Shown here: piece after piece, positions 1 through 36,011 of the stretch
Layout: every line of letters starts with the position of its first letter
How positions within the stretch are numbered: the first letter of the stretch is position 1
Origin: Gammaproteobacteria bacterium
GTDB taxonomy: Bacteria; Pseudomonadota; Gammaproteobacteria; Steroidobacterales; Steroidobacteraceae
Direction: 5' to 3'
Length of the DNA stretch: 36,011 bases
Assembly: GCA_030038755.1 (NCBI GenBank)
Contig: JASHSK010000215.1
Span: 1 to 36,011, forward strand
Notes under the pieces: generated by a model
What the model was told of the DNA's origin: nothing
Database searches by the model: none
Seen by the model: only the letters and a program-made list of their open reading frames with translations
Program-made: the position numbers and the translations under genes

Positions 1-260
1 CCGGGGTATTCAGCGCGGATTCATCGATTATGAGTAGGCTTGGGCATCATGAGAATCTGCGCGTGCATGGCTGTCCGTGGGCGTCCGACATCCCTTTCAG
101 AAGCCGCAGTGCCCGCTCCAGAAGCTGCAGCGCTCGCTCCCTCCCGGTACCATTGCCCCCATGCCGAGCGGCGCCCTCCAGCATACGCGCCGCACGAGCG
201 GCATCGCCTGACGACGGGCACGAAGGTACGGCCTGACGTCACCAACCTCAGGAGTAGTTC

Positions 261-1823
261 GTGCGGGCTCGACAGTGGCTGCTGCACACGTTGCTCGTCG
301 TGGCAGTGCTGTTACAGCACTCCAGCGCGATGGCCCCTTCGGGGCAGGCGGCCGCACGCGCCCAGCCGGCACCGCCCAGGTTCGGGTTCGCGGATGTGCA
401 GCGTCTTGCGCAGCAGCGTGCCGCCAGTCCGTACATGGACCGCTCGAGCCCACTGCCCGACAGTCTCGCGCATCTCACCTACGATCAGTACCGTCAGATC
501 CGATTTCGCCCCGAGCGCGCCCTGTGGCGCGACCAGGCCATGTTCGAGGTGCAGTTCTTCCAGCGCGGATTCAATTACCGCCGCAGCGTCAACATCACCG
601 AGGTTGCGCCCGACGGCACCCTGCACCCGGTGCTCTACGACCCGGGCGACTTTGATTTTGGCAGCAATGCCGCCGCCGTACACCCGCAGACCCTGCCTCC
701 GAGCCTGGGGTTCGCGGGCTTCCGCGTGCACTATCCGCTGCAGCGGCCCGATTACAAGGACGAGCTGATCGTGTTTCTCGGTGCCTCCTACTTCCGGGTG
801 CTGGGTCGCGATCAGAGCTACGGGGCCTCGGCACGCGGGCTGGCCATCGACGTGGCCTCGCCCCAGGGCGAGGAGTTTCCCTACTTCAGCGATTTCTGGC
901 TGGTGCGCCCGCCGCCGCAGGAGCGCACGCTCACCATCTACGCGCTGCTGGACAGCCCGAGCCTCACGGGCGCGTACCGATTCGAGGTACGACCGGGCGG
1001 CACCACCGACGTGGAGGTCAGCGCAACGCTCTACCCGCGTCGCAGCGTCGACAAGCTCGGCCTTGCGCCACTCACCTCGATGTACCTGTACGGGCTCAAC
1101 AGCACTCTGGCGGAGAATGATTTTCGTCCCGAGGTCCACGACAGCGACGGACTGATCGAGCAGACCGGTACCGGGGAGTGGCTGTGGCGGCCGCTGGCGA
1201 ATCCCAAGGCGCTGAGCGTGTCGAGCTTCTCGGACGAGCATCCGCGCGGCTTCGGTCTGGATCAGCGCGATCGCGACTTCAACGACTACCAGGACGAGGA
1301 AGCGCACTACCAGCAGCGGCCGAGCTACTGGGTGGCGCCGCTGGGGGATTGGGGTCAGGGTCGGGTCGAGCTGGTCGAGATCCCGAGCGACGAGGAGATT
1401 CACGACAACATCGTCGCCTACTGGGTACCGGCGACCCGGCTGGTACCGGGCAAGCCATTCAGCTTTTCCTACCTGCTATCGGCCTATCTGTATTCGCCGC
1501 TGTGGCCCCCCGGCGGCCGCGCGGTCGCCACCCGCACCACCAGCATCCCCGGGCATGCAAGCGCCAACACCCACCGCTTGATGATCGACTTCTGGGGTGG
1601 GGATCTCAATTTGCTCGATGCCTCGCAGCCCGTGCAGGCTCAGATCAGCGCTCACAACGGCACCGTCAGCGGTATCACGGTGCAGCATCTGGCGGAAAAC
1701 GGCGTATGGCGCGCGACCTTTGACGTCGCCTCCAAGCCCGGCCAGAGTGTCGACCTGCGCTGCTACCTGACGCTGTATGGAGAGGCGCTCACCGAAACCT
1801 GGACATATCTGTGGACACCCTGA
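261..1823 (+). CDS. opgG: Glucan biosynthesis protein OpgG (MdoG)
   Basis: This 520-residue periplasmic protein is needed to build osmoregulated periplasmic glucans, where OpgG acts on the beta-glucan backbone made by OpgH. The first 25 or so residues (RARQWLLHTLLVVAVLL, then a polar stretch) look like a signal peptide. The mature part carries family sequences such as FGFADVQRLAQ near residue 42, LTYDQYRQIRF near 72, the FQRGFNYRRSV segment, and TSMYLYGLN near 272. Length matches the family (about 510 residues). The start is GTG, supported by AGGAG six bases upstream. The stop lies inside the first codons of opgH, so the two are almost certainly one operon. OpgD is a paralogue with similar sequence; the neighbour opgH makes OpgG the better name. 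The 260 bases before it hold no gene I can support. Confidence 0.93.
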   Translation: MRARQWLLHTLLVVAVLLQHSSAMAPSGQAAARAQPAPPRFGFADVQRLAQQRAASPYMDRSSPLPDSLAHLTYDQYRQIRFRPERALWRDQAMFEVQFFQRGFNYRRSVNITEVAPDGTLHPVLYDPGDFDFGSNAAAVHPQTLPPSLGFAGFRVHYPLQRPDYKDELIVFLGASYFRVLGRDQSYGASARGLAIDVASPQGEEFPYFSDFWLVRPPPQERTLTIYALLDSPSLTGAYRFEVRPGGTTDVEVSATLYPRRSVDKLGLAPLTSMYLYGLNSTLAENDFRPEVHDSDGLIEQTGTGEWLWRPLANPKALSVSSFSDEHPRGFGLDQRDRDFNDYQDEEAHYQQRPSYWVAPLGDWGQGRVELVEIPSDEEIHDNIVAYWVPATRLVPGKPFSFSYLLSAYLYSPLWPPGGRAVATRTTSIPGHASANTHRLMIDFWGGDLNLLDASQPVQAQISAHNGTVSGITVQHLAENGVWRATFDVASKPGQSVDLRCYLTLYGEALTETWTYLWTP

Positions 1824-3775
1824 GCAGACAGTCATCGGAGCCCGTCGTACTGCGTGCCAACGGCCTGCGATCGCAGGCGCTGTGGCGTCGCTCGCTCTTT
1901 TTCGGCCTGACGCTGCTGACGGCGCTCGCCGGCGGACTGCTGATGCTCGATGTGCTGCGCGCCAACGGGCTGTCGGGACTCAACATCGCCGGACTCGTGA
2001 TGTTCACGGCGCTGTTCACCTGGATCACCGGGGCGTTCTGGACCGCGGTGGCGGGATTCATCATCCGCCTGATCGGCCGTGATCCGGCCATTCTTGCCGC
2101 CGCGCACACCTCGCACCGCAGTGTGCGGGGCCGTACCGCCATCGTCACACCGATCTTCAACGAAGACACTGCGCGGGTGTTCGCCGGCGTCGAGGCCATC
2201 TGGCGCTCGCTGATGCAGCAGCGTGACCAGGAAAGCTTCGATTTCTTCATTCTCTCCGATACGCGTCATGCGGAAACCGCCTGCGCCGAAGAGACCGCCT
2301 GGCGCGCCCAGGTCGCCCGCCTCGGAGCGCAGGGGCGGCTGTTCTACCGCCGCCGCAGCGAAAACACCGGGCGCAAGGCCGGCAACATCGCCGAGTTCGT
2401 GCGCAACTGGGGCGGCGCCTACGACTACATGATCGTGCTGGATGCCGACAGCATCATGAGCGGCCAGGCCCTGGTATCGCTCGCACAGGTGATGGATGCG
2501 CATCCGGAGGTCGGCATCATCCAGACGCTGCCGCTGCTGGTGGGACGCGAGACGCTGTTCGCGCGGCTGCTGCAGTTCGCGGTGCGGCTGAACGGCCCCA
2601 TGTTCGCGAGCGGTCTGGCCTTCTGGCAGCTCGGCGACAGCAACTACTGGGGTCATAACGCGATCGTGCGGCTGCGGCCGTTCGCCGAGCATTGCGCGCT
2701 GCCGCGCCTGCCGGGCGCGCCCCCGTTCGGCGGGGAGATCCTCAGCCACGACATCGTCGAGGCGGCCTTCATGCGCCGCGCCGGCTATCAAATCTGGTTG
2801 ATGCCGGACATCGCCGGCAGCTGGGAGGAGATCCCCTCCAACGTGATCGACTTTGCGGCACGCGACCGGCGCTGGGCGCAGGGCAACCTGCAGCACGTCG
2901 GCGTCATGCCCATGCGCGGACTGCATTGGCTGAGCCGCGTGCACATGCTCACCGGCATCCTCTCCTATGCGACCTCGCCCATGTGGCTGCTGGTGCTGGT
3001 GCTGAGCTCCATCGTGACGTGCCTGGCGGCGCTCTCGAGCCACCAGTACTTCCAGCCGGGGACCTACACGCTGTTCCCCAGCTGGCCGCAGTACCGCGAC
3101 GGTGAGATCGCCGCGCTGCTGACGATGACCATCACGCTGCTGATGCTGCCGAAACTGCTCGGTGCGTGCCTCGCACTGCGCGACCGCGCGCTGCGCCGCT
3201 CCTTCGGCGGCACCTGGCGCCTGATGGGCAGCCTGCTGTTCGAGCAGCTCATGAGCATGCTGCTCGCCCCGACCATGATGCTGTTTCATTCGAGCTTCGT
3301 GCTGCGCGCGCTGCTGGGCCGGAACGTCGGCTGGGACGCGCAGGCGCGCGGTGATCGCGGAGTCGGCTGGCTCGAGGCGCTGAGGCGGCACGGCTGGCAC
3401 GTGGGGCTCGGCCTGGTCTGGGGAGCCGCCATATTCGAGCTCGCTCCCGCCTTCATCTGGTGGATGCTGCCGGTCATCGCCGGCCTGCTGGTCCCGGTGC
3501 CCTTCACGGTGCTCACCAGCCGCAGCACCCTCGGTCGCCGCCTGCGCGCGCACGGCTTGCTGCTGACTCCGGAGGAATCCTGCCCGCCACCGGAGCTGCT
3601 GTCCGTCAACCGGCACGTACCGCTGCCGGTCAGCCTCTCACCGCTGGCCGCCGCTCAGCCCGAGCAGCCCTCGCCCCCGCGCCTGCCACAGCGCGTGCCG
3701 CTGGTGATGATTTCCACTCCCCCGTCGTACATCGGCAGCTTCGCCAAGCCGGCGCCGCTGAACGTCGGCCGCTGA
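1811..3775 (+). CDS. opgH: Glucans biosynthesis glucosyltransferase OpgH (MdoH)
   Basis: Inner-membrane family-2 glycosyltransferase that polymerises glucose from UDP-glucose into the linear backbone of periplasmic glucans. Two N-terminal membrane segments (about residues 27-48 and 56-80) precede a cytosolic catalytic domain with IVTPIFNED near 114, a DADS metal/nucleotide motif, WGHNAIVRL, and a (R/Q)xxRW-type motif in RDRRWAQGN. More membrane helices follow from about residue 385. The protein is 654 residues against about 847 in Escherichia coli; the missing part is the long cytosolic N-terminus, as in short OpgH proteins of Xanthomonas type. Translation starts at GTG 1811, overlapping opgG by 13 bases. 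The last 70 residues are proline-rich and poorly conserved. Identification is firm. Confidence 0.95.
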   Translation: MDTLSRQSSEPVVLRANGLRSQALWRRSLFFGLTLLTALAGGLLMLDVLRANGLSGLNIAGLVMFTALFTWITGAFWTAVAGFIIRLIGRDPAILAAAHTSHRSVRGRTAIVTPIFNEDTARVFAGVEAIWRSLMQQRDQESFDFFILSDTRHAETACAEETAWRAQVARLGAQGRLFYRRRSENTGRKAGNIAEFVRNWGGAYDYMIVLDADSIMSGQALVSLAQVMDAHPEVGIIQTLPLLVGRETLFARLLQFAVRLNGPMFASGLAFWQLGDSNYWGHNAIVRLRPFAEHCALPRLPGAPPFGGEILSHDIVEAAFMRRAGYQIWLMPDIAGSWEEIPSNVIDFAARDRRWAQGNLQHVGVMPMRGLHWLSRVHMLTGILSYATSPMWLLVLVLSSIVTCLAALSSHQYFQPGTYTLFPSWPQYRDGEIAALLTMTITLLMLPKLLGACLALRDRALRRSFGGTWRLMGSLLFEQLMSMLLAPTMMLFHSSFVLRALLGRNVGWDAQARGDRGVGWLEALRRHGWHVGLGLVWGAAIFELAPAFIWWMLPVIAGLLVPVPFTVLTSRSTLGRRLRAHGLLLTPEESCPPPELLSVNRHVPLPVSLSPLAAAQPEQPSPPRLPQRVPLVMISTPPSYIGSFAKPAPLNVGR

Positions 3776-3885
3776 ACGGCCCGCCATCCATGGCATGATG
3801 CTGCGCGCGGCGGGATCGCCGCGGCGCCCCGGTCGCTGCGGCGCCGCCGCCCCGGCGCAGCGCAGGCGCACGCAATGGAGCACAC

Positions 3886-4608
3886 ATGGGTCGCATCTTC
3901 GAAGTTCGCAAGCATGCGATGTTCGCCCGCTGGAACCGCATGGCGAAGCAATTCGCGCGCATCGCCAAGGACATCAACATGGCGGTCAAGGCCGGCGGCG
4001 CGGATCCGGCCGGCAATCCAACGTTGCGGCGAATCATGCAGAATGCGCGCGCCGTCAACATGCCCAAGGACAAGGTGGAGGCGGCGATCAAGCGCGCCTC
4101 GGGACGCGATGCCACCAACTACCACGAGGTGCTCTACGAGGGATACGCGCCGCACGGCATCGCCCTGATGATCGAGACTGCGACCGACAATCCGACGCGC
4201 ACCGTCGCGCACGTGCGCAATGTGATCACCAAACACGGTGGCAATCTCGGCACTGCCGGTAGCGTCAGCTTCCAGTTCCGCAAGATGGGGGTGTTCCGCC
4301 TGGATCCGGCGGGGATCGATCAGGACGAGCTGGAGCTCGATATGATCGATCACGGTCTGGAAGAAATGGGCGAGAGCAGCGGCGACAAGGGCGAGCCGCA
4401 GCTGGTGCTGCGCTGTGCATTCGAGAACTTCGGCAAACTGCAGGAGGCGCTCGAGGCACGCCGCATCTCACCGCTGTCGGCGGAGCACGAATACGTGTGC
4501 GCGGCGCCCGTGGAGTTGCCGGAGGCGCAGGCAACCGAGGTGCTGGAGCTGATCGATCGGCTGGAACAGGAGGACGACGTGCAGCGCGTGTTTCACACGC
4601 TCGCCTGA
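3886..4608 (+). CDS. yebC: YebC/PmpR family (TACO1-like) protein
   Basis: Member of the YebC/TACO1 family, described both as DNA-binding transcriptional regulators and as factors that help ribosomes through difficult sequences. The 240 residues span the full family: [21 protein letters not shown] at the N-terminus (canonical forms have a GHSKWANI-like start, so this belongs to the second YebC type), [14 protein letters not shown] near 36, [14 protein letters not shown] near 59, and [14 protein letters not shown] near 89. GGAG six bases before ATG 3886 supports the start. The usual ruvC-ruvA-ruvB neighbours are absent. Its last 16 bases overlap the 3' end of putA on the other strand. Confidence 0.9.
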
Positions 4609-7600
4609 GCTTCTCCCTGGGAGCGCTCGTCGTCCTCCTGCAGCGACAGCAGCTGTGCATCCCCGCCCACGGCCGCCGTGTTGATCGTCACGGTCTGCTC
4701 GACCAGCAGCCGCTCCAGCGGATAGCCGCTCCTGCCCTGCCTGATCACCACCGGCACGATCGGACCCTCGGCCCGCGCCAGCTGCGCACGCAGCCGCTCG
4801 AGCCAGGGGGCAGCCTCCGCGGCATCGCTCTCGTCGACCAGCACTGCCTGACTGCGCTCGGGCCCGCCCTCCGCGATGCGCAGCCTGCCGCGCAGCGCCG
4901 CGGGTAGCGCCGCGAGCAGCGTCATGGCCAGCGTCGCGGACGGACCAGACTGCGGCGCATCGAGCGCATTGCCCGTCGCCAGGGCCGCGGCGAGCTGCTC
5001 GATCAGAGCCGGCATCGAGTGCGCGGTGGCGCACAGCCGCCCGCGCTCGCGCAGCCGCAGCTCGTTGCTCTCGCCCACGTATCCGCGCAGGCTCACGCGC
5101 GCCCCGAGCAGCGTGCGCCGGGCGTACTGCTCGGCGCGCGATCCCAGCCACTCGCGCTCGCGCGCATCGAGGATGGCGGCGTCGCCGCGCAACCAACCGA
5201 TCAGCCCCTGCAGCGCCGCGGGCGCGGCGCGGGTCGCCGGGCCGGGCGCACTGCCTGCCGGCGCACTGCCTGCCGGCGCACTGCCTGCCGGGGCATCGCC
5301 TGCCGGGGCATCCGGGGCATCGCCTGCCGGGGCATCCGGGACATGGCCTGCCGGGGCGTCCCCTGCGGGCCAGCGCGGTCCGGGCGAGCGCTCCAGCAGC
5401 GCGTGCAGGTACAGCGGACCGCCCGCCTTGGGACCGGTACCGGACAAACCCTGTCCGCCGAACGGTTGCACGCCGATCACGGCACCGATCATGTTGCGGT
5501 TGACGTAGACGTTGCCGGCACGCGCGCGCTGCACGATGGCTTCGATCGTACCCGGAATGCGCGAGGCGATGCCGAGCGTCAGGCCGTAGCCGGTGGCATT
5601 GATCTCCTCGACCAGCTCCAGCAGCCGTTCACGCCGGAAGCGCAGCACGTGCAGCACCGGGCCGAACACCTCTTCGTGCAGCTCTGCGATCGAGTCGATT
5701 CGCAGCAGTGTCGGGGCGACGAACACGCCCAGCTCGCAGCCCGCGGGCAGCGGCGCGCGGCACAGCAGCCGTTCGTGCATCGACTGCAGGTGTGCCTCGA
5801 TGCGCTCACGCGCCGGCTCGTCGATCAGCGGGCCGATGTCGGTTTCCAGGCGCGCCGGATCCCCGACGCACAGCTGGTGCACCGCCCCCTGCAGCATCTC
5901 GAGTATCGGCGCCGCGATCTCCTCCTGCAGGCACAGCACGCGCAGCGACGAGCAGCGCTGTCCGGCGGAGTCGAACGCCGAGCGCAGCGCATCGGCGACC
6001 ACCTGCTCGGGCAGCGCGCTCGAGTCCACGATCATGGCGTTCTGCCCGCCGGTCTCCGCGATCAGCGGCACCGGTGGACGGCCGGCGAGCGTGCGCGCGA
6101 TCGCGCGCGCCGTGGCGGTCGAGCCGGTGAACAGAACGCCGCGCACGCGCTCGTCGGCGAGCAGCGGCGTGCCGACACGCGCTCCGTCACCGGGCAGCAG
6201 CTGCACGGCCGGCGCGGGGAAACCCGCCTCGCGCAGCAGCTGCACGGCGAGCGCGGCGGTCGCAGCACTCTGCTCGGCGGGCTTGGCGAGCACTGCATTG
6301 CCTGCCGCCAGCGCCGCCCCTACCTGTCCCGTGAAGATCGACAGCGGGAAATTCCAGGGGCTGATGCACAGCACCGCCCCCAGCGGCACGTGCGTGCTGG
6401 AATCGAACTGCGAGCGGATCTGAGCCGCGTAGTAGCGCAGGGCATCGATCGCCTCGCGCACCTCGCCGATCGCATCCGCAAGAATCCTGCCTGCCTCGCG
6501 CACGATCAGCGCGATCAGCGCGGGGGAATGTTGCTCGAAGCGCGCCGCGGCCTCCTCGAGCAGTCGCGCACGCAGCTCGACGGGGTAGCCACCCCAGAGG
6601 CGCGCACCGGCAACCGCGGCGGTGAGCGCCGCTTCCACGGCGGCCGCATCCGCCTCGTACACCGTGCCGATGCGTTCGGCGCGATTGGCGGGATTGCGGA
6701 TCGCATACGTGCAGGACGCCGGGACATCCGCCGGCCCGGCAGCGGTCGCCACCATCGCTCGCACCTCGAGCGCCGTCTGCCGGCCCTGCTCCAGGGCCTG
6801 TGCAAGCCTTGCGCGCACCGTCTCGCTCTCCAGGTCCAGTCCGGCGCTGTTGCAACGTTCCGGAGCAAACAACTCGCGAGGCTCGCGGATGCGCGTGTGC
6901 GGGGCGCCGCCCAGGAGCGCCGCGGCCGCCACCGGATCCGCGCTCAGGCTGCGTACGCTCGCGCGCGCCGCGCGGTGCACGAAGGAGCTGCCGGCACCGT
7001 TCTCGAGCAGCCGGCGCATCAGGTAGGGCAGCAGCGCGCGGCGCTCCCCGACGGGCGCGTACATGCACAGGATCGGCGCCGCGCCCGCCCGCGGCGCCGG
7101 CAGTCGCGCCAGCTCCCGGTAGAGCGCGCCTCCCATGCCGTAGAGGCACTGGAACTCGAGCGGGCGCGCACCACCAGCCGGTGCGGCGCCAGCGGCAGGT
7201 GCCGCGCCAGCGGCCGGTGCGGCGCTACCGACCCGTCCTGCGCCACCGGCGCGTGCAGCCTCGTCAGCCAGCTCCAGGATGTCGGCGATGGTGCGCGCGT
7301 TGTGGGTGGCGAACTGCGCGGACAGTCGCGCATCGGCCAGCAGCTGCCGCGCGCAGGCCAGGTAGGCCACATCGGTGTACAACTTGCGCGTGTAGACCGG
7401 GTAACCGCTGAAACCCTCGACCTGCGCTGCCTTGATCTCGAGGTCCCAGTAGGCGCCCTTGACCAGGCGCACCCGCAGGGCATGGGCGCGCTGCGCGGCC
7501 AGCGCGGACAGGTACTCGATCACCGCCGGAGCGCGCTTCTGATACGCCTGGACCGCGATGCCGAGACCCGGCCAGTCCCGCAGGCTCATGTCGTGCATCA

Positions 7601-8432
7601 GGGCGGCGAGCAGATCGAGCGACAACTCGAGTCGGTCGGATTCTTCTGCGTCGATGGTCAGAGCGACGCGATGGCGCTGCGCGAGACGCGCGAGCTCGAG
7701 CAGCCGCGGAAGCAGCTCGCGCATGACGCGCCCGCGCTGCGCGTAGCCATAACGCGCGTGCAGCGCCGAGAGCTTCACCGAAATGCCAAACCCGGTGGCC
7801 GCGCCCGCGGCCCGAATGGCGTGCGCGTACGCCTGCAGGTAGCGCTCGGCGTCGGCGGCGGTCACTGCCGCCTCCCCGAGCATGTCGAAGGAATAGCGCC
7901 AACCCGCCGGGCCGCGTCGCGCCCGCCTGAGGGCGGTCTCGATATCGGCGGCGAACACGAACCGTCCCCCGAGCCATCGCACGGCCGAGCGCATGCTCGC
8001 GCGCAGCAGCGCGCGCGCGGCCCGCCGTATCGACGGGCCCGAGTCGGCGCGCGCCGGCTCGAGCGCACCGGCTGAGGCTGCAGTGGAGAGCCATGCGACG
8101 AGCCGCAGTGCCCCGAGCGGCAGCGGGCTCGACGCGGACCCGGCGTCGAGCCGCATCAGTTGATCGTGAATGAGCCGATCGGCGCTGGCGTCGTCAGGCA
8201 CGCGCAGCAGCGCCTCGGCCAGCGACAGCAGCACCAGTCCCGCCGGGCTGTCCAGGACCAGCGTTCGCAGCAGTGCCGTCTGCGCGATGCGCGCGGTCGG
8301 CACACGGCGTGCGCCTTCGATGAGGCGCGCGGCCAGCGCCCCGGCCCGCTCCGTCTGCTCGCGGGAGAGCCGTGCCGCATCGATCAGCGCAGGCACACAG
8401 CGCGTTTCCGGCGCGCGCCACAGCAGCTGCAT
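4593..8432 (-). CDS. putA: Bifunctional proline dehydrogenase / glutamate-semialdehyde dehydrogenase PutA (no DNA-binding domain)
   Basis: Oxidises proline to glutamate in two steps within one polypeptide (FAD-dependent PRODH, NAD-dependent P5CDH). From ATG 8432 it has 1279 residues. Visible parts: a helical N-terminal domain (about 1-150); a PRODH barrel (about 170-500) with [14 protein letters not shown] and the [10 protein letters not shown] substrate motif near 470; an aldehyde dehydrogenase domain with SPWNFP near 690, [10 protein letters not shown] and catalytic Cys827 in GQRCSS; and a C-terminal domain ending in the [16 protein letters not shown] motif of long PutAs. There is no ribbon-helix-helix domain, so it should not self-repress. 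Two Ala/Pro/Gly-rich insertions are encoded by tandem repeats (residues about 402-420 and 1020-1061). The start is uncertain: no clear ribosome site precedes 8432, and GTG 8522 is an in-frame alternative. Confidence 0.93.
5248..5370. repeat. 15/9-bp tandem repeat in putA linker
   Basis: Nine consecutive units with the core GCACTGCCTGCCGGC. Units 1-3 are nearly identical (15 bp at 5248, 5263, 5278); later ones are variants of 15 or 9 bp (GCATCCGGG). All lengths are multiples of three, so the reading frame is kept. On the coding strand they read as PAGSA / PAGDA / PDA units, forming a flexible linker of about 41 residues between the P5CDH domain and the C-terminal domain of PutA. Confidence 0.95.
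7174..7224. repeat. 15/18-bp tandem repeat inside the PRODH part of putA
   Basis: Three units, CCAGCCGGTGCGGCG (15 bp) then two 18-bp versions (CCAGCGGCAGGTGCCGCG and CCAGCGGCCGGTGCGGCG). They encode an AAPAAG-type stretch between the FATHNA segment and the [11 protein letters not shown] segment of the proline dehydrogenase barrel. Other PutAs have only a short loop here, so this looks like a repeat-driven insertion. Confidence 0.9.
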
Positions 8433-8531
8433 GGCCGCGCGCGCATCGGCCGCGGTGTGCGGCTGTGCCTCCGCGCCGGAGGCGGGCGATCCATCGCGCG
8501 CTGCTCGACCACCGCTGCCCACGGAGGCATT

Positions 8532-9779
8532 ATGGCATCCGGAGGATTTCCCATCGTGGCCGACCCGCTCGCCGACGCCGATTCTTCGGCCAGCGCCGTG
8601 TACCCGCAGCTGACAGCCGACCAGCATGCCGTGCTCGAGGCGGCCGATCGCTACGCGCGCGAGGAGCTCTATCCGCTCGCACGCCGCATGGACGAAGAAG
8701 AGTGGTGGCCGGCCGAAGCCTTTGCGCGGCTCGGCACCGAGGGCTACCTGGGTATCACCGTGCCGCAGACCTACGGCGGGGCGGGGCTGGATCTGGTCAG
8801 CGCCGGTCTGGTCGCGGAAGCGTTTTCGCGCTGGAACCACGCCTTCGGACTCTCATGGCTGGCCCATGACAATCTGTGCGTGCACAACCTCTACCGCCAC
8901 GCCTCCGAGGAGCAGCGCCGACGATACCTGCCCGACCTGTGCAGCGGGCGGCATATCGGCGCGCTCGCCCTGACCGAGCCCGGCGCCGGATCCGACGCTC
9001 TGGGCTCGATGCGCACGACCGCGCGACGCGAGGGCGATCACTATGTGCTCAACGGCACCAAGATGTTCATCACCAACGGCCCGATCGCCGATGTGCTGCT
9101 GACGTACGCCAAGACCGATACGGGGCTCGGCGCGCACGGCGTGTCCGCCTTCATCGTCGAGCCGGCACGCTGCCCGGGTGTACGCGTGGCGCAGAAACTC
9201 ACCAAGATGGGGTTCCGCGGCAGTCAGACCGGCGAGCTGGTGTTCGAAGACTGTCACGTGCCGGTCGACAGCCGGCTCGGCACGGAAAACGGCGGCGTCG
9301 GCATCCTGATGACGGGGCTCGATCTGGAGCGCGCTGCCATAGCCTCGATCTGCCTCGGCGTCGCCGAACGGGCGCTGCAGCTGTCGGTCGAATATGCCAA
9401 GAACCGCCGTCAATTCGGCCGTCCGATCGCCGACTTCGAGATGATCCAGGCCAAGCTCGCAGACATGTACGTGGGCATCGAAACCATGCGCGGCCTGATC
9501 TATCGAGTGCTGGCCGTCGCCGAGTCCGTGAGTGCGCTGGGCGGCGGACGCGGCACCATACACGCCCAAAGCGCCGCCTCGGTGCTATACGCAGCCGAGA
9601 CCATGGCCCGCGTGCTCGGCGATGCCGTGCAGATCCACGGTGGCAGCGGCTACATCTGGGAGTCGGAAATCAACCGCCTGTACCGTTCGATCAAACTGCT
9701 GGAGATCGGCGCCGGCACCAGCGAGATCCGCCGCCTGATCATCGCGCGGGAGTTGCTCGGTACCACCTACTCGCAGTGA
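8532..9779 (+). CDS. Acyl-CoA dehydrogenase, isovaleryl-CoA dehydrogenase-like
   Basis: FAD enzyme that introduces the alpha-beta double bond in acyl-CoAs and passes electrons to ETF. The 415 residues cover the whole fold: N-terminal helices, ALTEPGAGSDALGSM near 150, the YVLNGTKMFITNGPIAD flavin segment, KMGFRGSQTGELVFEDC, and the C-terminal LLEIGAGTSEIRRLIIAREL. The usual MCAD catalytic Glu in EGT is Gly here (IGAGTSE), as in isovaleryl-CoA dehydrogenase, where the base sits in the DLER motif; here that is Glu266. This favours a branched-chain acyl-CoA, but the exact substrate is inference. GGAGG just before ATG 8532 fixes the start over the longer upstream frame. It is divergent from putA, with about 99 bases between the starts. 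Confidence 0.9.
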   Translation: MASGGFPIVADPLADADSSASAVYPQLTADQHAVLEAADRYAREELYPLARRMDEEEWWPAEAFARLGTEGYLGITVPQTYGGAGLDLVSAGLVAEAFSRWNHAFGLSWLAHDNLCVHNLYRHASEEQRRRYLPDLCSGRHIGALALTEPGAGSDALGSMRTTARREGDHYVLNGTKMFITNGPIADVLLTYAKTDTGLGAHGVSAFIVEPARCPGVRVAQKLTKMGFRGSQTGELVFEDCHVPVDSRLGTENGGVGILMTGLDLERAAIASICLGVAERALQLSVEYAKNRRQFGRPIADFEMIQAKLADMYVGIETMRGLIYRVLAVAESVSALGGGRGTIHAQSAASVLYAAETMARVLGDAVQIHGGSGYIWESEINRLYRSIKLLEIGAGTSEIRRLIIARELLGTTYSQ

Positions 9780-9930
9780 ACACGTCTTGCGGCGCTGCGC
9801 GCATCTGGTCCGCATCGCACTGCGGCGCGCGAGCGCGTCTGTAATTCCTTACTGCAGCGGCAGCAAAATTTCTGTAGGAAGTGCGCGCTGGGCGCCCGCG
9901 GCGCGTCGGCGCACGATCAGCGCCGGGCCG

Positions 9931-9967
9931 GCAAGAAAGGCGGAGCTGACGAGGCCGCCAGCTCCGC
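9931..9967 (-). terminator. Rho-independent terminator of the KGG gene
   Basis: Perfect 9-bp stem GCGGAGCTG / CAGCTCCGC (9940-9948 with 9959-9967) and a 10-base loop. Read on the minus strand it is followed by CTTTCTTGC, a T-rich tail. It begins about ten bases after the stop of the KGG gene, in the right orientation. Confidence 0.8.
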
Positions 9968-9977
9968 TACCCGACGC

Positions 9978-10208
9978 TCACCGATTTGCGCCATGCGCCT
10001 CGCCGCCCTTACGGCCGGCCTCGCGCGCCTTCTCGCGATCGTTGGCAAAATTCCCGGGGTTGTTCTCCTTACCCTGACTCTGCCCGCCTTTGCTCGCGAT
10101 CTCGCGCTGCATCTCCGCATCCATGGACGCAAATCCGCGCCGCGATTTCGGACTGCGATTCTCCGGCTTGGTGTATTGGTTGTGACCGCTCGGGTTGTTG
10201 TTCGGCAT
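9978..10208 (-). CDS. KGG-repeat stress-type small protein
   Basis: A 76-residue very hydrophilic protein with two KGG motifs: FASMDAEMQREIASKGGQSQG near residues 26-46 and FANDREKAREAGRKGGEAHG near 54-73. Proteins with this repeat (YciG in Escherichia coli, con-10 in fungi, GsiB-like proteins in Bacillus) are general-stress or desiccation-linked; no catalytic role is known. Methionine 10208 is chosen because AAGGAG lies six bases upstream; a longer frame exists but lacks this. It is a single gene with its own terminator, divergent from aroQ. Expression under starvation or osmotic stress would be expected from the family, but the sequence shows no clear promoter. Confidence 0.85.
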   Translation of the reverse strand: MPNNNPSGHNQYTKPENRSPKSRRGFASMDAEMQREIASKGGQSQGKENNPGNFANDREKAREAGRKGGEAHGANR

Positions 10209-10392
10209 GCTCATCTCCTTACCGTGCGTGGATGCCTCCTGCAATGATGGGCCTCCTGGACCAGCAGCAATGTGCAATCGCTATGCCACGCTTTCCATGC
10301 CGCGCTGCGCGCATTGCAGTATCATCGGCTCGGAACAGCGTGCCCGCAGCGCCATATAGAGCGCTCGCCGCGCATGCCCGGGAGGGGCAGTC

Positions 10393-10845
10393 TTGCCATC
10401 ACCACGCATCTACGTCCTCAACGGTCCCAATCTCGATCTGCTGGGCGAACGCGAACCGCACATCTACGGCACGCAGACGCTGGCCGATCTCGAGGCTCTC
10501 TGCCGGCGCGCCACCGCGAGCGCCGGCGTCGAGCTGCTGTTTCGCCAGACCGCCGCCGAACATCAGATGATCGAGTGGCTGCACGAGGCTCGCCGCGCCG
10601 CCGGCGTGGTGATCAATCCGGCCGGGTTCTGCTATCACTCGGTGCCGGTCCTGGATGCGCTGCTCGCCTGCGAGTGTCCGGTCATCGAGGTGCACATCAG
10701 CAACATCCACCGTCGCGCGGAGCCGTGGCGGGCGCATTCGCTGCTCGCCCCGGCAGCGACCGGCATGATCACCGGCCTGGGCCTCGACGGCTACCGTCTG
10801 GCGCTCGAGCATCTCCTGCAGCGCATCGCGGGCTCAGCGCATTGA
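10393..10845 (+). CDS. aroQ: Type II 3-dehydroquinate dehydratase
   Basis: Third step of the shikimate pathway, dehydrating 3-dehydroquinate to 3-dehydroshikimate; cytosolic dodecamer in the family. The 150 residues are full length. Seen: YVLNGPNLDLLGEREPHIYG with the lid Arg and catalytic Tyr, the NPAG loop Asn, EVHISNIH with catalytic His, and WRAHS with the conserved Arg. One deviation: where most enzymes have (T/S)H(T/Y)S after NPxx(Y/F), this one reads CYHS, so the usual His position is Tyr and His follows. The start is TTG, with GGAGGGG five bases upstream and no internal ATG that fits. The final codons and stop lie in the first copy of a 15-bp triplication. Confidence 0.93.
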   Translation: MPSPRIYVLNGPNLDLLGEREPHIYGTQTLADLEALCRRATASAGVELLFRQTAAEHQMIEWLHEARRAAGVVINPAGFCYHSVPVLDALLACECPVIEVHISNIHRRAEPWRAHSLLAPAATGMITGLGLDGYRLALEHLLQRIAGSAH

Positions 10846-10875
10846 GGCTCAGCGCATTGAGGCTCAGCGCATTGA
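10831..10875. repeat. 15-bp triplication across the aroQ and TonB-receptor stops
   Basis: GGCTCAGCGCATTGA is repeated three times without change, head to tail. The first copy supplies the last residues and TGA of aroQ (GSAH-stop). The third copy holds the stop of the convergent TonB receptor on the other strand (SMR-stop, TGA at 10864-10866). Each unit contains a TGA on both strands in the matching frames, so changes in copy number would leave both proteins the same or change only the spacer. Confidence 0.97.
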
Positions 10876-13023
10876 ATAGGTCAGGCCGACGAGGATCGCA
10901 CGGCCCGGGCCGGCTTCGAAGTACTCGGCGCTGGTGTTGTTGACGATGACCGAGCCGGCGTAGCGGCGGTTCAGCAGATTGTCCAGCCGCGCGAACGCGC
11001 GCAACTGACCCGTTTGCCATTGCCAGGTGTAGTCGCTGGCGATCCCGAGCACGTCGTAGGCGCCGGCATAGGCGGTATCGGCGTCGTTGGCGTATACCAG
11101 CGACTCGTAGGTGTCCGTCAGCAGCCAGTCCCAGCGGTCGGTCACCCGCCACTGCAGCTGCCCGTAGAGATCGTCCTCCGGCAGGCCGGGCAGATAGTTG
11201 CCCGCGGCCACCAGCGTATTCGGTTTCGCGCAGGGCACGGCCGAGCAGGCGTAGTAGGCAGTCTGCACGCGCGCATCCAGGTAGGTGTAGGCAATCTGCA
11301 GCGACAGCCGCGGCAACAGGTGCGCGTCAGTGCTCACCTCGACGCCCTGATGACGCGTCAGCCCCGCGTTGCCGTACACCGAGCGCCCACCCGTATCGGA
11401 TTCCAGCACCAGCTCGTTGTTGGAGTCGGCGCGAAACAGCGCCAGCTGCGCGCTGCTGCCCTGCTCGAAGCGCAGCTTCGCGCCCAGCTCGAAGCTGCGC
11501 GACAGCGAGGCGCGCAGCGAGTAGTCGAGCCCCGCAGAGCCGTTCAGGCGGTAAGCGAGCTCATCGAGCGTGGGTGTCTCGAACCCTTCGCCGTACGAGC
11601 CATACAGATTCAGATCACGGCTGACCTGGTAGAGCACACCGCCCACCGGCGAGGTCGCGCCGTAACCGACCGTCCCGCTGCCGTTGGTGCCTCCCGGCGG
11701 CGTGTACAGGGCGGTGGAGCGGACATTGACCGTGCTGCGACGCACCCCGGCGAGCACGGTCCAATGCTCGATCGGCCCCCACTGAGTCTGCAGATACGGG
11801 TCGAGGTCGTACACCTCGTCGATCTCGTTGCGCCGCAGGGCCCCCTCCACGCCGAGGGTGGAGCCAATGAAGTTGTTGAAGCCCTCGCGATGCTCATCGA
11901 GCACGTCGTAGTCCAGCCCGGCGGTGATGTCCCAGGGCCCGTCGAGCAGCTGCGAGTGATAGTTCCAGCGCGGCTCCACTCCGCCGTAGCCGTTGCCGAG
12001 GGACACGACTCCACCGGGGCTGGTCGGCGCCAGCTGCGTACCTACGGGGATGGCCTGGAACTGCAGCACGTCGCGGTGCCCGCCGTAGGCCATCAGGCTG
12101 AGCGTATTCGCCTCGTCGATGGGAATGTCGTAGAGCACTCCGAGCTGTGACTGATCCACGCTCTTGCGCGTGTTGAACTGCGCCGCGGTCGGCGCCGTGC
12201 CCTGCGGTGAGGCGTTGAACTGCGCGCGCGTCAAACCCAGCGGGTCCTGCGCCTCGGGGGCATTGAACAGATTCAGCACCAGCGTCAGATGCGTGGCGTT
12301 GGCGAACTGGAACCCCCACTTGCCGCCGAGCGAGCTGCGCTGCGCGGCGCTGTGGCCGCGCGAACCGGCGGTGCCGAACTGCGAGACCCCGACGTTGTAG
12401 TCGAAGGCGCTGTCGCCGCCGAGCGCGTCCGCGCTGAAGCGCCGCTGCTCGAAGCTGCCATAGACCGCCGTCGCGCTCGCATGCAACGGGCCGCTGCCGT
12501 CGGCCGTGAACAGCTGGATGACCCCGCCTGCCGAATTGCCGTACAGCGCCGAGAATGGCCCGCGCAGCACCTCGATGTGCCCGGCGCTGGCCAGATTGAA
12601 TTCCGACACGTCACCCTGCCCGTCCGGCTGGCTGGCCGGAATGCCGTCCATGTAGATGCGTATGCCGGCGATGTTGAAGGGCGCGCGCGCGCCGAACCCG
12701 CGAATGGAGATCTGCTCGTCCTGAGCATAGTTCTGCCGATCACGCGCCAGCAGGCCCGGGACGTCGCCCAGCGATTCGGCCGCATTGACCCCGAGCGCGT
12801 CGGGGGCGATCGACTCGGAGCTGATCGAGGCCGGCACATCGAAGCTCGGCTGCGCGATGCGTGTCGCGGTCACGGTCACCGCCGACAGCTCGTCGCTGCC
12901 GGCTGCAGCGGTCTCGGCGCTGTCAGTGCCGGAAGCCGCTGCGCCCTGAGGCTGCTGGGCGCTCGCCTGTGCGTACAGAGCCAGCAGGCCGAGCGCCGCG
13001 GCCCACTCCTTCGTCCATCTCAC
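10864..13023 (-). CDS. TonB-dependent outer-membrane receptor, YncD/PqqU-like
   Basis: Outer-membrane gated channel for a scarce ligand, energised by TonB-ExbBD. From GTG 13023 it has 719 residues: signal peptide VRWTKEWAAALGLLALYAQASA, a plug domain with ISIRGFGARAPF, IYMDGIPASQPDGQGD and IEVLRGPFSALYGNSAGG, and a 22-strand-type barrel with DPYLQTQW, GFETPTLDELAYR and near the C-terminus RRYAGSVIVN. From memory these match Escherichia coli YncD (renamed PqqU, a receptor for pyrroloquinoline quinone) better than siderophore receptors; the ligand here is inference. No classic TonB-box was pinned down; SAVTVTATR near residue 48 is a candidate. No transporter or regulator gene accompanies it. 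Confidence 0.87.
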   Translation of the reverse strand: MRWTKEWAAALGLLALYAQASAQQPQGAAASGTDSAETAAAGSDELSAVTVTATRIAQPSFDVPASISSESIAPDALGVNAAESLGDVPGLLARDRQNYAQDEQISIRGFGARAPFNIAGIRIYMDGIPASQPDGQGDVSEFNLASAGHIEVLRGPFSALYGNSAGGVIQLFTADGSGPLHASATAVYGSFEQRRFSADALGGDSAFDYNVGVSQFGTAGSRGHSAAQRSSLGGKWGFQFANATHLTLVLNLFNAPEAQDPLGLTRAQFNASPQGTAPTAAQFNTRKSVDQSQLGVLYDIPIDEANTLSLMAYGGHRDVLQFQAIPVGTQLAPTSPGGVVSLGNGYGGVEPRWNYHSQLLDGPWDITAGLDYDVLDEHREGFNNFIGSTLGVEGALRRNEIDEVYDLDPYLQTQWGPIEHWTVLAGVRRSTVNVRSTALYTPPGGTNGSGTVGYGATSPVGGVLYQVSRDLNLYGSYGEGFETPTLDELAYRLNGSAGLDYSLRASLSRSFELGAKLRFEQGSSAQLALFRADSNNELVLESDTGGRSVYGNAGLTRHQGVEVSTDAHLLPRLSLQIAYTYLDARVQTAYYACSAVPCAKPNTLVAAGNYLPGLPEDDLYGQLQWRVTDRWDWLLTDTYESLVYANDADTAYAGAYDVLGIASDYTWQWQTGQLRAFARLDNLLNRRYAGSVIVNNTSAEYFEAGPGRAILVGLTYSMR

Positions 13024-13129
13024 GCTAACCCCCGCCCTGACCGTGTCATTGCCGGTGCAGCCGAGGATAAGGCATCGGTGCAGCCGCAGCAAAGCACCTG
13101 CAGCAAAGCCCCTCTGGCAACCGGACTGC

Positions 13130-15607
13130 TCAGGCGGCGACGCGGCGGGCGAGGCCGCCGTCGAAGGCAGCGGCGATCACATCCTCGACGCGTTCGGCCC
13201 AGACCAGCTGCAACACCTCGCGGGCGCTCGGCGGGATATCCTCGAGATCGCGACGGTTACGCGCCGGCAGAATCACGGTGCGGATGCCCGAGCGGGCGGC
13301 GGCCACGGTCTTTTCCTTGATGCCGCCGACCGGCAGGACCAGCCCGCGCAGGCTGATCTCCCCCGTCATGGCGACGTCCTTGCGCACGGTTCTTTGCGTG
13401 AGCAGCGAGACCAGGGAGATGAAGATCGCCACGCCCGCGCTCGGTCCATCTTTGGGAACCGCCCCGGCCGGCACGTGAATGTGCAGATCCGACTTCTCGA
13501 ACACCTGCGCATCGATGCCCAGCCGCTCCGCCTGCCCCTTGACCAGGGTCACGGCGGCCTGCGCACTCTCCTTCATCACCTCGCCGAGCTGGCCGGTCAG
13601 GATCAGCCTGCCGTTGCCCGGCACCCTTCCGCACTCGACGAACAGGATGTCCCCGCCCACCGGCGTCCAGGCCAGTCCGGTTGCAACGCCGGGCACGCTG
13701 GTACGCATCGCCACCTCATTCTCGAAGCGCGGCGCGCCGAGGATGCCCGCCAGATCTTCCGGTCCGATGCTGATCGGGCCGCTCTGCCCAGACGCGATCG
13801 CGACCGCGGCATGGCGCAGGACCGCGCCGAGGTCGCGCTCCAGGCCGCGCACCCCCGACTCGCGCGTGTAGTCCGCGATGAGGCGACGGATCGCTGCGTC
13901 CGCCAGCTCTACCTGCTGCTCCTTCAGACCGTTGGCCTTGAGCTGGCGGCGCAGCAGGTAGCGCTTGGCGATTTCGAGCTTCTCGTCCTGCGTATAGCCC
14001 GACAGCTGAATGACCTCCATGCGATCGCGCAGCGGCGGCGGCATCGTATCGAGCACATTGGCAGTGCCGATGAACAACACCTTGCTGAGATCGAATGGCA
14101 CGCCCAGGTAGTTGTCGTGAAACGTATGATTCTGCTCCGGATCGAGCACCTCGAGCAGCGCCGAGGACGGGTCGCCCTGGAAGCTCGCCGAGAGCTTGTC
14201 GACCTCGTCGAGCATCATGACGGGATTGCGCGTCCCGACTTTGCGCAACGCCTGGATGATGTTGCCGGGCAGTGCCCCCACGTAGGTGCGCCGATGGCCA
14301 CGAATCTCGGCCTCGTCATGCACCCCGCCGAGGCTCACGCGCACGAACTTCAGCCCGAGGGCGCGTGCAATCGACTGTCCCAGGGAGGTCTTGCCCACAC
14401 CCGGGGGCCCGACGAAACACAGGATCGGACTGTGGCCCTCGGGGTTGAGCTTGCGCACCGCCAGGAACTCCATGATGCGCCGCTTGATCTTGTCCAGGCC
14501 GAAGTGATCCTCATCGAGGATCCGACGAGCGTGCTCGATGTCGATCTGTTCATCGTCCAGCTTCGACCAGGGCAGCGCGAGCATCCAGTCCAGGTAGGTG
14601 CGCGTCATCGAATACTCGGCGCTGCCCTCGCCCATGTGCTCGAGGCGGCTGATCTGCGCGCGCACGTGCTCCTCGACTTCCTGGGGCATGCCCGCCTTCG
14701 AGAGCGCCGCCTTGAGCTGCGCAGGCTCGTCCGTGCCCTCCTCGTCCTCCCCGAGCTCCTTGCGGATCTGCCGCAGCCGCTCGCGCAGCACCGCTTCCTT
14801 CTGCCGCTCGTCGAAGGCGGCGCGCGTGCGATCCTCGATCTCGCGGGAGATGCGCAGCACCTCCACGCGCTGGCGCAGCAATTCGAGCACCAGGTCGAGC
14901 CGCTCGCGCAGACCGAAGGTTGCCAGCACCTCCTGCTTCTCGATGGGCTTGAGGTCGATGAAGCTGGCGATCAGATCCACCAGCGCCGGAATCGATTCGA
15001 TGCTCTGGATGGCTGCCGCCAGCTCCGCAGGCACCTGCGGCAGCAGCTGCAGGGCCTGCACGGCCATCTCCCGCAGGCGCAGTCCGCGCGCCTCGATCTC
15101 CGGATTGAGCGTGGTCGGCTCGGGGTGCAGCTCGATGCGCGCCACCAGGAAGGGGTCGCGACTGACGAAGTCGAGCACGCTGAAACGCTGCTCGCCCTGG
15201 CAGATCAGATGGTGCGTGCCATCGGGCGCGGTGACGTAGCGCACGATGCTCGCGACGGTGCCGATGCGATGCAGGCCCTCGGGTGCGGGATCGTCCTCCG
15301 CGGGGTCGCGCTGCAGCAGCAGCCCCACCTTGCGCCGTGACCTCATCGCCTCCTGCGCACCGGCAATCGTGCGTTCGCGACGAATGGCGATGGGCAGCAC
15401 GACCTGGGGAAACAACACCGTGTTACGCACGGGCAGGACGATGAGTACGTCCTCCGGGACGGCGGGCGCGGCGCCGGCGCCGGCAGCGTCGGTCTGCGCC
15501 TGCCCTGCGGCCGGCCGCTCCGCAGGGGCCGCCCCCGCCAGCGGAGCAGCCGTCGGCGGAAGTGGCGGCAGCGGCGGCAGCGGCGGTGCATCATCCGCGG
15601 CGCTCAT
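13130..15607 (-). CDS. lon: ATP-dependent Lon protease
   Basis: Cytosolic AAA+ serine protease that removes damaged and regulatory proteins. The 825 residues contain an N-terminal substrate domain (from VLIVLPVRNTVLFP near 55), a coiled-coil region, Walker A GPPGVGKTS (Lys406), Walker B MMLDEVDK, and the protease domain with Ser723 in KDGPSAG and Lys766 in GGIKEK, the Ser-Lys dyad. About 50 extra N-terminal residues are Pro/Ala-rich, beginning with PPLPPLPPLPP, absent from the 784-residue Escherichia coli enzyme. ATG 15607 is chosen for GGAG seven bases upstream; its A-TGA overlaps the stop of the heat-shock gene, so translation is likely coupled. A second lon could exist elsewhere in the genome. 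Confidence 0.96.
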   Translation of the reverse strand: MSAADDAPPLPPLPPLPPTAAPLAGAAPAERPAAGQAQTDAAGAGAAPAVPEDVLIVLPVRNTVLFPQVVLPIAIRRERTIAGAQEAMRSRRKVGLLLQRDPAEDDPAPEGLHRIGTVASIVRYVTAPDGTHHLICQGEQRFSVLDFVSRDPFLVARIELHPEPTTLNPEIEARGLRLREMAVQALQLLPQVPAELAAAIQSIESIPALVDLIASFIDLKPIEKQEVLATFGLRERLDLVLELLRQRVEVLRISREIEDRTRAAFDERQKEAVLRERLRQIRKELGEDEEGTDEPAQLKAALSKAGMPQEVEEHVRAQISRLEHMGEGSAEYSMTRTYLDWMLALPWSKLDDEQIDIEHARRILDEDHFGLDKIKRRIMEFLAVRKLNPEGHSPILCFVGPPGVGKTSLGQSIARALGLKFVRVSLGGVHDEAEIRGHRRTYVGALPGNIIQALRKVGTRNPVMMLDEVDKLSASFQGDPSSALLEVLDPEQNHTFHDNYLGVPFDLSKVLFIGTANVLDTMPPPLRDRMEVIQLSGYTQDEKLEIAKRYLLRRQLKANGLKEQQVELADAAIRRLIADYTRESGVRGLERDLGAVLRHAAVAIASGQSGPISIGPEDLAGILGAPRFENEVAMRTSVPGVATGLAWTPVGGDILFVECGRVPGNGRLILTGQLGEVMKESAQAAVTLVKGQAERLGIDAQVFEKSDLHIHVPAGAVPKDGPSAGVAIFISLVSLLTQRTVRKDVAMTGEISLRGLVLPVGGIKEKTVAAARSGIRTVILPARNRRDLEDIPPSAREVLQLVWAERVEDVIAAAFDGGLARRVAA
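15551..15595. repeat. 9-bp tandem repeat encoding the Pro-rich lon N-terminus
   Basis: GGCGGCAGC-type 9-bp units in tandem (GGCGGAAGT, GGCGGCAGC, GGCGGCAGC, GGCGGTGCA). On the coding strand they give PPL repeats at the very start of Lon. Confidence 0.75.
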
Positions 15608-16017
15608 GGCCACTCTCCGATCAGGCGAATCTGCATGCAGCCATCGCGAAACTCATGTGCGGCGATCTGGTAGCGCCCTGCCGGCAGATCGATGCGCCGC
15701 TCCATGCGACCGTACGGGATCTCCAGCCGCAGGATGCGCGCGTGGCCGGGCGGGGTGGTCCAATGGCTGTCGGCTCGCACGATCAGCCCGCCCGCCACCA
15801 GCTCCACGCTGACGTCTTCGGCACGCACGCCGGGCATGGCCACCACGATACGCAGCTCCTGCGCGAGCAGGAACACATCCACCGGGGGCTCCCACACCGG
15901 CGCTCGCTGCGGTGCCGACGAAATCAGTTCGAAGAAGCGCCGGTGGCGCCGCTCAGCTTCCTCCAGCAAGGCGACTGCCCGCGCCCACATGGAAACTCCA
16001 TCCCCTTCGAGGCCCAT
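15604..16017 (-). CDS. Small heat-shock protein (Hsp20/alpha-crystallin family)
   Basis: ATP-independent holdase that binds unfolding proteins. About 137 residues. After a short amphipathic N-terminus (WARAVALLEEAERRHRRFFEL) comes the alpha-crystallin domain, WEPPVDVFLLAQELRIVVAM through ILRLEIPYGRMERRIDLP to the C-terminal IRLIGEW. Two starts are possible: ATG 16017 (GGAG nine bases upstream) and ATG 15990 (GGAG five bases upstream); both keep the whole domain. The stop overlaps the lon start in ATGA, so holdase and protease are made from one message. This pairing fits delivery of damaged proteins to Lon. I searched the upstream region for a sigma-32 promoter and saw none that is convincing. 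Confidence 0.87.
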   Translation of the reverse strand: MGLEGDGVSMWARAVALLEEAERRHRRFFELISSAPQRAPVWEPPVDVFLLAQELRIVVAMPGVRAEDVSVELVAGGLIVRADSHWTTPPGHARILRLEIPYGRMERRIDLPAGRYQIAAHEFRDGCMQIRLIGEWP

Positions 16018-16158
16018 GGTGGAAAACTCCGTGCTGCTGCATCCCCGGCGCCGCCACCCAGGCGCGCCGCAGAAATTCCGCCAAGACTTATCACATCTGC
16101 CGCACCCACGATACCGGCAGCCGGTCCGGGCGCCGTCCAGACGCTGCGCGTGCCCGGC

Positions 16159-16217
16159 ACATGAGCTCATGTCGGTTGTTGCACGGCACGTAGGACTAAC
16201 CCTTAGTGCACATGTGC
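16159..16217. promoter_or_regulatory. Cluster of three perfect dyads, candidate operators
   Basis: ACATGAGCTCATGT (16159-16172) is a perfect 14-bp palindrome. ACTAA-CCC-TTAGT (16195-16207) is a perfect inverted repeat with a 3-base centre, and GCACATGTGC (16208-16217) is a perfect 10-bp palindrome that abuts it. Such density within 60 bases suggests protein binding sites; the binding protein is unknown. Confidence 0.45.
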
Positions 16218-16230
16218 CCGCGAGGGGATT

Positions 16231-16271
16231 ACACTCGGGCCCTCTGGGAGAGTTGTTGGGACACTCGAGCC
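16231..16271. promoter_or_regulatory. Direct repeat ACACTCGRGCC, 30-bp period
   Basis: ACACTCGGGCC at 16231-16241 and ACACTCGAGCC at 16261-16271 differ at one base and start exactly 30 bases apart, close to three helix turns. This spacing places both on one face of DNA, a common arrangement for activator sites. Inference only. Confidence 0.4.
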
Positions 16272-16676
16272 ATGGCGACATCCAATCCACTCGTCGTCGC
16301 CGCATCGACGTCGGCGACACGCGCCGTATCCGCCTTCACCCCCGAGCTATCTACTCTGGGACCCGACCCACAGGACGCTGGCATCGCGGGCCCACGCACC
16401 GACCGGTGCGCCGCACGCGAAGTCAGCGGCGAGCTCGGCTATGGTTGCGTCGATTGGTTCCTCTACGCCACCGATCCGGCCGTGCCCGTCGTGACACACC
16501 TCGCGCCAAACGAATAACCATCGCAAAGTCGTTGCTCTCGGCGGCCAAACAGGGTGAAGATAAAACCCGCGCTGGACATCCAAACGGCACGACCTGGTCA
16601 CGACCTTCTGCGTTGCCGCAACGATGCCCGCGACGCCAACGTCATGAGTTCGCCGACAGGCCTCGAGGAGATACGC

Positions 16677-16955
16677 ATGGCAGTAGAGACGACGCCCACG
16701 CGCGGTACGCGTAAGTCCGCGACAACCAAGACAGGGCGCACGCGGCAGCAGTTACAGCCGCGCCGCGCGAGTGGAGCAACCTTGATAGATCCGGAACGAC
16801 GGCGCGCGCTGATCGCCGAGGCGGCCTACTTTCGCGCCGAGCGGCGCGGGTTCGCGCCCGGCCACGAAGCCGAAGACTGGCTGGCTGCCGAGATCGAGGT
16901 GGACACCGCGCTGACCGTGGGCGTGTTACCGAGCGGTAAGCCCGCGGTACAGTAG
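16677..16955 (+). CDS. DUF2934 domain protein
   Basis: A 92-residue protein of unknown function. Its first 35 residues are basic and Thr/Arg/Lys-rich (TRGTRKSATTKTGRTRQQ), likely disordered and able to bind nucleic acid. Residues about 38-76 match the DUF2934 pattern: LIDPERRRALIAEAAYFRAE, RGFAPGHEAEDWLAAEIEVD, a short helical hairpin ending in the typical DWLxAExE(V/I) motif. ATG 16677 is supported by GAGGAG six bases upstream. The family is often found near stress genes; here it lies between hsp20-lon and cbpAM, which agrees. Confidence 0.8.
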   Translation: MAVETTPTRGTRKSATTKTGRTRQQLQPRRASGATLIDPERRRALIAEAAYFRAERRGFAPGHEAEDWLAAEIEVDTALTVGVLPSGKPAVQ

Positions 16956-16968
16956 CTCACCTTCCACA

Positions 16969-16997
16969 GCTGCGCCGCGCTCGCGATGGGGCGCAGC
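16969..16997 (+). terminator. Hairpin after the DUF2934 gene, possible terminator
   Basis: Perfect 8-bp stem GCTGCGCC / GGCGCAGC with a 13-base loop, 13 bases past the stop. No T-run follows, so it may only stall or protect the transcript. Confidence 0.4.
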
Positions 16998-17050
16998 CGC
17001 TCCTGAGGCTCCACGGCAGGCGCCGCGGACGTGCAGCGTTTACTGACGCT

Positions 17051-17377
17051 TCAACCGGCCCTGGACCACCGCGGCAGCCTGGCCTGCAGCTCCCGCAAGC
17101 TCGCCTCCAGCTCCGCCACGCGATCACACAGACCAAGCACCAGCAACAGCGCCGAGGCATCGAGCTCGAAGTCTTCCTGCAGCTGCCGCGCATGGCGCGC
17201 GGCCGCGAGGGCGGAGGCGCCATAGCGCGACCCCGCCTGATCGGGCAGCGGCTGAATGCCACCGCCCTGCACCAGCTCGGCCAGCAGCCGCGGCGGCAGA
17301 CCCGACGATTCGGCCAGCTCATCGAACGACAGGATCTGTTCCTCGACCCAGAGGACTTCGTTGAGCTCAATGCGCAT
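17051..17377 (-). CDS. cbpM: Chaperone modulator CbpM
   Basis: Small MerR-like partner that binds the J domain of CbpA and restrains its activity. 108 residues (about 101 in Escherichia coli). Residues 1-60 form the winged-helix-like part ([28 protein letters not shown]); the C-terminal half ([29 protein letters not shown]) is helical, as in the family. ATG 17377 is preceded by GGAGAGTGGCC, the same sequence that precedes lon. It overlaps the end of cbpA by 11 bases, so the two are made together. Confidence 0.88.
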
Positions 17378-18320
17378 GGCCACTCTCCTGTGCGAGTTGT
17401 ACGCGCGGGTCGAACGTGGACGCTTCGGCCAGCTGCTGGTAGAGCGCGCGCTCGCGCTCGTCCGTCACGGCCGGCACCACGATCTGAACGATCGCGTACA
17501 GATCTCCCGATCCACCCTGGGGCTTGGGCAAACCGCGGCGCGGCAGCCGCAGCTGCTGTCCGGCCGCCGTACCCGACGGCACCTTCAGGCGCACGCGACC
17601 GCCGGGGGTGGGCACTTCGGCGGTCGTACCCAGCACCGCTTCCCACGGCGCGAGGGGCAGGTCCAGGTACAGGTCGTGACCGCTGGGGCGATACAGCGCA
17701 TGCGGGCGCAGGGAGATGTCCAGATACAGATCTCCATTGCTGCCACCGTTGAAACCGCGGCCGCCCTTGCCGGGCAGCCGCAATCTCTGCCCCTGCGTCG
17801 CTCCCTTGGGGATGCGTGCACGAAAAGCCTGCGGCACGCGTCGCAGCCGCCCCCGCTCGTCATACTCGGGCATGTTCAGGTCGAGATCGATCTGTGTCCC
17901 CTCGTACGCTTCCTCGATCGTGATCGGTACGGCGACCTCGAAATCCCGCCCTCGCATCGGCCGCTGCGCGCCGCCCCGCGCGCCCGCCGCTCCCAGATGT
18001 GCGAACAGGTCGGACAGATCGATCTGCTCGGCAAACCCCGAGTCATCACCCTGCCACTCCCACTGTTTCTGCCAGTCCGGGGACGGGCGGAAGTCCTCTC
18101 CGGCACGGTGGGTGCCCAGCTGATCGTAGGCGGCACGCTTCTGCGGATCCTTGAGCGTCTGGTAGGCCTCGGCGACCTCCTTGAACTTCTCCTCTGCACC
18201 CGATTCCTTGGAGACGTCGGGATGGTACTTGCGGGCGAGCTTGCGGTACGCCTGCTTGATCTGCTCCTCACTGGCATCGCGCGCCACCCCGAGGATGGCG
18301 TAGTAGTCCCGGTACTGCAT
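17367..18320 (-). CDS. cbpA: DnaJ-class co-chaperone CbpA
   Basis: J-domain protein that stimulates DnaK and, in Escherichia coli, also binds curved DNA in stationary phase. 317 residues. The J domain occupies residues 1-70 with the HPD triad at 33-35 (KYHPDVS). After a Gly/aromatic linker come the two beta-barrel substrate domains, beginning at [19 protein letters not shown] and at [20 protein letters not shown]. There is no cysteine-rich zinc domain, which separates it from DnaJ. ATG 18320 has GAGG four bases upstream. cbpM follows with an overlap. The gene is divergent from the lipoprotein hydrolase, with 250 bases between. Confidence 0.93.
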
Positions 18321-18356
18321 ACGACCTCGGCGCTGCGCGCCCGTGAACTGACTGAC

Positions 18357-18389
18357 GCAGCGGCTCCGCGGGGCTGCGCGAGCCGCAGC
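18357..18389 (-). promoter_or_regulatory. Leader hairpin upstream of cbpA
   Basis: GCGGCTC / GAGCCGC form a perfect 7-bp stem (18360-18366 with 18380-18386) that extends to ten pairs with one mismatch. It lies 37-70 bases before the cbpA start, so it would be in the 5' leader if transcription begins near the TATTAA at about 18389-18394 on the minus strand. A role in control of a chaperone gene is possible but unproven. Confidence 0.3.
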
Positions 18390-18521
18390 TTAATAGCATG
18401 CAACGAGCGCGGTCCACACGCCATCGCCGCCGCCCGGCATCCTCGCTGCTTGGAATCCCGCCGCCCGTTATCCCACCGCATGGCATCCGGCCGCTTGCTG
18501 GTCGACGCCTGACCCCGGACG

Positions 18522-18527
18522 TAGAAT
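18522..18527 (+). promoter_or_regulatory. Possible -10 box (TAGAAT) for the lipoprotein hydrolase gene
   Basis: TAGAAT matches the sigma-70 -10 consensus at five of six positions and lies 43 bases before the gene. No good -35 is seen at the right distance, so this is weak. Confidence 0.3.
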
Positions 18528-18570
18528 GGCCTCATGTCGCCGAGCGGCGCGCCGAGGGGAGGAGTCAGAC

Positions 18571-20202
18571 ATGGACAGGTTTGGCGCCGCGCGCGTCGCG
18601 GCGGTGGCGGCGACCGCGCTCCTCATGGGGGCCTGCGGTAGCAGCACCAGCACATCGACGGGGTCCGGCGCCACCGCACACGGTACCCTTGCCGAAGACC
18701 CGCCGCTGCGCATCGCCTCGCTGGACGCCGCCGCATTCCAGGCAAATCTCTCCGCGAGCACCGCCGGCGCGCAGCTGCTGCAGCTCGCGGGCGCGCCCAC
18801 CTGCGGCGTCGATTTCTATTATCTCAAATTCTGGACGCTGGGCGGCGCACAGGAGGTCACCGAATCCTCCGGCGCGCTGATGGTACCCACGGGCGCGGCG
18901 CCCGCGTGCTCGGGGCCGCGACCGATCCTGCTGTACGCCCATGCCACGCAAACCAACAAGCTGGCCAACATCGCCGACATCACCGATCCGAGCAATACCG
19001 AGGGCGCGTTGATCGCGGCGATGTTCGCGGCGCAGGGATATATCGTGGTGGCGCCCAACTACGCCGGCTACGACATTTCCACGCTGGGGTATCACCCGTT
19101 CCTGGACGCGCAGCAGCAGTCGGGCGAGATGCTGGATGCATTGGCCGCGGCGCGCACGGCGCTGCCGCACACCTTCGCCTCCGCGACCAGTGACAGCGGA
19201 CAACTGTTCGTCTCCGGCTACTCCGAGGGCGCTCACGTCGCCCTGGCCACGCTGAAGGTTCTCGAGGCCGGCGGCGCCGAGGTGACCGCCGCGGCGGGCG
19301 GCTCCGGTCCCTACGCACTCGAGGCGCTGCTCGACGCGATCATGTTCGGCGATGTCGACATCGGTTCGACGGAGTTCGCACCGCTGCTGTCGACGAGCTA
19401 TCAGCACGAATACGGGAACATCTACAGCACTCCCGGCGATATATACACCTCAACCTACGCAACCGGCATCGAGACGCTGCTGCCCAGCGCTACTCCGGTC
19501 GATACGTTGTTCCAGGAAGGCAAGCTGCCCGAGACGGCGCTGTTCGACAGCACCACCCCGACCGTCACCGTACCCGGCAATACCCTGCTGTCGGGGGAGC
19601 TGACGGCGGCGCTGCAGGCGCCGGCGGCCGACAGCAGCGCCGAGGCGCCCCTCTTCGACGCCGGCTTCGGGACGCCGTACCTGCTGAACGATAGCGTGCG
19701 GGTCGACTGGGCGCTCGACGCGGCCAGCGATCCCGACGGCGAGGATTCGCCGTTGACCGGCGCACCCGCCGCACCGACACTCGCGCCCGCCCCGCCCAGC
19801 TACCCGTGGCGCAACGCCTTCTATCAGAACGACATGCGTTACTGGTACGGCTCGCTCGCGCCGAGCGCACCGCTGCTGATGTGTGGCGGAGAGAACGACC
19901 CGACGGTGTTCTTCCCGGTCGACACGCTCACGATGGCGGCCTACTGGAGCGCCGTGCCGACGGTGAGCACGCTGGACGTGGATCCTGCAACCGGACCCTC
20001 CGGCCCCTACGCGGCCATCCAGTCCACCTTCCAGACCAACGAGGCCAGCGAGATCGCCTACCTGCAGACGCCGGCCGGCGGCGGCCTGAGCGCCGCGGCG
20101 GCCGAGACAGAGTTCGTGGAGGGCTATCACACGACCGTCGCTCCCTACTGCGCGCTCGCGATACGCGCGTTCTTCAGCAATTTCATCGGAGCGGGATCAT
20201 GA
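18571..20202 (+). CDS. Secreted lipoprotein alpha/beta-hydrolase (lipase/esterase-like)
   Basis: Predicted serine hydrolase outside the cytoplasm. The start MDRFGAARVAAVAATALLMGAC reads as a lipoprotein signal, with cysteine after MGA, then a Ser/Thr/Gly linker. The 543 residues carry the nucleophile elbow GYSEG (Ser218), a plausible acid in GGENDP (Asp443) and a C-terminal His in EGYHTT (His520), in the right order for an alpha/beta-hydrolase. The layout resembles secretory lipases. GGAGGAG before ATG 18571 fixes the start over an upstream in-frame ATG. The stop overlaps ompW-type gene 20199 by ATGA. Substrate unknown; a lipid ester fits the OmpW partner. Confidence 0.82.
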   Translation: MDRFGAARVAAVAATALLMGACGSSTSTSTGSGATAHGTLAEDPPLRIASLDAAAFQANLSASTAGAQLLQLAGAPTCGVDFYYLKFWTLGGAQEVTESSGALMVPTGAAPACSGPRPILLYAHATQTNKLANIADITDPSNTEGALIAAMFAAQGYIVVAPNYAGYDISTLGYHPFLDAQQQSGEMLDALAAARTALPHTFASATSDSGQLFVSGYSEGAHVALATLKVLEAGGAEVTAAAGGSGPYALEALLDAIMFGDVDIGSTEFAPLLSTSYQHEYGNIYSTPGDIYTSTYATGIETLLPSATPVDTLFQEGKLPETALFDSTTPTVTVPGNTLLSGELTAALQAPAADSSAEAPLFDAGFGTPYLLNDSVRVDWALDAASDPDGEDSPLTGAPAAPTLAPAPPSYPWRNAFYQNDMRYWYGSLAPSAPLLMCGGENDPTVFFPVDTLTMAAYWSAVPTVSTLDVDPATGPSGPYAAIQSTFQTNEASEIAYLQTPAGGGLSAAAAETEFVEGYHTTVAPYCALAIRAFFSNFIGAGS

Positions 20203-20915
20203 TGAAACCCTCTGCGCGCCTGGCGTGCGCCGGCCTGCTGGGCCTCGTCCTGACGCTGGGCGTCGCAGCAGAGGTGCGGGCCGATGACGGCACCGATGCG
20301 CCCGCCAACACCGTGCGCCTGGGCCTGTACGACATCTTCTATCACGTGCACGCCGGGAACCTGTCCGGACCGTACGTGCCGGCGGGGGTCGGTCTGGACG
20401 TGAACGATGTGCAGACGCTCTACGCCGCGTACGTGCGCACCTTCCTCACCCACTTCGATCTGGAGCTGGCGCTCGGCTGGCCCCCGCTCACCAAGACCGT
20501 CGGCCGCGGTCCCGCGACGCTCGGCTCGGTGCCCTACAACGGCCAGGTCATCTCCACGGCGCGCTGGTTCGGTCCGTCCCTGCTGCTGAACTATGTATTC
20601 TTCGATCGCAGCCACGCGCTGCGCCCCTATGTCGGTGTGGGCGTGAACTACACCAGCTTCTACGACCGCGACTCCACTGCGCAGGGCAACGCCGCCAGCG
20701 GCGGGCCGACCCGGCTCTCGCTGACCCCCTCCGCGGGGCCGGTGGGCACCATTGGCCTGAGCTACCACGTCACGCCGCGCTGGGGCGTGTTCGTCTCCTA
20801 CTCCTTCTCCGAAGTACAGACCAACCTCAGCGCCGACACGGTCGGCGTGATCCGCACGACCCACGTGAGCTTCGGCCCGGAAGCCCTGATCGTGGCGGCC
20901 GGCTATTCCTTCTGA
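20199..20915 (+). CDS. OmpW-family outer-membrane protein
   Basis: Small beta-barrel protein of the OmpW/AlkL group, linked to passage of hydrophobic compounds across the outer membrane. 238 residues: signal peptide MMKPSARLACAGLLGLVLTLGVAAEVRA, then VRLGLYDIFYHVHAGNLSG, PLTSVQ-like strand patterns, a DLELALGWP strand, LRPYVGVGVNYTSFY, and the C-terminal aromatic residue in AGYSF that barrel assembly needs. ATG 20199 overlaps the hydrolase stop (ATGA); a second ATG follows directly. The coupling suggests the hydrolase releases something this channel admits, which is inference. Confidence 0.85.
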   Translation: MMKPSARLACAGLLGLVLTLGVAAEVRADDGTDAPANTVRLGLYDIFYHVHAGNLSGPYVPAGVGLDVNDVQTLYAAYVRTFLTHFDLELALGWPPLTKTVGRGPATLGSVPYNGQVISTARWFGPSLLLNYVFFDRSHALRPYVGVGVNYTSFYDRDSTAQGNAASGGPTRLSLTPSAGPVGTIGLSYHVTPRWGVFVSYSFSEVQTNLSADTVGVIRTTHVSFGPEALIVAAGYSF

Positions 20916-20917
20916 CG

Positions 20918-20953
20918 CAGCCACGCCGGCACCGCCGCCGTCCGGCGTTGCTG
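20918..20953. terminator. Hairpin between convergent ompW-type gene and sthA
   Basis: CAGCCACGCCGG pairs with CCGGCGTTGCTG at 11 of 12 positions around a 12-base loop. It fills most of the 44 bases between the two stops and could serve both directions, but no T-run follows on either strand. Confidence 0.5.
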
Positions 20954-20959
20954 CCATAG

Positions 20960-22348
20960 CTACGTCAAACGATTCAGGCCGTTGTAAGCGGCGACACGGT
21001 ACGCCTCCGCCATGGTCGGATAGTTGAAGGTCGTGTCGATGAAGAAGCGCACGTTATTGATGTCGCTGCTCGCCATGACCGTCTGACCGATGTGGATGAT
21101 CTCGGCGGCGCCGTCGCCGAAGCAGTGCACTCCGAGCACGCGCAGCGTCTCGGTGTGGAACAGGATCTTGAGCATGCCGATGCGCTCGTTGGCGATCTGC
21201 GCGCGTGCCAGGCTCTTGAAGCTCGCCCGACCGACCTCGTAGGGAACGCGCTGTTCGATCAGCTCGCGCTCGCTCTTACCCACCGAGGAGATCTCGGGGA
21301 TGGTGTAGATGCCGCTGGGAGTCAGCTCGGCGCGCTGCGGCGGATCGCGCGGGTCGAGGATGTGGCGCACGGCGCGGCTGCCCTGCACGTAGGCCGCGCT
21401 GGCGAGCGCCGGCGGGCCGCAGACATCCCCTGCGGCGTAGATGTGCGGCACGGCGGTCTGAAAATACTCGTTGACCGCCAGCTGGCCGCGACTGTCCGGC
21501 GGCAGGCCGACCGCTTCGAGATTCATGCCGTCGGTGTTGCCGGTGCGGCCGTTGGCCCATAGCAGCACGTCGCAGCGGATGCGTCGGCCGCTCGCCAGCT
21601 CCAGCACCACGTCCGCCTCACGCGTCTGCAGCCGCGCGAACTGCTCGTGGTGATGAATCACCGCTCCCTGCTCGTGCAGATGATAGGAAAGCGCCTCGGT
21701 GATCTCATCGTCCAGGAAGGACAGCAGTCGCTGCTGGGTGTTGACGAGCGTGACCTTGCAGCCCAGGCTGAGGAATATCGAGGCGTACTCGCAGCCGATG
21801 GTGCCGGCGCCGAAAATGCCCACCACGAAGGGAGTGCGATCGAAGTGCAGGATGCTGTCGCTGTCGCGCACCAGCGGGTGAGTGAAGTCCAGCTCCGGGG
21901 GATGATACGGACGCGACCCCGTGGCGATGACGACGTGATCGGCGCTCACGCGCTGCGGCGGCGCGTGCGGCGGCCGCAGCTCGACGGTATGCGCATCCAC
22001 GAACTGAGCGGCGCCGGCGAGCACCGGCACGCGGTTGCGTTCGTAGAAGCGTCGCCGGTTGGCAACCTGCGCCTCGATGACCGCCCCGGCCGAGGCGAGC
22101 AGCTGCGGGTAATCCAGGTGCAGCTGCGCGCGCAGCGGCTGCAGCAGCGGGTTCTCGCGCGCGGCGCGCAGCGTGCTCGCCGCCTGGCGCAGCGCCTTGC
22201 TCGGGATGGTCCCCCAGTGCGTGCAGCCGCCGCCCACCTCCGCATATCGCTCGATGACCGCCACACGCCGGCCGTTCTTGGCGGCCATCATCGCCGCGCC
22301 CTCGCCGGCCGGGCCGGTGCCGATGACCAGTATGTCGTAATGATCCAT
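20960..22348 (-). CDS. sthA: Soluble pyridine nucleotide transhydrogenase
   Basis: Cytosolic FAD enzyme that transfers hydride between NADPH and NAD, usually draining excess NADPH. 462 residues (466 in Escherichia coli). The FAD site is [18 protein letters not shown] at 9-26; the region that holds the redox disulfide in related flavoproteins reads [15 protein letters not shown], with only one Cys, the mark of SthA over lipoamide dehydrogenase. The NAD site is [14 protein letters not shown], and the C-terminal dimer domain has [15 protein letters not shown]. It sits alone apart from the MFS gene upstream on the same strand, 60 bases away. Confidence 0.96.
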
Positions 22349-22408
22349 GCATCGATGGTAGCCGAAGGCGACCGCGGCCGCTGCGACGTGACCCGCAGCG
22401 CCGGGTGC

Positions 22409-23884
22409 TCAGACGGCGCTCGACAGCGGTGCGGCGATGCTCTCGAGCGTGCGGCCCTCGGCATCCACGCCGAGGCCGATCTCGGTGCCGGCGGCGATCA
22501 GCAGCAGCAGCGCCGCGAGCGCATAGCCGGCGCTGACACGCACGGCCGAATCCGAGCCGATGAGCCAGCCGAACAGCAACGGCGAGAGGCTGCCGCCGAG
22601 CGCCGTGCCGATCGCATACGCGCAGGCGATCGCCAGCGCGCGCGTCTCGAGCGGGAAAATTTCGCTGGCCGTCAGATAGGCCGAGCTCGCAGCCGCGGAG
22701 GCGAAGAAGAAGATCAGCATCCAGGCGGCGGTCTGCGTGAAGGCCGAGAGCCGCCCGGCCGCGAACAGCGCCGCGGTGACCAGCAGCAGCAGCGCGCTCA
22801 GCGCGAACGTACCTGCGATCATGCGCCGCCGACCGATGGTGTCGAACAGCGGCCCGAGTGCGATCGGGCCGAGCAGATTACCCGCCGCGAGCGTCAGCAT
22901 GTACAGCCCCACGTGCGCACCGGGTACGTGATAGAAGCGTGTCAGCACGAGCCCATAGGTGAAGAACACCGCGTTGTAGAGAAACGCCTGACAGGTCATG
23001 AGCACCACGGACAGGACGCTGCGCGCGCGGTATACACCGAACATGGCGCGCAACATCAGGCCCAGGCCGAACACGCGCCGCGGGTGCACCTCGATGCGCT
23101 CAGTGGCGGGAGGGAGCTGCCGGGACGTAGCGGAAGAGACCTGGGCCTCCAGCGATTGCATGGTGCGCTCGGCCTCCCCGGCGCGACAGTGCGTCACGAG
23201 CCAGCGCGGACTCTCGGGCACCAGGCGGCGCAGGAACAGCACCGAGATACCGAGCACCGCGCCCAGCGCGAAACCCACGCGCCAGCCCAGCTGCTGTGGC
23301 AGCCAGTGCGGATTGAGGATCACCACCGACACTCCGGCGCCCGCGGCCGCACCGAACCAGAAACTGCCGTTGACCGCCAGGTCGATGCGCCCGCGGAAGC
23401 GGGCCGGGATCAGCTCGTCGATCGCCGAGTTCACCGCGGAGTACTCGCCGCCGATACCCACGCCGGTGATGAGCCGGAACGCCGCGAAGCTCGCGAAGCT
23501 CCAGGACAGCGCGGTGAGCAGCACTCCCGCCAGATACACGCACAGCGTCAGGTAGAACACCAGCCGGCGGCCGTTGCGGTCCGTGAGCCACCCGGACAGC
23601 AACGCCCCACCGATCGCCCCGATCACGTATGCCGAAGCGGCCGCGCCCAGCTGCGCGCTGCTCAGGTGCAGCGTGTGCACGTCCTGCAGCGCCGGACCGA
23701 TCGAGCCGACGATCGTGACTTCGAGCCCGTCGAGGATCCACGTGATGCCGAGGGCGACCACGAGCAGCAGGTGCACGCGGCTCCACGGCAGGCGGTCGAG
23801 GCGCGCGGGAATATCGGTGCGGATCACGGCCTCGGGCGATGATGGGACGATGATGGCGGCTGCCTCCTGCGACCCTGCTGCCAC
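22409..23884 (-). CDS. MFS transporter, metabolite:H+ symporter type
   Basis: Inner-membrane carrier of about 491 residues with 12 predicted helices. The first starts at VHLLLVVALGITWILDGLEV near 38. Loop 2-3 has the MFS motif GWLTDRNGRR and loop 8-9 its repeat GPLFDTIGRRR; ITGVGIGGEYSAVNSAIDEL and PESPRWL are typical of sugar, organic acid and NiaP-like niacin carriers. The central loop is long and cytosolic. Substrate cannot be told from sequence. The start is uncertain: GTG 23884 has a weak ribosome site, while a strong GGAGG lies about 20 bases inside the frame, before ATC codons. Confidence 0.85.
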   Translation of the reverse strand: MAAGSQEAAAIIVPSSPEAVIRTDIPARLDRLPWSRVHLLLVVALGITWILDGLEVTIVGSIGPALQDVHTLHLSSAQLGAAASAYVIGAIGGALLSGWLTDRNGRRLVFYLTLCVYLAGVLLTALSWSFASFAAFRLITGVGIGGEYSAVNSAIDELIPARFRGRIDLAVNGSFWFGAAAGAGVSVVILNPHWLPQQLGWRVGFALGAVLGISVLFLRRLVPESPRWLVTHCRAGEAERTMQSLEAQVSSATSRQLPPATERIEVHPRRVFGLGLMLRAMFGVYRARSVLSVVLMTCQAFLYNAVFFTYGLVLTRFYHVPGAHVGLYMLTLAAGNLLGPIALGPLFDTIGRRRMIAGTFALSALLLLVTAALFAAGRLSAFTQTAAWMLIFFFASAAASSAYLTASEIFPLETRALAIACAYAIGTALGGSLSPLLFGWLIGSDSAVRVSAGYALAALLLLIAAGTEIGLGVDAEGRTLESIAAPLSSAV

Positions 23885-23992
23885 GAGAGCCTGCCGGTGA
23901 GCGCGTGCGCGCGCCAGCGATGCGCAGCACCGAGCGCTCGTCAGACGGCCCCGTCAGTGAATGCGGCGGCGCGCGCGCCTGGCGGACTTCGC

Positions 23993-23998
23993 CTAGAA
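23993..23998 (+). promoter_or_regulatory. Possible -10 box (TAGAAT) for marC
   Basis: TAGAAT 28 bases before the chosen marC start, at a distance that fits a short leader. No clear -35 is seen. Confidence 0.3.
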
Positions 23999-24026
23999 TA
24001 GTGCGGCAGACGGGAGCGTGGCGACG

Positions 24027-24695
24027 GTGAGCGCGGTGATCAGCAGTGTCGTGGGCGCCTTCCTGCTGACCTTCGCGGGACTGTTCCCCATCGTCAACCC
24101 CTTCGAGGCCGCGCCCTTCTTCCTCGTCATGACCCGCGACCTCTCCAGCGGCGAGCGGCACGCGCTCGCCTGGCGGGTGGCCGTCAACGGCTTCGCGCTG
24201 CTGCTCGGCTCGATGGTGCTCGGGCCCTGGCTGCTGGAATTCTTCGGCATTCAAACACCGGTGGTACGCATCGCCGGCGGTCTGGTGGTCACCGCGCTCG
24301 GCTGGAAGCTGCTCACGCAGGAGCAGTGGTCCGATCACGGGCAGGGCAAGATGCCACAGCGCGAGGGCCAGTCGGCCGGCGCATTCTATCCTCTCACGAT
24401 GCCGCTGACGGTCGGGCCGGGCTCGATCTCCGTGGCGGTCGCGATCGGCAGCCGCAAGGCCCCGGGCGGACTGCAGGTCTCCCAGACGGCGCTGCACGCC
24501 ATCGGCGCGCTGATCGGGCTGCTGGCGATCGCCGTGACCATCTACGTCGCCTACCGCTCCGCGGAACGCATGGCACGGCTGCTGGGTGCCACGGGCCTGG
24601 ACGTGATGGTGCGCCTGTCGGCCTTCATCCTGATGTGCATCGGCCTGGAGTTCATCTGGACCGGCTACAGCGCCCTGGCGCTGGCGGGGCGCTAG
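24027..24695 (+). CDS. marC: MarC family integral membrane protein
   Basis: Inner-membrane protein of the MarC/UPF0056 family; despite the name it has not been shown to confer drug resistance, and its function is unknown. 222 residues with six predicted helices in two halves: AFLLTFAGLFPIVNPFEAAPFF near 10, GFALLLGSMVLGPWLLEFFG, VRIAGGLVVTALGWKLL, then PLTMPLTVGPGSISVAVAIG, the second-half signature, and two more helices. GTG 24027 is ten bases after GGGAG; an earlier GTG at 24018 is too close to that site. The stop codon falls in the first unit of a tandem repeat. Confidence 0.9.
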   Translation: MSAVISSVVGAFLLTFAGLFPIVNPFEAAPFFLVMTRDLSSGERHALAWRVAVNGFALLLGSMVLGPWLLEFFGIQTPVVRIAGGLVVTALGWKLLTQEQWSDHGQGKMPQREGQSAGAFYPLTMPLTVGPGSISVAVAIGSRKAPGGLQVSQTALHAIGALIGLLAIAVTIYVAYRSAERMARLLGATGLDVMVRLSAFILMCIGLEFIWTGYSALALAGR

Positions 24696-24783
24696 CTCGC
24701 TGGCGCGCCGCTAGCTCGCTGGCGCGGCGCTAGCCCGCTCGCGGTGCGCACTCGCTGTGCGGGGCGCACACCCGCTGTGCGGC
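24691..24783. repeat. 17-20-bp degenerate tandem repeat at the marC stop
   Basis: Five units. The first two, GCTAGCTCGCTGGCGCGCC (24691) and GCTAGCTCGCTGGCGCGGC (24710), differ at one base. The third is shorter (GCTAGCCCGCTCGCGGT, 24729), and units four and five share GCGCAC...CGCTGTGCGG. The marC TAG lies in unit one. Units contain small palindromes (GCTAGC) that could fold, but there is no T-run. Confidence 0.85.
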
Positions 24784-24845
24784 GCGCGCCGTCGCCGAGA
24801 CGGATTCCAGCCCTGCCGGCGGCGCTCATCTGGCACACTTGCCCC

Positions 24846-26087
24846 ATGTCAGCCTCGCCGCCCACGCGCCACGCCCATCCGATCGTGTTCCTGGTGCTGT
24901 ACCTGCCTTACGGGATCCCGGGCGGGTACATCATCGTGACGCTGGCATACCTGCTCTCGCAGGCGGGCGTGAGCGTCACGCAGATCGCCGCGCTCGTGGC
25001 CCTGTCGTACGTGCCTCAGACCTGGAAGGTGGCGTGGGCGCCGATCGTGGACACCATGCTGACGCTGCGGCTGTGGTACGTGATGGCCACGGCATTGAGC
25101 GGACTGCTGATGCTGGGCGCGGCGTTCGTGCCGGCGCGCTCGCAGTACCTCTGGTTGCTCGATGTGCTCGTGGTTCTGATGGGTGTTACCAGCAGCGTCT
25201 CGGGTATGGCCACGGAGAGCCTCATGGCGCATGCGACCGACCGCAGCGAGCAGGGTCGTGCCGGCGGCTGGTCGCAGGCAGGTAACCTCGGTGGGCAGGG
25301 CCTGGGCGGGGGCGCGGCCCTCTGGCTCGCACAGCACGCCACGGGCTGGAGCGCAGGCGCAGTACTCGCGGTCGCGTGCCTGCTGTGTTGCACGGCGCTG
25401 CTGGCGCTGCCGGAGCCGGCGCGCGTGCGCACCGCACAGCGCTACGGTGCGCAGCTGCTTGGCGTTCTGCGGGAGGTGTGGGCACTGGCGCGCTCGCGCA
25501 GCGGATTGCTGGTGGCGCTGCTGGTGTTTCTGCCACTGAGCACGGGCGCCGCCTCCAATCTGTGGTCGCCGCTGGCGCGCGACTGGCATGCGGGCGCCAA
25601 CATCGTCGCGCTGGTGACGGGCGTGCTCAGTGGGTTCATCGCCATGGTCGGCTGCCTGCTCGGCGGCTTCATCACCGACCTCATCAATCGCAAGGCCTCC
25701 TACGCGCTCGCTGGTATCGCGATGGCGCTGTGTGCCATCGTGATGGCGCTCGCGCCGCACTCTCCGATGAGCTTCATCGTCTACACCAGTCTCTATATGC
25801 TGATCAGCGGCTGGGCGTGGGCGGCCTTTTCCGGCGCGACGCTCGAGGCCATCGGCCAGGGAGCGGCCGCGACCAAGTACAACGTGCTCGCCTGCCTGTC
25901 GAACATCCCCATCACCTACATGACGCTCGTCGACGGCGCAGCGCGCACGCGCTGGGGCCCCGCGGGAATGTTGTTCACCGAGGCGCTGATCGGCCTGCTC
26001 GCCGTGCTGATCTTCGTTGCCGTGGCCCTGGTCGCGCGTCCGCGCGCGACGACGGCGAGCTACGCGTCGCCCGCGGCGCAGTCATGA
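24846..26087 (+). CDS. MFS transporter, PAT/AmpG-like
   Basis: Inner-membrane carrier of 413 residues with about 12 helices. The N-terminal IVFLVLYLPYGIPGGYI, the loop YVPQTWKVAWAPIVDT and MATESLMAH near 120 resemble the peptide-acetyl-CoA-transporter group that includes the muropeptide permease AmpG and related proteins in Gammaproteobacteria; substrate here is unknown. The second half has GGFITDLINRKASYAL. ATG 24846 starts the conserved part, but no ribosome site precedes it, so it may be leaderless or start elsewhere. Its TGA and the stop of the convergent diguanylate cyclase gene share TCATGA. Confidence 0.8.
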   Translation: MSASPPTRHAHPIVFLVLYLPYGIPGGYIIVTLAYLLSQAGVSVTQIAALVALSYVPQTWKVAWAPIVDTMLTLRLWYVMATALSGLLMLGAAFVPARSQYLWLLDVLVVLMGVTSSVSGMATESLMAHATDRSEQGRAGGWSQAGNLGGQGLGGGAALWLAQHATGWSAGAVLAVACLLCCTALLALPEPARVRTAQRYGAQLLGVLREVWALARSRSGLLVALLVFLPLSTGAASNLWSPLARDWHAGANIVALVTGVLSGFIAMVGCLLGGFITDLINRKASYALAGIAMALCAIVMALAPHSPMSFIVYTSLYMLISGWAWAAFSGATLEAIGQGAAATKYNVLACLSNIPITYMTLVDGAARTRWGPAGMLFTEALIGLLAVLIFVAVALVARPRATTASYASPAAQS

Positions 26088-28277
26088 GCCGGGCGCGTGC
26101 GTGGACGCGGGCGCGGGCGAAGCCCCGGCCTCCGTCAGAAGCCGCTGCTCGAGCTGGCGCGCGCCCAGCGGCCTGGACAACAGGAAGCCCTGAACCTCAT
26201 CGCAGCCACGCGCGCGCAACCACTCCAGCTGCCCGGGACGCTCCACGCCCTCGGCCGTGACGATCACGTCGAGGCTATGTGCCAGTGCGAGGATGGCGTT
26301 CGCGATGGCGGCGTCGCGCGGCGATTGATCCACCTGGCGAATGAAGCTCTGGTCGATCTTCAGTCGATCGGGCGGAAAGCGTGTGATGTAGGCAAGCGAG
26401 GAATAGCCGGTGCCGAAGTCATCGAGGGCGATGCCGCAACCGAGCGCCCGCAGCCGCTCGAGCGCCTCGCGGACGGTCGCGGAGTCCTTGATCAGCAGCG
26501 ACTCGGTGATCTCGATCTCGATCAGCGAGGCCGGAATACCGGCCGCGGCGGCTTCCGCCTCGACCACGCGCGCGACGTCTCCGTGCAGCATCTGCTTGCC
26601 GGATACGTTGATCGCCACCGGCAGCGCCAACCCCCGTGCCTGCCAGGCGGCCAGCTGCCGGCACACCGCACGGATGACCCAGCTGCCCAGCTCGATGATC
26701 AGGCCGCTATCCTCGGCGATCTCGACGAAGCGGTTCGGGGGGATGTCGCCATGCTCGGCATCGCACCAGCGCAGCAGGGCTTCGACGCCGACCAGCCGTT
26801 GATCACGCAGGCGGAACTTCGGCTGGAACTGCAGTGCGAGGCGCTCCTGCTGCACGGCGTGGCGCAATCGCGCCTCCAGATCCAGCCAGTCGCGCAGCCG
26901 GCTGCTCATGGCAGGCGCATAGATGGCGACCGATCGCGCGGCACCGCTCTTCGCCTGGTACATCGCGGTGTCGGCGTTCTTCAGCACCGTGGCGACGTCC
27001 GGACCATCATCCGGATAGACGGCCACGCCGATGCTCGGCGCCGGGTAGAACTCCAGCCCCTCGTAGGCAATCGGATTCAGAAAGGCGCGACGGCACGCCT
27101 CGGCCACCTCGTCGGCCAGGGGCCGCACGTCCGCATGCCGCAGGAGAATCACGAACTCATCGCCGCCGAAACGCGCGACCGAGGAGACCGCGCCGTCGCG
27201 ACGGCACTGCTCGAGCGCGTGCATCAGCCGCGCTGCGACCGTGCGCAGCACCGCATCGCCGACCGAGTGCCCGAAGGCGTCGTTGATGCGCTTGAAGCTG
27301 TTCAGATCCAGATACACCACCGCCACGGACTGACGCAGCCGATCCGCTTCTGCAAACAGCGCCTCGGCCGTCTCGATGCAGCGCTGGCGGTTCGGCAGAC
27401 CGGTCAGCGGATCGAAATAGGCCAGCCGCTCGATGCGCTCGGCCGCGGCAGTGCGCTCGCTGGTATCCTGACGTACGACGACGACGTCACCGCCCTCGCG
27501 GCGGCTGAACCGCAGCTCATAGGATTGCGTCCCGCTCTCACGGTACTGCAGGCGGCGTTGCACTCCGTCCTGTGCCGTCTTCCGGATCGCGGACAGCACC
27601 TGGGGCAGCTGCTCCGCGGGCGCCAGCGATTCGACCTGCGGTCCGGCCGCATTGGGACTCCACAGGATGCGGCCGTCCGGCGCGACGACCCACAACGTGT
27701 CGGGAATTGCTTCCACCAGGGTGCGCACCTGCGTGACCCGCTCGGCGAGCGCGCGCGCCGCGGCGGCGTTGCGCAGTATGTACTCCAGCCGCCGCGGCAG
27801 CAGCGACCAGTTGACGGGCTTGGATATGAAATCGGTCGCGCCGGCCTCGAAGGCGCGCGTGACGGCCGTGGAGTCCTCATGCCCCGTCACCATGACGATC
27901 GGCACGGCAGGCAGCTGCGCCTGTGCACGCAGTCGCCGACACACGGCATAGCCGTCCAGGCCCGGCATGTCGACGTCCAGCAGCACGATCGCCAGCTCGC
28001 CGCTGGCCGCCGCCGCCAGGGCCGCCGCCAGGGCCGCCGTGCCGTTGTCGAACGCCTGCGGGGTGAGTCCGCGCGCCAGCACCGACTCAGCCAGCAACAG
28101 CCGGCCGATGTCCTCATCGTCGGCGATGATCGCGATACGCGGCGCGTGCACGGGCCGTGTGTCGGCTGCGTCTGCGCGGCCGGCTGCGTTGGCCGGGCTG
28201 GCCGCGTCGGAGACGTCGGTCGTGCCGGACGGCTGCGGCGGCAACTCCCACGATGCTCTGTGGACGGCCTGGCTCAT
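26082..28277 (-). CDS. REC-PAS-GGDEF-EAL response regulator (c-di-GMP turnover)
   Basis: Cytosolic output protein of a two-component pathway, 731 residues. Receiver domain about 47-170 with phosphorylation site Asp101 (LLDVDMPG) and the Lys of SKPVNW; PAS-like domain about 190-285; GGDEF at 371-375 (RFGGDEF), so the cyclase site is intact; EAL domain from Glu499 (GVEALLRW) with EITESL, LDDFGTGYSS, KIDQSFI and AEGVE all kept, so the phosphodiesterase is probably active as well. The product-inhibition site RxxD before GGDEF is missing. ATG 28277 has AGGAGA upstream and overlaps the stop of the hybrid kinase by ATGA, which makes that kinase the likely phosphodonor. Net direction, synthesis or breakdown, cannot be told. 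Confidence 0.93.
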   Translation of the reverse strand: MSQAVHRASWELPPQPSGTTDVSDAASPANAAGRADAADTRPVHAPRIAIIADDEDIGRLLLAESVLARGLTPQAFDNGTAALAAALAAAASGELAIVLLDVDMPGLDGYAVCRRLRAQAQLPAVPIVMVTGHEDSTAVTRAFEAGATDFISKPVNWSLLPRRLEYILRNAAAARALAERVTQVRTLVEAIPDTLWVVAPDGRILWSPNAAGPQVESLAPAEQLPQVLSAIRKTAQDGVQRRLQYRESGTQSYELRFSRREGGDVVVVRQDTSERTAAAERIERLAYFDPLTGLPNRQRCIETAEALFAEADRLRQSVAVVYLDLNSFKRINDAFGHSVGDAVLRTVAARLMHALEQCRRDGAVSSVARFGGDEFVILLRHADVRPLADEVAEACRRAFLNPIAYEGLEFYPAPSIGVAVYPDDGPDVATVLKNADTAMYQAKSGAARSVAIYAPAMSSRLRDWLDLEARLRHAVQQERLALQFQPKFRLRDQRLVGVEALLRWCDAEHGDIPPNRFVEIAEDSGLIIELGSWVIRAVCRQLAAWQARGLALPVAINVSGKQMLHGDVARVVEAEAAAAGIPASLIEIEITESLLIKDSATVREALERLRALGCGIALDDFGTGYSSLAYITRFPPDRLKIDQSFIRQVDQSPRDAAIANAILALAHSLDVIVTAEGVERPGQLEWLRARGCDEVQGFLLSRPLGARQLEQRLLTEAGASPAPASTHAPGS

Positions 28278-31200
28278 GCGCTCTCCTGCCGCAGCTGTGT
28301 CAGTTCCTCCAGCAGCGCTGGATGCGCTGCCGCCAGACGCTCGTACAAGGGCCGCGCGTCGGCCAGCTGTCCGGCGCGACACAGCTGCTCGAGTTCCCGG
28401 AGGTTGCCCGCGAAGGCGCGCGCTCCGACGTTGCCCGCACTCGCGGCCAGGCGGTGGCACAGCGCCGCGGCGGCGGCAAGATCCGGCTGCTCGAGCGCCG
28501 TGCGCAGTTGCGCGAGACCATCCACCGAGTTGGTCTTGAACAGCTCCACGACTCGCGAATACAGATCGGCATGGCCGGCGGCCCGCAGGCCGCGCAGCTG
28601 CACGACCGTCGCCACATCCACGGTGGAGAGTGCAGAGAACGTGTCGGCTGCGCCGCTCCCGGCTCGAGCGAAGCGGTGCAGCAGTCGTGCGCACTGCTCG
28701 AGCGTGTAGGGCTTGCTGAGCAGATCGTCCATGCCGGCGCCCAGACAGCTGTCACGATAGTGTGTCGAGTTGTGCGCCGTCAGCGCGACGATGGGCGTGC
28801 GTCGTGCCGCCGTCTCACGCTGACGAATCAGCGCAGTGGTCGCGAACCCGTCCATTCCCGGCATGCTCAGATCCATCAGGATCAGATCGAAGTGTTCGGC
28901 CGCAGTGCGCGCGACCGCCTGTGGGCCACTCTGGACCCACACGCAGGTGCAACCCAGCCGGTCAAGGTAGCCTTCTGCGACAGCTGCGTTGACCGGATCG
29001 TCTTCGACCAGCAGCACGTGCGCAGCCGTGTCGGCGTCGCTCGGCGTCGTGCTGCTGCCCGTCGCGCTGCCCGTCGCGCTGCCCGTCGTGCTGCCCGTCG
29101 CGCTGCTGGGCGCCTCGGCAGCCGCACTGGACACGTCGCCGGCAGCCGGCCGTGCGTGGGCCGTGGCGGAGCGCGTCGTGGCGGAGCGTCCCAGCGCCGC
29201 GGCAATGGCCTCCGCCAGACTATCCCTGTGGACGGGCTTGGTGACCAGCCGGGGCGCGAGCCGCTGCAAGCCTGCCGCCTCCAGAGTCGCGGCACTGCCG
29301 ACGACCACCAGCGCAGGCCCCGAAGCATCGGCAGGTGCGGCACCGGCACTGTCGGAACGCTCGAGCGCAGTCACAGCCTGCGGCATGCTGTCGGCGTCTA
29401 CGATCTGCAGATAGGGCTGTGAAGCGGGCTGCGCACTCTCCTCTTCATTGATCACCGTCAGGCCGAGAGCGCGCACCTGACGCGCCAGAGAATCGGCCAG
29501 CGCCGGCCGCCGCGTCGCGATGCTCACGCGGGCCGGCGGCAGAGCGGCGCCGGCAACCGTGGCCGCGGCCGGGGCGCGCTCCAGCGGCTCGTCGCCGAGC
29601 TTCAGCGGCAGCGACACATGGAAGGTCGAGCCCAGCTGCGGTCGACTCTCGACGCGGATCGAGCCGCCCATGAGCTCCACCAGCTCGCGGCAGATGGCCA
29701 GGCCGAGTCCCGTGCCGCCGAAGCGGCGCGTGGTGGATTCATCCGCCTGCGTGAACGGCTCGAAAATGCGCTCGATCGTCGCAGGCTCCATGCCGATGCC
29801 CGTGTCTGACACGCGCAGCAGCACCGTGGCGCAGCCGGGCGCGCCGGACTGCACGTCGGCGCGGACGACCACCTCGCCCTCCACGGTGAACTTCACCGCG
29901 TTGGCCACCAGGTTCACGAGAATCTGCCTCACGCGAAGCGGATCACCGCGCAGGTTGAGCCACGGGCGTGGCGGCGGGCAGATGATCAGGTCGATTCCCT
30001 TCGTCTGACCCACGAACAGGTCCGCACATTCCTCGAGCAGCGCTCCCAGATCGATCGGCAGCTCCTCGAGCCTCACCTTGCCGGCGTTGATCTTCGAGAG
30101 GTCGAGCAGGTCGTTGACCGTCTGCACCAGGATGCGCGCCGAGGAACGGATCGTGCGGGTCAGGCGCGCCTGCGTCGGGCTGAGCGCGGTACAGGCGAGC
30201 AACTCCGTCATGCCCACGACACCGTTCATCGGCGTGCGCAGCTCGTGGCTCATGCGGTCCAGGAATTTGCTCTTGACCTGCAGCGCCTCGCCGAGACGCT
30301 CGTTGCTCTCGAGCAGCTCGCGCGTGCGTAGCGCCACCTGGCGCTCGAGGCGGGCTCGAGCGTGCTCGACGCGCCGCAGCCTGGCACGCTGACGACCCAC
30401 GGCCAGAGCCAGCAGCCCCAGCAGCGCCAGCGCATAGGCCGTATAGGCGGTGCGCGAGCGCCACGGCGCCGGATCCTTGTGGATCGTCAGGCGCAGCGCT
30501 GGTCCCCACACCGAGTCGGAACTGGCGGCGCGCACTTCGAGCGTGTGGTTACCGGCATCCAGATTCGTCAGCGTGACGCGATGCTGCGAGCCGAGGTCGA
30601 TCCAGCGGTCGGTCAGGCCCGAGAGACGATAGGCGATGCGGTTGCGCTCCGGCGTGGAAAAATCCAGCACTCCGAAATCCAGCGACACGATGCTGGCGCG
30701 ATAACCGAGCGAGAGCCGATCACGCGCCCAGGTGGGCGTCGGGCCCACCAGGGGTGCACCCAGCACCTGCACCTGCGTCAACACCAGCCGCGGCGGCGCG
30801 CGCGCTTCGGTCAGGTGCGTGGGATCGAAAATATTGAAGCCGCCGGCGCCACCGAAGCACAGCCGGCCGTCGCGCAGCCGTGCGGCCGCGCCGGAATCGA
30901 ATTCCTCGCCCTGCAGGCCATCCTCGCGATGATAGGTTTTGACGACCCCGGTGTCCGGATCCAGGCGCATGAGCCCCGCATTGCCGCTCAACCACAGCCG
31001 CCCGTTCGCATCCACCAGCACCGCATAAATCGTGTCGCTGCTCAGCCCGGCGTCGCGCGAAATCGTCCTGAAGTGCAGCGCGCCGCCGGCGCGCGCATCC
31101 CCGCGAGCGGCGCCGTGCGCCGTCTCCTGCGCCACGCCGGTGACATCGGCGACGGCCAGGCCGCCGCCATCCGTGCCGACCCACAGCCGCCCGTGTGCAT

Positions 31201-32965
31201 CCACGGTGAGCGCGTAGATGGTGTTGGCGGGCAGCGACGCAGGATCGTTCGGGTCGTGGCGGTAGACGCGCACCACGGTGCCATCGGCGCGCGCCAGGTC
31301 CACGCCACCCCCGTTGGTGCCCAGCCAGAAGTTTCCGTGCTCATCCTCGGCGATGGCGCGCACGGCAGCGGCGCTCACGGCGCCGGGGACGCTCGGGGCT
31401 CCGGACGCGGATGACTCGAAGGGCAGCTGGCGCACGAGCCCCGTAGCCGGATCGAGAATATTCAGCCCACCACCGTAGGTGCCGATCCAGACGTGCCCAT
31501 CCTGAGCCTCGTGGATCGCCATGATTCCGGCGGCGCTGAGACCGTGTGGATCTCCCGGCCTGGCCGCGATGGTTCGCACGCGTCCATCAGCGGACAGCTC
31601 GCGCAGCCCGCTGCTCATCGTGCCGATCCAGAGCGTACCCTGATGGTCGGTGAGCAACGACATGATGCGGCTCTCGCCGAGGGCATCAGGGTGGCCCGCG
31701 AGCCTGTCGAATGAGGTGGCTGCACCACTGGAGGGGTCGAACTGCGCCAGCCCCGCGCCCGCCGAGGCAACCCACACCGTGTGGTGCGGTCCATCGGCGA
31801 AGGCCGTGACCTGCTGGCCGTCGAGCCAACCCGGCTGGCGCGCACCAAGCTCCCAACTGCGCGGATCCCAGCGGCTCACACCGCCCGCCAGGGTCCCAAT
31901 CCATACCAGCCCGGTGTCGTCCTCGTACAGCGACTTGATGAACGAGTCGCGCAGCGAGTCCGCATCACCCTGCTCGTGACGATAGTGCCCGAAGGTGCCG
32001 GTCCGTGGATCGAGCAAATCCAGGCCGTCGGTGGTCCCGACCCACAGGTGCCCGGCCCGGTCCCGAAGCAATGCGCGCACGTCGTCGCTGCCGAGAGAAT
32101 CGGACTGCCGGGCATCGTGACGGAACGCCTGCAGGATGTGCCCGGAGCCGTCCAGGTGGGTCAGGCCGCTATCGTAGGTCCCGACCCAAAGCCCGCCGGC
32201 ACCGTCCTGCAGTACCGAGGACACCTGGTGACCAGGCCACGCATGCACGAACCGCCGTTGCCGCGGATCATAGCGGTCCAATCCGGCTCCGGTGCCAACC
32301 CACACGGATCCGGTGCTGTCAGCGCTATCCGCCACCAGGGTGAATACGTGGTCGTCGATCAATGAGCCAGGGTCGGCAGCGTCGTGACGCAGGTGCCGGA
32401 AGGTGCCGGCGGCCGGGTCGAGCACGTCCACGCCCGCATCGCTCATGCCGACCCACACGCGGCCGCGTGCATCCACAAGCACGGCGTGCGGGTCGTCGCT
32501 CGCCAGCGAAGCCGGCTGCCGTGGGTCGTGGCGGTAGACGGTGAAGTCGTCGGTCGCGTGGTTCCAGCGGGCCAGGCCCGCATCCTTGATCGCGACCCAC
32601 AGATCGTGGTCAGGGTCCTCGGCGATCTGATAGATGTAGTTGCCCGGCAGAGTGCCATGCGTGCCGGGCGAATACGCGTAGCGGATCAGCCGATCGCCGT
32701 CGTAGCGGATCAGGCCATCCTGGGTGCCCAGCCAGATGAAGCCACGCGAGTCCTGCAGCGTCGTCATCACCGTGCTCTGCGGCAGCCCGTTGGCCGTCGT
32801 CAGGTGCTCGAGGATGAGCGGCGGCGCGCTCGTGTCCGCCGCCGTCGCCTCGAGCGGCAGCACCACGAGCGGCAGCGCGGCGAGCAGCGCGAGCGACAGC
32901 GTCAGCAGCGACGCGCCGGGCGCCGGGCCCCGGCGCCAGCCCGGCTCGCTGTGACGCACGCTCAC
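28274..32965 (-). CDS. Hybrid sensor histidine kinase with 14 propeller repeats, receiver and Hpt
   Basis: A 1563-residue membrane sensor. After a signal segment (LTLSLALLAALPLVVL) come 14 repeats of the Reg_prop kind (GFIWLGTQDGL, GRVWVGMSDAG, GHLWVGTTDGL and others), enough for two seven-bladed propellers in the periplasm, then a Y_Y_Y domain, one membrane helix near 833-855 (AYALALLGLLALAVG), HisKA with His907 (MSHELRTPMNG), HATPase (NAVKF, DTGIGM, GGTGLGLAI), a receiver-like domain lacking the N-terminal acidic pair (about 1145-1250), a full receiver with Asp1365 (LILMDLSMPG), and an Hpt domain with His1504 (CHRLAASAGNVGA). GTG 32965 is 16 bases after the protease stop; GTG 32959 is an alternative. 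The design resembles Bacteroides hybrid systems, but output goes to the GGDEF-EAL gene, not a DNA-binding domain. Confidence 0.92.
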   Translation of the reverse strand: MSVRHSEPGWRRGPAPGASLLTLSLALLAALPLVVLPLEATAADTSAPPLILEHLTTANGLPQSTVMTTLQDSRGFIWLGTQDGLIRYDGDRLIRYAYSPGTHGTLPGNYIYQIAEDPDHDLWVAIKDAGLARWNHATDDFTVYRHDPRQPASLASDDPHAVLVDARGRVWVGMSDAGVDVLDPAAGTFRHLRHDAADPGSLIDDHVFTLVADSADSTGSVWVGTGAGLDRYDPRQRRFVHAWPGHQVSSVLQDGAGGLWVGTYDSGLTHLDGSGHILQAFRHDARQSDSLGSDDVRALLRDRAGHLWVGTTDGLDLLDPRTGTFGHYRHEQGDADSLRDSFIKSLYEDDTGLVWIGTLAGGVSRWDPRSWELGARQPGWLDGQQVTAFADGPHHTVWVASAGAGLAQFDPSSGAATSFDRLAGHPDALGESRIMSLLTDHQGTLWIGTMSSGLRELSADGRVRTIAARPGDPHGLSAAGIMAIHEAQDGHVWIGTYGGGLNILDPATGLVRQLPFESSASGAPSVPGAVSAAAVRAIAEDEHGNFWLGTNGGGVDLARADGTVVRVYRHDPNDPASLPANTIYALTVDAHGRLWVGTDGGGLAVADVTGVAQETAHGAARGDARAGGALHFRTISRDAGLSSDTIYAVLVDANGRLWLSGNAGLMRLDPDTGVVKTYHREDGLQGEEFDSGAAARLRDGRLCFGGAGGFNIFDPTHLTEARAPPRLVLTQVQVLGAPLVGPTPTWARDRLSLGYRASIVSLDFGVLDFSTPERNRIAYRLSGLTDRWIDLGSQHRVTLTNLDAGNHTLEVRAASSDSVWGPALRLTIHKDPAPWRSRTAYTAYALALLGLLALAVGRQRARLRRVEHARARLERQVALRTRELLESNERLGEALQVKSKFLDRMSHELRTPMNGVVGMTELLACTALSPTQARLTRTIRSSARILVQTVNDLLDLSKINAGKVRLEELPIDLGALLEECADLFVGQTKGIDLIICPPPRPWLNLRGDPLRVRQILVNLVANAVKFTVEGEVVVRADVQSGAPGCATVLLRVSDTGIGMEPATIERIFEPFTQADESTTRRFGGTGLGLAICRELVELMGGSIRVESRPQLGSTFHVSLPLKLGDEPLERAPAAATVAGAALPPARVSIATRRPALADSLARQVRALGLTVINEEESAQPASQPYLQIVDADSMPQAVTALERSDSAGAAPADASGPALVVVGSAATLEAAGLQRLAPRLVTKPVHRDSLAEAIAAALGRSATTRSATAHARPAAGDVSSAAAEAPSSATGSTTGSATGSATGSSTTPSDADTAAHVLLVEDDPVNAAVAEGYLDRLGCTCVWVQSGPQAVARTAAEHFDLILMDLSMPGMDGFATTALIRQRETAARRTPIVALTAHNSTHYRDSCLGAGMDDLLSKPYTLEQCARLLHRFARAGSGAADTFSALSTVDVATVVQLRGLRAAGHADLYSRVVELFKTNSVDGLAQLRTALEQPDLAAAAALCHRLAASAGNVGARAFAGNLRELEQLCRAGQLADARPLYERLAAAHPALLEELTQLRQESA
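29054..29101. repeat. 12-bp tandem repeat in the kinase linker
   Basis: Four units of GCTGCCCGTCGC (third ends in T), then a diverged one. In frame, they encode the SATG/TTGS-type linker between pseudo-receiver and receiver of the hybrid kinase. Confidence 0.92.
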
Positions 32966-32981
32966 GGCTTTCAGCCACGGG

Positions 32982-34895
32982 CTACTGATTGGGAACCCAG
33001 TTCTCGATCGAAGCCGGTGCCGTCGAGGTGGCACTGCCCGGCTGCGAGGTCCACCACCACGGCACCGAGCTGTTCCAGGTGTACCCCTTGGTCCAGGTAT
33101 CGGCCTTCGTCCAGGTGTCCGCCTTGGTCCAGGTATCCGCGTTGCTCCACTCGTAGCCGTAGCTCCAGGTATACCCGTCGGACCAGACGTAGCCCTGGCT
33201 CCAGCTGTAGCCCTGATCCCACGGATAGCCGGCATCCCACGTCAGCCCGTCGCCCGGTAGCGGCGTGCCCCAGGTGGAGGCCGCCATGTTCATGATGTAG
33301 AACTGCCCGCTCGCGTTCTCGTTGGCCGGGCCGCCAAAGTGTTCGGTGCCCGCCAGATCCGCGGCGACGTCGAGCCCGACGTTCGCGCAACCGCTCGCCG
33401 AGCTGTTGACCGCGGACACCGCATTGATGAGGCCCGCGCCCTGCTGGAAGACGCTGTACGCGAGCGTGCCCGCGGAGGTGACCGCAGGCTCGGCGGTCGA
33501 CAGCAGGCGGCACTTCACCGTGTCCGGGGTCAGACTCGGGTCTTCCTGGATCATCTGTGCCACGACGCCGGTGGTCACCGCCGCGGCCATCGAGGTACCC
33601 GACATCGTGAACAGATTCTCTCCGGGCATCATCGAGTTCGGGTCGATGTTGGCCAGATAGCTGCTGCCGGACATCGATGCGGTGATGTGGCCGCCCGGGG
33701 CAATCAGCTCCGGCTTGACGAAGCCCTCGTAGGTCGGCCCCGTGGAAGAGAACGATGCCAACCGATCGTCGTTCGGATCATTGGGAGTGTAGTTGTCCGT
33801 GAGGGCTCCGACCGTGATCACGTAGGGCACGTTGCCCGGCACGTCGATCGTCATCGGCGTAGGCCCTTCGTTGCCCGCAGCGGCAACCACCACGATTCCG
33901 GCCTGCCACGCGGCCATGACCGCCTGGTCGATCGGGTCGTCCCAGTAGAAGGACTGCGGCGGGGCGCCAAAGGACAGGTTCAGTACACGGATGTTGTACT
34001 TCTGGCGATTGGCGACGATCCAGTCCAGCCCGGCGATCACATCCACGTAACGACCTTCTCCCGTGCCGTCGAAGGCCTGTACCACGACCACGTTCGCCTG
34101 CGGAGCGATGCTCAGATACTGACCGGCAAGATTCTGTGCGCCACCCGCGGCGATGGAGGTCACGTGCGTGCCATGCCCATACGGGTCACCGGTGACCGGG
34201 CCGCTGGCGCCGTCGAGCACATCCTGCGTGGCGAGCACGCGGCTGCCCCAGTTCTGCAGCACGTCCTCCCACAGACCCGAGTCCAGCACCGCGATCGTGA
34301 CGCCCTTGCCGGTGATGCCGGCCTGCTGCAGGGTGTCGGCGCCAATGCGCGCGGGAAAGTTGGTGTAGAAGAGCAGGCTCGGCGTCGCAACACCACTGCC
34401 GTCCTGCGTGCTCGTGCTGCTCGTGATGGCGGAAACCACCGGTGTCGTGACGGAGCTGACGACGGGATTTGTCTCCACCGCGGAGAGCACCGGCGCGACC
34501 ACGCTGCTCGTGACGGCGCCCACGGCAGAGCTCGAGACGGTCTCATTGACCGCGCTGGTAGCCGAGTTCACCGTCGATTCCAGGGAGCCGGTAAGGGATC
34601 CGAGCAGCGAGTCCGACTGACTGGTGCGCAGGGACCGATCACCGTACAGGCGCACGCCGAAGCGCTTGCGCAGCTGCGCCGCCTGGCGCACCGTCAGCCG
34701 CGCCGACACCGCATGAATGATTGCAAGCGTACGGTCCGCGTGCGCCCCCACGCTCTGCACGCTGTCGCGGGCGGCCGCCACCGATGCTGCCTCGACGATG
34801 TAGATGGACCCGCTCGTATCGGCGAGAGCGGATGCGAAGTGACCCGCCAGCAGCACGGGCAGCGTCACCGAAATGATCAACCGTTGAATGCGCAT
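32982..34895 (-). CDS. Secreted subtilisin-like serine protease (S8) with Trp-rich C-terminal repeats
   Basis: A 637-residue exported protease. Signal peptide at 1-26 (MRIQRLIISVTLPVLLAGHF...ALA), then an I9-like propeptide (about 28-90: IYIVEAASV to LYGDRS), a Ser/Val/Thr-rich region to 165, and the S8 domain with Asp205 (VLDSGL), His241 (YGHGTHV), oxyanion Asn342 (AAGNEG) and Ser435 (MSGTSMAAA): the full triad. Residues 551-615 are a repeat of Trp every five to six residues (GYSWSQGYVWSDGYTWSYGY, then ADTWTK three times). MRIQR is taken as start because it opens the signal peptide; GTG 34949 is in frame upstream. The sensor kinase follows 16 bases on, so cotranscription is likely. Confidence 0.92.
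   Translation of the reverse strand: MRIQRLIISVTLPVLLAGHFASALADTSGSIYIVEAASVAAARDSVQSVGAHADRTLAIIHAVSARLTVRQAAQLRKRFGVRLYGDRSLRTSQSDSLLGSLTGSLESTVNSATSAVNETVSSSAVGAVTSSVVAPVLSAVETNPVVSSVTTPVVSAITSSTSTQDGSGVATPSLLFYTNFPARIGADTLQQAGITGKGVTIAVLDSGLWEDVLQNWGSRVLATQDVLDGASGPVTGDPYGHGTHVTSIAAGGAQNLAGQYLSIAPQANVVVVQAFDGTGEGRYVDVIAGLDWIVANRQKYNIRVLNLSFGAPPQSFYWDDPIDQAVMAAWQAGIVVVAAAGNEGPTPMTIDVPGNVPYVITVGALTDNYTPNDPNDDRLASFSSTGPTYEGFVKPELIAPGGHITASMSGSSYLANIDPNSMMPGENLFTMSGTSMAAAVTTGVVAQMIQEDPSLTPDTVKCRLLSTAEPAVTSAGTLAYSVFQQGAGLINAVSAVNSSASGCANVGLDVAADLAGTEHFGGPANENASGQFYIMNMAASTWGTPLPGDGLTWDAGYPWDQGYSWSQGYVWSDGYTWSYGYEWSNADTWTKADTWTKADTWTKGYTWNSSVPWWWTSQPGSATSTAPASIENWVPNQ
33051..33245. repeat. Trp-rich repeat region of the protease C-terminus
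   Basis: Encodes residues 551-615 of the protease with Trp at near-regular intervals. It includes three consecutive 18-bp units at 33087-33140, each coding for ADTWTK and differing at few bases; the rest are older, diverged units coding for GYxWS. Confidence 0.9.
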
Positions 34896-35070
34896 CGCTA
34901 TAGGCCGCAAACGCGGCTCCCCTGTGTGTGATCCCTGGCGCCATTTCACGGGACTGGGCGCGCCGTCACATTGGAACGGACCTCACACTTTCGGGATTCG
35001 CGCGTGATGCGGTTCAAATAAGGGCCCGGTCAAATGGCCGGCGGCGCCGGGCACGGATTATGTCGGCAGC

Positions 35071-35110
35071 TGCGGGCTGCTACGGGCTGCTGCGGGCTGC
35101 TGCGGCTGCT
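35071..35110. repeat. 10-bp tandem repeat past the stop of the EAL gene
   Basis: TGCGGGCTGC, TACGGGCTGC, TGCGGGCTGC, TGCGGCTGCT. The array ends in the stop codon of the truncated EAL gene and lies between it and the protease promoter region (34896-35070), where I see no convincing promoter. Confidence 0.9.
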
Positions 35111-36011
35111 ATCGGCCGGTCATCGCGCCGGCTGCGAGCGCATCCGTCGCGGCGGCGGCGAAGCTATCCGTATAGAGGTCTCCGCTGCCCAGACGGCATC
35201 CCAGCCCGAGCAACGTATCGCGCAGCTGCGGGTCATCGACACCGGTGGCGATCGGTGTGAGCCCGAGCCCGCTCGCCACGGCGATACCGGCGCGGCAGAC
35301 CTTCAACGCCACTTCGTCGTGCCGCACGGCCGTCACCCAGGCGCGATCGAGCTGCAATCCCCACAACGGCGCGTGCGCGAGCTGATCCAGAGAGCCCATG
35401 TCGCGGGCAACCTCATCGACCACGAGCTGTACGCCCAGCTGACGCAATGACTGCAGCAGCTGCGGAGCGCACGCCGTCAGCGTCCGCTCCGCGATCCGCA
35501 ACTCCAGAGCCTGCGGCGGCAGCGCGCTATCCGCGAGGAAGCGCTCGATGTCGCCCACGAAGTCCTCGTGCAGCACGTGATGGCGCAGCGCGCCGAAGGA
35601 GATCTGCACGTCCGCCCCCCAGTGCGTGCGCAGCGCGGCGCAGTCCTCGCGCAGGCAGCGCAGCACTGCACGGGAAAGCTCCGTGGCAAGGCCCGTCGTC
35701 TCCGCGATGCGCAGGAACTCGACCGGCCGGATCTCCCCGCGCAGCGCGTGCATCCAGCGCACGTAACCCACCCATGCGACGCAGCGACCCGTGGCCAGAT
35801 CATGCCGCCCGACGTAGCGCAGGCGAACGTCACGCTTTTCGATCGCCTCACGCAGTTCACGCGCGGCATCCAGCTGCGCACGCGCGCCCAGCGATGCCGT
35901 CTGGGAGAAAAACACCGCGCGCTGCGCGCCGCTGCGCCGCGCCTCGGCGGCGGCAGCGTGTGCGCGATCCACCAGTGTCCTGGCCGACACCGCCTCTTCT
36001 CCCAGGATCGC
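35109..36011 (-). CDS. Degenerate EAL-domain protein, 5' end beyond the window
   Basis: The last 300 residues of a longer protein; the frame runs open to the window edge. The first 30 visible residues (EEAVSARTLVDRAHAAAAEA) look like the end of a GGDEF or GGDEF-like domain. The remainder aligns with an EAL domain but nearly every catalytic residue is changed: EAL is VGY (VGYVRW), the DDFGTG loop is VDEVARDMG, the catalytic Lys in KIDxxF is Gln (LQLDRAWV), and the late Gln in GxxxGQG is Ser (GCRLGSGDLY). It therefore most likely binds c-di-GMP or a protein partner, or only scaffolds, and does not hydrolyse. It lies upstream of the protease on the same strand, 213 bases away. Confidence 0.8.
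   Translation of the reverse strand, partial: AILGEEAVSARTLVDRAHAAAAEARRSGAQRAVFFSQTASLGARAQLDAARELREAIEKRDVRLRYVGRHDLATGRCVAWVGYVRWMHALRGEIRPVEFLRIAETTGLATELSRAVLRCLREDCAALRTHWGADVQISFGALRHHVLHEDFVGDIERFLADSALPPQALELRIAERTLTACAPQLLQSLRQLGVQLVVDEVARDMGSLDQLAHAPLWGLQLDRAWVTAVRHDEVALKVCRAGIAVASGLGLTPIATGVDDPQLRDTLLGLGCRLGSGDLYTDSFAAAATDALAAGAMTGR

Follow-up and report, generated by a model that had tools for sequence, protein, structure and literature searches.

A secreted subtilase encoded beside a double-propeller hybrid kinase and a c-di-GMP enzyme: a candidate input module for sensing extracellular proteolysis

The window analyzed here, a stretch of 36,011 nucleotides from a member of the Steroidobacteraceae (contig JASHSK010000215.1), carries three consecutive genes on the minus strand, the strand of all features below. 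They encode an S8 subtilase (positions 32982 to 34895), a double-propeller hybrid sensor kinase (28274 to 32965), and a REC-GGDEF-EAL response regulator (26082 to 28277). The protease stop at 32982 and the GTG start of the kinase at 32965 are 16 bases apart (32966 to 32981), and the kinase stop overlaps the ATG of the response regulator in an ATGA (28274 to 28277). An alternative GTG start for the kinase lies at 32959. An earlier note, made from the letters alone, had described this trio as a three-gene unit; the trio is indeed conserved as a unit in relatives, but the note overlooked a fourth gene on the same strand, 213 bases upstream of the protease. Only its 3' part (35109 to 36011), cut by the contig end, is present, the GGDEF part falling beyond the window. 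Scanning for promoters and terminators yielded no more than shuffled sequences did. Among the NCBIfam matches listed (the best 25 of 113 for the response regulator, the best 25 of 143 for the kinase, 9 for the protease, and 10 for the fourth gene), the sole model above its cut-off is the generic GGDEF domain TIGR00254.

The subtilase (637 residues; Pfam Peptidase_S8, E 1.4e-47) is predicted from its sequence to be exported, with a hydrophobic signal peptide at residues 6 to 26. The pro-domain (residues 29 to 91; 34623 to 34811) is predicted to be folded (block pLDDT 94 to 98 over residues 31 to 90), and its best Foldseek matches are pro-subtilisins (3afg); we take it to be of the I9-like type. 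The catalytic domain (residues 196 to 486) contains the triad D205, H241, and S435, placed by motif like the phosphorelay residues given below, and with both the Peptidase_S8 domain and the D, H, S triad the protein belongs to the S8 subtilases. The triad columns are invariant in alignments of 14 and 30 sequences, and among 66 sensor-linked proteases the three residues are seen in 61, the other 5 showing gaps and no substitutions. At the C terminus, a predicted disordered tail (residues 539 to 637; 32985 to 33281; pLDDT under 50) has a tryptophan about every six residues and ends in NWVPNQ. Had this tail been confined to propeller-linked proteases, it would have been the likely ligand of the sensor. 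This was ruled out with the 110 of 170 S8 rows whose end is complete and whose flanks each reach 3 kb or more. Of 83 proteases carrying at least three W hexads, 33 lack a propeller on their strand within 3 kb, and of 27 carrying fewer than three, 12 have one. An anti-phage role is unsupported, the PADLOC matches on the protease being to generic subtilase and IetS models; the kinase and the response regulator gave no PADLOC match.

The kinase (1,563 residues) comprises a signal peptide, two propellers, a Y_Y_Y domain, one transmembrane helix (residues 839 to 858), and HisKA, HATPase, REC, and Hpt domains, with Pfam matches to Reg_prop (E 2.9e-54), Y_Y_Y, HisKA, HATPase_c, Response_reg, and Hpt. 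By Pfam and motif, H907 lies in the HisKA-HATPase_c region (29600 to 30274), D1365 in the receiver (28694 to 29017), and H1504 in the Hpt domain (28286 to 28552). The two periplasmic propellers proposed in the earlier note are borne out by the predicted model of the sensor region (30479 to 32830; mean pLDDT 89.7), which has the double-propeller fold of Bacteroides HTCS sensors. Its best PDB match is BT4663 (4a2m/4a2l), and the other close solved structures are also Bacteroides sensors, with BT3049 and BT4673 sharing the periplasmic double propeller, Y_Y_Y, transmembrane segment, and kinase; a heparin-sensing title is among the matches. Like these proteins, the window's kinase joins a periplasmic double propeller and Y_Y_Y to a kinase and a receiver. 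Unlike in the HTCS design, no C-terminal HTH follows in the same protein: the chain ends in Hpt (Pfam, E 0.01), a separate REC-GGDEF-EAL protein is present, and the partner enzyme is a protease. In Bacteroides, HTCS polysaccharide loci have an extracellular enzyme gene nearby, and the propeller sensors read the products of neighboring enzymes.

The response regulator (731 residues; Pfam Response_reg, GGDEF, and EAL) has an intact receiver with D101 and intact GGDEF and EAL motifs; a PAS domain had also been assigned to it, for which Pfam gives no match at E 0.01. Across relatives, the state of the receiver tracks the type of sensor. Beside kinase-type sensors, the adjacent downstream REC-GGDEF-EAL regulators keep the phospho-acceptor aspartate in 20 of 20 cases, 17 of them with D[VLI]xMP (that of L184 is truncated at the motif). 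At the corresponding position in the upstream partners of cyclase-type sensors (n = 25), D occurs 14 times, E 10 times, and P once, and D[VLI]xMP in none; in these neighbors the REC domain has decayed and the EAL domain usually survives. Because the aspartate is kept beside kinase sensors and the receiver is degenerate beside cyclase sensors, the phosphotransfer from kinase to third protein suggested earlier is plausible. From the two designs it can be predicted which neighbors make c-di-GMP and which degrade it. A comparable pair is found in Xanthomonas, where RavA phosphorylates RavR, whose REC domain is accompanied by GGDEF and EAL domains, and acts on c-di-GMP in the account of PMC6707612. 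Judged by motif, the window's pair likewise has an intact kinase histidine, receiver aspartate, and output motifs in adjacent genes. RavA, for which that account gives no recognizable input domain, was rejected as a propeller sensor; the words "propeller" and "peptidase" are absent from the main text of PMC6707612, whereas the window's unit has both.

The fourth gene encodes a degenerate GGDEF-EAL protein (Pfam EAL, E 8e-37) that has lost the EAL catalytic motifs. It stays beside the unit in close relatives, and both motifs are lost in eight of eight kinase-linked, upstream, REC-less GGDEF-EAL proteins. Degenerate GGDEF-EAL proteins and exported proteases are already tied to c-di-GMP through LapD, which controls LapG, and the window's unit resembles that pair in combining the two. 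The adjoining pseudo-enzyme could thus argue for an inside-out circuit in which c-di-GMP, through this protein, governs release or activity of the protease. We nevertheless hold such a circuit to be very improbable: LapD is a GGDEF-EAL receptor that sits in the membrane and has a periplasmic domain, whereas eight relatives of the fourth gene (the window's copy being truncated), scanned for hydropathy, show no N-terminal transmembrane pair; LapG is a cysteine protease and the window's enzyme an S8 peptidase; and in most other designs the place of the pseudo-enzyme is taken by a partner whose EAL is intact.

Conservation of gene order was the test that could have overturned the idea of a unit, had the order been absent from every relative, and it is conserved. 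Among cultured relatives, Steroidobacter gossypii (L065) carries the protease and kinase as a pair, and Alteromonas salexigens (L068) carries proteases, a propeller cyclase, a propeller kinase, and a REC-GGDEF-EAL protein. The remark that subtilases are uncommon in operons with signaling genes does not hold in these lineages, where such linkage is not rare. Among 55 propeller sensors whose flanks extend 2.5 kb or more to either side, 42 have a same-strand S8 gene within 3 kb and 35 within 300 bases, and S8 genes per kb drop about 40-fold between 0 to 1 kb and 2.5 to 7 kb from the sensor. The source genome (86% complete) has four S8 places and 10 Reg_prop places at E 0.001, the latter all inside one open frame, the kinase. 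In 60 relatives, 13 of the 13 genomes with a close protease homolog also carry the propeller, found in 15 genomes (Fisher p 2e-11, kinship not corrected for; cut-offs E 1e-50 for the protease, set after the first results were seen, and E 1e-40 for the propeller); at a looser E of 0.001, 34 of the 60 have protease matches. Of the 15 genomes from the window's own genus, 2 have both at the former cut-offs and 13 have neither. The few S8 and Reg_prop places in the source genome, the 42/55 linkage, the density fall, and the co-occurrence rule out chance adjacency. No fusion of S8 to a propeller, GGDEF, or kinase was found among the open reading frames of loci L039 to L138 and L169 to L244.

Several observations count against a strict pairing. 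In two genomes (G043 and G054) the propeller occurs but no close protease does, and 13 of the 55 sensors have no same-strand S8 gene within 3 kb. The kinase, response regulator, and pseudo-enzyme are kept without S8 at L169 and L170, as are the kinase and pseudo-enzyme at L173. A protease homolog stands elsewhere in 9 of 10 genomes checked, of the 11 in which the 13 sensors lie, in some beside another sensor. Protease and propeller distances are congruent for kinase sensors with the protease upstream (n = 24, r 0.78) and for GGDEF sensors with the protease downstream (n = 17, r 0.71), but not for GGDEF sensors with the protease upstream (n = 16, r 0.147); with all 64 pairs taken together it is weak (r 0.214; the shuffles reached at most 0.192), and among deep pairs there is none.

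The outputs behind the sensor are exchanged. A tree built from 100 propeller sensors requires at least nine changes of output type among kinase, cyclase, and sigma-54 activator, and the subtilase is retained across them: an S8 gene lies no more than 3 kb from the sensor in 25 of 37 cases of the kinase type, 35 of 55 of the GGDEF type (1 of 3 for the GGDEF-EAL fusions within this type), and 5 of 6 of the sigma-54 type, contig ends not discounted. To judge from these sequences, the protease partners the sensor domain and not one particular output. Against a uniform c-di-GMP output stand the sigma-54 branch, which shows that the sensors do not always feed into c-di-GMP, and three kinase-type loci (L205, L213, and L216) with no EAL gene within 3 kb, L205 having a REC-GGDEF gene farther downstream. 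The protease might instead serve the circuit as an effector, in matrix or nutrient degradation for instance, and be no more than coexpressed with its regulator, the propellers sensing something else. Co-operonic effectors are common, and the linkage of protease to sensor also occurs without an adjacent EAL gene; yet the pairing outlasts output swaps, the side of the sensor on which the protease gene sits (upstream or downstream) differs between designs, and Pfam finds no DNA-binding domain in the kinase or response regulator, which makes this reading unlikely. The breadth of the pairing over several outputs and the kept catalytic triad would also suit direct cleavage of the periplasmic part of the sensor, switching it on or off with no free ligand. 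No cleavage site was identified, the window's sensor retains the HTCS ligand-sensor fold, and further protease copies stand away from propellers; we regard direct cleavage as quite unlikely.

We therefore lean, with reservations, toward one signaling module in which the propellers detect a product of the protease and the kinase passes the signal on to c-di-GMP. The module and its c-di-GMP output are well supported; the step from protease to sensor is inferred. The subtilase would be exported and mature by removal of its pro-domain, and outside the inner membrane it would cut a protein to give a product bound by the double propeller. The signal could then pass through Y_Y_Y and the single transmembrane helix to H907, and from there by phosphorelay through D1365 and H1504 to D101 of the REC-GGDEF-EAL protein, whose balance of c-di-GMP synthesis and breakdown phosphorylation would shift. 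The upstream degenerate GGDEF-EAL protein may have a binding or regulatory role that needs no catalysis.

The recurrent pairing of protease and sensor with varied outputs suggests a means of sensing extracellular protein breakdown. With the input fixed and the outputs exchanged, these bacteria may be reading extracellular proteolysis through a portable input: tail-bearing subtilase and double-propeller receptor would travel as a pair in two phyla or more (Pseudomonadota and Acidobacteriota), with a phosphorelay to a bifunctional c-di-GMP enzyme, a direct cyclase opposed by phosphodiesterases, or a sigma-54 activator behind the receptor. Proteolysis would thus be read as polysaccharide-degrading Bacteroidota read glycan breakdown, a generalization that we advance tentatively, at somewhat short of even confidence. 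To our knowledge, the ligands of propeller sensors outside the Bacteroidota have yet to be established, as have the inputs to which most c-di-GMP enzymes respond, and a conserved enzyme partner points experimenters to where the stimulus may be sought. Our search of open-access PMC literature returned no description of a unit of protease, propeller sensor, and c-di-GMP enzyme, and the unit is a new variation on propeller and c-di-GMP signaling. The nearest literature, in the excerpts retrieved, is c-di-GMP work on Xanthomonas and relatives and a Geobacter transcriptome, in which the key terms stand apart. GdpX2 and GdpX3 of Xanthomonas, like the window's kinase, place a propeller sensor in c-di-GMP signaling: the relevant part of PMC6637768 gives their Reg_prop and Y_Y_Y domains as a periplasmic sensor part whose function is unknown.

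In the window, four minus-strand genes form the unit. The S8 subtilase (32982-34895), the double-propeller hybrid kinase (28274-32965) and the REC-GGDEF-EAL gene (26082-28277) come second, third and fourth in transcription order, with 16 bases between subtilase and kinase and an ATGA overlap at the next junction; catalytic and phosphorylation residues are all there. The earlier note recorded these three but missed the gene transcribed first, a degenerate GGDEF-EAL copy (35109-36011) that is cut by the contig end, has lost its EAL motifs and lies 213 bases from the subtilase. The window is the entire contig C289 of a 3.74-Mb genome in 376 contigs. Elsewhere on it, MdoG and group 2 glycosyltransferase genes (261-3775) are probably periplasmic glucan synthesis genes.

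The pairing of protease and sensor is not chance. Run against 296 genomes of the order, the propeller query matched 83 places in 62 genomes. All 82 besides the window were inspected (76 further regions and six others), yielding, with an extra propeller ORF on locus L190, 83 distinct sensor ORFs, several of them from one genome or near kin. The unit proposed in the earlier note implied a conserved gene order in relatives, and this held: among the 55 of 83 sensors with at least 2.5 kb on each side, 42 have a same-strand S8 gene within 3 kb and 35 within 300 bases, while an EAL protein is encoded within 3 kb of 40. On the sensor flanks of loci L169-L244, S8 genes occupy 43/128 sides at 0-1 kb, 6/122 at 1-2.5 kb and, in successive bins beyond 2.5 kb, 2/113, 2/109 and 0/92. 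The 13 sensors without a same-strand S8 gene within 3 kb come from 11 genomes; nine of the ten searched carry a protease homologue elsewhere (E 1e-20), sometimes beside another sensor. In a class-wide sample, six of 369 genomes match the propeller query, and S8 adjoins the sensor in two of the four matches outside the order, once on the same strand and once divergently.

Co-occurrence across genomes points the same way. The window's genome (86% complete) has four S8 places, and all 10 of its Reg_prop places (E 0.001) lie within a single open frame, the kinase's. Across 60 relatives, a protease homologue at E <=1e-50, a cut-off set after the list was inspected (34/60 match at E 0.001), occurs in 13 genomes, every one of which is among the 15 with a propeller at E 1e-40 (Fisher p 2e-11, uncorrected for kinship); genomes G043 and G054 have the propeller without the protease at E 1e-50. 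Of 15 genomes in the window's genus, two carry both genes at the same cut-offs and 13 carry neither, so that protease and propeller seem to be gained or lost jointly, as a pair.

This constant input is joined to exchanged outputs. Our FastTree phylogeny of 100 propeller sensors, with long branches flagged, comprises 55 GGDEF-type (three GGDEF-EAL fusions among them), 37 kinase, six sigma-54 and two other sensors; L083 was assigned to the kinase type and L076 to the GGDEF type by Pfam. Output type switches at least nine times on this tree. A same-strand S8 gene lies within 3 kb of 25/37 kinase-type, 35/55 GGDEF-type (one of the three fusions) and 5/6 sigma-54-type sensors, contig ends not being discounted. 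The latter (L236, L238, L240, L242, L243 and L244), assigned to this type from their length and the absence of kinase and GGDEF matches, form one branch; L238 and L240 contain PAS, GAF, sigma-54 and Fis-type domains by Pfam, and the sixth locus, the one without an adjacent subtilase, has just 384 bases of upstream sequence. The sensible interpretation pairs the protease with the propeller rather than with any single output. The propeller kinases of L205, L213 and L216 have tandem receivers and adjoin a subtilase, and the 3 kb on either side of them contain no EAL gene; at L205 a REC-GGDEF gene follows at a greater distance downstream.

Two c-di-GMP designs can be distinguished. In the kinase design, 20/20 downstream REC-GGDEF-EAL proteins retain the phospho-acceptor Asp, 17 of them within D[VLI]xMP (L181 and L222 deviate, and L184 is truncated). 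By strict pattern, GGDEF and EAL are both intact in 15 of 21 such proteins, window included; four lack GGDEF only and two EAL only. Neither motif survives in any of the eight upstream GGDEF-EAL proteins without a REC domain, and six upstream REC-GGDEF-EAL proteins at kinase loci retain both (two), EAL only (two) or neither (two). In the cyclase design, GG[DE]EF is retained by 53/55 sensor domains, and the acceptor column of the upstream REC-like partner reads D in 14, E in 10 and P in one, with D[VLI]xMP in none; judged from its sequence, this receiver is decayed. Such partners combine a dead GGDEF with an intact EAL in 23/27 (neither in three, both in one), and REC-less upstream partners have EAL only in 18/24 (neither in five, both in one). 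Downstream partners at L077 and L083, the latter with a HisKA_2 kinase as sensor (Pfam), keep the Asp outside D[VLI]xMP. Since kinase-linked and cyclase-linked partners may be separate families, the relation between receiver state and sensor type is a correlation rather than a demonstrated loss.

The subtilase model is confident across the pro-domain and catalytic domain, with residues 539-637 disordered. Alignments of 14 and 30 sequences show no variation at the catalytic residues, and D, H and S are seen in 61/66 linked proteases, the other five having a gap at one or two sites. In the tail (32985-33281), W recurs about every six residues; no Pfam match covers it at E 0.01. W-repeat tails occur on subtilases of several phyla, frequently with a WVxQE-like end among those listed, and are possibly a surface or sorting signal. 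A role as a trait specific to propeller partners was rejected, since proteases without a propeller carry the same tail. The sensor model (mean pLDDT 89.7) comprises a pair of propellers, Y_Y_Y and a single long helix containing the transmembrane stretch; among solved structures it best matches the Bacteroides sensors BT4663, BT3049 and BT4673, with PorZ a weaker match, and heparin sensing is named in the title of one PDB match.

We favor the protease as the source of the stimulus that the sensor would read, because the pairing outlasts output swaps, because protease catalysis is conserved and because related Bacteroides propeller sensors respond to products of enzymes encoded close by. Against this count the 13/55 sensors that lack a neighboring protease, the tail-bearing proteases that occur without propellers, and a distance congruence between protease and propeller that is weak overall (r 0.214, 64 pairs) and in the GGDEF, protease-upstream group (r 0.147); it is clear in the kinase, protease-upstream (r 0.78) and GGDEF, protease-downstream (r 0.71) groups. 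The individual parts are already known. Literature text searches, including the portions retrieved of PMC6637768, PMC9600515, PMC6707612 and PMC10599522, returned no published account of the unit; as far as could be found, earlier work covers neither the repeated association of these parts with a subtilase nor the pair of c-di-GMP designs nor the pseudo-enzyme.

Starting from the protease, the 80 best loci from 516 relatives are L059-L138. A propeller gene, on either strand, is present at 17/30 loci in L059-L088 and at 6/50 in L089-L138; eight of these sensors are identical to ones from the order survey, and each entered the tree once. Hosts of the pair include Steroidobacter, Alteromonas, Aliiglaciecola, Colwellia and Acidobacteria, and the L213 sensor is that of L065 (Steroidobacter gossypii). 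Genomes G044 and G057 have many subtilase matches (11 and 15), with eight regions (L042-L047, L049 and L056) free of propeller genes. At nine loci with subtilase relatives of Chloroflexi, Actinobacteria and Acidobacteria (L089, L102, L113, L115, L118, L120, L129, L132 and L136), Pfam found zero propellers among neighbors at the eight other than L118. The subtilase there adjoins histidine kinase, GGDEF-EAL or GGDEF/HD genes, and several tails have W repeats; the linkage of subtilases to signaling genes may be wider than the propeller module.
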